Of a stretch of DNA of 64,000 nucleotides, positions 1-64,000 are shown in pieces. Location of the stretch: contig NZ_CP047355.1 in NCBI RefSeq assembly GCF_030408815.1, positions 62,001 to 126,000 of the forward strand. Reading direction: 5' to 3'. The DNA comes from Corynebacterium freiburgense. GTDB lineage: Bacteria > Actinomycetota > Actinomycetes > Mycobacteriales > Mycobacteriaceae. The notes beneath the pieces were generated by a model that was given only the letters and a program-made list of their open reading frames with translations, did no database searches and was not told where the DNA came from. A program made the position numbers and the translations under genes. Each line of letters begins with the position of its first letter. Positions within the stretch are counted from its first letter, which is position 1.

Positions 1-1481
1 GGATCTTCTGTAGCAAAAGAAACAAACCCAAACGCAAACATTGTTGCGCCAGTAATAGCCGCAATTGCAGGAACTGTTCGATGATAATTTCGAACTGCAT
101 CTCGGGCTGCAAGGCGCAATGACAATGGCAGGTAATGGCTAGTCTTACCGAATAAAAGTACAAGAGTAGTAGTGCTAATAATGCCTGAAATTACCGCGAT
201 AATGAGCCAAATTGGGAATGGAAGAAACGCTTCGGTGGCAATCCCAATTCCTGCAAGCAATGTAATAATAGGGGCAATTACGTGGTGGAGGCGTAATCTG
301 CGCATATGTATCGACGTCCCACCCGCCAGCGCGGTCACTGGATTAAGCTGTTGTGCACGTAATGCTGGTACAAGAGCTGAAAAGATACCGCATATTATCG
401 CGAATACAACAACAAGAAGCGTCACATCCCAGGGCCAGCGTATAGTGCCAATATCCCCCGACTGTTGGAACGCCCATAAACTCATTGTGATTGATGCAAA
501 GATTCCGAAAATAGAACTGCAGACTCCGATAATAATACCCTCCGCTAGCATTATATTTCGAAAATCTGAGGGCTTTGCACCAATAGTGGAAAGCAGCCCC
601 AATGTTTTTAGTTTTCTATTTGCCGATACTGCAAAAACCGGTCCGACAATACAAGCAATAAATACTAGTACCAGAAACCAAAGTGCGAACCATGCAATAA
701 ATTCTTCAGCTGAATATATATTGCTGAAATAATCCAAAACGATTGACGTTGGTTCATCTTGGAGAGCCGCATGACGTGTAATGGAAACACCAGTATTTGA
801 CGGGTCTTGCTCGATCGAATTACTAGAGGTCCACGTAACTGTTGTATATGTAGGAAGGTCGGCAGTAACAATATCCTCCGCTTTAGGAGTGTTAAACGGA
901 ATATCTTCGGGATGAATTGTAGTGTTTGAGGCGAATTCTTTGACCGTTAAATTCTTTTTCGTATCTTGAAACTTGAGTGTTATTTGATCGCCAATAGTAG
1001 TATTCGTCATTTGGCGAATCTGCTCATCAAGGATAATCGTTCCTGGTTCCGGTACGGCAGCATTTTCCTTGCGCGTCTGTGCTTGGGAACTTTTTATTTC
1101 CGCAACTGATCTGGTCCCTGATTTCCCTTTGACTTCAGCATTGAATCTAAATTCCGGATAGAAAGAGTTCGCTAATTGGTCATTATCTCCTAGTGTCTTG
1201 CTAATGCGTTGACGGTCTGTTAATTGAATAACATCTTCATATTCATTTGAAGGTATGCAGTAGTAATGATTAATTCCATCATCGCAACGGCTGTTTTCAA
1301 TGTATGCGGTGGCTGCTGGAGGGGAATTATCAATGGTGCCATCGTCATTATAGGCGAGAGTAGCAAATGTCATAATTGCAATAATCGGAACGCTGAAAAG
1401 CGCGCCGGTAAATAATGAACGCCATTTATGCGATATAACATCACGCCAGGCAAGGCGAAAGGCAATCGATAGATGATTCAT
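1..1481 (-). CDS. FtsX-type ABC transporter permease, C-terminus cut by window edge
   Basis: An open frame runs from an ATG at 1481 to the first base without a stop. The N-terminus (MNHLSIAFRLAWRDVISHKW) is of the same type as the N-terminus of the upstream permease. A first membrane span is followed by a large outer domain, then by membrane spans read from about 760 down to 590 and more spans towards base 1. It contains a 'VFAVSANRKLKTLGLLSTIGA' stretch, which is the conserved loop of the MacB/FtsX family. The start overlaps the stop of the previous permease by ATGA, so it is the fourth gene of a coupled PadR-ATPase-permease-permease unit. Substrate unknown; export of an antimicrobial or lipid is a guess from the family. 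The C-terminus lies outside the window. Confidence 0.85.
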   Translation of the reverse strand, partial: MNHLSIAFRLAWRDVISHKWRSLFTGALFSVPIIAIMTFATLAYNDDGTIDNSPPAATAYIENSRCDDGINHYYCIPSNEYEDVIQLTDRQRISKTLGDNDQLANSFYPEFRFNAEVKGKSGTRSVAEIKSSQAQTRKENAAVPEPGTIILDEQIRQMTNTTIGDQITLKFQDTKKNLTVKEFASNTTIHPEDIPFNTPKAEDIVTADLPTYTTVTWTSSNSIEQDPSNTGVSITRHAALQDEPTSIVLDYFSNIYSAEEFIAWFALWFLVLVFIACIVGPVFAVSANRKLKTLGLLSTIGAKPSDFRNIMLAEGIIIGVCSSIFGIFASITMSLWAFQQSGDIGTIRWPWDVTLLVVVFAIICGIFSALVPALRAQQLNPVTALAGGTSIHMRRLRLHHVIAPIITLLAGIGIATEAFLPFPIWLIIAVISGIISTTTLVLLFGKTSHYLPLSLRLAARDAVRNYHRTVPAIAAITGATMFAFGFVSFATED

Positions 1482-3976
1482 TTTGGCTCCGTATTTCGAA
1501 TAGTAAAAGCGCCATAGCTAAAGCTTGCAATAATAGAAACCAGGGGAGTACTGACTGCGAGTAGGGCCATGAGTTCCCAAGGTTGATCTAGTGTTCGCAT
1601 TTGGTTTGCCCCCAAAGCCATGAAAATGCCAGCAAACAACAATCCAGCGAGTGTTCCCAATAGGCCAATGCTTGCCCCTTGGCAAAGGCAGAATCGAATG
1701 ATGGTGTTTCGAGTAGCGCCAATGCTTAACATCGTTTGAATATCTCGACGTGATTCACCAGCGGCAAGGGTAACAATTACCACCGCAATGCCTATGGTGG
1801 TTAGCCAACCTGCAAACGTGATTAAGTTTTGATCTATTTTCTGTCCGATATCCGGGCCTGATGTTTGGATACTAAGAAACTCACTTTTCATTGTTTGCAG
1901 TTTGAGCAGTTCATGCCAAGTAAGATCAGAATTTCGTGCAAATAGAGTTCTTTGATAAAAAGTTTCGTATCCTAGTTGTTCAATTGTTTTTTTACTAATT
2001 AAAGCGTGGGCATGAAGCAGTGATTGTCCTTGAGGGCCAATAAGATGTCCTTTAAGTTTATGAATTGAAGTTTTTCCATCCTCTGTAAGGTAGACACTTT
2101 GATCTTTACCTTCTAGGAGAGAAATACTATCGACGACAACTTTGCCTTCCTTCAAAGCCTGGACTGCTGCTTCGGTTTGTGCAACTGGATATTGCTCTGG
2201 ATAAAGGTGATGCAATAGTTGGGGCATTTCCGGATCTACGATATAAAGATTCGATGTGGGGGTGTAATAAATTGAATCACGCAAGAAATCAAAATGTTCG
2301 AATTTTTCTGTGTATGTAGTGCCATCCTGTGTCATCGCGCTGATGTGGAAGCTACTAGTATTTGAAGCTAATTGCGCGGAATACGTGTTTGCTTGTGCCT
2401 GTGTGCTGTAATCATGTTTGATTTCTTCGAGTTTTTGATCGAATGGAATCGTTGTAGCAGATTCTAACCCTGCTTGTGCATAAATAACTCTCGGTGGAGT
2501 CTGGTAATACCATTCTTGTTCAGCATTAATTGTCCAAGCAATACTTAAAGTAATAAAGGTTGATCCAATAAGTGCTGCTGTAGCTGGCATTACTCTTTGA
2601 TAGTTTCTTTGAGTATCCCTTAGTGCCATGCGTTCTGGCGGCGCGAGAACCCGAGCAATAACAAGCAGAATAGAAAGGAATATTGGCGCACTCAATATTG
2701 TGCATATGGCAGCGGCAACGATTGCTACTAAAATTAAGAGTAAATCTTCGGCAGTGTGGAAAATCGCCATAAAACATATTGCAAGAATCGGCGGAATAAA
2801 ATGGTAGAAACGTACTTTGGAAATACTAAAGTTCGATCCTCCTGCAAGCGCTAGAACTGGATTTGCTTTGCTGGCGTGTATTGCGGGCATTACAGCGGCA
2901 ACGATTCCACTGATAATGCACACAATTGTTGCTGCAAGCAGATAATCCCAAGGGAATCTGCCTATATGCAGCCACCATGGTGAACTGATCACAAGCCCAA
3001 GAAAAAGGCCGAGAATAGAGACGATACTTGCTTCAGCGAATGAAATGGCTCCCAGTTGGATGCGGTTTGCGCCCTGGGCGGCCAATAAACCTAAACTGGC
3101 GAGGCGCCGACGTGCGGATACTGTAAAGATTGGGCCGGCCATGCACGCAATAAGAAGGAGCCCAAGTATAAATACTATGAGGACAGCAAAATGATCTTCG
3201 AATGAACTTCCAGCAATAGTTTCCCAAGCGTAAGGGGTGACGTTGGTGGTTACTTTCCGATTAGGTCCGTAGGCACTGACTTGGTAATCGGAAGAATCGT
3301 AGTCTGAGTACTCTCGGGTTACCCAATAAGCTTCAATCTGGTTTGGAAGTGAAGCAGATTTCAAATCTTCTTTTGCAGGTAAACTCAGTGGAACATCGTC
3401 GATTGGGATAGTTGAAGTTGAAGAGCCAATGTTTGCCACATTAAGAGTAATTTCTTTTTCTTCGATGCGAAGTGGGATGCGGTCGCCGATCTTCGCACCA
3501 AGAACAAATGCGGTTGCGTTATCTAGATAAATTTCCCCATTGTTTGGTATTTCGTTATATAAATCTTGCCGATTATGTATTGCGTTTACGTTTATCTTCG
3601 TGTTATTCCCATTTATTCCTGAAGCGACAAACGAGATGTGATATTCGGGCACGAGCGAAGCGGCGAAATGAGTATTATTTGGCTGGGATAACTTGATTCG
3701 TTCTATATCTGGAATATCATTGAGCTCGAGTTTAGAACTGGGAAGGCAGTTATAATCCTGAGCTGATGTCCCTTCGCCACAAGCTCGATGGCGGACGTAT
3801 ACCCTGTTCAGAGTATCTTTTTGGGTGGTCTCATGCACTGGATAGGAATATGGCATTAAAACAACCAAGGTAAAAGTTACAGGGAGAGCAAATAGCAGAA
3901 CCGCTAGGAAGGTGCGGAATTTATTTCTTCGAATATCTCTCCAAGCTAAACGATATGCAAGGCTAATCTGGGTCAT
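1478..3976 (-). CDS. FtsX-type ABC transporter permease (832 aa)
   Basis: A full-length double-FtsX permease. One membrane span near residues 20-42 is followed by an outer domain to about 255. A block of spans (about 260-370 and onwards) carries the family loop 'FTVSARRRLASLGLLAAQGA'. A second outer region and a C-terminal block of spans follow. The size fits ABC transporters whose two FtsX units sit in one chain. It overlaps the ATPase stop by ATGA (ATG at 3976) and itself overlaps the next permease by ATGA. Two non-identical permeases beside one ATPase suggest a heterodimeric transporter. Expression should follow the PadR regulator at the head of the unit. Confidence 0.9.
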   Translation of the reverse strand: MTQISLAYRLAWRDIRRNKFRTFLAVLLFALPVTFTLVVLMPYSYPVHETTQKDTLNRVYVRHRACGEGTSAQDYNCLPSSKLELNDIPDIERIKLSQPNNTHFAASLVPEYHISFVASGINGNNTKINVNAIHNRQDLYNEIPNNGEIYLDNATAFVLGAKIGDRIPLRIEEKEITLNVANIGSSTSTIPIDDVPLSLPAKEDLKSASLPNQIEAYWVTREYSDYDSSDYQVSAYGPNRKVTTNVTPYAWETIAGSSFEDHFAVLIVFILGLLLIACMAGPIFTVSARRRLASLGLLAAQGANRIQLGAISFAEASIVSILGLFLGLVISSPWWLHIGRFPWDYLLAATIVCIISGIVAAVMPAIHASKANPVLALAGGSNFSISKVRFYHFIPPILAICFMAIFHTAEDLLLILVAIVAAAICTILSAPIFLSILLVIARVLAPPERMALRDTQRNYQRVMPATAALIGSTFITLSIAWTINAEQEWYYQTPPRVIYAQAGLESATTIPFDQKLEEIKHDYSTQAQANTYSAQLASNTSSFHISAMTQDGTTYTEKFEHFDFLRDSIYYTPTSNLYIVDPEMPQLLHHLYPEQYPVAQTEAAVQALKEGKVVVDSISLLEGKDQSVYLTEDGKTSIHKLKGHLIGPQGQSLLHAHALISKKTIEQLGYETFYQRTLFARNSDLTWHELLKLQTMKSEFLSIQTSGPDIGQKIDQNLITFAGWLTTIGIAVVIVTLAAGESRRDIQTMLSIGATRNTIIRFCLCQGASIGLLGTLAGLLFAGIFMALGANQMRTLDQPWELMALLAVSTPLVSIIASFSYGAFTIRNTEPK

Positions 3977-4662
3977 TGCGTCGTTCCTTCGATTTTCCCA
4001 TCACGAAGATAGATAACCCGATCCGCAAAAGCGGCAAAGCGAGGTTCGTGAGTTACTAGTAGACCGGCGGCGCCTTGATCGACACGGGTGCGTAAAAGCT
4101 GCATTACAGATTCTGCTGTATTGGTGTCTAAGGCACCGGTAGGTTCATCAGCAAGGATCAGCTTTCGGCCGCCGACTAATGCTCGGGCGATTGCTACCCG
4201 TTGACGTTGACCACCGGAAACTTCGGAAGGAAAACGGTCGGCTATTTCGGGCATTCCTATTTCTTGTAGGGCTTCAAGCGCCAGTACGCGTGCCTGAGTG
4301 CGGGAAGTTTTCCCTAGTTCAAGGGGGAGTGCGACATTTTCTGCAATAGTGAGGGTTGGGACGAGATTGAAATCTTGGAATACAAACCCAACGTGCTCTC
4401 TACGGACATGTGCTCGTTGTCGTGGCGAAAGGGTGGATACATCTTTACCTTCAATCAGGATTCTGCCGTTTGTGGGTGTATCCAAAGTGCCAGCGACATT
4501 TAATAACGTGGATTTTCCGGCGCCAGATGGGCCCATGATTGCAACAAGTTCACCGTAATCGACGGTGAGCGATACCTGGTCAAGCGCGTGGATTGTGTTT
4601 GGCCCGTCGTTATGAAGCCGGGTAACGTTTTCGAGTACTAATGCGGGCATATTAGCGGTCAT
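3973..4662 (-). CDS. ABC transporter ATPase of the MacB/LolD type
   Basis: A 229-residue nucleotide-binding domain with Walker A 'GPSGAGKST', Q-loop 'FVFQDFNLVP', signature 'VSGGQRQRVAIAR' and Walker B 'LILADEPTGALD', followed by the H-loop 'LLVTHEPR'. The D-loop form 'PTGALD' is typical of ATPases that partner FtsX permeases. The reading frame stays open upstream to 4710, but the ATG at 4662 overlaps the PadR stop by ATGA and gives a normal N-terminus ('MTANMPALVLENVTR'), so that start is chosen. It should energise the two permeases encoded just downstream. Confidence 0.92.
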   Translation of the reverse strand: MTANMPALVLENVTRLHNDGPNTIHALDQVSLTVDYGELVAIMGPSGAGKSTLLNVAGTLDTPTNGRILIEGKDVSTLSPRQRAHVRREHVGFVFQDFNLVPTLTIAENVALPLELGKTSRTQARVLALEALQEIGMPEIADRFPSEVSGGQRQRVAIARALVGGRKLILADEPTGALDTNTAESVMQLLRTRVDQGAAGLLVTHEPRFAAFADRVIYLRDGKIEGTTQ

Positions 4663-5189
4663 GGGTTTATTTCCTTCGCAGGGCTTAAGGTTTCGATATG
4701 GTCGAGCCATCGAGCTTCGGCTTCAAGGTCGAAGATCCTACGTTCAAGTAGTAGGCGTTGTGCACTTCGTGTCGGTTGAGTTTCCGCTTTCATGCGGGTT
4801 ATTTCTCGTAATTCAGCCATGGTGGCTTCACGTTGATTTTGGATAATTTCCTTAATGTTTGTATCCAGTAGTGCCGCCATAGAAAGTTTGATTACAAGTT
4901 CGTCCCGGTCATCACGAGTTTTTAATGTTGGTTTTCGCCACCACTGGACGAGCGTTTGCTTTCCCAACTCCGTGATTTGGTAAATTTCGGCATTTCTTCC
5001 AGGAGTGCCAGATTCAGTTCCAATGTGTTCGATAAGACCGTCACGGTGAAGGCGCTGAATGGTTTGGTAAACCTGGCCGACGTTAATAGGCCAGGTTCCA
5101 TGAGTTTGTTTCTCGAATAATTGACGTAAATTTCCAACACCCGTGGGCTTTAGGCTGATAAGACTCAGCAGCGCGTTTCTGATTGTCAT
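4659..5189 (-). CDS. PadR-family transcriptional regulator
   Basis: A 176-residue protein with an N-terminal winged helix: 'RNALLSLISLKPTGVGNLRQLFE' and 'WPINVGQVYQTIQRLHRDGLIEH' are the PadR helix-turn-helix and wing. A C-terminal helical dimer region holds 'RRIFDLEAEARWLDHIETL'. It is the first gene of the unit that also encodes the ATPase and two permeases. A perfect palindrome sits directly before its start, so it very probably represses its own operon and is released by a ligand that the transporter handles. Family knowledge supports repression; the ligand is unknown. Confidence 0.92.
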   Translation of the reverse strand: MTIRNALLSLISLKPTGVGNLRQLFEKQTHGTWPINVGQVYQTIQRLHRDGLIEHIGTESGTPGRNAEIYQITELGKQTLVQWWRKPTLKTRDDRDELVIKLSMAALLDTNIKEIIQNQREATMAELREITRMKAETQPTRSAQRLLLERRIFDLEAEARWLDHIETLSPAKEINP

Positions 5190-5207
5190 TAAAGTATCCT
5201 CTGATAG

Positions 5208-5242
5208 TTACCGAGTAACTTACTTAGTAAGTTACTCGGTAA
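5208..5242. promoter_or_regulatory. Probable PadR operator: perfect 16-bp inverted repeat with 3-bp spacer
   Basis: Bases 5208-5223 (TTACCGAGTAACTTAC) are the exact reverse complement of 5227-5242; the spacer is TTA. The repeat ends 18 bp before the padR start codon, where it would cover the promoter or early leader. The nested GTAAC/GTTAC elements inside each arm could let two dimers bind. Confidence 0.75.
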
Positions 5243-5340
5243 GTTTAAGATTGTCTAGTGTTTTCAAGTTCTTAGGTGGTTTAGCGCTACCATCGTATTT
5301 TGAGTAATAATGACACGAACACAATCAAAGGAAGAATGAG

Positions 5341-5505
5341 ATGAGCATGTTCCAAAAAGCAAAGGAATTTGCCAAGGCAAACCCAGACAAAGTTGATATG
5401 GTTGTGGAGAAGGTCGGTGACGTTATTGACCAGAAGACGAGCGGCAAGTTTGTCGGTGCTGTTGATAAGGTTCAAGAAGCAGTGAAAAAGAATTTGAAAA
5501 GCTAG
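5341..5505 (+). CDS. Small Rv0909-type antitoxin-like protein (54 aa)
   Basis: A short lysine-rich protein (MSMFQKAKEFAKANPDKV...) that alternates charged helical segments. It resembles the short helical corynebacterial and mycobacterial proteins annotated as Rv0909/MT0933-type antitoxins ('FAKANPDKVDMVVEKVGDVID' followed by a 'KTSGKF' turn). A good ribosome site (AAGGAAG) lies just before the ATG. No toxin gene is visible beside it: the neighbours are the divergent padR and the convergent M13 peptidase. The antitoxin label is therefore by similarity only, and a stress-related helical protein is an alternative. Confidence 0.7.
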   Translation: MSMFQKAKEFAKANPDKVDMVVEKVGDVIDQKTSGKFVGAVDKVQEAVKKNLKS

Positions 5506-5515
5506 GGTAATAAAA

Positions 5516-5537
5516 ATGGGCGCCCTCAAGCGCCCAT
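5516..5537. terminator. Terminator hairpin between convergent genes
   Basis: An 8-bp stem ATGGGCGC/GCGCCCAT with a 6-nt loop. On the minus strand it is followed by TTTTT, so it should end the M13 peptidase gene's transcript. The plus-strand tail is weaker. Confidence 0.75.
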
Positions 5538-5551
5538 TATCTATACGGGGA

Positions 5552-7486
5552 TTACCAGATCACTACCCGTTCTTCCAGATGGATCCAAGACTCACTTTCG
5601 GGTTCAACTTCAAAAGCGGTATAGAACTCTGGAATATTAGCTGCAATAATATTGCACCGGAATTCCGCAGGTGAATGAGGATCTATGGCGAGTGCTTGTG
5701 CGGCGTATTCGGGGCGTGCGGCGGTACGCCAAATTCGAGCCCAAGATAGAAATAGCCGCTGTAGACCGGTGTATTCGACGTCCCGCAATTCCGGATCAGC
5801 ACCATCGGTGTCCACTTTTTTTCGAATATCGGTATCAAAAGTAAGGCCGCGATCGTCAAGGTAGCGTTTATAGGCAACTACGGCAATGCCAAGTCCACCG
5901 AGGTCACCGATGTTTTCACCGAGGGTGAATCGACCATTTACGCCTTGGGTTTCTGTACCACGAAGAACGCTCGGGATCTTACCGTCGAATTGTTGGACGA
6001 GCTTTGCGGTTAATACCTCAAAGGCTGCACGATCTTCGTCGGTCCACCATGATTTGATGTTTCCGTCGCCATCAAATTGGCTGCCTTGATCGTCGAATCC
6101 ATGACCTATTTCATGGCCTATGACCGCGCCGATTGCGCCGAAGTTGGTCGCGGCGTCGCCATGAATTGTGTAAAACGGTTCACGGAGAATAGCAGCAGGA
6201 AACGTTATATCATTCACACTGGGGTTATAGAACGCATTGACAGTCTGTGGTGTGGTGATCCATTCATTTAGATCGACAGGTTTTCCGAGTTTTTGTAGTT
6301 CGTAATTGGTATTCACGCGCATGGCGGCACGAATGTTTGCAAGTAGGTCTTTGCCTTGCGGTGAAAACTCTAAACTTTCATAGGTGCGCCAAGTTTCCGG
6401 ATAGCCGATTTTTGCCCGGAACTTGGAAAGTTTGACCAATGCCCGCTGCTTTGTTTCCGAGGTCATCCATGGCAGATCGGAAATTCGTTCGTTATAAGCT
6501 TTCAGGAGGTAATCCACGAGCTCGAGCATCTCTTGCTTAGCCTCGGGTGGGAAGTGTCGTTGTACAAAATGCTTGCCAATTTCGTGTCCAACAGTGGCTT
6601 CGGCCAGGGCCAAACCGCGCTTCCAGCGTTCGCGTTGTTCGGTGGCGCCAGAAAGTTCGGTACCAAAGAAATCAAAATCAGCCTTGGAAATTTCTGGGCT
6701 TAAGTATTCTGCGCGGGAGCTCAAGATATTCCAGGTCGCCCAGAGTTTCCAAGTGTCTAATGGTTCGCTCTGCAGAAGTTCCTCCAGGTGATCCACAAAT
6801 GAAGGCATTCGCGTAATCATTGGTGTTTCTGGGATTTTTGCGCCTTGCAGAATTGTCTGGGCAAGCGGCGGTAGCTTGTAATCTGGGTTAAACGTTTTTA
6901 AAGCGTCGCGGCTATCCACTACATTCCAGTGCCCTGCGGCGACCTTAGTTTCCAAGGAAACAATAAGGCCCGCGGCGTCGGCAAGCGAGTACCCCAGCAA
7001 CCTTTCAGACGGCAAAAAACCCAACATTTTTTCAATATGGGTACGGTATTTAGCCAGGATATCGGCGTATGCACTATCCCGGTAGTAAACCTCGTCGGGA
7101 AGACCTAAACCTTCTTGATCAATATATAAAATGGCATTTGTCCCATCTTGGCCGGTGTCTTTATTCACCCAAAAACCAAGAGGAGCCCCAACACCAATAA
7201 AATTCAGTTCACCTAATGCGTGAGCAAAGGCTTCTGCGGTAGTTGCGGCGTCAATCAGGGCGAAATCCTCATTAAGGGCTTTAATTCCTATGGATTCAAT
7301 TCCCTGCGTATCCATAAAAGAGGTATAGATCGTTGCCGCCAAAGTGTCGGTCGTTTCCACGATTTCCCGAACGTCAACTTCGGATTGGTCACGAAGCTGA
7401 TGGAACATTCCATCAATGCCACGATCAGCGGGAATGGTATGAGTGTCAAGCCATTGTCCGTTTGCAAGGCGGTAAAGATCTTTCAT
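5552..7486 (-). CDS. M13 family zinc metallopeptidase (neprilysin/PepO type)
   Basis: A 644-residue protein with the M13 hallmarks: the zinc motif 'GHEIGHGFDDQGSQFDGDG' (HExxH), the upstream substrate-binding 'NAFYNPSVNDITFPAAIL', and the downstream 'GENIGDLGGL' that carries the third zinc ligand Glu. The helical N-terminal half holds 'DFFGTELSG' and 'ALAEATVGHEIGKHFVQRHF'. There is no signal peptide, so a cytoplasmic oligopeptidase is likely, as for other actinobacterial members. Single gene; it faces the antitoxin-like gene across a shared terminator. The ATG at 7486 fits family length, though the ribosome site is weak. Confidence 0.95.
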   Translation of the reverse strand: MKDLYRLANGQWLDTHTIPADRGIDGMFHQLRDQSEVDVREIVETTDTLAATIYTSFMDTQGIESIGIKALNEDFALIDAATTAEAFAHALGELNFIGVGAPLGFWVNKDTGQDGTNAILYIDQEGLGLPDEVYYRDSAYADILAKYRTHIEKMLGFLPSERLLGYSLADAAGLIVSLETKVAAGHWNVVDSRDALKTFNPDYKLPPLAQTILQGAKIPETPMITRMPSFVDHLEELLQSEPLDTWKLWATWNILSSRAEYLSPEISKADFDFFGTELSGATEQRERWKRGLALAEATVGHEIGKHFVQRHFPPEAKQEMLELVDYLLKAYNERISDLPWMTSETKQRALVKLSKFRAKIGYPETWRTYESLEFSPQGKDLLANIRAAMRVNTNYELQKLGKPVDLNEWITTPQTVNAFYNPSVNDITFPAAILREPFYTIHGDAATNFGAIGAVIGHEIGHGFDDQGSQFDGDGNIKSWWTDEDRAAFEVLTAKLVQQFDGKIPSVLRGTETQGVNGRFTLGENIGDLGGLGIAVVAYKRYLDDRGLTFDTDIRKKVDTDGADPELRDVEYTGLQRLFLSWARIWRTAARPEYAAQALAIDPHSPAEFRCNIIAANIPEFYTAFEVEPESESWIHLEERVVIW

Positions 7487-7731
7487 GTTTGCCCAGTGTA
7501 ATGGAATAGCCTTATGAGGGAATCATGCTGAAGCGCGAAGCGGGAACTCTGTGTGGCCAAGCTCACAAAAATTACTTAATCGTTTAAGCTTTCGAATGGT
7601 GCTCTAAAAGTGCAGGCTAAGAGCATTCTATTCAGCGTGAATTTTCTAACTTTTAATCTCCGGTAAAGAATTAATGATGTAGCGCGTGTTAAAGCTGTGA
7701 CTAATGTGACTTGTGGGGTACATTAAGCCTC

Positions 7732-8793
7732 ATGATGTTTTCCCCAAAGGCCCTAACGCGCAATATCACAGGAATTTTCCTGGTAGTTGCTCTTGTCATC
7801 GCCTTTATTGCGGTGCCAAAAGCAAAGGCAATCGAGCTTGGTGCACCATCTGGTGTGGATGTATCAAGCTGGCAACACCCCGGTGGTGAAGGCATCAATT
7901 GGAAAATGGTGCAAAGTGATGGATACAGTTATGCCTTTATAAAAGCGACCGAAGGTATAAATTATCTAAACCCCCATTTCGCCTCCGATTCCCGCCAAGC
8001 AATGGATGCTGGAATGATTATTGGTAGCTATCATCTTGGTCGCCCAGGTGTAAGTGCAACAGCCCAGGCTGCGGCGTATGCCGCTGTTCTTGCCAGCCAA
8101 CCGCAGCCATCGCTACCTCCAGTGCTTGATATTGAATATAACGATGGTGTTGGTCCCGCTCAAATGCAAGCTTGGGTGCGTGAATTTGTAAAAGAAATAG
8201 AGCTTTTAACAGGGCGTAAACCAATTATTTATACGTACCGTTATTTTTGGGAACAGCAGATGGGCAATACCGATGAATTCAAGGACTACCCATTATGGAT
8301 GGCCGCCTATCAAAATAGTGCACCAACAACGCTTCCTGGTGGCTGGGACTATATGACATTCTGGCAGCGTTCAAGCACGGGAAGGGTTGCCGGAATTAAT
8401 TACGATACTGATCTAAACCTTTTTAATGGTAGCCGTGGCGAGCTCGATGATTTTGTTAAAGGTAATCATGTTCAACTCGGAAACCTTCTTAACCCTTCAA
8501 TGAGCATTGATAAAATGCCAGCGCTTGAAGTGATGTCTAAAGAAAATCCTGAACTGGTCAAGGTTATTTTGGCGGTAGCGGCAGGAGCGGTGACAATAAG
8601 CGCGCTGATTGCGGTGGCACGGGATGCTGGTTTAGATGTTGCCCCTGCTGAGGAGTTAGCAAAAGTGGTTCAGCACCAAGTGGATACTGGTAAACTTCCA
8701 GTTGAAGATCTGGAAATAATGTTAGATCGTGCTAAGTATAGTATTGGTGATTTGATTAGGCTGCTTGAAGCTATAGAAGCTCAGCAAGCTTAA
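7732..8793 (+). CDS. Secreted GH25 lysozyme-like glycosyl hydrolase
   Basis: An N-terminal hydrophobic signal ('ITGIFLVVALVIAFIAVPKAKA') precedes a GH25 domain. That domain contains 'GVDVSSWQ', 'YAFIKATEG', 'SYHLGRPG' and the catalytic 'VLDIEYND' (Asp-x-Glu), 'IIYTYRYFW' and 'FWQRSSTGRVAGINYDTDLNLF'. A further 110 or so residues follow, with a hydrophobic patch ('VKVILAVAAGAVTISALIAVA') and a charged helical tail; this tail is not part of GH25 and could anchor the enzyme. Predicted role: cleavage of peptidoglycan glycan strands outside the membrane. ATG at 7732 or 7735 are both possible; a TTG at 7711 gives a longer form. Confidence 0.88.
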   Translation: MMFSPKALTRNITGIFLVVALVIAFIAVPKAKAIELGAPSGVDVSSWQHPGGEGINWKMVQSDGYSYAFIKATEGINYLNPHFASDSRQAMDAGMIIGSYHLGRPGVSATAQAAAYAAVLASQPQPSLPPVLDIEYNDGVGPAQMQAWVREFVKEIELLTGRKPIIYTYRYFWEQQMGNTDEFKDYPLWMAAYQNSAPTTLPGGWDYMTFWQRSSTGRVAGINYDTDLNLFNGSRGELDDFVKGNHVQLGNLLNPSMSIDKMPALEVMSKENPELVKVILAVAAGAVTISALIAVARDAGLDVAPAEELAKVVQHQVDTGKLPVEDLEIMLDRAKYSIGDLIRLLEAIEAQQA

Positions 8794-8800
8794 CGAACGT

Positions 8801-8841
8801 ATCAAAGTCGCGGCGCTCGGGGAAGGCGCCGCGACTTTGAT
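8801..8841. terminator. Bidirectional terminator between GH25 gene and emb
   Basis: A perfect 16-bp stem (8801-8816 with 8826-8841) with a 9-nt loop and a GC-rich core. It sits between the stops of two converging genes and is followed by CTTTCT on the plus strand. Confidence 0.85.
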
Positions 8842-8856
8842 CTTTCTGCACTTTTG

Positions 8857-11800
8857 CTATTGATTGATTTGCATTTTGCCAGGGCTCCACAGTCCTGAAC
8901 GAGTATGCGTTTGATAATCAATCTTGGCTGGGACGGGTTCTTCACCTACAGAATTTGTGCGTAGAGAATATGTTTCAAGGGAACCCCAGTCACGCTGCCA
9001 GTCATTATTAAGGTACGTAGGAACCTCAAGTGACTTACTGGTAGCTTCAGAAACCCCCATAATCCCGCCGCCATTAAAATCTTGCCAAGGTGAAAGCGTA
9101 ACTTTTCCAGGGTGATCTGGGGAGATACGGTATTCAGGCAATTCCGTAACGCCCGCATAATGGTAGAACGTTCGTTGACATGGGAATTGCAGCGCCACAG
9201 ACCAGTCGAGGAGACCAGGTGTTTCTGGCTCAATCACATTGGTCATGCGGGTAAGACTTGGGACCCGTGGAGGAGTGAATGCCAACCATTGATCGGTGTC
9301 TAGGCTTGAATCAGACGCAACAATGCGTACAACGTCAGCTTCTGGCGGAAGCGAATCTAATGGAACGCGAAGATTCCTCCAGGAAGGAGAAGGGCCAATA
9401 TCGTATGGTTCGATCGTTCCGAGTTTTTCAATATCGTCGCCATTACCATTTTTGGTGCGACCATATTCAACTACCAGTTTTTGGCCGTCTTGCTCTACAC
9501 CATTGATATCATCATGCTTAATACGGCCAGCTGCGGAAATCACCAAAATAGGTGCATCTGCTTTGCGCTCAGGTAAGGAATACCAGGTGGTTTTCGTGCT
9601 TGCGGGGAATTGGGCGCCTACAGTGTAAGAACCCACAACCGGAATGGTTTTATAGTCCAGGTTGTATGGTAACTCGGCACGGGAACCATTGATACCAGTG
9701 TCCGGACGAACACCACCAGTAATACCCGCAGATTGTCCTGCACCCTCACCAGAGCCAGTTTCATTTTCCTCGGTGGATCCAGCGATGGAACCCGCAGAAG
9801 TACCGCTCGTACTTACGCCTTCTGTGCTGATATACACCGGAATATTATTGGACTTAAAGTTGCTTTCTTCAGACGTGATGAGTGAATCACCCAGTGCACT
9901 GCCATTTGCTGGAGTAAGGAACGATTCATTGGTGTTGTTTTCCACCATGACATCTGAAGCTAGTGCACAGTGATCCCCAGTAAACGTGCGAAGATTCCCT
10001 AGGCCCACAGTGTATGCAGGATATTGGGAGATAAAGCCTTTTGTTAGGGAGGCGATAGAGAATAGCACTACTAGTGCGGTCATAACCATAACCGGGGCAT
10101 TGAGGACGCCGTGGGTTTTGCGGCGCTCTTGTTTGATTTCGCCACCAGCCGCTGTTTTGCGGATATCGTCAATAAAGGAGAGATACGTTCCTGCCGCAAG
10201 AACAAGCAGGGAGAGCACCAATATCACAGTATTGGCTTCAATATTCTTTAGCTGGATTGTTTTGTCATACCAAGGGACACCAAAGCTGGATACGTACCAC
10301 CAACCATTGGTTCCAGCGAGGGTATTCGCGGTAATAAAAAGAACACCGCCGGCAGTAAGTACGCGTAGCCGCTTTGATTTTGAAAGCTGATGCGCGAGTG
10401 CTACTGCCCCGAGACCAGCAATTGCAGCGCCGATGCCCGCGTATACACCGAAGTGGTGAGACCACTTTGTGGGTGTAAACATCATAAAGAACATCGTGCC
10501 GAAAATTACCAGCAGGAGTCGGCGTGATGGATCAGGATCACTTCCCGGAACTCGACCATGTCGGAGCATTGCTGCCACAACAATGGCAACGCCGACGAAC
10601 ATCATAATCACAGCGAAACGACGTGTGAATGAGCCGTCTACGTTTTGTTGTAGCAGGGTTTCATAACGAACCCACTCGTCGTACCAGTGCAGTGAAGGTC
10701 CTTTTGCGCTACGTACACGAATAGATTCAATTACTGTGGCGAGTGTTTGGTCGCCAAAAACTGCCAGAAGAATTGCTGTTCCTGAGGCTAAGAATGGTGC
10801 GCACATGGCGAAAATATCGCGTTTTGTTTTGGCTCTACGTACAACGATTCGCACGAGGCCTGATAGGCCTACTAATAAAGCCGACACAGCCATAAGCCCT
10901 GTAGGGCCAGCTCCTAATGAGACTGTAGCAATAATGACACCAATAGCTCCTGGGAGGAGTCGTTGCATTGCAATTGCACGTTCGATTGATACCCAGGTAA
11001 GCAAAGCACCAAGGGCAATTACAGGTTCTGGGCGTAAACCATTGTTGTATACCAACCAGAAACTCAGGAAGGCAAAGGCAGATGCCCAGTGTGCAACACG
11101 CCGCGAATTAATTCCTTCGCCTAGGCGGGGGAGCACTTCCCGGCTAAGAATCATCCAGATAAGGATCCCTGCGATAAAGCCAGGTAGGCGCATCCAGATT
11201 GATGCTGTGGAAATTCGTGCCATTAACCCCAATAGGTCATAGTATGGTGCGCCAAATGGGGACTCTGGGACTCCAAACCAGCGGTAGTAGTTGGCCATAT
11301 AGCCAGATTCTGCTGAGGCGCGTCCCATGGTAAGGAGGTAGCCATCGTCCGAGGTATTTGCCCCAATAAGGTACCAATAAGTGAGAATTGCGCCGACGAG
11401 TGCGTCGAGTGGGCGGAATGAGAACCAGCCTGCTGGCAAAAATGGCAGTTGGTGTCCATAATTTCTATCTTGACGCCAAAGTGTCCATAGGGAGATAAGT
11501 AATAGTATTAATCCCCCAAACATCGTTGTGTACTTCCAAATGCTTGGTGTGGAGGTAAAACGTGAATTAATGTCCACCTTAACCGCGAGGCCGGCGTCGA
11601 TAAGCTCTGGGGAGTTTTCTAACTCCGTGTAGATGCCGGTGACCTGGGGTCGCTCATCGTCATCGGTTTCGCCCTTATACTTCGTACCAGGAATTTCCGC
11701 CTTTGTAGAGTCCTTTGTCGCGGAAATTTTCAATACAGCCTGGGGATCAAGCTTTTCGAGATCGCTTTTGGAAATGCTAAATGGAACTTTATCGCGAGTA

Positions 11801-12144
11801 AGAACATCCAGACCGGCGTCTGAATAGCGCACAAATAAACCGCGGGAGGTTGCATCCTTACTGTCGCTGGGCAATGTGCTCAGCACAGTTGTTTGCCCTT
11901 CACGCAGCTTATCGACGACCGTGAGCGGCACTGTGGCTTCAATACCGTCAGGCGCATAGGAAATTAACGGCGCGCTTACGCTATTTATTTTTCCGTCTTG
12001 GGGCCAATTTAACGTCGATTGTGTTTGCGTCACTGGCATAAACGGAGTGATGACAAAAAGGATGAAGCCCAACACACCGCTAATAATTGCGAGGCTTTTC
12101 ACCCATTCCGGGGTCTGCGACTCTGATGTAGACACAGTGGTCAA
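8857..12144 (-). CDS. emb: Arabinosyltransferase Emb (GT53)
   Basis: A 1095-residue membrane enzyme that extends the arabinan of cell-wall arabinogalactan using decaprenyl-phosphoryl-arabinose. The N-terminal span ('LAIISGVLGFILFVITPFMPV') precedes an outer loop. A multi-span GT-C core carries the Asp pair in 'GANTSDDGYLLTMGRA', as in EmbA/B/C. The C-terminal outer carbohydrate-binding region ('DQWLAFTPPRVPSL', 'GLLDWSVALQFPC') also matches. Corynebacteria have one emb where mycobacteria have three. It is the distal gene of a dprE1-dprE2-aftA-emb series; 7 bp separate it from aftA. The family is the target of ethambutol. Confidence 0.95.
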   Translation of the reverse strand: MTTVSTSESQTPEWVKSLAIISGVLGFILFVITPFMPVTQTQSTLNWPQDGKINSVSAPLISYAPDGIEATVPLTVVDKLREGQTTVLSTLPSDSKDATSRGLFVRYSDAGLDVLTRDKVPFSISKSDLEKLDPQAVLKISATKDSTKAEIPGTKYKGETDDDERPQVTGIYTELENSPELIDAGLAVKVDINSRFTSTPSIWKYTTMFGGLILLLISLWTLWRQDRNYGHQLPFLPAGWFSFRPLDALVGAILTYWYLIGANTSDDGYLLTMGRASAESGYMANYYRWFGVPESPFGAPYYDLLGLMARISTASIWMRLPGFIAGILIWMILSREVLPRLGEGINSRRVAHWASAFAFLSFWLVYNNGLRPEPVIALGALLTWVSIERAIAMQRLLPGAIGVIIATVSLGAGPTGLMAVSALLVGLSGLVRIVVRRAKTKRDIFAMCAPFLASGTAILLAVFGDQTLATVIESIRVRSAKGPSLHWYDEWVRYETLLQQNVDGSFTRRFAVIMMFVGVAIVVAAMLRHGRVPGSDPDPSRRLLLVIFGTMFFMMFTPTKWSHHFGVYAGIGAAIAGLGAVALAHQLSKSKRLRVLTAGGVLFITANTLAGTNGWWYVSSFGVPWYDKTIQLKNIEANTVILVLSLLVLAAGTYLSFIDDIRKTAAGGEIKQERRKTHGVLNAPVMVMTALVVLFSIASLTKGFISQYPAYTVGLGNLRTFTGDHCALASDVMVENNTNESFLTPANGSALGDSLITSEESNFKSNNIPVYISTEGVSTSGTSAGSIAGSTEENETGSGEGAGQSAGITGGVRPDTGINGSRAELPYNLDYKTIPVVGSYTVGAQFPASTKTTWYSLPERKADAPILVISAAGRIKHDDINGVEQDGQKLVVEYGRTKNGNGDDIEKLGTIEPYDIGPSPSWRNLRVPLDSLPPEADVVRIVASDSSLDTDQWLAFTPPRVPSLTRMTNVIEPETPGLLDWSVALQFPCQRTFYHYAGVTELPEYRISPDHPGKVTLSPWQDFNGGGIMGVSEATSKSLEVPTYLNNDWQRDWGSLETYSLRTNSVGEEPVPAKIDYQTHTRSGLWSPGKMQINQ

Positions 12145-12151
12145 TGTTACG

Positions 12152-14110
12152 TCAGCTCCTCTCGTTTTCCCGGGTTACCACAATGAAAGGACCGACTTGC
12201 GTGACATCCCATGTGGAAAATACTTCTGGATTAAAGAAAACACCACGGAAACGAACATTTGGGTTATTTGGGTAAATATCTTCCGCGATGTCGTATTTAT
12301 AGCCCTTGTCTCGATCGCCTCGGAAAATAAATACATCGGGGGTTTTCCACGGCGAATCGGCCAAAGACTCTGAGAATTTCTTTGGAGTATTGATCGTTTG
12401 CCACGACATTTTTGCCCACTGCTCGATCTGCTCATTTCGACTATCAAACTCCCCAAGAGGATTTGCGTAATGGCTCGTAAATGCCTGGAAACCACGATAA
12501 GGATAATACGACATAAAATTCTGCTCATCAGTAAGCACGACAGTTTCCCTAGGAACAAAGCCTTTAGCGGTCAAAATCTCATTGATTTCTTTGTAATACT
12601 GGGCAGAATCTGCGGGATAGCGGTCAGCGCGTTCTCCATAACCATCAGTATTTGAATAGGCAAGGTTAATTGCGTCTTCATTTCGCTTTGGAATCGTTTG
12701 CGCGTAACCTAAGCCAGCTGCAATAGTAACCAAAATCAAGCAAGCAGTAATCAGACTGCGCGTCGCATCGCTGAGTTGGACGGGGTATAACCGGGAAATA
12801 CCGAATAAGCGGATATCAGCTACCGCCAGGACACCCGCGGTGGTGAGTTGCAGGGCGACGATCGAATCCAGGCGGAACCCAAGCAAGGTATTTCCAGCCA
12901 ATGTTGCAATCATGGAAGCAACGATCCAGCAATAGAACACAAATAATGCAATCCCCATAGAGCGCACATCAGGATCTACCGCGCGCGCCATAAGAAACAG
13001 TAATCCGAGTAAACATAAACCGCCGACAAAACTAAATGAGAGCATTGGTAGCGGAATTTGTGTGCCTTCATACGGAAGGTAGTGCATTGCTGTAGCTCCC
13101 GAACGGTTATCACCGCGAAGAACAGCGAGAAGATATGGGGTCCACACAGGGGCAGCAACTACCATAGAGCCTAAACCTACGATAATGAGCCTAATAATTG
13201 GACGCCAACTGCGTTGTACAAAGACTGCAAATACCGTGGCAATCAGGATTACGCTTAAGGCAATAGTTACTGTGTACAACGTGTACATTGAAGCCGAAAT
13301 GCCTAAGTAAATTATCATCCCAGCAATGGCCAATTTATGGCCTGCAACAGCTCGATATGCCAGTACGGATGCTGCGGGAACCCCCAAAGCTACAATGGCG
13401 GCGTAAGGTTCTTCAGCGGTCACTACAAGTGCTATACAAATGCTTACAAGGCCAATACCGGTGGCCACTGGTAAGCTACCGCAGATTCGTTGCCATACAG
13501 GCACCACAATGCACGCGGCGGCGCTTATGGACACCAACGCCCAAGGCTGAAAACCTTCCCATCCGGGTAACCCTAAAAACGCTGAGAAACGTCCGCCTAG
13601 CCAAAACCAACCTCCAGGGTAGAAGGAAGGCATATCAATGTAATTCATATCGTCTAGTACGGGACTATCCGTAAGACGAGTAAGAAATTGGGTCCGGAAC
13701 CCTTGGTCTACGGTAACACCATCAAGATAAAGTCTTGTGGCAGATAATGGGATGGCTGTAGTGGTGACTACAAGCGCAGCAGGGGCTAAATAACTTACTG
13801 GAAGCGTGAGCCACCGTAGCCATCTTTTGGTGTTATCGCGAGTCCACAGGTAGGACAACACACCTACAACTACAAGCACTGCAAATGTCCCTGCTGTTGC
13901 GATTGCCTGCAATTGTTCTGAACTTCCAAAAGCGGGCAAGTTTGTCTGCTTTAAAACAAACCAGCAGACTAAGGTAAACAACGCGCCGCCCACCCCAGCA
14001 CTTAAGACGGAAAATACGGTTGCCCTATCTCCCATCAAGTCTTTAGTGAACGGCACTTCAGTTGCAGGGACGGGAAGATCTAAAGCCTCCCTAGCAGTTA
14101 CCTGTGTCAT
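12152..14110 (-). CDS. aftA: Galactan 5-O-arabinofuranosyltransferase AftA (GT85)
   Basis: A 652-residue protein with about eleven hydrophobic spans and a soluble C-terminal domain. The first outer loop holds the family signature around 'VDQGFRTQFLTRLTDSP' and 'DMPSFYPGGWFWLGGR'. AftA adds the first arabinofuranose residues to galactan from decaprenyl-phosphoryl-arabinose, priming the chain that Emb extends. Its place between dprE2 and emb is the standard order in corynebacteria and mycobacteria. The ATG at 14110 is followed by a soluble lead of about 25 residues before the first span. Confidence 0.95.
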   Translation of the reverse strand: MTQVTAREALDLPVPATEVPFTKDLMGDRATVFSVLSAGVGGALFTLVCWFVLKQTNLPAFGSSEQLQAIATAGTFAVLVVVGVLSYLWTRDNTKRWLRWLTLPVSYLAPAALVVTTTAIPLSATRLYLDGVTVDQGFRTQFLTRLTDSPVLDDMNYIDMPSFYPGGWFWLGGRFSAFLGLPGWEGFQPWALVSISAAACIVVPVWQRICGSLPVATGIGLVSICIALVVTAEEPYAAIVALGVPAASVLAYRAVAGHKLAIAGMIIYLGISASMYTLYTVTIALSVILIATVFAVFVQRSWRPIIRLIIVGLGSMVVAAPVWTPYLLAVLRGDNRSGATAMHYLPYEGTQIPLPMLSFSFVGGLCLLGLLFLMARAVDPDVRSMGIALFVFYCWIVASMIATLAGNTLLGFRLDSIVALQLTTAGVLAVADIRLFGISRLYPVQLSDATRSLITACLILVTIAAGLGYAQTIPKRNEDAINLAYSNTDGYGERADRYPADSAQYYKEINEILTAKGFVPRETVVLTDEQNFMSYYPYRGFQAFTSHYANPLGEFDSRNEQIEQWAKMSWQTINTPKKFSESLADSPWKTPDVFIFRGDRDKGYKYDIAEDIYPNNPNVRFRGVFFNPEVFSTWDVTQVGPFIVVTRENERS

Positions 14111-14139
14111 GCACTCCAGTCTTGCATAGGTTGCGGTAA

Positions 14140-14901
14140 CTAGATTGGTAACCTACGCAATATTGTCTTAGGAAGATGTTGAAGCACCATCATGACGTAC
14201 TTAAACATCGGGTGCACCCAAACTGTATCTTTGCGGTCTAAAGTCGCCTGGACCACGGATGTTGCTACTTCTTCACGATTCACCGTGAACGGTGCTTCTT
14301 TCACGCCAGCGCTCATGCGGGTGCGAACCTGTCCCGGGCGTACCACCAAAACGTGGGCACCGGAACCGCGAAGAGCCTCACCAAGCTGGGTGTAAAAACC
14401 GTCTAAGCCGGCCTTAGCAGATCCATACACAAAGTTTGAGCGACGGACCTTTAGACCAGCTGCGGAGGACATAGCAACAATCGTGCCGTGGCCCTGGGCT
14501 TTAAACTTTTCAGCCAAAAGCACGCCAACAGAAACTGCACCTGTGTAGTTGATCTGCACGGCATCCACGGCTTTTGCTTGGTTCTGCCATTGCTCCTCGT
14601 TATCGCCAAGTACGCCGAATGCAACAATTGCGATATCCACATCACCTTGTGAAAACGCTAAGTCAATCACCTCAGGGTGGGTATCAAAGGCACGCGCATC
14701 AAAATCAATAACTTCTACTGACGACGCCCCAGCGGCCTTCAGCTGTGCCACAGCGGCGTCGATACGCCCTTCATCCTTATAGGCGGCCAGAGTCACATGT
14801 GCAGGACCTTTACTAAGAAACTCCTCCACAATGGCAATACCAATTTCCGAAGTACCGCCAAGCAATAAAATATTTTGGGCTTTACCCACAGCGTTAAGCA
14901 T
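14140..14901 (-). CDS. dprE2: Decaprenylphospho-2-keto-ribose reductase DprE2
   Basis: A 253-residue short-chain dehydrogenase. The nucleotide-binding '[13 protein letters not shown]' near residues 13-25 and the catalytic Ser and 'YGSAKAG' (Tyr-x-x-x-Lys) near 160 are present, with 'AMSSAAGL' before it. It reduces the keto intermediate made by DprE1 to decaprenyl-phosphoryl-arabinose. It lies 12 bp downstream of dprE1, so the two steps are co-expressed. A C-terminal '[22 protein letters not shown]' tail suggests membrane association, as in the mycobacterial enzyme. Confidence 0.96.
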
Positions 14902-14913
14902 TGTAAATCCTTC

Positions 14914-16380
14914 TTAGTGCAATTCGAGACGGCGGGACATATCAGACGCAAATACGCCAGTGGGATCAATATCATGGCGGGTTTTTAACCAGCCCTCCAT
15001 ACCTGGGTACATGGCGTGGAAACGTTCGGCCGGAGTGCGTGACTCCTTAGCCAAATACAACCGGCCCCCAAATTCCATGACACGGCGATCAAGATCATCC
15101 AAGAAATCACCCAAACCACGCTTGATCGGGAAGTCTACGCACACATTCCAACCTGGCATTGGGTAGGAGAGTGGCGCACGGTTGCCCTCGCCGAACAACT
15201 TAAACACATTGAGAGCAGAATAATGCCCAGACTTTTGAATATCCCGAATAATATCCTTAAATGGCTCTACGGCTTCGCGCGGTACAACAAATTGGTATTG
15301 CAAGAAACCACGAGAACCATAGCCGCGGTTCCACTCACCAATTAGATCAAGCGGCTGATAAAACTGGGTGAGGTTTTGCACTTGGTTTCTGTATGTGCCT
15401 GACTTTAACCACCAAAGCTCACCAATAGCAATCATGCTGAGCTTATTCATGGTAAATGAAGGGAAAATATCTGGCACAGTAACCAATTGCGGAGCGTTAA
15501 ACTTCAGTGGGTCTTTTGCCAGCTTCGGAGCAAGTTCTTCGAGCTGCGCCAAGGTTGCGAGCGAACCCCTGGAAATCGCTGAACGTCCGAGCTTTGGTTC
15601 GGGCGAGATTGCATCAAACCAAGCTGAAGAATAGGTGTAGTTTGCTTCCGAACCATCCGAATGAAATTCGATGGTTTCATCCAGGCTTTTTGTCAGATCC
15701 CCATCTGCAATAAAGTATGCGGTTTCGGTACGGGTCATCTTGATGCGTGCACGAACGATAATGCCAGTCAGGCCCATACCACCAACGGTTGCCCAGAACA
15801 GTTCACCCTTGGGGTCATCTGGTGTACCTTCTGGTTCGAGGTGGAGTATTCGGCCATCTGCAACAAGGAGTTCCATGGAAACTACATGGTCACCGAAGGA
15901 TCCTGCAGAGTGGTGGTTTTTGCCGTGAATGTCTGGGCCGATAGCACCACCAATAGTTACCTGACGGGTACCAGGAAGCACTGGAACCCAAAGACCGTAA
16001 GGTAGTGCAGCCTTCATAAGCTGATCGAGGGTTACACCACCGTCTACATCAACAATGGCAGTATCTGGGTCGATGCTGTGAATTTGGTTGAAAGCTTGCA
16101 TATCAATAACAAGCCCGCCACCGTTTTGAGCACAGTCACCATAGGAGCGCCCCATACCGCGGGCGATGACTCCACGACGTAGGTGTGCTGGTTTTGTGTC
16201 GTTTTGTTCTGCAACTAAGCGAACTGCATTGCAGATTGTTTCTAGGTCTGGTGTGGAGAGTACCTCTGCGGTTGTGGGGGCGGTACGGCCCCAGCCGGTG
16301 AGGGATTTGGCTTCTGTTTGGAGGGCCCCAGAAGCACCGGTCGAAGCAACGGTGCTGGACTTGCCCTTATCGCTCGTCAT
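14914..16380 (-). CDS. dprE1: Decaprenylphosphoryl-ribose oxidase DprE1
   Basis: A 488-residue flavoenzyme. The FAD-binding PCMH region holds '[17 protein letters not shown]' near 73-89 and '[24 protein letters not shown]' near 134-157. The substrate domain holds '[24 protein letters not shown]'. Cys414 in that motif aligns with the Cys387 that benzothiazinones attack in Mycobacterium tuberculosis DprE1. It oxidises decaprenyl-phosphoryl-ribose at C2. First gene of the arabinan series. The N-terminal 25 or so residues are low-complexity and could be shorter in the true protein. Confidence 0.96.
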
Positions 16381-16610
16381 CGTTTTACCACGGTACCCCT
16401 ATTTGCGGGTTTGTCGAGCTTATTCTTCTTTTCGACGCCCAACTCTGCCCGTGTTATTAGTCACCTTCAAGGTTTCTATGATCCAGTTGCGAGTTTAAGG
16501 TCCCTGGTCCGCACGGATCGGTTGCGTGCTTCATAAGTGCTGATTGTGGATTGTAGTGATTTTTCTAGCTACCAAGGAATTTGTGTTCTTGGGGGTAGAT
16601 ATTGGTGGTT

Positions 16611-16835
16611 TTATAGGTCCATAAGTTGCCGAATTTCCTCAGGAAGTTCTTCTTGTGAAGTTATCTGTGCCCCTTCATATTCATTGAGGATTTCGTAGAC
16701 CCGAACGCGATCTTTGCTATCAAGCAATGGGAGTTCCTGCGCCATCAACATGGTCATGAAATTATCTAGCGGAGCACTCGTGTTTTCGGCAGCGATGTGC
16801 GGTGCTGGAGCCTTCTTTTTAAACAAGCCAAACAT
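16611..16835 (-). CDS. Small conserved-looking protein of unknown function (74 aa)
   Basis: Not recognised. It starts with a basic 'MFGLFKKKAPAP' head, then an acidic helical body ('DSKDRVRVYEILNEYEGAQITSQEELPEEIRQLMDL'). No membrane span or signal. The ATG at 16835 is preferred over one at 16841. It is divergent from the membrane protein at 16869 with only about 33 bp between the starts, and its stop lies 230 bp upstream of dprE1, so it may share transcription into the arabinan genes. Composition and codon use look like a real gene. Confidence 0.65.
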   Translation of the reverse strand: MFGLFKKKAPAPHIAAENTSAPLDNFMTMLMAQELPLLDSKDRVRVYEILNEYEGAQITSQEELPEEIRQLMDL

Positions 16836-16868
16836 GCACACAACCCTACCTCGACTATCGTGGCCAAT

Positions 16869-17240
16869 ATGAACCTAACTCGTACTTTTGGCGCTGGATT
16901 GATAACCGCCATTGCTGTGCTTCCAGATTATGTACCTAATAAGTGGCTTCGACGGGTCATCATTGCTGCTCTTGTAGCTGCTGGTGTTTATTACATCAAT
17001 AATGATGAAGACCCTGAAAATGACATTACATTTGATTCGCTTGAACTAGATGGCACCGAAGACGGTCCTGTGGTTACTTGGCTCAAGATTGGCGGAGGAC
17101 TTGGTGCGATATTTGCTGCTACTAAGTTAAACCTGCAGTTGGGGGCGTTGTTACGCAAGATTGGTTTGCGCCGCCCACACACGCTTATGGCAATGGTTTT
17201 CTGGGCATTTGCATTGTTTGGTTATACACCAAAGAAATAG
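16869..17240 (+). CDS. Small membrane protein of unknown function (123 aa)
   Basis: Two or three hydrophobic segments: 'TFGAGLITAIAVLPDYVP', 'RRVIIAALVAAGVYYI' and, after an acidic loop ('NNDEDPENDITFDSLELDGTED' region), 'WLKIGGGLGAIFAATKL' and 'TLMAMVFWAFALFGY'. No enzyme motif. The start chosen is the ATG at 16869, which begins the hydrophobic N-terminus directly. It lies 42 bp before another unknown gene in the same direction and within the arabinogalactan neighbourhood. No function can be assigned. Confidence 0.75.
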   Translation: MNLTRTFGAGLITAIAVLPDYVPNKWLRRVIIAALVAAGVYYINNDEDPENDITFDSLELDGTEDGPVVTWLKIGGGLGAIFAATKLNLQLGALLRKIGLRRPHTLMAMVFWAFALFGYTPKK

Positions 17241-17282
17241 TTGTGTGGACGCGTCAAACAAAAAGTAACTACCCTTGCTTTT

Positions 17283-18089
17283 ATGACGCACCGCGCACCT
17301 AGAACCGCGCTGCTCCATGCGGAACTAGCCCACCATGATGGTGCTATTCAGCGCACAATTGGAATTAATGATGCGCTTTCACTCGCGGAAGTAGCGGGAG
17401 TGTTACGTACCTGTTTCAATCTCCAAGCTAATTCTCCTTGGTCGTTTCGGACTGGATCGGAGCCCCTGGATTCGCAGGATTGCCTTCACCAATATCCTCT
17501 GCTCACGTTCCAATGGGGGTTGTGGGATATCCATTTGGAAACACTAGAAACCTATCCGCGTGATCGAGGAACACCTCGGGCTTTGTGTATCGCGGGTTCT
17601 GGTTCGCTTTCTGGCGAGTTTGACCCCAGTGGAATCAATGAACTGCTTACGGGTAAAGCAACCACACAAGCAGTGTTAAAAAAGGTGCACCCAGAGGTGG
17701 CTTCGATCATTGAACGTTCGCGAATTCGCGATTTTGTTTCGCTACTTCAAGCTTTGGATCTTTCTACACCAACGAAATCTACTAAGCGGACACGTCAAGA
17801 GCTTCCTCTCGAAGAAGATGCGGCGGGTAGAGACGCGTTTTGGTCACTGATTTTGGCGTTGAGTTGTTTAAGTGGTCCAAGGCTTACAGACCACATTGCA
17901 GAAACCACCATGGAGGCACTGGGTTGGGTTGATGATGATGATTCCCGGTTGTCTGCTGACGGCATTCGGGCATTATGTGCGTCTTCTTTGAAAGTACTCC
18001 GAACCATTGTGGGAAATTCAGTGGTGGAGCGTTTAGATTGTTACCGCGATTTACTCCGGGCCCCAGGATTCATGGAGGAAAGCGAATAA
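17283..18089 (+). CDS. Hypothetical protein (268 aa) in the arabinogalactan region
   Basis: Not recognised. A soluble protein starting at ATG 17283 ('MTHRAPRTALLHAELAHHDG'). It contains 'CIAGSGSLSGEFDPSGINELLTGKATTQAVLKKVHPEVASIIE' and a C-terminal helical region. No signal, span or catalytic motif is evident. It precedes gtrA by 19 bp and so may be co-transcribed with it. Codon use matches its neighbours. Confidence 0.75.
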   Translation: MTHRAPRTALLHAELAHHDGAIQRTIGINDALSLAEVAGVLRTCFNLQANSPWSFRTGSEPLDSQDCLHQYPLLTFQWGLWDIHLETLETYPRDRGTPRALCIAGSGSLSGEFDPSGINELLTGKATTQAVLKKVHPEVASIIERSRIRDFVSLLQALDLSTPTKSTKRTRQELPLEEDAAGRDAFWSLILALSCLSGPRLTDHIAETTMEALGWVDDDDSRLSADGIRALCASSLKVLRTIVGNSVVERLDCYRDLLRAPGFMEESE

Positions 18090-18108
18090 ACGTGTAGCAT
18101 TCCGGTAC

Positions 18109-18537
18109 GTGACTGAAGTTTCAACATCAAAGAATCTCACGGCTCGGACCCAGGCAATTCGCTTTATTATTTCGGGTGGCGTGGCTGCGGTTGTAGATCT
18201 TGGGTTTACCTATGTTTTTCAGATCATTCTTGGCTTCGGTCCTGGACTGGCACGCACTGTGGGGTTTATTTTTGGCACCCTGACTGCATATATGATTAAC
18301 CGCCGCTGGACCTTTGAGGCGGAGGCGTCGTCAAAGCGTTTTGCTGCTGTAGTACTGCTTTACACGATTACATACGGTGTGAATGTCGGTGGCCATAAAT
18401 TACTATTTTTCCTACTGGAACAGCCATTAGGGGAGAAGCCCGCACTGCTGGTGGCGTTTCTTATCTCCCAAGGCACCGCCACCGTAATTAACTTTGTAGT
18501 CCAGCGTGTGGTGATATTTAAAAATGCCTCAAGTTAA
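18109..18537 (+). CDS. GtrA-family membrane protein (Rv3789-like)
   Basis: A 142-residue protein with four predicted spans: 'IRFIISGGVAAVVDLGFTYVF', 'GLARTVGFIFGTLTAYMI', 'AAVVLLYTITYGVNVGGHKLLFF' and 'LVAFLISQGTATVINFVVQRVVIF'. The 'NRRWTF' motif between spans 2 and 3 is the GtrA signature. The mycobacterial counterpart next to dprE1 (Rv3789) has been linked to decaprenyl-phosphoryl-arabinose export or to recruiting arabinan enzymes. The GTG at 18109 is the likely start. The stop overlaps that of glfT1 by 4 bp on the opposite strand. Confidence 0.9.
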   Translation: MTEVSTSKNLTARTQAIRFIISGGVAAVVDLGFTYVFQIILGFGPGLARTVGFIFGTLTAYMINRRWTFEAEASSKRFAAVVLLYTITYGVNVGGHKLLFFLLEQPLGEKPALLVAFLISQGTATVINFVVQRVVIFKNASS

Positions 18538-19451
18538 GGGCGATCAAATTTTTCCTGACGCCCTAACTTGTGTAATTTAAGCCATTCAATAAAGCCCGCT
18601 GGGTCACGTTGTTGCACGAGGAAGAACCAACCAAAGCGCGCGTATTCCTGTGGAAGCAGGTGGCGCATTCCAGGTTGATTCATTAAATATCCCCGGTTGC
18701 GGTACGTAAAGTAGCGTTTTTGTGCATTGTCTGGGTATTGGGTATGCATTCTGCCTCGGAGTATCGGTTTGAATTCATCCGAGCCATCGGGGTGGAGGTA
18801 TGCAGCTGTGAGGCACGTGCCAAATTTTAAGCCTGAACGTACAAGCCGGCGGTGGTATTCGACTTCGTCTCCTCGGATAAACAGTCGGAAATCTGGAACC
18901 CCAATCCGTTCGATAGCATAACTGCTAATTAGGGCGCCATTGAACAAAGATGCGATGCCGGGTAAAAGATCGTCTTCGGGATTTTTGGGATCAATAAGTT
19001 CAGAGCGCCACCGCCGCCATTCAATTCCTCGACGCAAGGGAAATGCTAGGCGGTCCGGATTTTCCAAATTGCAGACGACTGGTGATATTTCTTCTAAATT
19101 ATGTTTTGCGGCACAATGTAACAATGTTGTGAGCACGTCGCTGTCTTCCGGTTGGCCGTCATCATCAGCGCACCATACTGCTTCTGCGCCGAGCGCTAAA
19201 GCTGTAAGGAACCCGTAAGCGAAGCCTCCGGCCCCTCCTAGATTTCGGTGCGAGGCTAAGTATATTCCCCTTTCACCTGCTATTTCTTCAACTGCCTGCG
19301 CCACTTCCGGCTCATTGCCATTATCGACCACAATGATCCAATGCGCGGGAGTTGTTTGGGAGGCTACAACGTCAAGGGAGTGGCGGAGGAGTTCTGCTCG
19401 TTGGTGGGTGACGATAACGGCTGCAATGGTGTCGGTTGGGGAAAGAGGCAT
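18534..19451 (-). CDS. glfT1: Galactofuranosyltransferase GlfT1-like (GT2)
   Basis: A GT-A fold enzyme: 'IAAVIVTHQRAELLRHSLDVV' at the N-terminus, 'IIVVDNGN', 'NLGGAGGFAYGF', the metal-binding 'WCADDDGQPED', and the acceptor or base region 'FIRGDEVEYHRRL' with 'FTYRNRGYLM'. The order and motifs match Rv3782/GlfT1, which adds the first galactofuranose residues to the decaprenyl-linked rhamnose-GlcNAc primer. The wzt/wzm exporter 4-6 kb away is its usual companion. The ATG at 19451 ('MPLSPTDTIAAV') is preferred over 19508. Confidence 0.9.
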   Translation of the reverse strand: MPLSPTDTIAAVIVTHQRAELLRHSLDVVASQTTPAHWIIVVDNGNEPEVAQAVEEIAGERGIYLASHRNLGGAGGFAYGFLTALALGAEAVWCADDDGQPEDSDVLTTLLHCAAKHNLEEISPVVCNLENPDRLAFPLRRGIEWRRWRSELIDPKNPEDDLLPGIASLFNGALISSYAIERIGVPDFRLFIRGDEVEYHRRLVRSGLKFGTCLTAAYLHPDGSDEFKPILRGRMHTQYPDNAQKRYFTYRNRGYLMNQPGMRHLLPQEYARFGWFFLVQQRDPAGFIEWLKLHKLGRQEKFDRP

Positions 19452-19647
19452 GCCTGTATTCTCCCACATTTGTAATTTCGCGACCCACCCAAGAGTGAGA
19501 TTGCACACTTTTAAAATATGTGCGCAAGTGAGTAATTGTGATCTGGTTTAGTAAAAAATGCTGGACAAAACCCGAATTTTTTACTTTGATGAACTCGAAA
19601 ATACCCCCGAATTGAATCAATCATATTCAGTTCTTAGTTCGCTCAAA

Positions 19648-19666
19648 TAAGTGTAGCCTAAACTCG
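19648..19666. promoter_or_regulatory. DtxR/MntR-type box before the metal transporter
   Basis: The 19 bases starting TAAGTGTAGCCTAAA match the DtxR consensus TTAGGTTAGSCTAACCTAA at 13 positions by eye, including the TAGCCTAA core. The site ends 6 bp before the mntA start codon, so a metal-loaded repressor there would block expression. C. diphtheriae mntABCD is known to be regulated by the DtxR-family protein MntR; which regulator acts here is inference. Confidence 0.45.
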
Positions 19667-19672
19667 GAGTTC

Positions 19673-20665
19673 ATGGGAACCAACTTCAATAAAAAGATCA
19701 GCCGCCGCGGGTTTTTCCGTGGCGTTACAGCAACGATTGCCGCCTGTGTTTGCGCGGGTAGTCTTGCTGCTTGCAGTACAAGCGACGTTGAGAGCAAAGT
19801 AGATTCACCAGCTGGAGACTCCAAAGCAATTACCGTGTTCGCGACCACTGGGTATATTGGTGACGCGGTGAAGAACATTGCTCCTGATGCAGATGTAACG
19901 ATTATGGTTGGTCCTGGTGGCGATCCCCATACCTACCAGCCAACAACTCAGGACATTTCGAAGATCCAAGAGTCTGACCTGGTGTTCTGGACTGGTCTGC
20001 ATATGGAAGCACAAATGATTGATCAATTGGAAGCCCAAGGAGATCGTCAAGTAGCTGTTGGTGAATCAATTCCAAAAGAAGACCTTTTGGATTGGCCAGA
20101 ACTCGGCGAGGGTGGGGAAAAGCTCTACGACCCACACATTTGGAATAGTACGTCCAACTGGAAGCACGTAGTTGACGCAATTGCCAAAAAGCTCAGTGAG
20201 ACTGATGCTGCAAACGCGGATACCTACAAGAAAAATGCCGAGAAGTACTCCAAGGAAATCGACGAAACCGCTGCATACGTAAAAGAACAAATTGACGCCA
20301 TCCCGGAGGAAAAGCGCATCCTTATCACCGGTCACGATGCGTTTAACTACTTTGGTAAGCAATTCGGAGTAGAAATTCACGCAACTGACTTTGTGACCTC
20401 CGAGTCTGAGCTTTCTGCCACAGAGCTTACGGAGTTGGGCGAGTTTATTGCAGAAAAGAAGATCAAGACGATCTTCCAAGATAACCTCGCGAATCCGCAG
20501 GCAATTAACTCCCTGAAGGAGACTGTGCAGTCAAAGGGCTGGCAGGTAGAGATTTCCGATAAAGAACTCTATGCGGACTCACTTGGTGCAAATGCTCCAA
20601 CCGATACCTATATCGGGATTATGAAGTACAACGCGGATGCGATCCGTGCCGCGCTTGCAGGCTAA
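19673..20665 (+). CDS. mntA: Metal ABC transporter substrate-binding lipoprotein (Mn/Zn type)
   Basis: A 330-residue cluster-9 binding protein. The N-terminus combines a twin-arginine-like 'SRRGFF' (residues 10-15) with a lipobox 'LAAC' whose Cys is residue 34. Likely metal ligands are His86 ('DPHTYQP'), His155 ('DPHIW'), His221 ('GHDAFNYF') and Asp302 ('ADSLG'). A third-site His is common in zinc binders and TroA, whereas PsaA-type manganese binders have Glu, so the metal may be zinc or manganese. First gene of the mntABCD-type operon. It captures the ion outside the membrane and delivers it to the permeases. Confidence 0.92.
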   Translation: MGTNFNKKISRRGFFRGVTATIAACVCAGSLAACSTSDVESKVDSPAGDSKAITVFATTGYIGDAVKNIAPDADVTIMVGPGGDPHTYQPTTQDISKIQESDLVFWTGLHMEAQMIDQLEAQGDRQVAVGESIPKEDLLDWPELGEGGEKLYDPHIWNSTSNWKHVVDAIAKKLSETDAANADTYKKNAEKYSKEIDETAAYVKEQIDAIPEEKRILITGHDAFNYFGKQFGVEIHATDFVTSESELSATELTELGEFIAEKKIKTIFQDNLANPQAINSLKETVQSKGWQVEISDKELYADSLGANAPTDTYIGIMKYNADAIRAALAG

Positions 20666-20674
20666 AACCTTTTC

Positions 20675-20702
20675 ATCGACGCCTCATTTACGGGGCGTCG
20701 AT
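20675..20702 (+). terminator. Intercistronic hairpin between mntA and mntB
   Basis: A 9-bp stem ATCGACGCC/GGCGTCGAT with a 10-nt loop, directly after the mntA stop. No T-run follows, so it is more likely an mRNA-stability or partial-attenuation element that allows more binding protein than transporter. Confidence 0.55.
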
Positions 20703-20725
20703 ACGCATGCTTAAAGAAGGAAGAC

Positions 20726-21439
20726 ATGGACGCGCTCAGCATTGCTGGTTTGAATGTTGCCTATGGGAGTTATCGTGTAATCGAAGATGTAAGCATGAAG
20801 GTCCCCATGGGTTCGGTTATGGGGCTTATTGGCCCGAATGGTGCAGGTAAATCCACCATTATGAAAGCCGCAATTGACCTGATCCCAAGGCAATCTGGAA
20901 ATGTTGCCTTATTTGACCAACCGCTCGATGCGGTACGTGACCGTGTTGCCTATATGCCGCAGGCGGCATCGGTTGACTGGGATTACCCGATTACCGTTGA
21001 ACAAGTCGTTGGAATGGGGCTGTATTCCAAGCTTGGTTGGTTCCGTCGGATGACTCCAGAGCAACGAGGGCAGATCACCACTGTTCTTGAACGAGTAGGT
21101 ATTCCTGAGCTGGCAAAACGACAAATTTCCGAGCTGTCCGGTGGACAACGCCGAAGGGTCTTTGTTGCCAGGATTTTGGTGCAGGCACCAGACCTCTACC
21201 TCCTTGATGAACCATTTGCTGGGGTGGATGCCGCTAGTGAACGAGTAATTCGTGGTGTGTTGCACGGTCTTCGAGACGATGGCGCCACCATCGTTATTGT
21301 TCACCACGACCTTTCGACGGTTTCAGAATTCTGTGATCACGTAACAATAGTGAACCGTACTTTAATTTCTACTGGTCCAATTGAGCAGGCCTTTACCCGT
21401 GAACACGTTAATGAAGCTTTTGGTCTGGGGCTGATGTAA
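20726..21439 (+). CDS. mntB: Metal ABC transporter ATPase
   Basis: A 237-residue ATPase: Walker A 'GPNGAGKST', signature 'LSGGQRRRVFVAR', Walker B 'LYLLDEPFAGVD' and H-loop 'VIVHHDLST'. The 'SVDWDYPITVEQVVGMG' segment is typical of the Mn/Zn/Fe chelate transporter ATPases. It starts at an ATG at 20726, 60 bp after mntA, with a GAAGGAAG ribosome site, and abuts mntC with no gap. It powers import of the ion bound by MntA. Confidence 0.95.
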   Translation: MDALSIAGLNVAYGSYRVIEDVSMKVPMGSVMGLIGPNGAGKSTIMKAAIDLIPRQSGNVALFDQPLDAVRDRVAYMPQAASVDWDYPITVEQVVGMGLYSKLGWFRRMTPEQRGQITTVLERVGIPELAKRQISELSGGQRRRVFVARILVQAPDLYLLDEPFAGVDAASERVIRGVLHGLRDDGATIVIVHHDLSTVSEFCDHVTIVNRTLISTGPIEQAFTREHVNEAFGLGLM

Positions 21440-22315
21440 ATGAGCCTTTTGGATTTTCTCGCCGAGTTTTCCTATCGCCGGATTATTTATGGCACGGTGC
21501 TTATTGGTGCTTGTTCGGGTGCCATGGGTGCATTTTTATACTTGCGGAAACAATCATTAATGTCTGACGTGATTGGTCACTCTGCAACTCCAGGTGTGAT
21601 GGGCGCGTTCTTGTTTGTCGGGCTTTCTCCGTTGATGTTTGATGGCAGGTCCATGCCGATTATTACGCTTGGCGCACTGGTCACTGGACTACTAGCAGTA
21701 GTACTTGCCAATAAAGTGGCGGAGACTACCCGTATTGGAATCGACGCCACTATGGCCGTTATGCTTTCGCTTTTTTTGGGTGGTGGTTTGTTACTACTGC
21801 AAATTATTCAACGGAGTCGCATCCGCGGAAAAGGCGGCATAGAAGAGTTAATGTTCGGTAATGCTGCAACATTAACCAATTTGGATGTGGTGACGATTGC
21901 TGTGGTGAGTGGCGTAGTGTTGTTGTCTCTGATTGCGTTTTGGCGTCCGTTTACATTAATGACCTTTGATCCATTAATGGGGCGAGTTGCCGGAATGCCT
22001 ATGCATTGGCTGGATCCGCTGCTCTTTGGGCTAATAGTGTTGGCCATTGTAATTGGTGTAAAAGCCGTAGGACTTATTCTTATGATCGCGTTCGCGGTAT
22101 TTCCTCCCGCGGCTGCGCGCCAGTTTTCACGCACGGTAGCTCGCATGGCGTTCCTTTCGGGCTTGTTTGGTGCCGTTGCGGCAGTGCTTGGAACCTATAT
22201 TTCTGTAGCGGTTGGCAAAATTCCCACAGGTCCAGCGATCGTGCTGGTACTGAGTGTCATTGTCGTAGTTTCTATGATTTTTGCACCGAAACGATCAGGG
22301 GTGGCGGTTTCATGA
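21440..22315 (+). CDS. mntC: Metal ABC transporter permease
   Basis: A 291-residue ABC-3 family permease with eight or nine spans. Conserved family segments include 'GACSGAMGAFLYLRKQSLMSDVIGHSATPG' and 'FDPLMGRVAGMP', then 'VGLILMIAFAVFPPAAAR'. It starts directly after the mntB stop and overlaps mntD by ATGA. Two different permeases (MntC and MntD) most likely form the heterodimeric channel, as in C. diphtheriae MntABCD. Confidence 0.93.
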   Translation: MSLLDFLAEFSYRRIIYGTVLIGACSGAMGAFLYLRKQSLMSDVIGHSATPGVMGAFLFVGLSPLMFDGRSMPIITLGALVTGLLAVVLANKVAETTRIGIDATMAVMLSLFLGGGLLLLQIIQRSRIRGKGGIEELMFGNAATLTNLDVVTIAVVSGVVLLSLIAFWRPFTLMTFDPLMGRVAGMPMHWLDPLLFGLIVLAIVIGVKAVGLILMIAFAVFPPAAARQFSRTVARMAFLSGLFGAVAAVLGTYISVAVGKIPTGPAIVLVLSVIVVVSMIFAPKRSGVAVS

Positions 22316-23160
22316 GTTTCGCAGTTTCTGTAGCAGTGCTTGCCGCTGTTGTTTCTGTTACGTGTGCTTTGCCGGGTGTAGTGTTGGTTTTGCGTAGGCA
22401 AGCAATGCTTTCTGACGCCCTCGCACACGCGGTTCTACCAGGCATTGCGATCGCCGCTATTTGGGCAGGATCACCGCGTTCGCCACTTTTAATAATCGGC
22501 GCAACTATCGGTGGAGTGGTGGTTATCGCCGCAACCGAATGGTTGCGTGGACGAGGCCGATTTACTGAAGATTCTGCCACTGGTTTAATTTTCCCGGCCT
22601 TTTTTGCCATCGGCGTGATTATTATTTCCACCCGGCTAACCACCTCCACAATTTCCGAACACACTGTGCTTGTTGGTGATCTTAATATCGCGGCATTAAC
22701 ACACTGGATTGTTGGTGGGTTAGATCTTGGCCCGAAAGATGCATGGGTTGTTGGTGCAGTTGGACTTTTGATGGCAACAGTGCTGCTATTAGCTCAACGA
22801 CCTCTAACAATCTCTACATTTGATCCGGTATTTGCTACGGCCATTGGTATTAAGCAACGTGTTCTGAACTACGTCATTATGGTGCTGGTATCACTCACTG
22901 TGGTAGTTGCGTTTAATACAGCTGGTGCAGTGCTCGTTGTTGCGCTGATGATTGTGCCTGCTGCAACTGCGTTATTGGTCACGAATTCCCAAGGCGCAAT
23001 GTTTATGGTCACGATGCTTGTGGCACTGGTGAGTTCCCAGGTGGGATTTTGGGTCGCATATCAATTAGATGCGGCAACATCTCCAACTATGGCACTAGTG
23101 AATGGGATTATATTTCTGGTTATATGGCTATTTATGCGAGTAAAAGCGGTGCGAGGATAA
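22312..23160 (+). CDS. mntD: Metal ABC transporter permease
   Basis: A 282-residue ABC-3 permease similar in layout to MntC: 'CALPGVVLVLRRQAMLSDALAHAVLPG' near the start, 'STFDPVFATAIGI' and 'TAGAVLVVALMIVPAATALL' later. The ATG at 22312 overlaps the mntC stop, which fixes the start; longer upstream reading in this frame lies inside mntC and is not coding. It completes the transporter. The next gene starts 24 bp on and may be read through. Confidence 0.93.
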   Translation: MSFAVSVAVLAAVVSVTCALPGVVLVLRRQAMLSDALAHAVLPGIAIAAIWAGSPRSPLLIIGATIGGVVVIAATEWLRGRGRFTEDSATGLIFPAFFAIGVIIISTRLTTSTISEHTVLVGDLNIAALTHWIVGGLDLGPKDAWVVGAVGLLMATVLLLAQRPLTISTFDPVFATAIGIKQRVLNYVIMVLVSLTVVVAFNTAGAVLVVALMIVPAATALLVTNSQGAMFMVTMLVALVSSQVGFWVAYQLDAATSPTMALVNGIIFLVIWLFMRVKAVRG

Positions 23161-23184
23161 CAAGTTTTTAGCTATCGTGGCGAT

Positions 23185-23733
23185 ATGAGTACCGCACTAC
23201 TAATCATCGATGTCCAAGATTCGTTCCGGAAAATTCCTAGTTGGGAAGGGATATCGGATCCGGACATTGCCGCCAAGATAGCGAGACTTGTGGACCATGC
23301 CAGAATGAAAAAACACTTTATTGTTTGGGTGCTTCATGCCGACCTAGGCACCAGGGGGCCTTTCGATCCGGCGAATGGTTTGGTGCAGCTCCAGCCGGGT
23401 CTTGTTCCCAAAAGTGGGGAACCAGTCATTACAAAAACCAGCCACAATGCATTTACCACTACAAACTTGCAGCAAATGTTGACGTTTCGGGGCGTCGATA
23501 CTATTCAAGTCGCAGGAATTCGTACTGAACAATGTGTAGAAACCACCGCTCGTTTAGCCTCGGATCTGGGCTATGAGGTGGAACTAATTAAAGATGCAAC
23601 TGCAACCCACCCCCTTACGGTCCGCGGCCGGGAAACCCCCATCCCAGCAATGGAGGTTATTGACCAAACATGCAACGTGCTTTCGGGTCGCTTTGCCAAA
23701 ATCACTACTATTGCAGAAGTATTGGCTAGTTAG
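23185..23733 (+). CDS. Isochorismatase-family cysteine hydrolase
   Basis: A 182-residue hydrolase. 'ALLIIDVQDSF' gives the catalytic Asp, 'ITKTSHNAF' the Lys and 'AGIRTEQCVETTARLASDLGY' the nucleophilic Cys of the family. 'DATATHPLTVRG' follows. The fold covers nicotinamidase, N-carbamoyl hydrolases and isochorismatases, so the substrate is open. No signal, so cytoplasmic. It follows mntD in the same direction and overlaps the wzt stop by 8 bp on the opposite strand. Confidence 0.9.
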   Translation: MSTALLIIDVQDSFRKIPSWEGISDPDIAAKIARLVDHARMKKHFIVWVLHADLGTRGPFDPANGLVQLQPGLVPKSGEPVITKTSHNAFTTTNLQQMLTFRGVDTIQVAGIRTEQCVETTARLASDLGYEVELIKDATATHPLTVRGRETPIPAMEVIDQTCNVLSGRFAKITTIAEVLAS

Positions 23734-24544
23734 ACTTTTTAGCAGCAGCCTCCGCTTTTTCTTTTTCCATGCGTTCCATTAATCGACGAACATGGTCTGC
23801 GGCGCCTTTGCCTTCATAAGCCTCAACGATGTCATCGACTGCTCCAGCCTGACGGATTTCGCCGTGATCTACCCAAAGCGCGGAATCACATAACTGGGCC
23901 AGAAAGTCATTTGAGTGGGATGCGAACACCAAGATACCAGAACGTTCGACAAGCTCTTGTAATCGTGTGCGAGCCTTAGCCATAAACGCTGCGTCAACGG
24001 CACCAATACCTTCATCGAGGAGAAGGATCTCAGGTTCGATAGAAGTGACGACGCCCAGGGCTAAGCGAATGCGCATACCCGTGGAGTATGTTCGCAACGG
24101 CATTGAAAGATATTCGCCAAGTTCGGAAAAGTCGGCGATCTCATCCATTTTTTCTTTCATTTGTTTCCGGGTTTGGCCAAGAAACAAACCACGAATAATA
24201 ATATTTTCGTATCCAGAAATCTCCGGGTCCATGCCCACGCCTAAGTCGAAAACGGGTGCGACGCGACCATCGATCAGTGCGGAACCACGTGTTGGTTCGT
24301 AAATGCCTGACAATAACCGCAAGAGAGTAGATTTCCCCGCGCCATTGTGGCCCACCAACCCAACACGATCACCTTCCCTGAGGTGAAGATTAATATTTTT
24401 AAGAGCCTCGACGACCACAACATTGTTTGAGTTGCGACCAATTGCTCCACCCGCTGCGCCGAGGAACGCCTTTTTCATTGAGCGAGACTTAGCATCAAAG
24501 ATGGGAAAGTCGACGCAGGCATTGTAGGTATCAATGGAGACCAT
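23726..24544 (-). CDS. wzt: Galactan exporter ATPase Wzt (RfbE type)
   Basis: A 272-residue ABC-2 polysaccharide-export ATPase. The N-terminal 'VDFPIFDAKSRSMKKAF' is typical of RfbE/TagH proteins. Walker A 'GHNGAGKST', the signature 'YSTGMRIRLALG' and Walker B 'ILLLDEGIGAVD' follow. Unlike O-antigen Wzt proteins it has no long C-terminal sugar-binding domain. The mycobacterial counterpart Rv3781 works with Rv3783 to carry lipid-linked galactan across the membrane. It lies 22 bp after wzm and near glfT1, the same set as in mycobacteria. Confidence 0.93.
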   Translation of the reverse strand: MVSIDTYNACVDFPIFDAKSRSMKKAFLGAAGGAIGRNSNNVVVVEALKNINLHLREGDRVGLVGHNGAGKSTLLRLLSGIYEPTRGSALIDGRVAPVFDLGVGMDPEISGYENIIIRGLFLGQTRKQMKEKMDEIADFSELGEYLSMPLRTYSTGMRIRLALGVVTSIEPEILLLDEGIGAVDAAFMAKARTRLQELVERSGILVFASHSNDFLAQLCDSALWVDHGEIRQAGAVDDIVEAYEGKGAADHVRRLMERMEKEKAEAAAKKSN

Positions 24545-24566
24545 TAGAGTAGTGCCTTTCCCTTTA

Positions 24567-25511
24567 CTAAACCCAATAACTGACGCGGAAACGCCATTGC
24601 TTCATTGCTAATAAGGCTAAGATTAGACCACCAAAGGTGCAGCCAATAACTACCCACCAATGGTAGGCAGGGAGGTCTACACCAATGAGCGGTGCTCGCA
24701 CGACCTCCATATAGTGATATAAAGGATTGAGTTCGGCAATTCGGGCGCGAGATTCAATTTCGCCTCCTTGTTCCTTCAATGTTTGAGTGGTCCAAACGAT
24801 GGGCGTCACATAGAACAGCAACTGTGTCAGTGCCTCCAAAAGGGGGGAGACATCGCGGTATCTTGTTGCTACAATCCCAAAAAACATAGATACCCAAACG
24901 CCGTTCAATATAAGAAGAAATAAAGCGGGAAATGCGAGAAGTACTTGCCATCCTAAAGGTCTTGGGAAAACTAGCATAAGTACTACCCAAATAACCATGT
25001 TGTGTGCCAAGAATAGTGTTTGTTTCCACACTAGGCGATAAACGTGAACTGATAATGCGGAAGGAAGTTGTTTAATTAAACCTTCATTATCAATAAAAAT
25101 GTCTGAGCCTTCTTTAATGGCGCCTGAGATAAAATTCCACATGATCAAACCTACGGTCACGTGCGGAAGAAACTCTGCTACCGGTATTTTAAATAACACT
25201 GAATAAAGTAGCCCGAGTGCTAATGCCATGACCCCAGTGGCGATTGTTATCCATAACGGCCCAAGGACACTTCGACGATACCGCTGTTTAATGTCTTGCC
25301 AACCTAACTGAAGCCACAACTCATGTTGGCGAAAACCTCTTACAAGATCCAACCAAGCGGCACGAAAAGTTTTGGACTGCGATGTTGGGGCGTGGGCAGG
25401 ATCAATCCTTGTAATTCGCTTAATATCTTCCTGCCGAAACCTTTTAGATACTAATTCTGACACAAAGTCCACACTAGCTGTATAGTCGCGCAAATCGGGT
25501 GAAGCAGGCAT
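24567..25511 (-). CDS. wzm: Galactan exporter permease Wzm (RfbD type)
   Basis: An ABC-2 permease of about 314 residues. A cytoplasmic N-terminal region ends in 'LWLQLGWQDIKQRYRRSVLGPLW', followed by six spans including 'IATGVMALALGLLYSVLF' and 'LLFYVTPIVWTTQTL', then 'LNPLYHYMEVVRAPLIG', the family signature. It pairs with Wzt to flip lipid-linked galactan. The ATG at 25511 is chosen; a GTG at 25532 gives seven more residues. Its start faces the aminotransferase-fold gene at 25552 with a very short divergent spacer. Confidence 0.92.
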   Translation of the reverse strand: MPASPDLRDYTASVDFVSELVSKRFRQEDIKRITRIDPAHAPTSQSKTFRAAWLDLVRGFRQHELWLQLGWQDIKQRYRRSVLGPLWITIATGVMALALGLLYSVLFKIPVAEFLPHVTVGLIMWNFISGAIKEGSDIFIDNEGLIKQLPSALSVHVYRLVWKQTLFLAHNMVIWVVLMLVFPRPLGWQVLLAFPALFLLILNGVWVSMFFGIVATRYRDVSPLLEALTQLLFYVTPIVWTTQTLKEQGGEIESRARIAELNPLYHYMEVVRAPLIGVDLPAYHWWVVIGCTFGGLILALLAMKQWRFRVSYWV

Positions 25512-25551
25512 ACTAGGTGGGTATCTTCGCACGGCAAGGAGTGAGTAGCAG

Positions 25552-26787
25552 ATGGTGTTTGACGTAGCCCGAGTACGCGGGCTTTACGTCTCCTTGAGTG
25601 ACGGTTGGACTTACCTCAACGCTCATGAGAGCCCCCAAATACCTGAAAAGGTCTCTGGCGCAGTAGCGCGTTCCTTCCGCATGTCTCCTTCGGTTGCGCA
25701 GGTGGAGCCCTCTACAGGTTCACATTCGCGTTCGCAGGAGCGCGGGCGTCCCCTAGGGCGAAGTTTCGCGGCATCAGCACGTTGGGCGATTGCGGACCTA
25801 GTAGGCGCATCAGCCGAATGTGTTGTGCTCGGCCCAAGTTTGGAAGTGCTGTATCGTTCATTAGCTGATGCGCTACCATTCCGGTCGCACAGCGTTGTGC
25901 TTTCACAGGCAGATTCTCCGCTGCTTACACAGCCGTTTCAGCGTTCAGATATCGAGGTTGCATGGGCGCAGCCAGATCTAGGTACAGGCGATCTCCCAGA
26001 CTGGCAATTCCGCAGTTTGATTACGGGAGGGACCCGTCTCGTTTCCTTTGCGGCGGCACACCCGTATGTAGGCAGTGTTGTTCCAGTGGAAGATATCTGC
26101 AATATAGTTCACGAGCGCTCCCGCGCCTGGGTTTTGGTAGATGCGACAGCAGTTATCGGATATCGGCCCATTGATATGGATGCTTGGGGTGTAGACATAC
26201 TGGCATTCGATTGTGCCGCAATGGGTGGCCCAAATGTCGCTGCACTGGTCTTTCGTGATAAATCAATGTTCCCAAGATTAACCTCATTACGCGAAGGCGT
26301 AGAGGGGCCCGAAAAACTGGAACTTGGAAAGATGTCTTACGGCCTGCTTGGCGGTGTTGCAACACTTGTGGATCACCTTGCGGATTTGGATGAAGATGCC
26401 TATGGCAAGCGACGCCGTCGCCTGCATGTAAGCATGCAAGAGCTAAATTCTTATCTGCGCACCCTGAATAATTATGCAATTGAGTCATTGCGTGGGTTGT
26501 CACGTGTGCATTTGGTGGGAATTTCCGGCGAAGCAGCTGAATATGGTGATGTAAGTCGAATCGATAGGGTGCCACGTCTCACCTTTGTCATCCACAATGT
26601 GCCAGCAGACACCGTTCAACAGCGGCTTGCAGCCAATGGGCTTGTCACTACCGTAAGTCCCAGTGATCCACTGCTAAATGCTATGGGTGTAGAAGACGCC
26701 GGGGGTGCTGTGACCATTGGATTGGCGCCGTTCAACACTACAAACGATATTGACCAACTCACCAGAGTTGTGGCGTCGTTGGCTTAG
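25552..26787 (+). CDS. Class V aminotransferase-fold protein lacking the PLP lysine (Rv3778c-like position)
   Basis: A 411-residue protein of the cysteine desulfurase/aminotransferase class V fold: 'GWTYLNAHESPQIPEKV', 'VLVDATAVIGYRPIDMDAWGVDILAFDCAAMGGPNVAALVF' and a C-terminal domain ending 'VTIGLAPFNTTNDID'. In SufS-type enzymes the region after 'DF-AFSGHK-YGP' carries the lysine that binds PLP. Here the aligned residues read DCAAMGGP, so the lysine is replaced by Ala. It may bind PLP weakly or have a non-enzymatic role. It has a good AAGGAG site and lies between wzm and the oxidoreductase, as the Rv3777-Rv3778c pair does near Rv3781-Rv3783. Confidence 0.85.
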   Translation: MVFDVARVRGLYVSLSDGWTYLNAHESPQIPEKVSGAVARSFRMSPSVAQVEPSTGSHSRSQERGRPLGRSFAASARWAIADLVGASAECVVLGPSLEVLYRSLADALPFRSHSVVLSQADSPLLTQPFQRSDIEVAWAQPDLGTGDLPDWQFRSLITGGTRLVSFAAAHPYVGSVVPVEDICNIVHERSRAWVLVDATAVIGYRPIDMDAWGVDILAFDCAAMGGPNVAALVFRDKSMFPRLTSLREGVEGPEKLELGKMSYGLLGGVATLVDHLADLDEDAYGKRRRRLHVSMQELNSYLRTLNNYAIESLRGLSRVHLVGISGEAAEYGDVSRIDRVPRLTFVIHNVPADTVQQRLAANGLVTTVSPSDPLLNAMGVEDAGGAVTIGLAPFNTTNDIDQLTRVVASLA

Positions 26788-27749
26788 GGCTCCGCAACAG
26801 TCAAAATAACCTTGCCGGTGACCTCACCAGAGGCTAGCGCGGCATGGGCGGATGCGGCGTCGGCAAGTGGATAGGTGGCATGAATTTGGTGTTGGATAGT
26901 GCCGTTTGCAAGCAGCGGCCACACATGCTCGACCGTATCTGCCACGATACGAGCTTTATCTTCAAGGTCGCGGGCCCGCAACGCAGTGGCGGAAATAGAA
27001 CCTCGTTTGGTAAGCAGACGGGCGATATTAAGTTCACCCTTCACCCCACCTTGCATGCCAATGATCACAAGGTGACCGTCCATGGCAAGAGCGCGAATAT
27101 TCGAGTCCAGATATTTTGCGCCCATGATATCTAGAATGACATCGGCCTTATTCTTCATAATCTCGGCGAAATCTTCTTCGCGATAATGAATCAAAATATC
27201 CGCGCCGAGTTTCCTACAAGTATCCAGTTTTTCCTGTGAGCCGGCGGTAACCGCGACCGTACAGCCCAATGCCTTGGCGAGCTGGATGGCAAAAGTTCCA
27301 ATACCGCCAGCGCCTCCATGCACTAGTAGAGTTTGTCCTTTGTGGAGGCCAGCCAGCATAACAAGATTTGACCAGACGGTACAGGCCACCTCGACAATGC
27401 TTGCTGCCTCTGTAAACGAATAGCCTTTTGGAAGCGGCATGAGTTGCCCAATGGGGACCGCAACGAACTCCGCATAACCTCCACCGGCCAGCAAACAAGC
27501 AACAGCATCACCTTTTGCAAAGTGAGATGAACCCGGATCTTCTACAATTCCTGCGCATTCAAGGCCCATAATTTCGCTGGCGCCTGGAGGTGGAGGATAG
27601 TGTCCCGCAGCCTGTAATAAATCCCCCCGGTTTACCCCGGCCGCAAAAACTTTGACCAATACTTCACCTTCGGCAAGCTCAGGGGTGGGAACTTCTGTAA
27701 GTGTTAGCGAAGTCTTATCGCTTGGGTCCGCTAGTGTGATCGCCTTCAT
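26784..27749 (-). CDS. NADPH:quinone oxidoreductase (zinc-free MDR family)
   Basis: A 321-residue medium-chain reductase. It has 'GVNRGDLLQAAGHYPPPPGASEIMGLECAG', the nucleotide site 'LVHGGAGGIGTFAIQLAKALGC' and 'VTAGSQEKLDTCRKLGAD'. The zinc-ligand residues of alcohol dehydrogenases are absent, as expected for the quinone oxidoreductase branch (PIG3-like). The ATG at 27749 starts the fold directly; the frame continues upstream only into the tRNA-Ser gene. Its stop overlaps the stop of the convergent aminotransferase-fold gene by 4 bp. Cytoplasmic; the physiological electron acceptor is unknown. Confidence 0.93.
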   Translation of the reverse strand: MKAITLADPSDKTSLTLTEVPTPELAEGEVLVKVFAAGVNRGDLLQAAGHYPPPPGASEIMGLECAGIVEDPGSSHFAKGDAVACLLAGGGYAEFVAVPIGQLMPLPKGYSFTEAASIVEVACTVWSNLVMLAGLHKGQTLLVHGGAGGIGTFAIQLAKALGCTVAVTAGSQEKLDTCRKLGADILIHYREEDFAEIMKNKADVILDIMGAKYLDSNIRALAMDGHLVIIGMQGGVKGELNIARLLTKRGSISATALRARDLEDKARIVADTVEHVWPLLANGTIQHQIHATYPLADAASAHAALASGEVTGKVILTVAEP

Positions 27750-27827
27750 AGCTACCAGGCTAGGGCAAAATAGTGTTTTATGGGGAAGATCAGTTAAACT
27801 ATTCCCGCTGCCTAAAATGGTAGCGAT

Positions 27828-27917
27828 GGAAGTATGGCAGAGCGGCCGAATGCACTCGCCTTGAAAGCGAGCGTCCCGTGAAACGGACCGGGGGTTCAAA
27901 TCCCTCTACTTCCGCCA
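27828..27917 (+). tRNA. tRNA-Ser (anticodon TGA)
   Basis: Acceptor GGAAGTA (27828-27834) pairs with TACTTCC (27907-27913), with G and an encoded CCA after it. The anticodon loop CTTGAAA gives TGA. A long variable arm (GTCCCGTGAAACGGAC region) and the T-loop GGTTCAAATCC complete a class II serine tRNA. Confidence 0.97.
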
Positions 27918-28044
27918 AGTGTCTTGGTAGTTGCCCTAGTGAGTGAAAATTCGCTAGGGCTTTCGTATTTCGTGGCTGGGACGGTTCAAGGTTTACACTG
28001 ATAACCAAGGCATTATCGATTCAGTCAGTGGGAGTTTCGGGTCT

Positions 28045-28386
28045 ATGGGAGCGCCACCTTGGTTTTTGCTGTGTCTTGCAGTGGTCACAGAAGTGCTGGC
28101 TACATTGTCATTAAATGCAGTTTCGCATGGTCAATCGGTGTATTTCCCAATTATGATGTGTGGGTACGCCGCCTCATTTTACTTCCTGGGAAGAGTGCTT
28201 GCGTCTGGCATTACCATTGGAATTGTTTATGGTGTGTGGTCGGCCGGAGGAGTTACATTTACGGCTATCCTCGGCTATTTGCTTTTCGACGACCCCCTCA
28301 CTCTTAATATGTGGCTAGGTTTCGCATGTATTTGCGCTGGGGTCTATTTAGCTAAATCAGAACCCAGGGCGGAGGTATCAGCATAG
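28045..28386 (+). CDS. SMR-family small multidrug transporter, first of a pair
   Basis: A 113-residue protein with four spans. The key membrane Glu lies in 'LAVVTEVLATLSLNAV' (span 1), and 'GIVYGVWSAGGVTFTAILGYLLFDDPL' and 'WLGFACICAGVYLAK' are the SMR signatures of spans 3-4. It is coupled to a second SMR gene by a 1-bp overlap (TAGTG), so a heterodimeric EbrAB-type or guanidinium/quaternary-ammonium exporter is likely. A GGGAG ribosome site lies 12 bp before the ATG. Confidence 0.93.
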   Translation: MGAPPWFLLCLAVVTEVLATLSLNAVSHGQSVYFPIMMCGYAASFYFLGRVLASGITIGIVYGVWSAGGVTFTAILGYLLFDDPLTLNMWLGFACICAGVYLAKSEPRAEVSA

Positions 28387-28700
28387 TGGCGTGGGTATGG
28401 CTCATCGGTGCAATCACTGCAGAAGGCGTGGCGACAATGTCTCTACGTGCTTCCAATGGGATGCAGAAGAAATACTGGATGATACTGGTATTTCTTGGAT
28501 ATGCCTTTGCTTTTCTTTTTTTAGCGCAAGCACTTGCGATCGGTATGCCTGTGGGGATTGCCTACGGCGTATGGGCCGCATGTGGTGTAGTTCTTACCGC
28601 ATTATTGGCCCGAATAATGTTTCGGGATCCACTTACACCACGGATGGGTGTTGGATTTCTTTGCATTGCCACAGGTGTATTGCTTATTAACCTTGGATAG
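28386..28700 (+). CDS. SMR-family small multidrug transporter, second of a pair
   Basis: A 104-residue four-span protein starting at a GTG that overlaps the TAG of the first SMR gene. The span-1 Glu is in 'LIGAITAEGVATMSLRASNG'. Span 3 has 'GIAYGVWAACGVVLTALLARIMFRDPL'. Paired SMR proteins usually insert in opposite orientations and act together. It overlaps the 3' end of the convergent aminotransferase gene by 14 bp. Confidence 0.93.
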   Translation: MAWVWLIGAITAEGVATMSLRASNGMQKKYWMILVFLGYAFAFLFLAQALAIGMPVGIAYGVWAACGVVLTALLARIMFRDPLTPRMGVGFLCIATGVLLINLG

Positions 28701-29709
28701 CTTCCCAGGCCTTCAAGAAGTGATTCATCTCAGTTTGGGTAGTAACAGTCACACGAATACCTTCTGGAAATGCGCGCACAAGAATCCCTTGGGTGGCTAA
28801 TTGCTCAGCGGTTGATGCTGGCTCACCGGGAATCCACACAAAGTTCGCTTGAGATTCAACCGCATCCAATGCTGCGGCAACTCGGTTTCTTAGGCCAGCG
28901 ACTTCATCGGTGCGCTCCATAAGTGCTTCCGAGGCGCGTAATGATGCTAAAGCCCCTGCTTGGGCAATAGAATTCACGGAAAATGGAATAGCCACCTTTT
29001 TCAATGCGGAAATAACAGTGTTGGATCCAAAAGCATAGCCAATACGAATGCCAGCCAGTCCGTATGCTTTAGAAAATGTACGCAAGCCCACAAGATTTTG
29101 GTATTCACCAATCAGGTTATGGGCCAAGGGGGTATCACTAGTCCGAACATACTCGAAGTATGCTTCATCGAGTGCAACTACCACATGATCAGGAACTGAA
29201 TCCATAAAATTACGGAATTCTTCCATAGCAATAACGGTTCCAGTGGGATTATTTGGATTGCACACAAAAATAAGGCGGGTGTTTTCAGTGACGGCCGATG
29301 CCATCGCTTGAAGATCGACACGATGATCTGTGGTTAATGGAATCGCCCGCGGAGTAGCCCCCGCGACCTGAACAAATATTGGATATCCTTCAAAACTCCG
29401 CCAAGGGAAAATGACTTCATCGCTTGCTTCCATACAGGTGATTTGGACAAGTTGCTGGCACAATGCGGATGAGCCGCAGCCTACAGCAACCTGTGATGGG
29501 GGAAGATGGAGGTGGTCGGCGAGGGCGTCGATAAGCTCAGTGGACTGAAAGTCCGGGTAGCGGTGCAGTTTTGTCGCGGCAGCTTGCATGGCGAGCACGG
29601 CGGCAGGAAGCGGGCCGTGGGCTGACTCATTACTGGAAAGTTTGACGGCGCCTTGAGTGCGCACACCGGGAACATAATCTGGAAGAGCTGCAAGATCTGA
29701 GCGAATCAT
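28687..29709 (-). CDS. pat: Aromatic / histidinol-phosphate-type aminotransferase Pat
   Basis: A 340-residue class I/II aminotransferase close to HisC. It contains 'KLSSNESAHGPLPAAV', 'VGCGSSALCQQLVQ', 'VCNPNNPTGT', 'VALDEAYFEY' and the PLP lysine in 'RTFSKAYGLAGIRIGYA'. The short form with 'LSSNE' fits corynebacterial Pat, which makes phenylalanine and related aromatic amino acids from keto acids; a HisC role cannot be excluded but hisC normally sits in the his operon. The ATG at 29709 gives the family N-terminus; further upstream the frame runs into the tRNA gene. Confidence 0.9.
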   Translation of the reverse strand: MIRSDLAALPDYVPGVRTQGAVKLSSNESAHGPLPAAVLAMQAAATKLHRYPDFQSTELIDALADHLHLPPSQVAVGCGSSALCQQLVQITCMEASDEVIFPWRSFEGYPIFVQVAGATPRAIPLTTDHRVDLQAMASAVTENTRLIFVCNPNNPTGTVIAMEEFRNFMDSVPDHVVVALDEAYFEYVRTSDTPLAHNLIGEYQNLVGLRTFSKAYGLAGIRIGYAFGSNTVISALKKVAIPFSVNSIAQAGALASLRASEALMERTDEVAGLRNRVAAALDAVESQANFVWIPGEPASTAEQLATQGILVRAFPEGIRVTVTTQTEMNHFLKAWEAIQG

Positions 29710-29790
29710 GCTGCAACCATACCCCGTGGCCTTGGAATTTGGAGACGGCCGCGCCGCGTCTGTAGGATAAGGAAGTCTCGCATTGCGCAT

Positions 29791-29882
29791 GGAGGCGTGC
29801 CAGAGCGGCCGAATGGGGCTCACTGCTAATGAGTTGTCTTTTTAACGAAGGACCGGAGGTTCAAATCCTCTCGCCTCCGCCA
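29791..29882 (+). tRNA. tRNA-Ser (anticodon GCT)
   Basis: Acceptor GGAGGCG pairs with CGCCTCC (29872-29878), followed by G and an encoded CCA. The anticodon loop CTGCTAA gives GCT. A long variable arm marks a serine tRNA. It lies 17 bp before tRNA-Arg and is probably co-transcribed with it. Confidence 0.97.
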
Positions 29883-29899
29883 AATGCAATGCTAGACCT

Positions 29900-29972
29900 G
29901 CGCCCGTAGCTCAACGGATAGAGCATCTGACTACGGATCAGAAGGTTAGGGGTTCGAATCCCTTCGGGCGCG
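29900..29972 (+). tRNA. tRNA-Arg (anticodon ACG), copy 1
   Basis: 73 nt, acceptor GCGCCCG/CGGGCGC, anticodon loop CTACGGA. The wobble A would be converted to inosine by TadA, encoded at 35 kb. CCA is not encoded. It differs from the copy at 32051 by two bases that pair with each other in the T-stem. Confidence 0.97.
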
Positions 29973-29980
29973 CAACGTTT

Positions 29981-30007
29981 ACCCGGACAATAAGTCCGGG
30001 TTTTGTA
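29981..30007 (+). terminator. Terminator after tRNA-Ser/tRNA-Arg
   Basis: An 8-bp stem ACCCGGAC/GTCCGGGT with a 5-nt loop, followed by TTTGTATTT. Confidence 0.85.
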
Positions 30008-30238
30008 TTTATATGCCACATATGGGGGTGGTTTAAGGGCGTGGAATAAACCACAACTAAGCGTGCGAATCTATGCAAAAGATTATATAAAACCCATTAA
30101 AACTGCAGGTAGAGAAACTCTGTATGTGTGTAGCGAGCTATAAAAACTGGGTGTAGTGAGAATGTCATCCTGTGAACTCTTGTTTGGTTGAAATTGAGAG
30201 CCGCATAAGAGTCGGGTGTAGGGCATGAACGTTGTACG
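30008..30238. other. Gene-free upstream region of the dicarboxylate transporter
   Basis: AT-rich sequence between the tRNA terminator and the promoter proposed for the transporter; the whole gene-free gap runs to 30371. Short open frames here have no ribosome site or protein-like composition. It contains repeated GGGTGTAG words (near 30147 and 30213) but no clear operator. Confidence 0.5.
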
Positions 30239-30267
30239 TTTGATGTATGGCTCGATAACCATATAAA
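30239..30267 (+). promoter_or_regulatory. Candidate promoter of the dicarboxylate transporter
   Basis: TTTGAT (30239-30244) and TATAAA (30262-30267) are spaced by 17 bp, about 105 bp before the ATG at 30372. Judged by consensus only. Confidence 0.4.
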
Positions 30268-30371
30268 ACTGGAACAAAATGTGGTGATTGAGCCGAATAA
30301 AAAGGATGCTTCACCAAACTCGGATGTTGGGTTAGGGGGAGCCGTTAAACAAACGAGCATAGGTAATTCTT

Positions 30372-31952
30372 ATGAGCACAGAAGCGACGAAAGAATCCTC
30401 CGCAATCGATGCAGAGAATCTGGAAAATGGCGCCCATGACGCCGCTGCCTGGCCACGCCAAGCCGCCGGAATGATCGGGGGTATAGCCCTAGCATTACTG
30501 GTGTATTTCTTATTCCCTTCCTCTGCAGTTGATGCAGTCAACGCGACAGTTACTGATCCGGAAGCTGCATATACCGACCAAGCCATGCGTATTACAGCGG
30601 TGACCGCCGTGCTAATGGGAACTTGGTGGATGACTGAAGCCATTCCACTTGCTGTAACTGCATTAGTGCCACTAGTGGTTTTCCCGGTACTTCAAATTAT
30701 CAAGTTTGATGCAATTGCGGCACCATACGCCTCGCCCACGATCTTTCTATTTATGAGCGGTTTTATCCTTGCGCTCACTATGCAAAAGTGGAATTTGCAT
30801 AAAAGGTTGGCATTGCTAGTAGTGCTAGCCGTAGGGACGAAACCGAAGCAACTCATTGCGGGCTTTATGCTTGCAACAGGATTTTTGTCCATGTGGGTAT
30901 CCAATACCGCAACAGCAGTGGTTATGCTGCCAATCGGGTTATCTGTATTGGTACTTACCGCAGGAATAGTCGGTGGACACGACAAGCAAAAGAATTTTGC
31001 GACTGCCCTTATGCTTGCGATCGCGTATTCAGCTTCGATTGGTTCACTTGGAACTATTATCGGTACACCACCGAATGCTCTACTTGTTGCATACCTTTCA
31101 GAAACGCATGATGTGCATATTGGATTTGGTCAGTGGATGCTTGTGGGGACCCCATTGGCGATTGTGTTTATGATTCTTGCTTGGTTTATCTTGATCAAAG
31201 TTTATAAACCAGAAATGAAGGATATTCCCGGTGGTAGGGAGATTATCCAAGCCGAGCTTGACGGTATGGGCAAGATGAAACGGGGCGAAGTGCTTACCGC
31301 GATTATTTTCGTTACTGCTGCGCTGTCCTGGATTTTCATTCCAATCGCGCTGAAACTTACAGGCTCGAAGCTCAATATTGCAGATTCAGCTATCGGTATG
31401 GTTGCTGCGATCTTGTTATTTATGATTCCTGTGGATAAGCAAGGTAATCGCCTAATCGATTGGCCAACCGCAGTAAAACTACCTTGGGACGTACTTTTGC
31501 TCTTCGGTGGCGGCTTGGCACTTTCGAAAATGTTCTCCGATTCTGGCTTATCTTTATATATCGGTGAATTGGCTAAAGGGCTGCAAGTCTTGCCAATTAT
31601 CCTGATTATTGCGGCAGTGGCAGCAGTGGTTATTTTCCTCACTGAGTTCACTTCAAATACCGCGACAGCTGCGGCGTTCCTACCAATTATTGGTGGCGTT
31701 GCGGTAGGTATTGGACTGACTGCAGCGGGTGAACAGAACGTGCTACTGCTTACCATTCCAGTGGCGCTCGCGGCAACCTGTGCATTTATGCTGCCAGTGG
31801 CCACCCCGCCAAACGCTATTGCTTTCGGTTCTGGCTATGTGAAAATCAATGAAATGGTACGCGCCGGACTGTGGCTCAATATCATTGGCATTATCTTGAT
31901 CACCCTGGCTACCTACCTTCTTGCCATCCCAGTGTTTGACCTCGTTCTTTAG
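30372..31952 (+). CDS. DASS-family sodium:dicarboxylate symporter (DccT/SucT-like)
   Basis: A 526-residue SLC13-type carrier with about twelve spans. Both conserved Ser-Asn-Thr carboxylate-binding motifs are visible: 'MWVSNTATAVVMLPIG' and 'EFTSNTATAAAFLPIIGG'. 'GTWWMTEAIPLAVTALVPLV' near residue 80 is also typical of the family. C. glutamicum DccT imports succinate, fumarate and malate with sodium; the same role is likely here. It stands alone between two tRNA-Arg genes with terminators on each side. The ribosome site (AGG) is weak. Confidence 0.92.
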   Translation: MSTEATKESSAIDAENLENGAHDAAAWPRQAAGMIGGIALALLVYFLFPSSAVDAVNATVTDPEAAYTDQAMRITAVTAVLMGTWWMTEAIPLAVTALVPLVVFPVLQIIKFDAIAAPYASPTIFLFMSGFILALTMQKWNLHKRLALLVVLAVGTKPKQLIAGFMLATGFLSMWVSNTATAVVMLPIGLSVLVLTAGIVGGHDKQKNFATALMLAIAYSASIGSLGTIIGTPPNALLVAYLSETHDVHIGFGQWMLVGTPLAIVFMILAWFILIKVYKPEMKDIPGGREIIQAELDGMGKMKRGEVLTAIIFVTAALSWIFIPIALKLTGSKLNIADSAIGMVAAILLFMIPVDKQGNRLIDWPTAVKLPWDVLLLFGGGLALSKMFSDSGLSLYIGELAKGLQVLPIILIIAAVAAVVIFLTEFTSNTATAAAFLPIIGGVAVGIGLTAAGEQNVLLLTIPVALAATCAFMLPVATPPNAIAFGSGYVKINEMVRAGLWLNIIGIILITLATYLLAIPVFDLVL

Positions 31953-31967
31953 CGGGATTAGACACTG

Positions 31968-32020
31968 CATTACCGTGCCTGACCTGCTAATTTGCTGAAT
32001 TGCGCAGGTCAGGTGTAATG
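31968..32020 (+). terminator. Long hairpin terminator after the dicarboxylate transporter
   Basis: CATTAC and CCTGACCTGC (31968-31987) pair with GCAGGTCAGG and GTAATG (32004-32020), interrupted by a small internal loop; the apical loop is 16 nt. No strong T-run follows. Confidence 0.65.
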
Positions 32021-32050
32021 TAACATCTCGTTGCACTCAGCAATCTCTAA

Positions 32051-32123
32051 GCGCCCGTAGCTCAACGGATAGAGCATCTGACTACGGATCAGAAGGTTGG
32101 GGGTTCGAATCCCTCCGGGCGCG
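32051..32123 (+). tRNA. tRNA-Arg (anticodon ACG), copy 2
   Basis: The same tRNA as at 29900 except for two bases. The T-stem here carries a G-C pair where copy 1 has A-T, so the fold is kept. CCA is not encoded. Confidence 0.97.
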
Positions 32124-32127
32124 CAAT

Positions 32128-32164
32128 ATAAACCCTACGTATCATTTTGATACGTAGGGTTTAT
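32128..32164 (+). terminator. Terminator after tRNA-Arg copy 2
   Basis: A perfect 17-bp stem with a TTT loop, centred on TACGTATCA/TGATACGTA, followed by TTATTTATTG. Confidence 0.85.
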
Positions 32165-32186
32165 TTATTGTGAGGAGTAAAAACTC

Positions 32187-33473
32187 ATGAATACTGAATA
32201 TGAGTTGCTTTCCAGGGTTAGGGGTCTGGAAGGAAAATTCATTACAGAGCAAGATTGCCTTGTTTTTCTCCGCCAGGCAGCGGAGATTCTTGGGGGAAAG
32301 CCGTTGACAATGATGGGGCCCAATCCGATATTCCGTTGGCTATTAGATAAGGATAGGGTACTTGAGATTTCTGTCCGCAAACCTGCAATAGACAGATCAA
32401 TTACCATTCGGGTCCGTTCCTTTAATCATTGGCCGGTGATAGCCCGCCACGAGTACCGATCACTGGAATTAGCCGAAGAGTATTCGTACCAGCCGCCGTA
32501 TAGGTGGATTAAAGAACTGGCTAATGTTCCTGATAGTTGGGAGTTTTACCCAGCAACACCGGTTATACGAAACTGGAAGGACTTTGATTTTAGCCTGGGC
32601 TACATACTCCAACACCTTCCAACAGATATTGCATTAACTCCGCCCGAATGGTTGGAAAAACTTAAAGTATTTGATCCGAAAAATGAACTTGAAATTTTCT
32701 TCCAGTGGGCGTGGAACCTCTCTGATGAAAGCGATTGGCGGGGCTTGACATGTTCGGCGTCAAGAGACGGCATGAGTCTGGTCGCGGCTAGGGAAGGAAG
32801 ACCCGAAGTATTCGTGATTCCGCGGCGGAATTTAGAAAATGGCGACGTAGATATGACAAAAGTTATTGCAGCGTTTGCAGGAGACCAAGCTCCAGTGGAT
32901 GGAATGAAATTTTTTAATGCATATGGTTTTGTGCCTGGAACATATCCGGTAACTTTGAGGGAAGGTGCTGTTCAGAATATAACTCCCGCTTATGACTATC
33001 CCAAAAACGTAATGCCAGTAGATGAACTCTCCGCATTTCTTTATGCACAAGCACAAGACCCATCTCAGCCTGAACGAAAACCAGTGAGAAAGCTGGAGAA
33101 ACTCCATTTTCCAGTTACGCCAGAACAGGCGGCTGCCTATTTGCAAGAGTTTTTAGAAACGAAAGACTTTCGCCACGGTGAAAGTGGAGATGGTTGGGAC
33201 GCGGAGATAACCCGCAACAATAGGTTCCAGCTACGGATTACCGGATCGGAGTCCTCAGAGGGAGTGAGCTACCACCCGGCAGAGTATCTAGAGGAAATAC
33301 TAAAATATCTGGAAGTTACCCCAGGACAACGTGTATTAAATGTGGCTGAGAGCGATGGGGAAATTGCAGTCATCCTGGAATTGGAACTCGGTGCGGTTTC
33401 TCTTTCGCATTGGTTAGATACTATTGAAATTTTGGTTGATGACCTTGATACGTTGTACGACTTAAAAACCTAA
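32187..33473 (+). CDS. Hypothetical protein of unknown function (428 aa)
   Basis: Not recognised. A soluble, aromatic-rich protein that seems built of related modules: 'FITEQDCLVFLRQAAEILGGKPL' near the start and 'FPVTPEQAAAYLQEFLETKDFRHG' near residue 310 both look like the first helix of the same unit. 'YHPAEYLEEILKYLEVTPGQRVLNVAESDGEIAVILELELG' follows. No signal, spans or catalytic motif. The ATG at 32187 has a GTGAGGAG ribosome site. It sits between tRNA-Arg and the convergent tyrA, overlapping tyrA's end by 4 bp. A position next to a tRNA gene is consistent with acquisition, but no integrase is present. Confidence 0.7.
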   Translation: MNTEYELLSRVRGLEGKFITEQDCLVFLRQAAEILGGKPLTMMGPNPIFRWLLDKDRVLEISVRKPAIDRSITIRVRSFNHWPVIARHEYRSLELAEEYSYQPPYRWIKELANVPDSWEFYPATPVIRNWKDFDFSLGYILQHLPTDIALTPPEWLEKLKVFDPKNELEIFFQWAWNLSDESDWRGLTCSASRDGMSLVAAREGRPEVFVIPRRNLENGDVDMTKVIAAFAGDQAPVDGMKFFNAYGFVPGTYPVTLREGAVQNITPAYDYPKNVMPVDELSAFLYAQAQDPSQPERKPVRKLEKLHFPVTPEQAAAYLQEFLETKDFRHGESGDGWDAEITRNNRFQLRITGSESSEGVSYHPAEYLEEILKYLEVTPGQRVLNVAESDGEIAVILELELGAVSLSHWLDTIEILVDDLDTLYDLKT

Positions 33474-34474
33474 AACACTTCGATTCTTGCGCCAAGGTCT
33501 TCAGCTTGGATTAATTGGTTTATCCATCCATCGGTGCCGGGTTGGAATCGTAGAACTGGTCGGTGGGAAATCTCATTGATGTTTTTGCGACCGCCAGAAC
33601 GTGCCTCATACCGAATTCGTGATCGGTAGCCTGCGTCAACGAGTTCTTCAACGCTGGGTTTTGCTGCGGCGAGGTTGGCGCGGGCGTCGACAAGCAATGT
33701 AATGGCTTCATCGAGTGCAGTGAGTAGGGCAGCATGGTTGGTTTCGCACATGGCGCGCACCAATGAGGGGTTGGATCCAGCAACACGTGTGCCGTCTCGG
33801 AAGCTGCCTGCAGCAAGTGAAAGCGCGAGGGCGCCGCCATTATCTCCAACAATAGCGAGTGCTTCCGCAAGTAAGTGCGGTAAATGAGAAATACGTGCGA
33901 CCGCTGCGTCGTGGTGCTGGACACGTGATGGAATTACCTCAGCCCCTACTCGTGCAGCCATTCGTACTACATCTTCCCAAAGCCGGATCCAGCGTTCTGA
34001 TGCTTGGCCTTTGAAAGCGTGATCGAATGTAACTACCCATGCCGCCCCTTGGAAAAGATTCCGCTGCGATGCACTCCAACCGCTATCGGCAGTGCCTGCC
34101 ATTGGGTGTCCACCAACATAACGATCTTGCATTCCGTGTTCGCAAACAAGTTCATATACTTCGCTTTTTACGCTCACGACATCGGTGAAACCACAGTTTG
34201 GGGCATGTTTTTCCAGTGCATTGAGCAAAGAAGCGATGGCGGGCATTGGGGTGGCTAATACAATAAGCGCATTTTCCACCTCGGCACGTTGCAGCACATC
34301 TGGTAGTGAGGAGGAAACATCAAATCCTTCTTCTAATGCTGCTTTTGCTCCGGAAGGCGAACGATTAAAGCCAAAAGTGGGATGTTCGCTGGCAGTGAGG
34401 TCGCGAAGTAGTGAACCTCCAATAAGGCCGAGTCCAAGAATGCATACAGGGCGGGAGATTGTTGTTGTGGTCAC
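33470..34474 (-). CDS. tyrA: Prephenate dehydrogenase
   Basis: A 334-residue NAD(P)-dependent enzyme that makes 4-hydroxyphenylpyruvate (or arogenate-derived tyrosine) in tyrosine synthesis. It starts at GTG 34474 ('TTTTISRPVCILGLGLIGGSLLRDL'), giving the Rossmann 'GLGLIGGSLL'. 'GGHPMAGTADSGWSA' holds the catalytic His, and 'HDAAVARISHLPHLLAEAL' is the substrate-binding helix. In corynebacteria the physiological route often runs through arogenate. Neighbouring tadA and its partner in divergent orientation match the mycobacterial order Rv3754-Rv3752c. Confidence 0.95.
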   Translation of the reverse strand: MTTTTISRPVCILGLGLIGGSLLRDLTASEHPTFGFNRSPSGAKAALEEGFDVSSSLPDVLQRAEVENALIVLATPMPAIASLLNALEKHAPNCGFTDVVSVKSEVYELVCEHGMQDRYVGGHPMAGTADSGWSASQRNLFQGAAWVVTFDHAFKGQASERWIRLWEDVVRMAARVGAEVIPSRVQHHDAAVARISHLPHLLAEALAIVGDNGGALALSLAAGSFRDGTRVAGSNPSLVRAMCETNHAALLTALDEAITLLVDARANLAAAKPSVEELVDAGYRSRIRYEARSGGRKNINEISHRPVLRFQPGTDGWINQLIQAEDLGARIEVF

Positions 34475-34512
34475 CTGACAAGTGTGGCACATTCAGGCTA
34501 CGGTTACGGGTT

Positions 34513-35040
34513 ATGAATGAAACTGAGCCTCTTGTAGCGCCCCTTCAGGGGTACGACGCAGATTCGAGTTTCGCGGTGGCAGTGTGCCGGACACCAACTG
34601 GTGCATGGTTCGTGACGGAACTACCGTCACGTTTCACAAGCATTGACGAAACAGTGAAGGCGATCCGAGATCTGCGCGAACATGGGCATGTATTTTCGAT
34701 GAGCTGTGTGAATGATGATTATTTTATTGTCGCACGACCAGTGGATTCTGGTGCTCGAGTCTTGCTTTCAGATTCCTGTATGGCGGTAGCTGATGCATAT
34801 GCTGATACTGCCCTGACTCTTACTGGAGACTGTGTGCCTGATTTAGGGGATTGTGATCTTGCCGATCCTTGCCCGGCAGGTGATTTTGGAATCCTGGAGG
34901 ATTTTGGCCTTTCAGCTGCGACAATGCAGGCAATTTGTGGTGACTATGATTTGCTTCCAAGTGCGCAACTTGTATGTATAGCAACTGAATTGGGTTTTGA
35001 TGCGGAGTTTGCCAAAGCGACAGATCTATACCTTGAGTAA
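34513..35040 (+). CDS. tRNA adenosine deaminase-associated protein
   Basis: A 175-residue acidic protein (Rv3753c type) found directly upstream of tadA across Actinobacteria; the name rests on that linkage. It contains 'FAVAVCRTPTGAWFVTELPSRF', 'LSDSCMAVADAYADTALTL' and a C-terminal 'AQLVCIATELGFDAEFAKATD'. The acidic 'PDLGDCDLADPCPAGDFG' segment in the middle looks like a flexible linker. No catalytic motif. Its last codons overlap the possible tadA start, which supports co-translation. ATG at 34513. Confidence 0.88.
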   Translation: MNETEPLVAPLQGYDADSSFAVAVCRTPTGAWFVTELPSRFTSIDETVKAIRDLREHGHVFSMSCVNDDYFIVARPVDSGARVLLSDSCMAVADAYADTALTLTGDCVPDLGDCDLADPCPAGDFGILEDFGLSAATMQAICGDYDLLPSAQLVCIATELGFDAEFAKATDLYLE

Positions 35041-35524
35041 CTTGCCGAAACCAACTGGGCTGCTGCGCGACGAAGGTTATATGCGTCGCGCTTTAGAAAT
35101 AGCCAAAACTACTCCGCGTTTCGACGTCCCAGTGGGTGCGGTTATTTTTGCTCCCGACGGCTCTGAACTGGCTGCGGCTACGAATCGCCGTGAAGCAGAT
35201 CTAGACCCAACCGCTCATGCTGAGATATTAGCGATCCGTCAAGCTGTGCAAGCGTACGGGGATGGTTGGCGGCTAACTGACTGTACTATTGCAGTAACTC
35301 TAGAACCGTGCACAATGTGCGCTGGTGCGTTAGTTGGAGCGCGGATCGGACGTATTGTTTTTGGTGCGTGGGAGCCAAAGACCGGTGCATGTGGCTCTGT
35401 TTTTGATGTAGTACGTGACCCTTCAGTACTTCATAATGCAGAAGTTCGAGGAGGCGTACTTGAGTCCGAATGTGCGAAACTCATGGTGGATTTTTTCAAA
35501 CACACCCAACTGAGACCTAGATAA
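35000..35524 (+). CDS. tadA: tRNA-specific adenosine deaminase TadA
   Basis: A zinc deaminase that converts the wobble adenosine of tRNA-Arg(ACG) to inosine; its substrate genes lie at 29.9 and 32.1 kb. The zinc and catalytic motifs are 'HAEILAI' and 'PCTMCAGALVGARI', with 'DVPVGAVIF' and 'MRRALEIAK' as the usual N-terminal elements. The start is uncertain: ATG 35000 (used here), TTG 35030 or TTG 35039 just after the partner gene, or ATG 35081, which has a GAAGG site but would shorten the first helix. Cytoplasmic. Confidence 0.92.
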   Translation: MRSLPKRQIYTLSNLPKPTGLLRDEGYMRRALEIAKTTPRFDVPVGAVIFAPDGSELAAATNRREADLDPTAHAEILAIRQAVQAYGDGWRLTDCTIAVTLEPCTMCAGALVGARIGRIVFGAWEPKTGACGSVFDVVRDPSVLHNAEVRGGVLESECAKLMVDFFKHTQLRPR

Positions 35525-35548
35525 CAAACTTATATCAATCATTTCAGT

Positions 35549-35557
35549 GGGGGGGGG
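35549..35557 (+). repeat. Nine-G homopolymer upstream of csbD
   Basis: A run of nine G immediately before an ATG at 35558, in the leader of the csbD-like gene. Such runs are prone to slippage and could vary promoter or leader length. Confidence 0.8.
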
Positions 35558-35617
35558 ATGTGTATGTGTGTCCCCCGTAGAGTGGTGGAACCTTCAACTA
35601 TGAAAAGGAGCCCCAAT

Positions 35618-35824
35618 ATGGGAGATCTAGGTAGTAAAGCTGAAAAGTTCGGTGGCAAAGCCAAGGAAGCCGTAGGCGAAGCAGTTGGCAATGAGAGCAT
35701 GGCTGATGAAGGACGCGCAGATCAAACGAAAGCCGACGTCAAGGAAACGCTTAGCAATGCTGGTGAAGCCGTACAGAACGCCAAGGATAAAGTACTGGGT
35801 GCTTTCCAGAAAGACGATAAATAA
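35618..35824 (+). CDS. CsbD-family stress protein (68 aa)
   Basis: A small hydrophilic helical protein: 'KAEKFGGKAKEAVGEAVGNESMADEGRADQTKADVKE' is the CsbD signature. CsbD proteins accumulate under general stress in many bacteria but have no known biochemical activity. The ATG at 35618 is chosen because AAAAGGAG lies 8 bp before it; an earlier ATG at 35558 would add 20 unrelated residues. A single gene between tadA and tRNA-Ser(CGA). Confidence 0.92.
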   Translation: MGDLGSKAEKFGGKAKEAVGEAVGNESMADEGRADQTKADVKETLSNAGEAVQNAKDKVLGAFQKDDK

Positions 35825-35871
35825 CCTGGGTAATTTGGTAGCTACCCGCTTATCCCGATAAGCTTTTTGGC

Positions 35872-35962
35872 GGTGGCGTGTCCGAGCGGCCGAAGGTGCT
35901 CGCCTCGAAAGCGAGTGTTGGGTAATCCCCAACCGGGGGTTCAAATCCCCCCGCCACCGCCA
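35872..35962 (+). tRNA. tRNA-Ser (anticodon CGA)
   Basis: Acceptor GGTGGCG pairs with CGCCACC (35952-35958), followed by G and an encoded CCA. The anticodon loop CTCGAAA gives CGA, and a long variable arm is present. Confidence 0.97.
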
Positions 35963-35972
35963 ATAAAAACGT

Positions 35973-36009
35973 ATCCCCTGGACATTTCGATGTTGGGGGA
36001 TTGTTTTTA
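35973..36009 (+). terminator. Terminator after tRNA-Ser(CGA)
   Basis: ATCCCC and ACAT on the left pair with ATGT and GGGGAT on the right around a TTCG tetraloop, with a small internal loop; TTGTTTTTAT follows. Confidence 0.8.
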
Positions 36010-36171
36010 TGAATCGGATGTTTCATTTCTCAGAGTGACCCCGATGTACTTATATGGCACCTGTGGTGTGGAAAGCATACGCTTCGCACACCTTGAGAAT
36101 CTTCCGGGGTAGGCTTTCCTGGGAGACTAGTCTTTCTATACCATCGAGTAACCTGAGGAGTATTCTTCGCC

Positions 36172-38613
36172 GTGGCCAAGCTGCTATTCCGCATAGGCAG
36201 GTTCTCGTACCGCCGGAAATGGGCTGTTCTAGCTATATGGGCGGTTATTTTCGCTGCTATTTCTGGTTCGGCATCCGCATTTCAGCGCGGTTTTGATGAT
36301 GTTTTTTCCATTCCGGGTACTCCATCTCAACGTGCTGCGGAGTCTTTGGTTGAGCTATTTCCTGACCAGAAAAATCCCTTAGAGTCAGCCGGTGTGAATA
36401 TGGTGTTTGCGGCACCTGAGGGGCACCGTTTAGATGAACCTAAATATTCCCAGGCCATTGATGTTGTTATTGGGCGGATTGAAAAAGATCTGCCAGGGCT
36501 CACTGATACCCGCCGTTTTGGTAATCCTGTAAAGCTTAGTCCAGAGCTTATGCAAGGGATTATTGAGCAGGAGACACAGAGTGGTTTACCGTTGCCTATG
36601 GCGGAGAAAGACGCCTATAACTTGCGGCTTGTAAGCGATGATGGGCGTATCGGCTACACAACCTTTGGCATTGATGTTCCGCTTCCTTCGGCTGTTACTG
36701 AAGAGCACCGCAAAGTAATTAATGACGCCATGCAAGCTGGGCGTGACCTGGGGCTCACCGTGGAAAGTGGTGGTGCAGCTTTTGGCGATCCGCTGGTGAT
36801 TAAATCGACGAGTGAGATTATTGGTATCGGTGTTGCTTTCTTGGTATTGCTCTTTACCTTTGGGTCCCTTATTGCGGCAGGTTTACCGCTGGTGACTGCA
36901 GTGGTAGGCGTTGGTATTGGTAGTGCTTCGATTATCCTTGCTACCGCTTGGGCGCCTCTTAATAACACCACTCCCGTGCTTGCGGTCATGCTTGGGCTAG
37001 CTGTTGGTATTGACTATGCATTGTTTATTGTTTCTCGATTCCGTAGTGAATATAAGCGTGCTCCACGGGATGAAGCAGCTGGCATGGCTGTAGGCACTGC
37101 CGGATCTGCTGTAGTGTTTGCGGGTCTTACAGTGGTAATCGCGCTTGTTGCGCTAACGATTGTGAATATTCCGTTTCTTACGTATATGGGCCTAGCTGCT
37201 GCGTTTACAGTGTCGGTGGCTGTTCTCGTGGCTTTGACACTTTTGCCTGCATTGCTTGGCGTTGCTGGTCAATATGCATTTGGATTGCGGATACCTAAAA
37301 TCGGGAAAGAGTCTGATGAAAAAGGAACTTTTACTCGGTCAAAGGGTCGTGTGTGGGTTGGCTTTGTGCACCGTTTCCCCGCACTTGTGCTCACAGTTGT
37401 AGTTTTGGGTTTGGGGGCTTTGACAATTCCGGCCACTCGCTTAGAACTTGCGCTGCCATCGGATACCACTTCAAACCTCGACACTACTCAGCGGAAATCT
37501 GCTGATTTAATGAAAGAGGGTTTTGGCCCGGGTGTAAATGCGCCTTTTCTTTTAGTAGTGGATGCCCGTGAAGTTGATGCGCAATCTCAGGTGCTGGCTC
37601 CACTTGTTGGCGTCATGAAAGACGAAGCAGAGCGTAACGAACAAGAGTTTAAGCGCAAAGACGCTGCTGCATTGGCTTCGTTTCAGCATACTATTCAGCA
37701 ATTTGCTACCCACCCTGGGGTAAAGCACGCGCAGATAATCGGCGTGAATGAAAAAAATAATGCGGCGCAAATGCTGCTTACTCCAAATTACGGGCCAGAG
37801 GATCCAATGACCAGCCAACTTATGGCTGCGCTACGGTCCCGTGAACAAACAATTGAGTCAAGTACTGGAATAGAGATTGGTATCACGGGTTTGACGCCTA
37901 TCCAGCGAGACGTTACCCAAAAGCTCTCCGATGCGATGCCGATCTACTTGGGAATCGTTGTTGGCCTTGCAGTTTTGCTATTGCTGGTGGTATTCCGTTC
38001 GGTAATGGTTCCCGTTGTGGCTGGATTGGGCTTTTTGCTTTCTGTTGGTGCAGCATTTGGCGTGACTGTACTGTTCTGGCAGGAAGGTCTATGGGGAATG
38101 GTAAATACGCCAGGACCGCTGATTTCCTTTATGCCGATTTTCTTAATCGGTGTGACCTTCGGTTTAGCAATGGATTATCAAGTGTTCTTGGTGTCGCGTA
38201 TGCGTGAACACTACACGCATATCGCAGGTAAGCCACAAAGCGGAAAGTACAACATTGTTGAAGAATCGATTATTGAAGGTTATACACTCGGTTCCCGCGT
38301 AGTTACCTCCGCAGCATTAATTATGATCGCGGTGTTTGTGGCATTTATTGATCAACCATTGCCTTTTATTAAAATATTTGGTTTTGCACTCGGCGCGGGC
38401 GTATTTTTCGATGCGTTTTTTGTTCGAATGGGATTAGTTCCTGCCGCAATGTTCCTGCTTGGAAGGGCTACATGGTGGATTCCAGCTTGGCTGGACCGTA
38501 TTTTGCCAGTTGTTGATGTGGAAGGTGCCGCTTTGGAATCTGAGTGGGTGCGTCTGCAAGAGGAACGGGACCGACAGAACACCGAAAAACTCCATGCATT
38601 GCGTCAAGGCTAA
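36172..38613 (+). CDS. MMPL-family RND transporter (813 aa)
   Basis: A twelve-span transporter in two similar halves, each with an outer porter domain. The proton-relay Asp-Tyr pairs are visible in 'GLAVGIDYALFIVSRFRSEY' (Asp281) and 'GLAMDYQVFLVSRMREHY' (Asp668). The N-terminal 'YRRKWAVLAIWAVIFAAISG' is the first span. Actinobacterial MmpL proteins export envelope lipids such as trehalose monomycolate; corynebacteria have several. It lacks the long cytoplasmic tail of MmpL3, so the substrate cannot be named. GTG start at 36172. Confidence 0.92.
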   Translation: MAKLLFRIGRFSYRRKWAVLAIWAVIFAAISGSASAFQRGFDDVFSIPGTPSQRAAESLVELFPDQKNPLESAGVNMVFAAPEGHRLDEPKYSQAIDVVIGRIEKDLPGLTDTRRFGNPVKLSPELMQGIIEQETQSGLPLPMAEKDAYNLRLVSDDGRIGYTTFGIDVPLPSAVTEEHRKVINDAMQAGRDLGLTVESGGAAFGDPLVIKSTSEIIGIGVAFLVLLFTFGSLIAAGLPLVTAVVGVGIGSASIILATAWAPLNNTTPVLAVMLGLAVGIDYALFIVSRFRSEYKRAPRDEAAGMAVGTAGSAVVFAGLTVVIALVALTIVNIPFLTYMGLAAAFTVSVAVLVALTLLPALLGVAGQYAFGLRIPKIGKESDEKGTFTRSKGRVWVGFVHRFPALVLTVVVLGLGALTIPATRLELALPSDTTSNLDTTQRKSADLMKEGFGPGVNAPFLLVVDAREVDAQSQVLAPLVGVMKDEAERNEQEFKRKDAAALASFQHTIQQFATHPGVKHAQIIGVNEKNNAAQMLLTPNYGPEDPMTSQLMAALRSREQTIESSTGIEIGITGLTPIQRDVTQKLSDAMPIYLGIVVGLAVLLLLVVFRSVMVPVVAGLGFLLSVGAAFGVTVLFWQEGLWGMVNTPGPLISFMPIFLIGVTFGLAMDYQVFLVSRMREHYTHIAGKPQSGKYNIVEESIIEGYTLGSRVVTSAALIMIAVFVAFIDQPLPFIKIFGFALGAGVFFDAFFVRMGLVPAAMFLLGRATWWIPAWLDRILPVVDVEGAALESEWVRLQEERDRQNTEKLHALRQG

Positions 38614-38624
38614 ACTCTTATTTC

Positions 38625-39875
38625 ATGACGCAAGCCGACACCACTTTCGAGTTACATACTCGCCTTGATTCTTCCCCACATGGTCGCACTGGGGTTATTC
38701 ACACCCCTCATGGAGATATTGCCACTCCAGCATTTATTCCCGTCGGAACGAAAGCAACTGTAAAAACATTAACTCCAGAGCAGGTCCGTTCTACGGGGGC
38801 GCAGGCAGTGTTGTCGAATGCGTATCATTTGTATCTGCAGCCAGGGCCCGAAATTGTAGACGAAGCTGGGGGAGTGGCTGCATTTGAAAACTGGCATGGG
38901 CCAACCTATACAGATTCGGGCGGCTTTCAGGTAATGAGCCTCGGCGTGGGGTTTAAAAAAGTCATTGCAATGGATACTAAGAACCTAGTCGAGGGTGATA
39001 TTCGCGCAAAGAAAAAGGATCGTCTGGCCAAAGTAGACGAAGAGGGGGTGGATTTCCGAAGTGTTATCGATGGTTCGAAGCATCGTTTTACTCCCGAGGT
39101 TTCCATGCAGATCCAGCACCAATTAGGTGCAGATATTATGTTCGCTTTCGATGAACTCACCACGCTTGTGGATACTCGCCAGTACCAGGAGGCTTCGGTG
39201 GCGCGGACGCATCGTTGGGCGCAGCGCTGTTTAGATGAGCACGAGCGGCTTACTCAGGCGCGAGTGGGTAAACCTTTACAGAGCTTATGGGGTGTGGTGC
39301 AAGGTGCCCAATATGAGGATTTGCGCAGGCAGGCCGCTAGGGGTTTGGTATCGCTTTCCGACGCCGCGGAGGCTGCAGGGCGCCGTGGGTTTGGTGGCTA
39401 TGGCATTGGGGGCGCATTAGAGAAGGAAAATCTGGGCACTATTATCGGCTGGGTGTGTGATGAACTGCCGGAAGACCGTCCGCGACACCTTCTTGGTATC
39501 TCTGAGCCCAATGACCTTTTTACCGCTATTGAATCCGGCGCAGATACTTTCGATTGTGTTGCGCCTACGCGCCTTGGCCGTCATGGCGGCGTCTATACGC
39601 TTGATGGTCGTGTAAACCTTACAAAAGCCGAGTTTAAACGCGATTTTTCTGGCATTGACGAAGAGCTCGGAGGGTATGTTTCAGAAAACTACTCCCGAGC
39701 CTATATCCATCATTTATTGCGTGCGAAGGAACTACTTGCAGGAACGCTATGTACCCTTCACAATCTGCATTTTATGGTTAGTTTAGTAGACAATATACGA
39801 GCCGCTATTGAGGGCGGATATTACGAAGCCTACCGAGATGAATTTCTTGGCAGATACTATGCTTCCGCAAAATAG
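38625..39875 (+). CDS. tgt: tRNA-guanine transglycosylase Tgt with missing zinc cysteines
   Basis: A 416-residue protein that exchanges the wobble guanine of GUN-anticodon tRNAs for queuine or its precursor. Catalytic Asp97 ('YTDSGGFQVMSL') and the nucleophile Asp310 ('TFDCVAPTRLGRHG') are present, as are 'GVVQGAQYEDLR' and 'GIGGALEKENLG'. In the C-terminal zinc site, bacterial Tgt normally reads E-C-D-C-Y-T-C-x-N-Y; here 347-355 read ELGGYVSEN, so all three cysteines are replaced (Leu348, Gly350, Ser353), while His379 remains. The rest aligns without gaps. It converges on, and overlaps by 19 bp, a queuosine-precursor transporter gene. Confidence 0.9.
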   Translation: MTQADTTFELHTRLDSSPHGRTGVIHTPHGDIATPAFIPVGTKATVKTLTPEQVRSTGAQAVLSNAYHLYLQPGPEIVDEAGGVAAFENWHGPTYTDSGGFQVMSLGVGFKKVIAMDTKNLVEGDIRAKKKDRLAKVDEEGVDFRSVIDGSKHRFTPEVSMQIQHQLGADIMFAFDELTTLVDTRQYQEASVARTHRWAQRCLDEHERLTQARVGKPLQSLWGVVQGAQYEDLRRQAARGLVSLSDAAEAAGRRGFGGYGIGGALEKENLGTIIGWVCDELPEDRPRHLLGISEPNDLFTAIESGADTFDCVAPTRLGRHGGVYTLDGRVNLTKAEFKRDFSGIDEELGGYVSENYSRAYIHHLLRAKELLAGTLCTLHNLHFMVSLVDNIRAAIEGGYYEAYRDEFLGRYYASAK

Positions 39876-40522
39876 TTTTCGCGCTTCTTGACCCATCCAA
39901 TAACAATATATGTCAGGGGCATCATCAGGATTTCCACTGCTGTTTTCCACGCAAATCCAAACAATGTGTAGTTGAGTGTGTCTGCCGCAGTGGTAATTCC
40001 AATTGCGGGTGCTGCAATCAAACAGAAGACTAATGTGTCTCCGAATTCGCCAACAAGGGTTGAGCCTAATAGCCGGGCCCATAAAGATTTTTCACCGGTC
40101 TTTTCCTTGAGTTTTACCAAAACCCAGGAGTTAAGCAGTTGACCAACCAAGTATCCGGTAAGACTGGCTAGGACAATTTGGGGTACAAGGCCAAGTACAG
40201 TTTCAAATTGTGTTTGGTGTTCGTAGAATTCTGCAGCTGGTAGTGCAATTGCGATATAGAAAGATATAACGGCAATAAGTGTGACGGCAAAACCGGTCCA
40301 GATTGCGCGGCGTGTTGCCCGAAAACCGAAGCATTCGGCGAGTACGTCACCAACTACATAGGCGAGGGGGAAAAGAAAGAATGCCCCATCGGTAATAATT
40401 GGTCCGAATGCTACAGCTTTTGTTGCGGTGATATTGGAAATAACAAAAACCGCAACGAAAAGCGCGAGTAGTACCGGGTATAGGCTGCGCTGCACCGGAA
40501 TAAAACGTACAGGAGTTGACAT
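39857..40522 (-). CDS. Queuosine precursor transporter (YhhQ / DUF165 / VUT family)
   Basis: A 221-residue membrane protein with six spans: 'LYPVLLALFVAVFVISNITATKAV', 'GAFFLFPLAYVVGDVLAECFGFRATRRAIW', 'IVLASLTGYLVGQLLNSWVLVKLK', 'SLWARLLGSTLVGEFGDTLVFCLIAAPAIG' and 'AWKTAVEILMMPLTYIVIGW'. These are family signatures. The E. coli homologue imports queuine-pathway bases. No queuosine biosynthesis gene is in this window, so salvage through this carrier and Tgt is the simplest reading. The ATG at 40522 follows an extended upstream option. Confidence 0.92.
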   Translation of the reverse strand: MSTPVRFIPVQRSLYPVLLALFVAVFVISNITATKAVAFGPIITDGAFFLFPLAYVVGDVLAECFGFRATRRAIWTGFAVTLIAVISFYIAIALPAAEFYEHQTQFETVLGLVPQIVLASLTGYLVGQLLNSWVLVKLKEKTGEKSLWARLLGSTLVGEFGDTLVFCLIAAPAIGITTAADTLNYTLFGFAWKTAVEILMMPLTYIVIGWVKKRENYFAEA

Positions 40523-40567
40523 GGGTCTATATGTTCCCATAAGCCCCAGTGGTTTTCCTAGCGGGAG

Positions 40568-41461
40568 TTAGTCTTCCAGTACTAATTCAGCATCAGTGAT
40601 TGCCAGGCGTTCAGATTCGCCAGCCAGAAGTGATTGCATTTGGGCGGCGTTTTCCCCAATCGGGACACTTAGTGCTTGTGGATCTTTAGCGAAAGTCAAA
40701 GCGAGCAGAGAAGCGAATTGGTTGAGGAGCACAGTGGCCTCGAAGTGGTCAATATCGTCGGCTTCTGGTGCATCTACGGTAAGTAGACCATAGAGTTTAT
40801 CTGCATTGCTTACTGGCATAGTGGCGAAGCATTGGTAGTTAAATGTTTCGTCAGAGATTTCTGAGGTATCTGGTTCGTATCGCCCCTCATTAAGGCTCAT
40901 TGCCAGGCGCAATGATTCATCATTGATGGTAAATACGCGTGTGGAGCGTTGATTTTGGCGACCACCATGGCCCCATGAAGAAGCACGTAATTCCACTGGC
41001 TCAATATTAGTAACAAGGAAAAGATTGACTCTTACTCCTGTTCCTGGCCCTAGGCGATCTTTCACCATGGAAAGAATATTGCGGCGAGCGTTATTAAGGC
41101 GCATATCACGGAGTTTCTGGTCTTCAACATTAAATGTGTCACCCACATCTTGTGTTGCTTGCGTCAATTCCCGGACGATGGAATCCAACGCATTCATCTG
41201 CGCATGGTGACGTTCTTGTTCTAGGACCTTTTTACGCCCATCTCTTAGCTTTCCAAGGATAAGGCCAAATAATGCTAAAGTGCCGCATAATACTGTGATT
41301 GGGAGGTGTTCCACTCCGAAGTATCCTGCGGAAGCAGATCCAAAAACCACCATAGCCTGAAAAATAAGTGGCGGAATTGTAGAAATTCTTCGCGCCCATT
41401 TGGGCTCAGGCAAAACTGGGTCGTATGCCGCACTTATGGTTTTTGGATTTCGGTTGAACAT
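40568..41461 (-). CDS. Membrane-anchored GAF-like sensor protein (297 aa)
   Basis: Two adjacent spans near residues 28-68 ('IPPLIFQAMVVFGSASAGYFGV' and 'LPITVLCGTLALFGLILGKL') lead into a helical linker ('DSIVRELTQATQDVGDTF'). A GAF-like domain follows ('RDMRLNNARRNILSMVKDRLG', 'QCFATMPVSNADKLYGLLTVDAPEADDIDHFEATVLLNQFASLLALTF'). No kinase or cyclase domain follows, so it is a sensor or scaffold rather than a full histidine kinase. The ligand is unknown. It lies between the queuosine transporter and the flotillin gene, all on the minus strand. ATG at 41461. Confidence 0.75.
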   Translation of the reverse strand: MFNRNPKTISAAYDPVLPEPKWARRISTIPPLIFQAMVVFGSASAGYFGVEHLPITVLCGTLALFGLILGKLRDGRKKVLEQERHHAQMNALDSIVRELTQATQDVGDTFNVEDQKLRDMRLNNARRNILSMVKDRLGPGTGVRVNLFLVTNIEPVELRASSWGHGGRQNQRSTRVFTINDESLRLAMSLNEGRYEPDTSEISDETFNYQCFATMPVSNADKLYGLLTVDAPEADDIDHFEATVLLNQFASLLALTFAKDPQALSVPIGENAAQMQSLLAGESERLAITDAELVLED

Positions 41462-41593
41462 AAGCCCATAAGTAGCAGTGACGCAGTGTATGGGCAATAG
41501 GGGGTAGCTATTTGCTTAATCTTTCATCGGTCAAGAATAGGAGAAACCTAAAATAGGTGGTGAGTCAACGCTTGTAAACACACCACCTGCAGT

Positions 41594-43093
41594 TTAGTGC
41601 TGTTCAGTGACGGCTTCAGACTTGTGCGAAGACTCTGGGCTACGTTCCAGAATCTTAGAGATATCGTAGCCGGTTGTGTCTTTGACCATTTGCAGAGTTT
41701 GCAGCAAGTTATCGGTTACTTGCCGAGGAATAGCACCCGCACCGTCAGTGGAAACCACTGTCAGTTTCTCAATATTGCTCATTGGTTCTGCGACTTTTTC
41801 GGCGATCTGCGGCAGGACCTCTACCAGCATTTGCAGGATCGCGGCCTCATTGTAGTGTGCAAACGCGTCTGCACGTTTATTCATTGCCTCAGCTTCCGCC
41901 TGTCCAACCGCGAGGATTGCCGCGGCTTGAGCTTCACCTTCGGCACGAACAGCTTCGGCTTCCGCAATACGGCGCGCTTTTTCGGACTCACCCAATTTTG
42001 CACCCTCAATGGCACTTGCCTCAGCTAATGCCGAACGACGGGATTTCTCACCCACACCCTCAAGGCGCGCCTTCTCAGCTTCCGCCTCAGCATTGGCAAT
42101 AGAGGCAGCCTTGCGGGCGTCGGCGTCGAAAATTGCTGCGTTTCGACGCCCCTCAGCCTCCGTTTCCACCCGGTACCGCTGAGCGTCGGCAGGCCTGCGA
42201 ACCTCAGTGTCCAACTGGCGTTCCTTTAAAGCTGCTTGAGCAACCGCTACCTTCTCCTGCTCCCGCAAAATCGCCTGATCACGATCCGCTTGCGCCAATG
42301 GCCCTGAAGCCGCGGCCTTTGCCAATGCGGCATCCGTCTCAGCTTGAATTTCAGCCTGCTTTAGCACTAACTCCCGCCGCGAAATAGCAACCTCCTGCTC
42401 GGCAGCAATCTGTGCTTGCTGAGCTTCCCGAGTAGCCTCGGCCTCTGCAACAGCTGCAAGTCGACCAACCTTAGCCGATTCCGGACGACCCAAATCATTG
42501 AGGTACGTACCATCATCAGTGATGTCTTGAATTTGGAACGTATCTAAAACCAAGCCCTGGCCAGTCAATGAAGCCTCAGACTCATCCGTAACCCGCTGGG
42601 CAAATGCCGCACGATCCCGAATAATCTGCTCAACCGTCAACGAACCCACGATCGAACGAAGTGAACCAGCAAGAGTCTCCTGAGTAAAAGTCTCAATCTC
42701 ACCCTGCTGTGCCAAGAAACGCTGGGCAGCAGCACGAATGGAATCCTCATTGCCACCAACCTTTACAATGGCAACTCCCTCAACATTCAATTTAATGCCC
42801 TGGCCAGACACCGCATTCCGAATAGTCACCATAATCCGCCGAGACGAAAGATCCAGAATATGTAGCCGCTGAATAAACGGAATAACAAACACTCCGCCAC
42901 CCATAACCACTTTCTGTCCACTTAAATCCGTAGAAATCAAACCTGTTTCTGGATTACGGACTTCCTTCCCGCGACGACCAGTAATAATAAACGCCTCATT
43001 AGGTTTAGCCACCCGATACCGGCTCGCAATAAGCAACCCGACCAAAACCAGAAGGACAAATAAACTCACTAAAGCAAAAATGGCTGTGCTCAT
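41594..43093 (-). CDS. Flotillin / YqiK-type SPFH membrane protein
   Basis: A 499-residue flotillin. An N-terminal hydrophobic anchor ('IFALVSLFVLLVLVGLLIAS') is followed by the SPFH domain ('NEAFIITGRRGKEV', 'GVFVIPFIQRLHILDLSSRRI', 'LAGSLRSIVGSLTVEQIIRDR') and a long Ala/Glu-rich coiled coil of about 200 residues ('AEAEATREAQQAQIAAEQEV' and repeats). Flotillins form rings in ordered membrane regions and organise membrane proteins. It follows an NfeD gene by 32 bp, the usual flotillin-NfeD pair. Start at ATG 43093. Confidence 0.93.
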   Translation of the reverse strand: MSTAIFALVSLFVLLVLVGLLIASRYRVAKPNEAFIITGRRGKEVRNPETGLISTDLSGQKVVMGGGVFVIPFIQRLHILDLSSRRIMVTIRNAVSGQGIKLNVEGVAIVKVGGNEDSIRAAAQRFLAQQGEIETFTQETLAGSLRSIVGSLTVEQIIRDRAAFAQRVTDESEASLTGQGLVLDTFQIQDITDDGTYLNDLGRPESAKVGRLAAVAEAEATREAQQAQIAAEQEVAISRRELVLKQAEIQAETDAALAKAAASGPLAQADRDQAILREQEKVAVAQAALKERQLDTEVRRPADAQRYRVETEAEGRRNAAIFDADARKAASIANAEAEAEKARLEGVGEKSRRSALAEASAIEGAKLGESEKARRIAEAEAVRAEGEAQAAAILAVGQAEAEAMNKRADAFAHYNEAAILQMLVEVLPQIAEKVAEPMSNIEKLTVVSTDGAGAIPRQVTDNLLQTLQMVKDTTGYDISKILERSPESSHKSEAVTEQH

Positions 43094-43125
43094 AACACCT
43101 TTCAATCAAAGAAAACAAACAAAAC

Positions 43126-43632
43126 TTATGGAAGCGTAGGGAGCGCCACGACCTCAACTGCCGTAGGCGAAAGAATAGACACAACCCAAACCTCGCTACC
43201 CACAGCAATTGGCTCAGCTGAACGTGCGGCAACCTTACGAATATGTCCACCAACACTGATACGAATCTCCCCATATCCAGCCTCGGGGATCGAAGTAATC
43301 ACGCGACCACTATGCCCAACCAAAGAATCGGATCGGAAACTTGCAGCATCCTCGCCCGACTTTAAAAATCTGGTCAGCCTAATCGCCCCAAACATTGCGG
43401 CCGCGCCAATAAAGAATCCAATACCAGCAGCCCAAGCCGTATTTCCAGTAGTAGACAGCCCTAACGCCCCACCAAACCCAAATGCGCCAAGAAACGCAGC
43501 CAGGCTGGAAAGCGAAAAGAGGTCATTGTCGAGTGCATCAAAATCAAAGACACCATCAAGCAAATCCCCAACGAGAAAAGTGAGGATTACAAGTGCGAGA
43601 CCGATGCCACCAATTACAAGAAATACGGTCAC
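43126..43632 (-). CDS. NfeD-like membrane protein, flotillin partner
   Basis: A 168-residue protein. It has two or three N-terminal spans ('VFLVIGGIGLALVILTFLV', 'LSSLAAFLGAFGFGGALGL', 'AWAAGIGFFIGAAAMFGAIRL') and a C-terminal OB-fold like domain ('SLVGHSGRVITSIPEAGYGEIRISVGGHIRKVAARS'), as in NfeD1b/YuaF. These proteins accompany flotillin and are thought to modulate raft size or assembly. It is the first gene of a two-gene unit; the ATG at 43632 opens the first span directly. Confidence 0.92.
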   Translation of the reverse strand: MTVFLVIGGIGLALVILTFLVGDLLDGVFDFDALDNDLFSLSSLAAFLGAFGFGGALGLSTTGNTAWAAGIGFFIGAAAMFGAIRLTRFLKSGEDAASFRSDSLVGHSGRVITSIPEAGYGEIRISVGGHIRKVAARSAEPIAVGSEVWVVSILSPTAVEVVALPTLP

Positions 43633-43778
43633 AAATGCCCCCTTTCGGCACCCCCGATTATAGCAAGAGTAAACATAAATCGCAGATAAAATTAAGGAAG
43701 CTACCCCCGTTAATTTAGCTTGATCGACAAACCAAACAAAGAATGTGGGTTTGTGGCCATATTATTTCACGGCAAAAC

Positions 43779-43814
43779 GAAACCCCCTTACCATTTTTTA
43801 ATGGCGAGGGGGTG
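43779..43814 (-). terminator. Terminator of tRNA-Ser(GGA)
   Basis: On the minus strand a stem of ACCCCCT and CCATT arms pairs with AATGG and AGGGGGT, followed by TTTCGTTTT. Confidence 0.8.
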
Positions 43815-43818
43815 TCTA

Positions 43819-43906
43819 TGGCGGAGGATAGGGGATTTGAACCCCTGAGGGATTGCTCCCAACACGCGTTCCAGGCGTGCGACATAGGCCGCTAGTCGAA
43901 TCCTCC
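43819..43906 (-). tRNA. tRNA-Ser (anticodon GGA)
   Basis: On the minus strand: acceptor GGAGGAT/ATCCTCC, anticodon loop CTGGAAC giving GGA, a long variable arm, T-loop GGTTCAAATCC and an encoded CCA. Confidence 0.97.
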
Positions 43907-44114
43907 ATTGCAACAAAACGCAGCAATTGCGTTGTGTTCCTCAAAGACTGTACACCGGCAACTTTAAAAAAGCCAAACCCAAAGTAAAATCACAACTGCA
44001 CAGCTGGATTGCGCCAGAGAATAAACTTTACTGTGGGAAAGCGGCCCGCCGATAACTTTAGAAAAGTATCAGGATGGCGGTAATCATGAGGTGTTGAAAA
44101 CCGAATGAAGTTGA

Positions 44115-44205
44115 GTGGGGGCGGGCTGAATGTGGGGGTGGTGTTTGGGTGTAGGCCTGGGAGTGGGGGGGCTGCGGGTGGCTGAGCCCTGCGGGTTGGG
44201 ATGGG
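44115..44205 (+). other. G-rich tract with G-quadruplex potential
   Basis: At least eight runs of three or more G on the plus strand, several of five to seven, separated by short T-rich or mixed loops. This meets the usual spacing for a four-stranded structure. Confidence 0.5.
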
Positions 44206-44332
44206 GCAATTAAAGTGCCCACTCCTTATTAAGGTGTTTTCAGGCCTCGAATATTATTTATGCAGCTAAAAACGTCACAGAGAAGTTTTGTTTGGCTGTG
44301 GCCAGCTGGAAGAGTGATATTTTTTGGAGGAC

Positions 44333-44361
44333 TTTTTGAAAAACTTGCCCTTTTTGTATCA
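44333..44361 (+). repeat. 29-nt direct repeat, copy 1
   Basis: Matches 44417-44445 at 28 of 29 positions; the last 23 bases (44339-44361) are identical to 44423-44445. Contains CTTGCCCTTTTTGTATCA. Confidence 0.85.
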
Positions 44362-44416
44362 ATCGCTTCTGCAAAACCCCAGGTGGTGAAAATCTGCCTG
44401 ATACAAAATGGAAGGG

Positions 44417-44445
44417 TTTTTAAAAAACTTGCCCTTTTTGTATCA
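44417..44445 (+). repeat. 29-nt direct repeat, copy 2, in a hairpin
   Basis: Second copy 84 bp after the first. Its CCCTT and TTTGTATCA pair with TGATACAAA and AAGGG at 44399-44416, giving a bulged hairpin. Confidence 0.85.
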
Positions 44446-44622
44446 CCACCATGCGATCAGCGGAGCTGAGTTGCTACGCTTAGTACCAAGCATCAACTGG
44501 GAAACTGAGTGGTTTGACTCTTGCTTCCGTTGGGGGGTGTGGTGTCGCTGTGGGTGGTTTTAGCCTGGCGGCATTTTTACTGGGCTAAAACGTTGTCAGG
44601 GATTTTGTGCTATGGTTGTGCG

Positions 44623-44713
44623 TCAGGACCCCGTGTGGCGTGTATCTTGTGAACTCCCCCAGGGCAGGAATGCAGCAAGGGTCAGCGAGCTCTGACGGGT
44701 GCGCGGGGTCCCC
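44623..44713 (+). ncRNA. ffs: Signal recognition particle RNA (4.5S type)
   Basis: The ends pair (GGACCCCG at 44626 with CGGGGTCC at 44704). The apical domain has the invariant features CAGGGCAGGAATGCAGCAAGGGTCAG..., that is the GGAA tetraloop, the asymmetric AGCA/AGG symmetric loop segment and GTGAAC before it. Corynebacteria carry this short form without an Alu domain. Exact ends are estimated. Confidence 0.9.
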
Positions 44714-44731
44714 TAAAATATTTTGTTTTCT

Positions 44732-44756
44732 CCCTCGATAGTATCGGGGGTATTTT
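44732..44756 (+). terminator. Terminator after SRP RNA
   Basis: Stem CCCTCGAT/ATCGGGGG with a 3-nt loop and TATTTTTA tail. Confidence 0.8.
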
Positions 44757-44839
44757 TATGTGTTGTGTAGGGCTAGTCGTCCGGGTGGTGAACAGCTACA
44801 GTAGGTTGAGCAAGGCTGTGGCAGGGTAACCAAAACAAG

Positions 44840-46177
44840 GTGACCAAAACAGCTAAAGCGAGCCAGGACCAAAGAACGTCGTTTCACCGTGGAAGGTGGC
44901 CCACTTTGCAGTTGCAGGATTTTGATTCGACCAAACTCGCCGAGTTCAAGGCGGAGATTGAAAAAGCTTATGGGGAGCTCAAGGCTCGTAATCTAAAGCT
45001 TGATCTCACTCGCGGTAAGCCTTCCGCAGAACAGCTTTCCATTTCAAATGCGTTATTGAGTTTGCCAGGAGAAGGGGATTTCAAAGCCTCTGATGGTACG
45101 GATTGCCGGAACTATGGTGGTTTAACGGGCATTATTGATATTCGGCAGATTTGGGCGGATACCCTTGGCGTTCCGGTGGAAAACGTTTGGGCGGGTGATG
45201 CTTCCAGCTTGAACATCATGTTTGATCTTATTAGTGCTGCTTGGATTTGGGGCACACAGGATTCAGAGCGTCCTTGGTGTAAGGAAGATAAAGTTAAATG
45301 GATTTGCCCAGTTCCGGGCTATGACCGCCATTTCACTATTACTGAGCATTTTGGCATAGAGATGCTTCCAGTGGACATTACTGAGCATGGGCCTGATATG
45401 GATGCAGTCCGGGAACTAGTTAAGGATCCGCAGGTTAAGGGCATGTGGTGTGTCCCTATGTTTGCAAACCCAACTGGCGTGACATTTAGCCGTGAGGTTT
45501 GTGAGGCTTTGGCAGCTATGCAGACCGCAGCTCCTGATTTCCGCATTGTGTGGGATAACGCGTATGCAATCCATACCTTGACTGAGGAGTTTCCCGAGGT
45601 TATTAACGTCCTTGACCTCGCGGAAAAGGCAGGCAACCCGAACCGTTTTTGGTTTATGTCTTCCACGTCAAAGATCACCTTCGCTGGAGCTGGTGTTTCT
45701 TTCTTTGCTTCTTCCAAGTCCAACCTTGATTGGTATGGCACACAAGCAAACGTTCGTGGCATTGGTCCAAATAAGATTAACCAGCTTGCTCACGCTCGGT
45801 TCTTTGGTGATGCTGAAGGGGTCCGGAAAGTGATGCTGCAGCATGCAGCTTCACTTGCGCCTAAATTCCAACGGGTTTTGCAGATCCTTGACTCGCGCCT
45901 TTCGGAGTATGGTATCGCCACATGGACAAAGCCCACGGGAGGTTACTTTATTTCACTTGATGTGGTGGATGGCACAGCGTCACGGGTGGTAGAGCTTGCG
46001 AAGGAAGCAGGCATTGCATTGACTGCGGCCGGTTCCTCATATCCGCTAAAGAAGGACCCAAATGATCGCAATATTCGCCTAGCACCCTCTCTGCCACCAG
46101 TATCTGAAGTCGAAGTAGCGATGGATGGCGTGGCTACCTGTGTATTGCTCGCTGCAGTGGAGAAGTTTTCAAAGTAG
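44840..46177 (+). CDS. aspT: Aspartate aminotransferase AspT (class I, MocR-like subgroup)
   Basis: A 445-residue PLP enzyme of the actinobacterial type Ic/MocR-like aspartate transaminases. It contains 'LDLTRGKPSAEQLSISNALLSLPG', 'NYGGLTGIIDIRQIWADTLGV', 'FANPTGVTFSREV', 'VWDNAYAIHTLTEEFP' and the PLP lysine in 'STSKITFAGAGVSFFA'. 'PTGGYFISLDVV' and 'RNIRLAPSLPP' complete the site. It interconverts aspartate and oxaloacetate and feeds the lysine/threonine family. The GTG at 44840 is the likely start. It overlaps the next gene by 1 bp and precedes dnaX, as in other corynebacteria and Rv3722c. Confidence 0.93.
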   Translation: MTKTAKASQDQRTSFHRGRWPTLQLQDFDSTKLAEFKAEIEKAYGELKARNLKLDLTRGKPSAEQLSISNALLSLPGEGDFKASDGTDCRNYGGLTGIIDIRQIWADTLGVPVENVWAGDASSLNIMFDLISAAWIWGTQDSERPWCKEDKVKWICPVPGYDRHFTITEHFGIEMLPVDITEHGPDMDAVRELVKDPQVKGMWCVPMFANPTGVTFSREVCEALAAMQTAAPDFRIVWDNAYAIHTLTEEFPEVINVLDLAEKAGNPNRFWFMSSTSKITFAGAGVSFFASSKSNLDWYGTQANVRGIGPNKINQLAHARFFGDAEGVRKVMLQHAASLAPKFQRVLQILDSRLSEYGIATWTKPTGGYFISLDVVDGTASRVVELAKEAGIALTAAGSSYPLKKDPNDRNIRLAPSLPPVSEVEVAMDGVATCVLLAAVEKFSK

Positions 46178-46743
46178 TGAATCTTAAAGAGACCGCCTAC
46201 TGGCTTGACAGTATTTTTCCCTGCTCCCTTAATTTTGCGCAGGTAGCTGGTTTTCATATGGCTTCCGCAGAGTTGGGTGCAGGGGAATCTTTGGCGTGCT
46301 CCGTGGATTTTGGTGAGGTTGATACCGGACTCTCGCTTACGGACGCTCCGGACGTGCCTGTTCGATGCGAGATCTTTATGGTTGCGCGGGCTGAACCAAA
46401 AGTTGTTTCTGCGTTAGTATCTGCGGCCTTAACTATGTTGGTAGACACTAATTCTCAAAGCACGGTTTTTCACGCGCAGCCTGGGACGATTCTTCCTGGG
46501 ATGGGTGCGTATGGTGCGTCGGATGTGATGCAGAGTGTTTCGGTAAATCATGGTTTACTTATTGCTCCTTTTGTATGGGAGCAGGGAGTTCCGCAGGTTC
46601 GGGAGGAAGAGCGGCTTACTACGTTATGTCAGCTGATTCCTTTAACAGATGATGAGTTTATTCATGCGCATACGTATGGGGTTGCTGCATTACAGGAAGC
46701 GCTTATCGAGGAAAACGTTGATCTTATGAATCTTCAGCGCTAG
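46177..46743 (+). CDS. Suppressor-of-fused-like domain protein (188 aa)
   Basis: A soluble protein whose start (GTG) overlaps the aspT stop by one base. The C-terminal part 'TLCQLIPLTDDEFIHAHTYGVAALQEALIEENVDLMNLQR' resembles the end of bacterial suppressor-of-fused domains, where a hydrophobic strand is followed by 'PI-eeE---...hG---L...'. The middle has 'RCEIFMVARAEPKVVSALVSAAL' and 'FHAQPGTILPGMG', which fits the same fold, normally an immunity or accessory protein in bacteria. The assignment is by eye. No toxin is next to it, so an immunity role is not supported here. Confidence 0.6.
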   Translation: MNLKETAYWLDSIFPCSLNFAQVAGFHMASAELGAGESLACSVDFGEVDTGLSLTDAPDVPVRCEIFMVARAEPKVVSALVSAALTMLVDTNSQSTVFHAQPGTILPGMGAYGASDVMQSVSVNHGLLIAPFVWEQGVPQVREEERLTTLCQLIPLTDDEFIHAHTYGVAALQEALIEENVDLMNLQR

Positions 46744-46791
46744 TAGTTTCATTTAAGCATTCGATTTTCTTGCACAGGTAGGCTCTACTTC

Positions 46792-49059
46792 GTGGCTCTT
46801 TATCGCAAATACCGTCCTGCAACGTTTGGTGAGGTTGTTGGCCAGGAACATGTTACTGGACCGCTCTCGGTGGCATTGGATACTGGCCGTATTAATCATG
46901 CGTACTTGTTTTCTGGCCCTCGGGGTTGTGGTAAAACTTCTTCGGCTCGAATTCTTGCGCGTTCGTTAAATTGCGAACAAGGCCCTACTTCTACTCCCTG
47001 CGGGGTGTGTAATTCATGCCGCAGTCTTGCACCAGGTGGCCCCGGAAATTTGGATGTTACGGAGCTTGATGCGGCGAGCCACAATGGTGTTGAGGATATG
47101 CGTGACCTGCGTGATCGTGCGTTTTTTGCCCCTGCGGAGTCGCGCTATCGCGTGTTTATTATCGACGAAGCCCACATGATCAGTACGGCAGGTTCAAATG
47201 CGTTGTTAAAGATTGTGGAGGAACCGCCAGAGCATTTGGTATTTATTTTTGCCACCACGGAGCCAGAACGTGTGATCGGTACGATTCGTTCACGCACGCA
47301 TCATTATCCTTTCCGTCTTCTTACGCCTTCGGCGATGCGTGGTTTATTGGAGCGTACTTGTGCCACTGAGGGTATTTATGTTGAAGATGCCGTATTTCCG
47401 CTTGTTATTCGTGCAGGCGGCGGGTCTCCTCGGGATTCTTTGTCAGTTTTGGATCAGTTGTTGTCAGGTGCCGGGCCTGACGGATTGACCTATGACCTTG
47501 CGGTGCCATTATTGGGAGTCACAGACGATACGCTTATCGACGCCGCAGTTGATGCACTTGCCACAAATGATGGGGGTGGGCTGTTCGTAACGGTGGATAA
47601 CGTTATTGAGGCTGGGCTAGATCCTCGCAGGTTTACCACTGATTTATTGGATCGGTTGCGGGACCTTATGGTGTTGCAATCAGTTCCGGATGCGCTTGCT
47701 CTTGGATTGATTGATGTTCCTGCGGATCGTGTCCCTGTTTTGACTGGTCAGGCAAAGCAATTTCCGGTGGGAGTTTTAAGCACATTGGCCGCTTTGGTGA
47801 ATGATGGCTTGACTGATATGCGTGGTGCGACAAGCCCTCGTTTACTTTTGGAGATTTTGTGCGCACGCATGTTGATGGGACAGCCTGCCACTCAAACTGA
47901 GGCAGCGTTTATATCACCTACATCTAGTGCTCCTGCCACCCCAAGTGCTCCTCCTAAGCGTGTTTTTGAGCGGAAATCTCAAAGGACTGTGCGGGAGCGT
48001 TCAGAGCAGTCTGCCCCAGCATTAACCCCTGCTTTAACTCCAGATAAACCTGAAGCTAAGGTTGAGGCCCCTGTGCCTCAACCTCAACCAGCGCAGCAAC
48101 CAGTGCCTCAATCTCCACCAACACAGGTTCCGCAACCTAAAGAGCAGGTACATCAGAAGGTTGAGGAGCAACCTATCGATCGGATTCGGCGTAAGTGGGC
48201 ACGGGTTCGTGAGGTTGTTGGCATAGAAAATAAAGTTGCGGAGATTATGCTTACTGAGGCGAAAGCACTGGGTATCCGTGATCGAACGCTGATTATTGGG
48301 CATAATACGGGTGCGTTGGCGGCGCGACTCAATGATCCTCGCAACAATGGGACGATTATTAATGTTTTAAAAACTGAGCTTGGGTACGATCTGCGGGTCC
48401 ATTGTGTGGTCGGTACGGATCTTCAGTCTGCTGGTTTTAGCCCCGATGCTGATAAGCCTGAATGGAATCCAGACAAGCCAGCACCGAGGCCACAACAGGT
48501 TTTACGGGAACAAGCTACTCCACCAGCACCACAAGTACTAGCACCACAACCCGAGCCAACAGAGACGCCGCAGCAACCCACTTCGGTTTGGAATGAGCCT
48601 GCGAAGTTGGGCGGGTCTTCGGAGGAATCACAGCATTCTGATGAGCGGGCTGCACCTGCTGTTGCGCCCTCTTCGAGATATCCCGCTGCTCATTCCCCAA
48701 AGCCTGCGGTGGAGGAGCCTCGTAAGCCTAAACGGTGGGAGGAGGCTGTGGCACGCGGTAATGAGCGGTTAAAAAATAATCCGACATTTTCTGACGGTGT
48801 CCCATTGCCGCCTGAGCCGGATGATCCCTATGATCTTCCCCCGGAAGAGGAGGTGCCATCACCTCCACCGCCCGCGTCGCCTCTGGAGTCTGCACCGGAG
48901 CCCTCTACTTCAGGTTCACCACAGGTTTCTGCTCGTGAACAGGAGGAAGCGGATATGGTGCGGCAGGCGAGTTCGGAGCCGGGATCGCATGATCATCGGG
49001 ATGCGCGCGCCGTTGCTATGGAAATGTTAGAGCGTGAGCTTGGGGCTCGGCCATTGTAA
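46792..49059 (+). CDS. dnaX: DNA polymerase III gamma/tau subunit
   Basis: A 755-residue clamp-loader ATPase. 'YRKYRPATFGEVVGQEHV' opens the AAA+ domain, with Walker A 'GPRGCGKTSSARIL', the zinc module 'CEQGPTSTPCGVCNSC', Walker B 'VFIIDEAHMIS' and the arginine-finger 'GTIRSRTHHY' motif. The collar domain ends near 370. The tau extension is very rich in Pro, Gln and Glu, holds a folded segment ('RIRRKWARVREVVG...LGYDLRVHCVVG') and ends 'AVAMEMLERELGARPL'. No slippery frameshift site for a short gamma form stands out. The start is GTG 46792. It precedes ybaB and recR as in most bacteria. Confidence 0.96.
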   Translation: MALYRKYRPATFGEVVGQEHVTGPLSVALDTGRINHAYLFSGPRGCGKTSSARILARSLNCEQGPTSTPCGVCNSCRSLAPGGPGNLDVTELDAASHNGVEDMRDLRDRAFFAPAESRYRVFIIDEAHMISTAGSNALLKIVEEPPEHLVFIFATTEPERVIGTIRSRTHHYPFRLLTPSAMRGLLERTCATEGIYVEDAVFPLVIRAGGGSPRDSLSVLDQLLSGAGPDGLTYDLAVPLLGVTDDTLIDAAVDALATNDGGGLFVTVDNVIEAGLDPRRFTTDLLDRLRDLMVLQSVPDALALGLIDVPADRVPVLTGQAKQFPVGVLSTLAALVNDGLTDMRGATSPRLLLEILCARMLMGQPATQTEAAFISPTSSAPATPSAPPKRVFERKSQRTVRERSEQSAPALTPALTPDKPEAKVEAPVPQPQPAQQPVPQSPPTQVPQPKEQVHQKVEEQPIDRIRRKWARVREVVGIENKVAEIMLTEAKALGIRDRTLIIGHNTGALAARLNDPRNNGTIINVLKTELGYDLRVHCVVGTDLQSAGFSPDADKPEWNPDKPAPRPQQVLREQATPPAPQVLAPQPEPTETPQQPTSVWNEPAKLGGSSEESQHSDERAAPAVAPSSRYPAAHSPKPAVEEPRKPKRWEEAVARGNERLKNNPTFSDGVPLPPEPDDPYDLPPEEEVPSPPPPASPLESAPEPSTSGSPQVSAREQEEADMVRQASSEPGSHDHRDARAVAMEMLERELGARPL

Positions 49060-49153
49060 TGAGGAAAATTTTGTGAGGCTGTGAGGTGCAACCCAAGGCA
49101 TAATGTCTTGTGGGCTACACTTGTGGCTCGATATTGCTACGAAAGGTATTGCT

Positions 49154-49474
49154 ATGAATCAGCCTGATATGGCACAACTTATGCGCCAAGCCCAAGAGAT
49201 GCAGGCTCAACTTGAGCGTGCTCAACAAGAGATTTTGGCCTCGACTGTTGAGGGGCAAGCTGGGAATGGCTTGGTGAAGGTCAAAATGTCCGGAGGTGGG
49301 GAAGTGCTGGATATTTCGATTGATCCAAAGATCGTGGACCCAGACGACGTGGAAACCCTCCAGGATTTGGTGCTTAGTGCGGTAAATCAAGCCAGCCGCA
49401 GTGTTGCAGATTTATCGGAGCGGAAACTGGGGCCGATTTCAGGCTTCGGCGGGCAATCTCTCGGCTCGTTGTAA
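49154..49474 (+). CDS. ybaB: YbaB/EbfC nucleoid-associated protein
   Basis: A 106-residue DNA-binding protein: 'PDMAQLMRQAQEMQAQLERAQQEI' (N-terminal helix), 'GLVKVKMSGGGEVLDISIDPKIVDP' and 'VLSAVNQASRSVADLSE'. It usually sits between dnaX and recR as here. The ATG at 49154 is chosen because GAAAGG lies 8 bp before it. It binds DNA non-specifically and may affect nucleoid structure or recombination. Confidence 0.95.
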   Translation: MNQPDMAQLMRQAQEMQAQLERAQQEILASTVEGQAGNGLVKVKMSGGGEVLDISIDPKIVDPDDVETLQDLVLSAVNQASRSVADLSERKLGPISGFGGQSLGSL

Positions 49475-49491
49475 ATTTATTGTGCTTTTCG

Positions 49492-49520
49492 ACGCCCCGG
49501 TAAAGTTTATCCCGGGGCGT
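49492..49520 (+). other. Hairpin between ybaB and recR
   Basis: A 9-bp GC-rich stem ACGCCCCGG/CCGGGGCGT with an 11-nt loop and no T-run. It lies in an operon spacer, so mRNA stabilisation is more likely than termination. Confidence 0.5.
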
Positions 49521-49553
49521 GGCCCATCGTTTGTTTGAGAAAGTTCACGGAAC

Positions 49554-50183
49554 GTGTTTGAAGGACCGCTACAGGATCTTATTGATGAATTGTCTCGGCT
49601 TCCTGGGGTTGGGCCGAAAAGTGCGCAGCGTATCGCGTTTCATTTATTGCAGGTAGATCCAGACGATATACGTCGGCTTGTTTCTGCTCTTGATGGGCTG
49701 CAGGATGGGGTAAGTTTTTGCCGCATTTGCCATAATATTTCTCGCGATGAGGTTTGTCGTTTTTGCGCAGATTCGGCGCGGGACGCTGGTGTGATTTGCG
49801 TGGTTGAAGAACCAAAAGATATTCAGGTTATTGAGCGTACTGGAGAGTATCGGGGTCGATACCATGTGCTTGGTGGGGCACTGGATCCACTAGCGAATAT
49901 TGGCCCGAAGGATTTGAATATTAGCGTGTTATTGCAGCGTATTGCTGGTGTATTGCCGGATATTTCGAATAATGCTGAAATGCCTGAGATTCGGGAAGTG
50001 ATTCTTGCTACTGATCCGAATACTGAAGGGGAAGCTACGGCTTCGTATCTGGCGCGATTACTGCGTGATTTTCCGGATTTGGTAGTGTCCCGCCTAGCGA
50101 GTGGAATGCCGCTAGGCGGTGATCTGGAATTTGTCGATGAGTTGACGCTTTCTCGGGCCTTAAATGGCCGGCTTCGCCTGTAG
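49554..50183 (+). CDS. recR: Recombination mediator RecR
   Basis: A 209-residue protein that helps RecFO load RecA at gaps. It has the N-terminal helix-hairpin-helix '[17 protein letters not shown]', the zinc finger '[16 protein letters not shown]', a Toprim domain ('[19 protein letters not shown]', '[14 protein letters not shown]') and a C-terminal Walker-like end. The start is GTG 49554. It lies 79 bp after ybaB and converges with gatD across 2 bp. Confidence 0.96.
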
Positions 50184-50185
50184 CG

Positions 50186-50935
50186 TTAGGCGAGGCGTTC
50201 TTTTCGGAGTTGCTCAACGACAGGAATATTGAGGGGTTCGAGCTCCTCAATACCAATATTGAGTGCCTTAGCTAGCAGCAGGTCACCAAGTTCTGGGTTT
50301 CGGGCGAGTACTGGTCCGTGCATATATGTTGCAATAACGCTTCCTTGGACGGCGCCTTCGGCACGTTCTTGGCCGGCAGCGTCAGGGTTTTCGCTAATGG
50401 TGTGGGCGTCGAGATTGCCGACACCGCGGGTGAGATGGCCAAGAGGGCGGGCGTCAGGCCCAAGGATGGTTGCACCCATATGATTTGCGAAACCTGTGAG
50501 CGGTGCAGTGAGTCCGGGGAGGCCCGAGGGGGTTGATTGGATTTCGCCGATTGTACGTTTTCCAAGGCTGCCTGTGGTGGCGTCGAGAAGTCCAATACCT
50601 GGGACAATGCGATCGCTTGCGCGGAATGATTCGCCGAGAATCTGGAGACCCGCGCAAATAGCAAGGATCGGTGTGCCGGATTCGGCAGCAGTGCGTAATC
50701 CGGCACCAGCTGGACTATTTAGGTGCTCGGCTGCAAGGGTTTGAGCGGCGTCTTCACCACCACCAATGCAATATATATCGAGGGAAGCAGGAACCTCAGC
50801 TCCTAAGCGGATTGGAATAATTTCGGCAGGAATATTGCGCATACGGGCGCGTTGGCGGAGTACCAGGGCATTGCCGTCGTCGCCATAGGTGCCAAGGACA
50901 TCTGGGAGAATAAGGCCGATTTGGAGGGTGCTCAT
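50186..50935 (-). CDS. gatD: Lipid II isoglutaminyl synthase, glutaminase subunit GatD
   Basis: A 249-residue class I (CobB/CobQ-like) glutamine amidotransferase. The nucleophilic Cys lies in 'PILAICAGLQILGESF' and the His in 'YMHGPVLARNPELGD'. 'GLILPDVLGTYGDDGNAL' opens the domain. GatD releases ammonia from glutamine for MurT, which amidates the D-glutamate of lipid II. It overlaps murT by ATGA. The cobyric-acid-synthase-like name sometimes used is misleading because no cobalamin gene is nearby. Confidence 0.95.
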   Translation of the reverse strand: MSTLQIGLILPDVLGTYGDDGNALVLRQRARMRNIPAEIIPIRLGAEVPASLDIYCIGGGEDAAQTLAAEHLNSPAGAGLRTAAESGTPILAICAGLQILGESFRASDRIVPGIGLLDATTGSLGKRTIGEIQSTPSGLPGLTAPLTGFANHMGATILGPDARPLGHLTRGVGNLDAHTISENPDAAGQERAEGAVQGSVIATYMHGPVLARNPELGDLLLAKALNIGIEELEPLNIPVVEQLRKERLA

Positions 50936-52185
50936 TGTGCGAGTAGGCCTTTCTTGAGGTCACGGAAAGCGGTGTAATTGGCAAGGACTTCAACGCGTCC
51001 AGGTTCACAGGCTCGAATGGAATCTACAAGGCCTGGAACGAGGTCGTGGCTAATGGAAGCGTAGGTGAGCCGGACTGCAAGATCGGTGCCACGTTCTCCG
51101 GAGGCAACCACATGAAGATCGTCGAAGGCTTCGAATTGGACGTCCCAGAGCCAGGAAAGGTCTTCACCATCGGCAACTTGGCCGTTCACTGCAATAACAA
51201 GTGAATCGGCGGTACGGTCAACCATGGATAAGGCTTCTTGCCAACCTGCGGGATTCTTTGCCAACAGCATGTGTACTTCACGGCCTTCAAAAGAAATAGT
51301 GGAGTAACGGCCAGCTACGTCGGCGACTTCGCTTACAGCCGATATGGCTTTATCTACTGGAATTTGGAAAACCTGTACGGCGGCGGCAATGGCCTGAGTG
51401 GCATTACCTCGGTTTGCACGGCCAGGGATAGCTAGTTGGAGGTTATGGGATCCTTCCGGGCTGGTGATGCCCTCGTCGGAGATAGTCCAAGTTGGTGTGG
51501 GACGGCGGAATGGGCGGCCGTCGATAAGCGGAATGGTGGAGTACCAATCATCACCATCGCGCAAAATATGGCCACCGGTGCGTGGACAAGATACGGAGTC
51601 TCCCGTCCAACCCGCGCCTGCGGAAACCCATACAACATTTGGCGCGTCGAAAGCCGCGGAGGTTACCAGCACATCATCGCAATTGGCCACTACGGTCATA
51701 TTGGGGTGCTTTTCTACGCAAGCTCGTAGGGCCCGTTCAAGTTTATTAATTTCGCCGACACGATCGAGCTGGTCGCGGGTGAGGTTCAATAACACTAAAA
51801 CACTTGGGTGCAGGCGGTCAGCAACTGCGGGGACGTGAAGCTCATCGCACTCTAATACGATATGGGAGGCTTTTTGGCCTGCCATAAGTGCAGAAATAAT
51901 CCCAGCATCCATATTATCGCCGCCATCATTGGTGGCTACGGAGTACTGGGTGCGTAGCGCCGAAGCTAACATCCGGGTGGTGGTGGATTTACCATTTGTC
52001 CCGGTAATTAACGCTACGGGGCGGCCTTCGCCTAAATGCTCCATAATATTGGGGTCGATAACACCAGCGATAAGCCCGCCGATCATGCCACCAGCGCCCC
52101 TGCCAGTAGCCTGAGATGCACGTGTGGCTAACGACGCCGCAGCCTTAGCGGCTTTGGTTCGTAACCCGGAAAGATTCAACTTCAT
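50932..52185 (-). CDS. murT: Lipid II isoglutaminyl synthase, Mur-ligase-like subunit MurT
   Basis: A 417-residue Mur ligase-like ATPase. It has 'ALITGTNGKSTTTRMLASAL' (ATP site), 'HIVLECDELHVP', 'VLLNLTRDQLDRVGEINKLERAL' and the C-terminal DUF1727 region ending 'NYTAFRDLKKGLLAQ'. It activates lipid II D-glutamate for amidation, needed for efficient peptidoglycan crosslinking. ATG 52185 is chosen; a TTG at 52191 would add two residues. It forms a coupled pair with gatD. Confidence 0.95.
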   Translation of the reverse strand: MKLNLSGLRTKAAKAAASLATRASQATGRGAGGMIGGLIAGVIDPNIMEHLGEGRPVALITGTNGKSTTTRMLASALRTQYSVATNDGGDNMDAGIISALMAGQKASHIVLECDELHVPAVADRLHPSVLVLLNLTRDQLDRVGEINKLERALRACVEKHPNMTVVANCDDVLVTSAAFDAPNVVWVSAGAGWTGDSVSCPRTGGHILRDGDDWYSTIPLIDGRPFRRPTPTWTISDEGITSPEGSHNLQLAIPGRANRGNATQAIAAAVQVFQIPVDKAISAVSEVADVAGRYSTISFEGREVHMLLAKNPAGWQEALSMVDRTADSLVIAVNGQVADGEDLSWLWDVQFEAFDDLHVVASGERGTDLAVRLTYASISHDLVPGLVDSIRACEPGRVEVLANYTAFRDLKKGLLAQ

Positions 52186-52232
52186 TCCCAATATTGTAAT
52201 GCTCTTCTGCAGCAGTCAGGAATACACAGGAA

Positions 52233-53333
52233 CTAGGTTGTGGGCGTGCCTTTTGCGACCGTTTTCACAAGCTCTAAAAATTCCGCGTCGCGGACTAGGG
52301 GAATACCTTTTCGTTGTGCATGCATTGCTTTTCCGCGAAGCTGCTCGGTGGAATTGCAAATAACAATACTGGTGGTGCGAGTAAGTTTTTCAGAATAGGC
52401 AAGGTTAGCGTCCACGGCCGCCTCAATAATAATATTGGGGTCCATAGTAATCTCTGGAGTAACCACCAATTCCATACCTTCAACCAGCGGTTTTCCGGGA
52501 ATATAGACTCCGGGGTTGGTAAATTCCGGCGGGCAATCCGAAGCTTCGGCACGCACAATGCTGCGTTGTAGGCCAAAACGATCTGCACGCAGTTGGTCCG
52601 GCTGCCGCACCGCAAGCTCGCCGCCACGCAATGTGAGAAAAAGATTAACCAAAAGCAATGTTTCTTCCCGCACCACTTCCGCAGGGTCTTGTTGTGCTCT
52701 GCTTATCGACGCCGCAGCATTATCCGGACCACACCCCATCAGGTGGGCAACCGCCCGCAGTCGAGTGTCTTGTAATGCAACTCCGCGACGTCGTAACGAG
52801 GCAAGTGTATCTACAATGCGGGCAGGCCTAGGAACATGCCCTAATCTGCGTCGAGGACCTTGCCTCCTATGGTTTCTATTCTGTGAGCGAGCCCGACCGC
52901 GCTGGCGCTTCAATGCTCGCCTTGTTTCCGAAACCAAAAAACCCCAAGTGCGGGGTGCGTTATGGACTACGAGCGTGCGGCCATCAATAAAACGATCGAG
53001 GGCACGCACCAATTGCTCCATTTTCTTTCCCTGAGCGATATCTTCAGGTGTGAGACCATGCAGATGTTTCGGGCCAGGATCTGAATCCGTATTCACTACC
53101 GCAAAGAACTTATCCACCACGGTACCGTTGTCCGAGAAAGTTACAGCATCAATAGCAACAATGCGAGAAGAAGAAGGATGAATCCCAGAAGCTCGCACTA
53201 CAACGGCAACAAAGGGTGCCTCTTCAATAGCCTTTGCGCGTGCTGCCTCTCGGGCAGCACGCTTAGCCTCTCGCTCTTCTGGGGAAAGCTCTGGACGCTT
53301 TACCCGCGGAGAGGCGTGTTCAGTAGTGCTCAT
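52233..53333 (-). CDS. Degenerate DnaQ-like exonuclease domain fused to a BRCT domain
   Basis: A 366-residue protein. Residues 40-240 follow the layout of a DEDDh exonuclease, but motif I reads VVVRASG where D-x-E-T-T-G is expected (Val45, Arg47), and motif II reads HNAPRTWGFL where HNAPFD-FL is expected (Thr129). The motif III His is not found. A basic insert (about 141-170) is unusual. Residues 280-360 form a BRCT domain ('LVEGMELVVTPEITMDP' ... 'STEQLRGKAMHAQRKGIPLV'). The place downstream of murT matches the corynebacterial dnaQ-type gene (mycobacterial Rv3711c). As written it should not cleave DNA; it may be a structural or binding protein. Confidence 0.85.
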   Translation of the reverse strand: MSTTEHASPRVKRPELSPEEREAKRAAREAARAKAIEEAPFVAVVVRASGIHPSSSRIVAIDAVTFSDNGTVVDKFFAVVNTDSDPGPKHLHGLTPEDIAQGKKMEQLVRALDRFIDGRTLVVHNAPRTWGFLVSETRRALKRQRGRARSQNRNHRRQGPRRRLGHVPRPARIVDTLASLRRRGVALQDTRLRAVAHLMGCGPDNAAASISRAQQDPAEVVREETLLLVNLFLTLRGGELAVRQPDQLRADRFGLQRSIVRAEASDCPPEFTNPGVYIPGKPLVEGMELVVTPEITMDPNIIIEAAVDANLAYSEKLTRTTSIVICNSTEQLRGKAMHAQRKGIPLVRDAEFLELVKTVAKGTPTT

Positions 53334-53460
53334 TCCTATCACTCTAATGCGCACACCTGGTTTTTAAAACGCGTTGGTAATAGGCTTGGCATGCTACGCA
53401 GAAGCTCAGGTAGTTTTGCTTTGGTTTAGTGAATCTTGAATATTTTTTAAAGGATCGCCA

Positions 53461-54243
53461 ATGGAACACGGTGGGCTCCAAGGCCCCAAAGGTCAAGACG
53501 AACATTGGGAGCAGTGGCCTGGAGAAACAGCAGAGACGCAGGCTTGGCAATCCAATGAAACCATGGAATTTGCACCAATTCCGCCGACTGTGGCACCTGT
53601 ACCTCAGTATCACCAACAGTACCAATATGAGTACCAATACCCCTACGAACCACCGAAAAAGAACCATGTACGGGTGATGGTATCCATACTGGTATTTACG
53701 TTATTTGCCAGCATTATGGTGGCGGCGAGCGTCTACCTTTTCAGCAATAGCAACTGGATGCTGACTGCGAATAAAAACAATACAAACAGCCGAAACGACC
53801 AGACTGTGACGGTAACAGTAACTACTGAATCCACTGCCACCTCAAGTACGAATACAAGCACGAGTACGTCCGAGACGACGAGTTCAGCGGAGCCAACTAC
53901 TGAGGAAAACCCAAAACCAGAGCTATTGACTGATTCTGGTTGGGAAGATGACAGTGTAACGCATTGCTCGAGCTCAGAGACTCTAGTATTTGCGGGGCGG
54001 GATGCCAAAGGCGACAATATAACGGTATGTAAAGAGGACTCTGTCCTGCGCTATCGATCCAATGTGAATAACGGAACACTGGATGATACCCGAGTTACAC
54101 TCGAAGGAACGATTGCAGATGGCGGAAATTATGTGGTGAACGTTCCGCCTTCTTCAATTGAGATCTATGCCGGTTACCTCGAGGTATATACCAGAGGAAA
54201 GCATTCCAAAACCCTGGAATTCACCGAATGGTGGGCCCAGTAG
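53461..54243 (+). CDS. Single-pass membrane protein with stalk and outer Cys-pair domain (260 aa)
   Basis: Not recognised as a named family. A cytoplasmic Pro/Gln/Tyr-rich head (to residue 70) is followed by a span (71-95, 'RVMVSILVFTLFASIMVAAS'). A Thr/Ser-rich stalk (about 105-150) leads to an outer domain with cysteines at 169 and 190. The layout is the same as the C-terminal half of the membrane Hsp70 at 59309. It converges with the dynamin gene at 54263 (19 bp between stops). A GATCG-type spacer precedes the ATG; the ribosome site is weak. Likely part of the same envelope system; role unknown. Confidence 0.75.
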   Translation: MEHGGLQGPKGQDEHWEQWPGETAETQAWQSNETMEFAPIPPTVAPVPQYHQQYQYEYQYPYEPPKKNHVRVMVSILVFTLFASIMVAASVYLFSNSNWMLTANKNNTNSRNDQTVTVTVTTESTATSSTNTSTSTSETTSSAEPTTEENPKPELLTDSGWEDDSVTHCSSSETLVFAGRDAKGDNITVCKEDSVLRYRSNVNNGTLDDTRVTLEGTIADGGNYVVNVPPSSIEIYAGYLEVYTRGKHSKTLEFTEWWAQ

Positions 54244-54262
54244 CCGTTACAGTAGCGGAAGA

Positions 54263-55687
54263 CTACCGGCCCTGCAGATGGTATTGGGCCATACGGATTA
54301 ACTCACCATATGCGCGTTTCATGGTGACCAATGCTGCATCTTCAGCCGCAGTAAGCGCTGATAATGACTCCATATGAGCCCATTGCATCTTTTCCTGTGC
54401 AGTGGAGAGCGCTTCTTGCATAGATGCAGTAGGGGGCAAACCAAGCTTTTCCTGCAGCGTATAGCCCATAATAAGCACACTGATTTCTGGAATTATTTTC
54501 GCTTTAGGATCAGCTTCCTGCACGGCTTTAAGATCCAATAGCAAAAACGCATTAATAAGCCGCGCATCAGTGCGCATTGTGGATACCAGATTTAAGATAA
54601 GATCCTTGGGCTGCTTGCGGAATGCGAGACTTTCTATTTCGCTTACAATGCGTCCGGCACGGTGCGTTGTTGCAAACTCCCCAAACCGAGTAACTAAGAG
54701 ATTCCGGAGCTGGGGGACACCAGACCGGGCGGTTGCCCATTCATTAAGTTCACTTGCCCCGCGGCGGGCAACATTTCTTGCTCGGAAAAGCCCATATTCA
54801 CCAATGAGTTTGACGATTCTCCGGCACGCATCGCGTTCCCTATCAAATTCTTCTTCGGAAGCTATTTTTTGAATTAGATCAAACTCGGTGGCATTCGCAA
54901 GGCTTGCCATCGCACGGGCGTCATATTCCGTAATAGCACCTGTATGAGAGGTTTCCGCAAGTAAGCCTGCAACAGGTAGAATGGTCAATACTGATCCCTG
55001 CAATTGTTGCGCTAATGACTGTGCATGTTCATAAGCATGCTCAAGGGGATCGCGTTCTCCAAGGGCGCCTTCGCCGAAGGAATCGGCGCGAGATAAGACG
55101 CCGAGGGTATTAAGTGATGTGAAACCAAGGTCACGAATAAATTTCACTTCATCCATGCGTGGTGTTGCATCAAATAAAAATACGGCAGCATCAGCATCTA
55201 CGGACATTGCTTTGGTTTGTTCGAAACCATCGATAAGGATTCGGCGAGTGCGTGCCTCATTTTCGACGGTCAGAGTAGCTAAGCCAGGCGTATCAATGAG
55301 CGAAAAATCCCGGATTGAGGCAGTTGGCATCCATCTGTGAATGTAACTAATTTTCTCAGCGGGAGCAGGAAGTTCAGCCGCCTTGCCGCGCTGAATAGTA
55401 ATGGGAAGCCGCTGCCCATCAAGAAGTACTGCTTCTGCTCTGTCCGGGGCACCGTATTGAAACACGGTGACCACATTGGTCGCTTCTAACGCTGCTGTTT
55501 CTGCGACGGGCGCCCCAATAAGGGCATTTACTAGCGTTGATTTACCAGATTTTAAACGACCAACAACAACGATACGCGGCGGCGCTTCTAGGGTTTGTCG
55601 AATGCGATTCGATTCCTGCTGAAGTTCAGGGCTAAGGCTCCCAAGGTAGTCCAGCGCTTGATTGAGAGCGGTAGTCATAAGATCCAT
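54263..55687 (-). CDS. Dynamin-like GTPase (IniC-like, 474 aa)
   Basis: G1 'GRLKSGKSTLVNALIG', a G2 Thr in 'EATNVVTVFQYG', G3 'LIDTPGL' and G4 'LSRADSFG' mark a dynamin-superfamily GTPase. A long helical C-terminal part follows ('LLLDLKAVQEADPKAKIIPEI', 'AMQEALSTAQEKMQWAHMES'). There is no clear membrane span, unlike its partner. It lies 6 bp after the other dynamin gene, so the two are co-transcribed, like iniA-iniC of mycobacteria. Bacterial dynamin pairs remodel or protect membranes. ATG 55687 or 55678. Confidence 0.9.
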   Translation of the reverse strand: MDLMTTALNQALDYLGSLSPELQQESNRIRQTLEAPPRIVVVGRLKSGKSTLVNALIGAPVAETAALEATNVVTVFQYGAPDRAEAVLLDGQRLPITIQRGKAAELPAPAEKISYIHRWMPTASIRDFSLIDTPGLATLTVENEARTRRILIDGFEQTKAMSVDADAAVFLFDATPRMDEVKFIRDLGFTSLNTLGVLSRADSFGEGALGERDPLEHAYEHAQSLAQQLQGSVLTILPVAGLLAETSHTGAITEYDARAMASLANATEFDLIQKIASEEEFDRERDACRRIVKLIGEYGLFRARNVARRGASELNEWATARSGVPQLRNLLVTRFGEFATTHRAGRIVSEIESLAFRKQPKDLILNLVSTMRTDARLINAFLLLDLKAVQEADPKAKIIPEISVLIMGYTLQEKLGLPPTASMQEALSTAQEKMQWAHMESLSALTAAEDAALVTMKRAYGELIRMAQYHLQGR

Positions 55688-55693
55688 ATGGGC

Positions 55694-57628
55694 TTAACCT
55701 CGCGTTTCGCCCCATGCGGACGGTTGGGCCGCAGAATTGGGGGTGAATGGTTGCGTTTCTGTTTGGGCGTTTTTGGCCGCAGCCGCAGCGTATGCTGTTA
55801 AATCACGGATTGTTGCTTCAGCGGTTGCAATATTCTTTTGGATAATTTGGAGGTTTTTCTCCAAAGTGGCCTTGCGCTTTTCCTGGCTTGCTTTATCTGC
55901 GCGCGCAGCACGTTCAGCTTCTTGGATTTGTTTTTGGGTGGATTCCACCATCTGCTTGAGGTTTTCCCGGTAGCGCAATTGGATCGCTGGGCGCGCATTA
56001 GCAATTGCGGCTTCCAGGACCTTCGATGTAAGCATTTTCGACGTCGCGGTCGTCTCCTTCATCCAGTTAAGGAGGTTTGTTTTGCCCGAACGCATAGCTC
56101 GAAAGCCCACATTAAAGGCGACCCAACCAACACCAACTACTGCGCCTAGACCAGCAAAAGTTACAACGCTGCCGATTAGGCCACCAAGCATAGAACCGCC
56201 TGAAATGCCCATCATAAGCATCATTGGATCCAAAAGACCTTGGCTTTTTTGCTGAACGTTATGCGTCTGGAGCTGTTTTCCAACGAATGCCGCACTTACC
56301 TCATTACGAATTTCTTCCCAGTCCATTTCGGACTTAAAGCGAGGTCGCACAATTTTATGCTCGAGCTCATACGAAAAGTAATTCAGTGATTCTGCGATTG
56401 CAGTCTGGAATTCTCGCTCCATTTCCGCAGTAAAATACTGCGGGTTTTTGCGAAGCACCGCCATGCCTTGCTTATTAATACGCTCAGTCCAGGATTCTCG
56501 GAGTGCATCAAGGCGCATCTCTAACTGCTCCATAGATTCCTGGCGAATAATGGTCAGGTCACGACCTAAATAATAATCCCAGCTTTCGCCTTCCTTTTTT
56601 AGTTGGTTGAGTTCTTCAAGCCGGTTTGAAAGGTCAGGAACAGCGGCTTCGCCTTGCCGTAAAATCTCAAGCTTTTGGTTGAGCTCGTCAGACAGCTCCC
56701 GAAGGCCCTTCACTGCGATGCGCAGCCCATTAGCCAACGGCAGGAACTCTGCGATTTGGAATTTGCTTTGAATCATCTGACGAAGTTCATTGATTCCGGA
56801 GAGTTCGAGTACTTGCCGTGAGTGCGGGCCAGATGTCATTTCTGCACCTACTACAGCAAGCAAACTAGAAACACCTATAACAGGAATGTCTCTCCCAATA
56901 TGGGTGCGGAGCAAGCGTTTATTTTCATCAACAATCTCTTGCCAGCGAATGAGGTTTTTATCCGTTTTTGTAACAGCAACGATAATGGCCTCAATATTCG
57001 ATCCCGTATCTTTAATAAAGTCCATTTCGGGTTTGGTGATTGTGGTGGAAGCATCACAAACCACAACAAGTACGCATGCTTGATCTGCCGAAACTTTTGC
57101 CAATGTAGATAACTTAGGATCTAATCCACCCACACCTGGTGTATCTATAACGGTAGCATGACCAAGAGGCATATTTCGAAGGGGGATAGTTGCCCTTGTT
57201 GGAAGCGAATCTTGTTCTAGATCTTTGGAATGTTCTGTGCCAGCATTAATCCAAGATCCTAACTCAGCATGGGAAACAATGCGTTCCCCATCTGGATAGA
57301 ACAAGCATGCTTGGCCTTCGCGCAAGTTCTCAGTTTCTGTGGTGAGCGCTATAGGGGTAGAAGTGGTGACATTCACACCCACAGGAGAGGCGTTTCGCTT
57401 GCCAACGAGCGCGTTTACTAACGAGCTCTTGCCACGCTTTACCTCACCAACAACTACGACTGACCGGGATTGTTGCTTGCTTGAGGCTTTTTCAATGGCA
57501 AGGTCACTGATTTCGTTGTAATCGTATTGCCGCAGGATTTTATTTGTTATGGCAGTCAGTAGCTGATTAGCGCGTTTCTCCATGTCGCCGTGGTCGGCAT
57601 TCTGAGCATCTTGTATCTGAGAATTCAC
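55694..57628 (-). CDS. Dynamin-like GTPase with membrane segment (IniA-like, 644 aa)
   Basis: G1 'GEVKRGKSSLVNALVG', G2 'NVTTSTPIALT', G3 'VIDTPGVGGLD' and G4 'VTKTDKNLI' are complete. The helical middle holds 'EELNQLKKEGESWDYYLGRDL'. A hydrophobic hairpin 'LMMGISGGSMLGGLIGSVVTFAGLGAVVGVGWVAF' fits a membrane-inserting paddle. The C-terminus is a coiled coil ('QKQIQEAERAARADKASQEKRKATLEKNLQ'). First gene of the dynamin pair. The start ATG 57628 is divergent from the lipoprotein at 57781. Confidence 0.92.
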   Translation of the reverse strand: MNSQIQDAQNADHGDMEKRANQLLTAITNKILRQYDYNEISDLAIEKASSKQQSRSVVVVGEVKRGKSSLVNALVGKRNASPVGVNVTTSTPIALTTETENLREGQACLFYPDGERIVSHAELGSWINAGTEHSKDLEQDSLPTRATIPLRNMPLGHATVIDTPGVGGLDPKLSTLAKVSADQACVLVVVCDASTTITKPEMDFIKDTGSNIEAIIVAVTKTDKNLIRWQEIVDENKRLLRTHIGRDIPVIGVSSLLAVVGAEMTSGPHSRQVLELSGINELRQMIQSKFQIAEFLPLANGLRIAVKGLRELSDELNQKLEILRQGEAAVPDLSNRLEELNQLKKEGESWDYYLGRDLTIIRQESMEQLEMRLDALRESWTERINKQGMAVLRKNPQYFTAEMEREFQTAIAESLNYFSYELEHKIVRPRFKSEMDWEEIRNEVSAAFVGKQLQTHNVQQKSQGLLDPMMLMMGISGGSMLGGLIGSVVTFAGLGAVVGVGWVAFNVGFRAMRSGKTNLLNWMKETTATSKMLTSKVLEAAIANARPAIQLRYRENLKQMVESTQKQIQEAERAARADKASQEKRKATLEKNLQIIQKNIATAEATIRDLTAYAAAAAKNAQTETQPFTPNSAAQPSAWGETRG

Positions 57629-57724
57629 AACTCTTCACTTTCGGGGACAACGCGGTTCGATCATTCACCTTAGCTAAAAGTTTAAGTACCTGTAACCTTT
57701 GAATGACGAGTTGCATCCAACACT

Positions 57725-57730
57725 TATAGT
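57725..57730 (+). promoter_or_regulatory. Candidate -10 element for the lipoprotein gene
   Basis: TATAGT 51 bp before the ATG at 57781; no good -35 at standard spacing, so an alternative sigma factor is possible. Confidence 0.3.
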
Positions 57731-57780
57731 GGGCTGCAAACACAACAATGCCCAGTATTCGGATTCTTGAAGGAGACACA

Positions 57781-59103
57781 ATGAAAAAGCTGAAGATCGG
57801 CATAGCGGTTCTGTTAAGCGCAACTATGCTCACTGGCTGCGGTGTTACTGATTTTGTGCAGGGTTTTAAGGACGGTTATGCTGACGCGGCTAAAGAGCAG
57901 TCTCCGGATACTGGGGGAAAGGCGGAAAAGTCTGAAAAGAAGTTAGACACTGGTAAATATAAAACTGAGCCAAGTGTATTAAAGAAGGATACGGACGCAG
58001 AGGTAGTTCGTACAGTTGAGTCATACGTCTTAGCTGAGTATATGCCGTTGCCATATGAGGTAGACGGGATCCTAACTTCTACAAAAGGCGGCTATAACAT
58101 CTACGGTCCTGGAAGTATGTCGCTTCATATGACCAATAATCAAATTAAAATCTTGGAGCAATTCCCACTGTTGTATGGGTATCTTCAGGCGGCATCATCA
58201 CCTACAGAAAAAGTGAATGACCCGCATTTTTCAGTGAACCACGCGGTGCTCCGATTTGAAGATCCGGATAGCGCACTAAGGTTTGCTGAAGCTGAAAATG
58301 TTGAGTCGTTGACGGTTGGCCCCATTTTCTTGGAAAATGAGCCACCTAATCCTGGTGAAAAAGTCGAAATTGAAGGTTTGCCAAATACTTTGGTGACCTC
58401 GAACTATGCGGAATACAACGATTCGGTTTCCTTCTCCGCTTTTACCCCGCTGGAAGAGTATGTGATTTACACATGGGTATCCACTCCAGCAGCAGAAGCA
58501 GCTTGGGGGCCGGACTACATTAAGAAGGCGCTAGAAAAGCAAGTTCCGATGCTGGAACAATTTCCTTCGGTGAAAACAGGCGCCGGGTTCGGCAAGACCG
58601 ATCAATACCCTTCGATCGATCCAGGCGGTGTAGTGATTTATACCGTTGAAGCAGGTGAAGACGATCAGAAACGTGTGCCTGGTTCCTATGGTCCTCGTGG
58701 AATTGCTTCTCAATTTACAAACCCAAAGGCTATCCACGACACACTCGTACAGACTGGTTCTAAGCATATTGGACGCAGGGAATCATTTGTGTTCCGTGCA
58801 GACAATGATTTCGGCGCAAAGTCTATTTTGAACGCATTTGTCTCAGATAATCTGCAAAGCGGTGAGGTTGAGTATGAGGAACCACAGGGAGTTCCAGACA
58901 CGACATGCACGATGTCTGAGTCCACAAATGGGGTTCAATATAACTGCTATGTGGTGAAAGGCCGCTATGTTGGCTATGTGAGTGGAAGTTCTGACACCAC
59001 CAAGGAAAACATCGAAGAAAAGAAGAAATTGGTTTCCCAAAAAATCGCAGCTCAATACATGATTCTTCAGAAAGCTGATCAAGAAGCGGGTAAAGATAAG
59101 TAA
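57781..59103 (+). CDS. Large lipoprotein of unknown function (440 aa)
   Basis: Signal and lipobox 'KLKIGIAVLLSATMLTGC' place it on the outer face of the membrane with the acylated Cys at residue 20. The mature part starts with a charged linker, then 'YVLAEYMPLPYEVDGILTST', 'SVNHAVLRFEDPDSALRFAEAE' and 'DDQKRVPGSYGPRGIASQFTNPKAIHD'. A later portion has two Cys ('DTTCTMSESTNGVQYNCYVVKGRYVGYVSG'). It resembles large actinobacterial lipoprotein families of unknown role. GAAGGAG precedes the ATG. It is followed by a terminator, so it is a separate transcript between the dynamins and the Hsp70 gene. Confidence 0.88.
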   Translation: MKKLKIGIAVLLSATMLTGCGVTDFVQGFKDGYADAAKEQSPDTGGKAEKSEKKLDTGKYKTEPSVLKKDTDAEVVRTVESYVLAEYMPLPYEVDGILTSTKGGYNIYGPGSMSLHMTNNQIKILEQFPLLYGYLQAASSPTEKVNDPHFSVNHAVLRFEDPDSALRFAEAENVESLTVGPIFLENEPPNPGEKVEIEGLPNTLVTSNYAEYNDSVSFSAFTPLEEYVIYTWVSTPAAEAAWGPDYIKKALEKQVPMLEQFPSVKTGAGFGKTDQYPSIDPGGVVIYTVEAGEDDQKRVPGSYGPRGIASQFTNPKAIHDTLVQTGSKHIGRRESFVFRADNDFGAKSILNAFVSDNLQSGEVEYEEPQGVPDTTCTMSESTNGVQYNCYVVKGRYVGYVSGSSDTTKENIEEKKKLVSQKIAAQYMILQKADQEAGKDK

Positions 59104-59117
59104 TACCCGATGAACTT

Positions 59118-59156
59118 AAGGGAGCTCTGCTTGAGTAAGTTAAGAGCTTCCTTTTG
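59118..59156 (+). terminator. Terminator after the lipoprotein gene
   Basis: AAGG and AGCTCT pair with AGAGCT and CCTT across a one-base mismatch, followed by TTTTG. Confidence 0.75.
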
Positions 59157-59251
59157 TTATGTGCGTTTAGATGCTAAAAATTTTCTGTCCAGATTTGGTA
59201 TGCCCCTAAATATTGGGTGTAACAAATTAGGGCTGCTCTGCGTCTAATCTT

Positions 59252-59278
59252 TTGACACATAAAGTGAAGTGCTACGTT
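59252..59278 (+). promoter_or_regulatory. Candidate promoter of the membrane Hsp70 gene
   Basis: TTGACA (59252-59257) and TACGTT (59273-59278), 15-bp spacer, 31 bp before the ATG at 59309. The -35 is perfect, but the spacing is short. Confidence 0.4.
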
Positions 59279-59308
59279 ACATGCGAATAAATCGGAAAGG
59301 CAACAACG

Positions 59309-61210
59309 ATGTCGCGGAATCATTGGACCATAGGGATCGACTTTGGAACTTCGAATACAGCGGCAGCGCACACGAACCCTATTAAAGGCACCGTAGAGGC
59401 GGTTAACCTTAGCCATGATCGCACAACGATGTCTTCTGCGGTGTATGTGGAATCACCGGAGCAGATTGATGTCGGTGATGTGGCCGTTAATAAAGCGGAA
59501 AGCAATCCTGCGGGTTTTGTTCCTGCCCCCAAGCGGGTTATTCCGCAACAGATGTTCCAGATCAATGGTTACGACGTCCCTTCATCTATGCCGGTGGCAG
59601 CTGTACTGTCCTCCGTGGTTCAGCGTGTTTCCCGTGAACATGGCAATGAGCAACCTTCCGAGCTTGTGCTGACTCACCCAGAAGCGTGGTCATCGAATGA
59701 AATTAAGGTGCTATTGGATGCGGCGGCGCAATTAGGTCTTGAAGCAGCGAAGATTACTACGATTTCCGAGCCGCAAGCAGCAGCCCACTACTATTCTCGT
59801 GCTAAATCTCTAGAGCCTGGTCAGCGAATCGCGGTGTTCGATTTCGGTGGTGGGACCCTGGATATTGCTGTGTTGCAGGCAAATGAAAACAATACCTTTG
59901 ATGTGATTGCGGCTCGTGGCGATAATACGCTTGGTGGGAAAAGCTTTGACGCGCTGATGCGTAAATGGGTTGACCAGCAGCTGGAAGACCGAAACCCAGA
60001 CCTTCTGGACTATTTCCGCACACAAGCTCCACTTCAAGAGCGTCATGCTTTGGAAGATTCCATCCGCCGTGCAAAAGAATTGCTTTCGGAAGCTTCGTAT
60101 GCAACTGTCGCGGTAAGCGGGCGTGGCGAAACAGAGCGATTTCAAATAACTCGTGCGGAGTTTGAACAGCTTATTTCCCCATTGCTGGAAAAAGCAGCAG
60201 AACTTACGCAAACTACGCTCGCTGATGCAGGCATTACGGATGCGAGTGAACTTGTTGCGCTTTATCTTACGGGTGGTTCCTCCCGGATACCGATTGTGCA
60301 GGAGCGCCTGAAAGAATTTGGGCCTTTAGCAACCCTAGATGATCCCAAAACCGTTGTAGCCCAGGGTGCAATTTCTGCGCTTGGGCCAATTGTGCGGGGC
60401 ATGACTCCGCAGAATATGGGGGCTCCTCAACCTGAATTCGGCGCGTCAACCGGAGCTGGGTGGGCGTCGACACCTCAAACAAACAATAACCCCTATCAAC
60501 CGCAACCAAGCCAAGTACCGGCAGCATTTACGGGTTCTGCAAAAGGTGGTGATATGACACCAACAGCGAAATCGAAACTAAGCACCCGAACCATTGGAAT
60601 CCTTGCAGCAGCGGCAGTGGCGGTATTGGTCATTGGCGGGATCAGTACGTATAAATTCGTGAGTGGACAAAACGGCAATGCAACGAATACTTCAGAAACC
60701 ATAGCGTCGAGCGAGCCTAGTTCTGAGCAGGGGAACTCGGGACTACAAACAAGTGTGCCGGAAGAAGACAAACTGGATTCCCTAGATAAAGTGGTTGCTG
60801 CCGTGCCAGCTACTATTACAGCGTCTACGGACAAGTGCAAAATCCGAGAAACCGGGGAGACTGGCGCACTGCACGTGCGTTGCGAAATTAAAAAAGATAG
60901 TCCCGATTTTCAGTACTTCACTATGAAAAGTGACTATGACATCCCGCAAATAGAGTTTGCGATAGATCCACACGAATCTACATTCGAACGACGTAGGATC
61001 GTTCAAGGTATCTATGAAGACCGCGATCAAGACAACTTAATCGTGGAAGATGAAAGCGGCACGAAAGCGGCGCACTTTGTGAATGTGGATTCTCAAAGTA
61101 GCTACAGGATGAAATACGCAAATACCGAAACTGGACTGCTGTTGTCTTCATCGGATTTTAAGGACAAAGCTACGGGTGAAGAATACCTGCGTTCCAAGGG
61201 ACTGCTGTAA
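59309..61210 (+). CDS. Membrane-anchored Hsp70-type ATPase (633 aa)
   Basis: Residues 5-360 are an Hsp70/actin-fold ATPase with 'IGIDFGTSNTAAA' (phosphate 1), 'VFDFGGGTLDIAV' (phosphate 2) and 'LYLTGGSSRIPIV' (adenosine). The peptide-binding domain of DnaK is missing. A Pro/Gln-rich linker (370-420) leads to a span (428-450, 'IGILAAAAVAVLVIGGIS'). A Ser/Thr-rich stalk and an outer domain with Cys510 and Cys525 follow. The ATPase would lie inside the cell, so the protein could couple an outer signal to a chaperone-like switch. GGAAAGG precedes the ATG. It is not the housekeeping DnaK. Confidence 0.92.
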   Translation: MSRNHWTIGIDFGTSNTAAAHTNPIKGTVEAVNLSHDRTTMSSAVYVESPEQIDVGDVAVNKAESNPAGFVPAPKRVIPQQMFQINGYDVPSSMPVAAVLSSVVQRVSREHGNEQPSELVLTHPEAWSSNEIKVLLDAAAQLGLEAAKITTISEPQAAAHYYSRAKSLEPGQRIAVFDFGGGTLDIAVLQANENNTFDVIAARGDNTLGGKSFDALMRKWVDQQLEDRNPDLLDYFRTQAPLQERHALEDSIRRAKELLSEASYATVAVSGRGETERFQITRAEFEQLISPLLEKAAELTQTTLADAGITDASELVALYLTGGSSRIPIVQERLKEFGPLATLDDPKTVVAQGAISALGPIVRGMTPQNMGAPQPEFGASTGAGWASTPQTNNNPYQPQPSQVPAAFTGSAKGGDMTPTAKSKLSTRTIGILAAAAVAVLVIGGISTYKFVSGQNGNATNTSETIASSEPSSEQGNSGLQTSVPEEDKLDSLDKVVAAVPATITASTDKCKIRETGETGALHVRCEIKKDSPDFQYFTMKSDYDIPQIEFAIDPHESTFERRRIVQGIYEDRDQDNLIVEDESGTKAAHFVNVDSQSSYRMKYANTETGLLLSSSDFKDKATGEEYLRSKGLL

Positions 61211-61227
61211 CCAGGAGTGCGTGCAAT

Positions 61228-61253
61228 GGCTTGGTTTTTAACCAGGCCTTTTT
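61228..61253 (+). terminator. Terminator after the Hsp70 gene
   Basis: Stem GGCTTGGT/ACCAGGCC with one G-T pair and a 5-nt loop, then TTTTT. Confidence 0.85.
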
Positions 61254-61406
61254 GCTTATCTACAGATAAAACCAAAGTTAAAACACCATTTGACCTGGCG
61301 AAAAAGAAAAATAAAAAAGTGTTGTAACTTTTACCCGCCGCGAGGTGTCTAAATACTGTCAAGCAAATCGGCGATGGCAAAAGAAACGCAAACCGAAAGG
61401 GAAATC

Positions 61407-62327
61407 ATGAGCAACGATCCAATGCAGGGTATCCGTGAGAACATTGAGAATGCAACGAGTCACGTTGAGGGAATGGTAAACGACTTTACCCGTGGTGCTT
61501 CAGGTTCTTCCGATTCCGCACCTCAAGCGCAAACCCCAGAACCTGCCGCACCAGCGGAAGCGCCTGAAGCTACCGCAGCTCAGGAAGCGCCACAGTCCAT
61601 GCCTGCAACAGGTGAAAGTGGTCCTGGACCTGCTGCACCAAATAATGCTGCAATGGGGAATTTGCCAACAGACAACAGCTCATATTCCAAAGATGAAGTA
61701 GTACTTGATGATGCAAACGACGTGCAAAATCACGTTTCTTCTCGTGATGTCGATGGCGATGGCAGCATCGACGTAGTGCATTCGATCGTTGATGGCGGTC
61801 AGCGTATCAGCTACCTGGACGACCAGGGCGAAGTAATACTGACTGACGTTGATGCCGACCATGATGGCACGTTTGAAACCGCCGTTATCACAACCGAAGA
61901 CAATGTAATCGTGGCAGGCACCGATACCGATAACGATGGTGATTTTGACACCATTACCTATGCTGATGGACGCACTGGTGCGGTCTTCCAGGAGGATACC
62001 CTCGTTGATGGGGCTGTTGCATCATCCCGCATGGATCTTGACAATGACGGTTTGACCGATATCGAGCTTATCGACGAAAACCTTGATGGGCACTTTGAAA
62101 AGGCTGGTGCTGACACCAATATGGACGGCAAAGCTGACGTAGTCTATCGAGACATTAATGGCGATAATACCTTTGACTACGCCTCATACGACTCCGATGG
62201 CGACGGCATAATGGACACTAACCTTGATGCAAATGACTTTGGTGCAAGTGGCATGGGGGACGTCTCCGGCTTTGAGGCAATGGGCCACACTGATGATCTG
62301 GGGATGGATCCTTCAGCCGGTATCTAA
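61407..62327 (+). CDS. Protein with eight DxDxDG calcium-binding loops (306 aa)
   Basis: Residues 1-100 are an Ala/Pro/Gln/Glu-rich low-complexity head. From about 105 the chain repeats EF-hand-like loops: DVDGDGSID, DADHDGTFE, DTDNDGDFD, DLDNDGLTD, DENLDGHFE, DTNMDGKAD, DINGDNTFD and DSDGDGIMD. These alternate with short beta-like stretches, as in dockerin-like or thrombospondin-3-like repeats. No signal peptide is present, although most such proteins work outside the cell. ATG 61407 is chosen because AAAGGGA lies just before it. First of three small acidic-protein genes between the Hsp70 and sigma genes. Confidence 0.88.
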   Translation: MSNDPMQGIRENIENATSHVEGMVNDFTRGASGSSDSAPQAQTPEPAAPAEAPEATAAQEAPQSMPATGESGPGPAAPNNAAMGNLPTDNSSYSKDEVVLDDANDVQNHVSSRDVDGDGSIDVVHSIVDGGQRISYLDDQGEVILTDVDADHDGTFETAVITTEDNVIVAGTDTDNDGDFDTITYADGRTGAVFQEDTLVDGAVASSRMDLDNDGLTDIELIDENLDGHFEKAGADTNMDGKADVVYRDINGDNTFDYASYDSDGDGIMDTNLDANDFGASGMGDVSGFEAMGHTDDLGMDPSAGI

Positions 62328-62333
62328 AAACTT

Positions 62334-62383
62334 GCTCTTTGGCATAGTTGGTTTTTCTCCCTGTATCCAGCTTGCCAAAGAGC
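62334..62383 (+). other. Hairpin between the calcium-loop gene and the C39-like gene
   Basis: A perfect 11-bp stem GCTCTTTGGCA/TGCCAAAGAGC around a 28-nt loop, followed by GTTCTTC. It could be a weak terminator or a processing site that lets the three genes be expressed at different levels. Confidence 0.55.
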
Positions 62384-62430
62384 GTTCTTCGCTAATAGTG
62401 CTTATTTATATTTAACAAAGGAATAAAACA

Positions 62431-63360
62431 ATGACTATGGGTGACTACGACGGCATACTTAACTCTGATGGATTAAATTCGCTTTTTGAGTTTAATGAAT
62501 TAGAAGCCGATACCTACCCAACTGAGGATTATGTTAGCGAAGATGCATTTCCAGTCCCGGACAACGATCCATTAAGCATCTCTACTCCAGAGACTGAATC
62601 TGCTCCGGAGTTGGAGGACCCAAATCCTGAAACCGAACTTACTGACCCACACGACACTATGGATTTCGGTGTTATTGAAGGTGATCAGCCGACCGAGCAA
62701 CCTGTGGAACCACAAATAGAAGATCCTTCAATTACTCCAGAAGATGACGGAGTTTATGGAAATTCATATGAGTGGAATACCGACTGGTTTTTCCAAGAAG
62801 TAGACGGTTATTGCGGTCCAACTTCAGCAGCGATTATTGTGAATGAATATCATGACGCCGGTATCGCTGATCCACAATATATGGTGAACCAAGCATATGA
62901 ATTAGGCTTAACCCAAGACATTTCTAAAGGAATGTATATGTCTGATGTGGCAACATTGCTGGAATCTTCAGGTGTGCCATGTGAAAACGTCACAAGCTCA
63001 ATGGAGGATTTATCGAACCGCCTTGAGCAGGGTTATGGGATTATTGCTTTCGTCGATTCTGGTGAATTGTGGGGCGACCAAGGCGACATGGTTACTGAAG
63101 ACGATTTGCCTGATCACTTTTTAGTTGTCACCGAAATTAATATGAATACTGGTATGGTGACACTAGCGGATCCTGGCCATCCAAATGGAAATGGAATGCA
63201 GGTCCCTATTAGTGAGTTTGAAGATGCATGGGCGGATAGCAATTACGAAATGGTAGCTACTACCAATGTGGATTCTGAGCTTGCTGGAGCCACTGGAGGC
63301 GCGGTAGGCAATCCACAACTTGCAATTGCCAATGTGACGCGCAGCGAAGTTATTCAATAG
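62431..63360 (+). CDS. C39-like papain-fold protein with acidic N-terminus (309 aa)
   Basis: Residues 1-110 are acidic and low in complexity. The C-terminal domain matches the peptidase C39-like fold: Gln122 and Cys128 in 'FQEVDGYCGPTSAAIIVNEY', His229 in 'DDLPDHFLVVTEINMNTG' and Asp247 in 'VTLADPGHPNG'. All members of the catalytic triad are in place, so it could be a real protease, peptide-bond or isopeptide-bond hydrolase. No signal peptide and no ABC transporter domain, unlike bacteriocin-processing C39 enzymes. Start ATG 62431 with AAAGGA site. It may act on the calcium-loop or acidic neighbour; that is inference. Confidence 0.88.
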   Translation: MTMGDYDGILNSDGLNSLFEFNELEADTYPTEDYVSEDAFPVPDNDPLSISTPETESAPELEDPNPETELTDPHDTMDFGVIEGDQPTEQPVEPQIEDPSITPEDDGVYGNSYEWNTDWFFQEVDGYCGPTSAAIIVNEYHDAGIADPQYMVNQAYELGLTQDISKGMYMSDVATLLESSGVPCENVTSSMEDLSNRLEQGYGIIAFVDSGELWGDQGDMVTEDDLPDHFLVVTEINMNTGMVTLADPGHPNGNGMQVPISEFEDAWADSNYEMVATTNVDSELAGATGGAVGNPQLAIANVTRSEVIQ

Positions 63361-63405
63361 CATTGAAGTGAGATTTGGTAATCAAAGGATTGGTGGAGGA
63401 TAAAG

Positions 63406-63777
63406 ATGTCAAGCGGAGATAAGTCTCCTATTGAGCCTGATCTGTCTTTACCTTTAGGGGCTCTTGATCAGGGCGTGTGGACTCGAATCCTTCAAGATGC
63501 TTTTGAAATGTCAGAACACGAAATTGATGCTTCAATTGTTCCGGACTTTGATGAAGCCGCTGAAATTGAATTAGCCGATGATGATTTCGGTGAATTCATA
63601 CTTGACGATGATCTTGTGGACGAACCCAGTTTTGAAACTGAGCCACACGACACGGATTCAGTAGGCGATAGATTATTCGAAGATAATGAAAACGAGATTC
63701 AAGATTTTGAAGAGCTGACTGGGCTGGATTTAGGCGAGATTGACTCCGTCTCAGATGATTCCTTCGATTTTGAATAA
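63406..63777 (+). CDS. Very acidic protein of unknown function (123 aa)
   Basis: Not recognised. A short N-terminal segment ('DLSLPLGALDQGVWTRILQDAFEMSE') looks helical; the rest is dominated by Asp and Glu ('ELADDDFGEFILDDDLVDE' and similar), which suggests an unstructured or calcium-binding chain. No signal or span. It lies 45 bp after the C39-like gene with a GGAGGAT ribosome site and is followed by a strong terminator, so it is the last gene of that unit. The acidic style matches the N-terminus of the C39-like protein. Confidence 0.75.
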   Translation: MSSGDKSPIEPDLSLPLGALDQGVWTRILQDAFEMSEHEIDASIVPDFDEAAEIELADDDFGEFILDDDLVDEPSFETEPHDTDSVGDRLFEDNENEIQDFEELTGLDLGEIDSVSDDSFDFE

Positions 63778-63780
63778 CGG

Positions 63781-63818
63781 AAAAACGGATGCCCCTAGTT
63801 TATGCGGCATCCGTTTTT
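63781..63818 (+). terminator. Terminator of the acidic-protein unit
   Basis: A perfect 13-bp stem (63781-63793 with 63806-63818) with a 12-nt loop; the right arm ends in TTTTT. Confidence 0.9.
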
Positions 63819-63951
63819 GTTTGGATTGAGGTGGTAGAGGCGAGCGAATCACTACGATAATAGTGAGTGTCTCCGCTAGAGTTGGTGGGGCGAGAATATT
63901 ACGTGAACAATGATGCTAGTGTTCGGTTGTTGAATGAAAGTATTTGAAACT

Positions 63952-64000
63952 ATGAGTGATGTGGAACTATTGAGCAAGGCTCGCGAAGGCGACCAACGAG
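63952..64000 (+). CDS. Sigma-70-family factor, N-terminal fragment
   Basis: Cut by the window end after about 16 codons. 'MSDVELLSKAREGDQR' is the classic opening of region 2 in ECF and other short sigma factors. An in-frame ATG at 63934 would add six residues. A small palindrome (TCACTA and TAGTGA around 63849-63866) lies about 90 bp upstream. Its position just after the calcium-loop/C39/acidic genes suggests it could control them or the neighbouring envelope genes; the rest of the gene is needed to judge. Confidence 0.65.
   Translation, partial: MSDVELLSKAREGDQR

Follow-up and report, generated by a model that had tools for sequence, protein, structure and literature searches.

The last part of the window, the stretch of 64,000 nucleotides from Corynebacterium freiburgense analysed here, carries the genes of a dynamin pair (DynA and DynC), a transmembrane Hsp70-type ATPase (Hsp70-TM), a lipoprotein, a protein with calcium-binding loops, a C39-like protein, a very acidic protein and a sigma factor. 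Do these genes form one system and, if so, what would it do? All the genes that a sequence-only reading had named were found where it had placed them (Table 1). Open reading frames (ORFs) were chosen heuristically rather than by a gene caller and are least reliable in high-GC loci, so that gene starts, the gaps between the acidic and sigma genes and some of the genes assigned to off-module promoter sites may be wrong.

Table 1. Features of the locus, in positions of the window
Feature	Position	Strand	Remarks
Stalked protein gene	53461-54243		Real gene; outside the conserved unit
dynC	54263..55687	-	Shorter dynamin-like GTPase, 474 aa; Dynamin_N 6.6e-12 (Pfam)
dynA	55694..57628	-	Larger dynamin-like GTPase, 644 aa; Dynamin_N 7.4e-18 (Pfam)
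Putative module promoter TGTAAC-N16-GCATC	57691..57717	+	5' of the lipoprotein gene, divergent from dynA
Lipoprotein DUF7373	57748..59103	+	N part 5.4e-34, C part 2.5e-19 (Pfam)
Putative module promoter TGTAAC-N18-GTCTAA	59218..59247	+	5' of hsp70; one of 3 genome-wide matches
Hsp70-TM	59309..61210	+	HSP70 1.2e-39, ATPase head only (Pfam)
Terminator-like hairpin	61228..61248	+	3' of hsp70; such matches not enriched versus shuffles over the region
Putative module promoter TGTAAC-N18-GTCTAA	61323..61352	+	5' of the Ca-loop gene
Ca-loop protein	61374..62327	+	Weak DUF6802 match below cut-off (Pfam)
C39-like protein	62431..63360	+	Peptidase_C39_2 1.1e-07 (Pfam); cysteine-protease fold
Small acidic protein, 123 aa	63406..63777	+	No Pfam match; gene precedes sigma
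ECF sigma factor, gene start	63934..64000	+	184 aa; ends at 64488, beyond the window (= L002:12935-13489)

Within Corynebacterium, dynA and the Hsp70-TM gene were present in an identical set of 22 of the 151 genomes (hypergeometric, 6e-27, relatedness being ignored). The clade of the module sigma factor was found in 27 genomes, namely these 22 and five others (G013, G024, G034, G039 and G102), in which the module's dynamin and Hsp70 genes near sigma are divergent or broken. We then counted the neighbourhoods of 50 dynA genes, that is, 62 loci minus 12 (L083 to L093 and L102) without a dynA above 290 bits. In this sample, which is non-random since the loci were selected via dynA or Hsp70 matches, and in which related genomes are not independent, the Hsp70-TM gene lay less than 10 kb from dynA in 44 of the 50 loci and dynC in 47, and a sigma gene was nearby in 37. 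Close to dynA we also found the Ca-loop ORF (40/50), the acidic protein (37/50), the DUF7373 lipoprotein (25/50) and the C39-like protein (17/50). Thresholds were 230 bits for hsp70, 190 for dynC, 120 for sigma, 100 for the C39-like protein, 25 for the lipoprotein and 12 for the acidic protein, the acidic and Ca-loop ORFs being called with an additional composition rule. Jointly, dynA and hsp70 occurred in 14 genera, and G506, from a different family, had dynA, dynC, hsp70, sigma and a Ca-loop ORF.

The sequence-only reading had asked whether the Hsp70-TM gene and the dynamins occur together repeatedly, and this was borne out: the neighbourhood recurs in relatives instead of falling apart. Because it recurs with different flanks, the cluster is not a product of chance. 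The dynamin pair, the membrane Hsp70 and the ECF sigma factor stand or fall as one unit. It is hardly credible that we are dealing with neighbouring genes without a common function: accessory genes are indeed gained and lost, but the identical phyletic distribution, the recurrent neighbourhood, a common promoter and separate protein clades (both described below) speak against it, and for dynA, dynC, Hsp70-TM, sigma and the acidic protein this explanation is already contradicted. The proposal of one system held in its core, dynA/dynC, Hsp70-TM and sigma, which are linked in relatives, but not for the stalked protein. This protein lies outside the conserved unit because no homologous ORF was found in 22 loci (E 1e-3) or in 62 loci (E 1e-20); no module promoter stands 5' of its gene either, and we dropped it as a module part. 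The expected co-occurrence of the C39-like gene was seen in part: all 7 of the 151 Corynebacterium genomes that carry it are among the 22 with dynA and Hsp70-TM, but it was near dynA in the 17 loci only and far from it in G089.

The sigma factor is small and by score kin of the other small sigma factors of the genus, with which it shares conserved blocks in alignment A3. From its size and its apparent content of regions 2 and 4 only, it would fit the ECF class. Module sigma factors form a clade scoring at least 199 bits, compared to about 122 or less for the other full-length ECFs listed, and this clade tracks the dynA/Hsp70 genomes, in agreement with the earlier inclusion of a sigma factor. 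An unbiased dyad scan recovered GGAAC-N16-GCAT in 41 of 327 upstream stretches and in none of 279 intragenic controls. The combined pattern gave 82 sites in 956 kb, 60 of them just 5' of a module gene, versus 3 for the reversed pattern. A separate scan of 13 whole genomes gave 46 sites, versus 2 for its reversed control; the patterns of these two scans were drawn from overlapping locus sets, with the reversed patterns as control. At 13 of the 60 assigned sites the promoter precedes the acidic gene beside sigma, and self-amplification is therefore predicted.

In the genome of the window, the first pattern (GGAAC-N-GCATC) was not clearly enriched (17 sites, reversed control 8), and none of these 17 sites fell in this locus. 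A variant of this lineage, TGTAAC-N-GTCTAA, had 3 copies in the 2.96-Mb genome, 2 of which precede hsp70 and the Ca-loop gene; since it was derived partly from the window, this enrichment is not fully independent (the reversed pattern gave 23 matches versus 3). A site of the TGTAAC-N16-GCATC type is also found 5' of the lipoprotein gene in L004 and L023. TGTAAC promoters occurred in 7 loci whose sigma region 4.2 reads K-V-R, and GGGAAC promoters in 23 loci reading [KR]-[ST]-R. This joint change of promoter type and sigma region 4.2 looks like a single evolutionary switch. A putative ECF-type promoter common to module genes ties them together.

At nine of the 13 off-module sites, the ORF that follows encodes a hydrophobic segment. 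In L144 and L150, off-module sites stand 5' of tandem arrays of membrane proteins, stalked or small, and in L153 and L158 they stand 5' of Sec-type proteins. This might be expected if the module, instead of answering stress, served a programme of cell-surface differentiation (for adhesion, aggregation or the release of vesicles), with the dynamins releasing membrane vesicles; PMC4159319 ties LeoA to vesicle secretion. We nevertheless regard this as quite unlikely, as there is no known vesicle or surface phenotype and the off-module genes vary among genomes.

Both GTPases are of the bacterial dynamin-like class: besides Dynamin_N, a script motif search found G1, the G3 motif DTPG and a G4 motif in each (TKTD in DynA, SRAD taken as G4 in DynC). 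Relatives of DynA have a hydrophobic segment near residue 480 by hydropathy. The best solved relative of DynA was IniA (6j72, 120 bits with profile A2), which supports the comparison with iniBAC made from the sequence, and passages of PMC6715688 report that IniA severs membranes in vitro. By analogy, GTP-dependent membrane remodelling is the predicted function of DynA/DynC.

Hsp70-TM consists of an ATPase head (residues ~1-360) with conserved nucleotide-site residues, a linker, one hydrophobic helix (~427-447, by eye) and a folded outer domain (~490-633) with two conserved cysteines. Its predicted model fits Hsp70 heads (TM ~0.8 by target length) and beyond residue ~355 continues as a low-confidence linker, helix and outer domain. 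Like DnaK and HscA it has the ATPase domain, but unlike them it has the hydrophobic helix and outer domain in place of a substrate-binding domain; the latter was not found, the DnaK-type Pfam and NCBIfam matches stopping near residue 355. In a tree, the Hsp70-TM clade stood apart from 4 DnaKs. The Hsp70 ORFs of G506 and G565 had no flagged membrane segment.

As for the accessory proteins, the lipoprotein has the lipobox LTGC (script), and its true start is probably the ATG at 57781, which by eye lies directly 5' of the signal peptide. The acidic Ca-loop protein has 8 loops of the form D-x-[DN]-x-[DN]-[GA], or 5 by the stricter D-x-D-x-D-G (script). In the C39-like protein, which has an acidic N-terminal tail, we found CGP at 128, DH at 228 and ADPG at 246 (script); Cys-His-Asp is present in the alignment and is retained, by pattern, in the proteins of all 17 loci. 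The small acidic protein (42 of 123 residues acidic, script) belongs to a family that is conserved in a short stretch at the N-terminus; its homologue search (7993 candidates scored) partly reflects acidic composition.

By eye, the Ca-loop, C39-like and acidic proteins all lack a Sec signal. This would suit an accessory role in type VII secretion or some other export pathway independent of Sec, with Hsp70-TM powering or gating the export of these proteins. Indeed, in G149 (L025) dynA, the lipoprotein gene, a pair of Hsp70-TM genes and dynC are interspersed with those for EccC, EccD, a mycosin-like subtilase, EccB and an Rv3446c-family protein, and at an E cut-off of 0.1 TIGR03931 (the Rv3446c family) matched 4 of the 59 Hsp70-TM proteins, the best of them at 7.1e-05. 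However, these five L025 proteins were unmatched at 1e-5 in the other 61 of the 62 loci, and the Hsp70 of the window had no TIGR03931 match at 0.1, so that we consider export an improbable function. With ecc linkage in 1 of 62 loci (L025), type VII secretion was rejected as a general context.

We therefore return to iniBAC, with which the module shares an adjoining pair of bacterial dynamin-like GTPases. A non-DnaK Hsp70 gene was also nearby in 8 of 11 IniA-type loci, which matches the dnaK-like gene that passages of PMC5760070 place directly downstream of iniR in M. smegmatis; for 7 of these 8 genes a membrane segment was predicted. The two systems are nevertheless distinct. In unrooted trees, 27 module DynA sequences were split from 11 IniA-type sequences by a branch with 99/97 support, and Hsp70-TM from the ini-linked Hsp70s by one with 97/97; DynC sequences grouped with the IniA-type side. 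Many genomes contain both the module type and the IniA type. Hsp70-TM ends in the folded two-cysteine domain, whereas 6 of the 8 ini-linked Hsp70s end in Gly-rich tails. The linked regulator of the module is an ECF sigma factor, that of iniBAC the ATPase IniR, and no IniR-type ATPase was found among the eight proteins of the locus (Pfam, NCBIfam). An IniB-type protein was not recognised among the eight either, as judged by NCBIfam matches up to E 0.1. Overall, the module appears to be a so far undescribed cousin of the mycobacterial ini genes, which are induced by drugs, and a word search of open-licence PMC text found no paper on this gene combination.

The sequence-only reading had also suggested a defence module, and the patchy presence in 22 of 151 genomes, at varied sites, could indicate an anti-phage or conflict system, armed by sigma, whose dynamins respond to infection by sealing or severing membranes, or else set off membrane damage. 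PADLOC matched DynA to LeoBC (2.5e-19) and LeoA (3.9e-14) and DynC to LeoA (8.9e-07), and a relative of the anti-phage ProA/Hhe helicases flanks one locus (L027). The LeoA/LeoBC matches were the only ones below 1e-5 for the eight proteins and reflect the dynamin fold; among the other six proteins only the stalked protein had a match, a weak one (0.0025), and the eight proteins matched no complete known defence system. We know of no Hsp70 or sigma partner of the LeoA/LeoBC dynamins. Of ten flanking proteins, 3 DinG-type helicases and 1 subtilase matched PADLOC, with 1 further weak match (1.6e-06), without a recognisable defence set; several of the ten are of housekeeping types (DinG helicase, Obg GTPase, AMP-binding enzyme), and a defence-island context was rejected. 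The GTPase-HSP70 conflict systems of Kaur et al. 2020 (PMC7159879) likewise combine GTPases and HSP70s, one without a peptide-binding domain, in actinobacteria, but passages of that paper describe GAP1-N2 GTPases, GrpE, DnaJ fusions or tubulins, and its main text has 0 occurrences of "dynamin" and of "sigma factor". A conflict function is thus not favoured and appears rather unlikely.

Taken together, our data make it fairly probable that these genes form a single genetic module that is a second relative of iniBAC, driven by an ECF sigma factor, and acts on the plasma membrane and envelope, which it would probably serve to maintain. In such a module, the outer domain of Hsp70-TM, perhaps with the lipoprotein, would sense the state of the envelope. 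The acidic protein would be a partner or anti-sigma of the sigma factor which, once freed, would read the module promoter and switch on the genes for the lipoprotein, Hsp70-TM, the Ca-loop and acidic proteins and sigma itself. DynA/DynC would then remodel or seal the membrane through GTP-driven assembly, and a membrane-tied Hsp70-type ATPase without a substrate-binding domain could be a nucleotide-driven switch placing or disassembling the dynamin coat. Where present, the C39-like protease would probably process an acidic module protein, proteolysis being predicted. More speculatively, and with rather low probability, Hsp70-TM might be the signalling hub of an envelope-repair switch that amplifies itself: with its outer domain it would read the envelope, and through its cytosolic ATPase cycle it would control both the acidic anti-sigma, freeing the ECF sigma factor, and a sealing or cutting dynamin assembly, with iniBAC and its own Hsp70 as a sister branch under another regulator.

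The role and the partners of the Ini dynamins are a long-standing open question of the mycobacterial drug response. As this locus shows, dynamin pairs of the Ini kind are accompanied by an Hsp70-type ATPase anchored in the membrane, in this group together with their own sigma factor and predicted promoters, and the module is also found in Rhodococcus-type relatives, which are safe to handle. The sigma factor and its predicted promoter offer a direct handle on the regulon, and the pairing of Hsp70 and dynamin provides a concrete, testable idea of how bacterial dynamins may be switched on and off.

The dynamin pair, the membrane-anchored Hsp70-type protein (Hsp70-TM), the sigma factor and their accessory genes form one linked unit, with its own sigma clade and a shared promoter before several genes, as shown by computation. 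The window belongs to Corynebacterium, as do the metagenome genomes that hold the only two named Hsp70 relatives recovered from genome contigs. In the 2.96-Mb window genome, one flank of the locus carries look-alikes of dnaQ, murT, gatD and recR and the other a look-alike of leuA, as judged by eye. The minus strand carries dynC and dynA; the plus strand bears genes for a DUF7373 lipoprotein, Hsp70-TM, a calcium-loop (Ca-loop) protein, a C39-like protein, a small acidic protein and an ECF sigma factor. A stalked protein with a single membrane helix and a small outer domain is also encoded here; no relatives of it were found in the loci scanned. In word searches of an open-licence library, we recognised no paper describing this combination.

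Features of the locus and putative promoter sites (window coordinates)
Feature	Position	Strand	Remark
Stalked protein	53461-54243		adjoins dynC
GTAAC-N16..19-KTCTAA site, putative promoter	59219		before hsp70
Hsp70-TM	59309-61210	+
GTAAC-N16..19-KTCTAA site, putative promoter	61324		before Ca-loop gene
ECF sigma factor	63934 to 64488	+	runs past window edge

Among 151 Corynebacterium genomes, 25 had dynA matches at 1e-10, 22 of them below 1e-90 and three near 1e-32. Hsp70 matches below 1e-80 were found in exactly the same 22 genomes (hypergeometric value of 6e-27, a statistic that ignores the relatedness of genomes), and the next Hsp70 matches listed, at 6e-40 or weaker, were DnaK together with a small number of divergent module copies. 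The module sigma profile reached at least 199 bits in 27 genomes, and other full-length ECFs, among the matches listed, scored about 122 bits or less. These 27 comprise the 22 and G013, G024, G034, G039 and G102, where divergent module Hsp70 and dynamin genes lie close to the sigma gene (dynA is truncated by the contig end in G024 and in pieces in G013). A broken sigma remnant in G010 scored 162 bits; this genome retains fragments of the acidic-sigma pair only (L173:8786-9350), apparently a decayed module. The C39-like protein occurs in seven of the 151 genomes, all inside the 22, and in G089 its gene is distant from dynA.

Beyond the genus, the dynA profile matched 190 of 301 family genomes and 27 of 31 genera. 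Scores were bimodal, with module dynA at about 300 to 940 bits and a second, mostly IniA-type group that did not exceed 213 bits; both groups coexist in many genomes. Sixty-two neighbourhoods went through one count, and 50 of them contain a dynA that exceeds 290 bits. No more than 10 kb from this gene we found dynC in 47 loci, Hsp70 in 44, a Ca-loop ORF in 40, the sigma gene in 37, an acidic protein in 37 (32 by profile, the remainder by composition), the DUF7373 lipoprotein in 25 and the C39-like gene in 17. These counts are lower bounds because several loci stop at contig ends. An acidic candidate was present at each of the 37 sigma loci, on the same strand as sigma in 35 and, as called, at most 300 bases upstream of it in 27. 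dynA and Hsp70 occur together in 14 genera. Both flanks of the window locus are shared with only two loci, L004 and L023, and the leuA flank also with L024, and therefore the unit occupies different sites elsewhere. In a class-wide search, 9 of 296 genomes matched at 1e-45; dynA, dynC, Hsp70, sigma and a Ca-loop ORF occur together in G506, from another family, and dynA, dynC, sigma and Hsp70 are present in G565. One module copy, in G055, adjoins a 1597-aa ORF akin to the anti-phage ProA/Hhe helicases, below the cut-offs of those families (L027:3-4796). G149 has a second copy of the module, interspersed with type VII secretion genes (L025:517-18759): dynA, the lipoprotein gene, two Hsp70-TM genes and dynC lie between genes for an Rv3446c-family protein, EccC, EccD, a mycosin-like subtilase and EccB.

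The shared promoter emerged from a dyad scan of all 5-mer/4-mer pairs, with no preset motif, in 327 upstream stretches versus 279 intragenic controls. The top dyad, GGAAC-N16-GCAT, occurred in 41 upstream stretches versus no control. In most lineages it widens to CGGGAAC-[ACT]TT-N-CGCATC, and in the window's lineage the consensus is TGTAAC-N-CGTCTAA. The pattern GTAAC-N16..19-KTCTAA has three matches in the window genome, two of them in the module locus, and its reversed control has 23; a TGTAAC-N16-GCATC site upstream of the lipoprotein gene is conserved in L004 and L023. Across the 50 loci, 82 sites fit the combined pattern (reversed control, 3). Sixty of these, from 32 loci, are found a short way upstream of a module gene: the Ca-loop gene in 23 cases, acidic in 13, lipoprotein and Hsp70 in 11 each, and C39 and dynA in one each. 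Because the promoter was so rarely found before dynA, dynA can only tentatively be placed under the same control. Neither motif was found at eight sigma loci. The switch of promoter type is accompanied by a change in sigma region 4.2, which reads K-V-R at seven TGTAAC loci, the window included, and, in the corresponding position, [KR]-[ST]-R at 23 GGGAAC loci. Since six of the seven TGTAAC loci are in the dynA tree, all in one clade, the switch appears to represent one event.

In whole genomes, GGGAACHTT-N10..14-GCATC gave 46 sites in 11 of the 13 scanned (none in G098 and G103; reversed control, 2). Counted from coordinates, 33 lie at most 12 kb from dynA or on a contig bearing the rest of the module; in G091 none of four does. 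At nine of the 13 off-module sites, the ORF that follows contains a hydrophobic segment, the products being stalked, Sec-type, or small or multi-pass membrane proteins; one site lies before a small soluble ORF and three have no assigned gene. Pfam searches on eight genes downstream of motif sites returned little: two domains above cut-off, DUF6338 and a nuclease domain, each in a different gene. Far from the module, G091 carries three module-type promoters inside 2.5 kb, in an array of genes for small membrane proteins whose N-termini begin alike (L144:5108-8787). Membrane-anchored stalked proteins, with such a promoter before one gene per locus, are encoded at L155:3503-4453 (G091) and, as a tandem array, at L150:3072-7565 (G321). 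Two proteins of 160-172 aa from different genomes (L145:5811-6329 and L157:6729-7211), each with a module-type promoter, share a similar N-terminal pattern and had no Pfam match at 0.1. G194 contains two copies of an acidic-sigma pair close to a module-type promoter, in stretches of two contigs that share the same ORFs (L147 and L148), away from dynamin genes.

Hsp70-TM consists of a head, a linker, one hydrophobic helix and an outer domain with two conserved cysteines, without a substrate-binding domain. The head resembles Hsp70 heads structurally and retains the nucleotide-site residues. The full model has a mean pLDDT of 83 and the outer domain alone, a high-confidence prediction, 90 (3 sequences); no clear structural match to the outer-domain fold was found. 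The head is probably cytosolic and the C-terminal part outside. A module-type Hsp70 head of 393 aa, with no membrane segment flagged, lies outside any module in G149 (L159:7446-8627), next to kinase-like and von Willebrand-like genes as judged by eye. We propose that the module sigma factor drives the shared promoter with the acidic protein as its putative partner, that the Hsp70 head may act on the dynamins or on this partner, and that the module would serve the envelope.

Among solved proteins, IniA of the mycobacterial iniBAC system is the closest to DynA. IniA is reported to cut membranes in vitro, and membrane repair was proposed by the authors of that work (PMC6715688). In a dynA tree without a true root, a supported branch separates 27 module rows from 11 IniA-type rows; two IniA-type rows, L083 and L093, sit closer to the module side (92/77), dynC rows join the IniA-type side through long branches, and the tree also includes some long rows. 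In the Hsp70 tree, also without a true root, 27 module Hsp70s are likewise split from eight Hsp70s beside IniA-type genes and four DnaKs. Of those eight genes, seven encode a membrane segment and six a Gly-rich tail. These findings are in agreement with the dnaK-like gene reported beside iniR in M. smegmatis (PMC5760070). Because membrane Hsp70s adjoin IniA-type genes as well as module dynamins, a dynamin pair with a membrane Hsp70 appears to be a theme common to two branches with different regulators.
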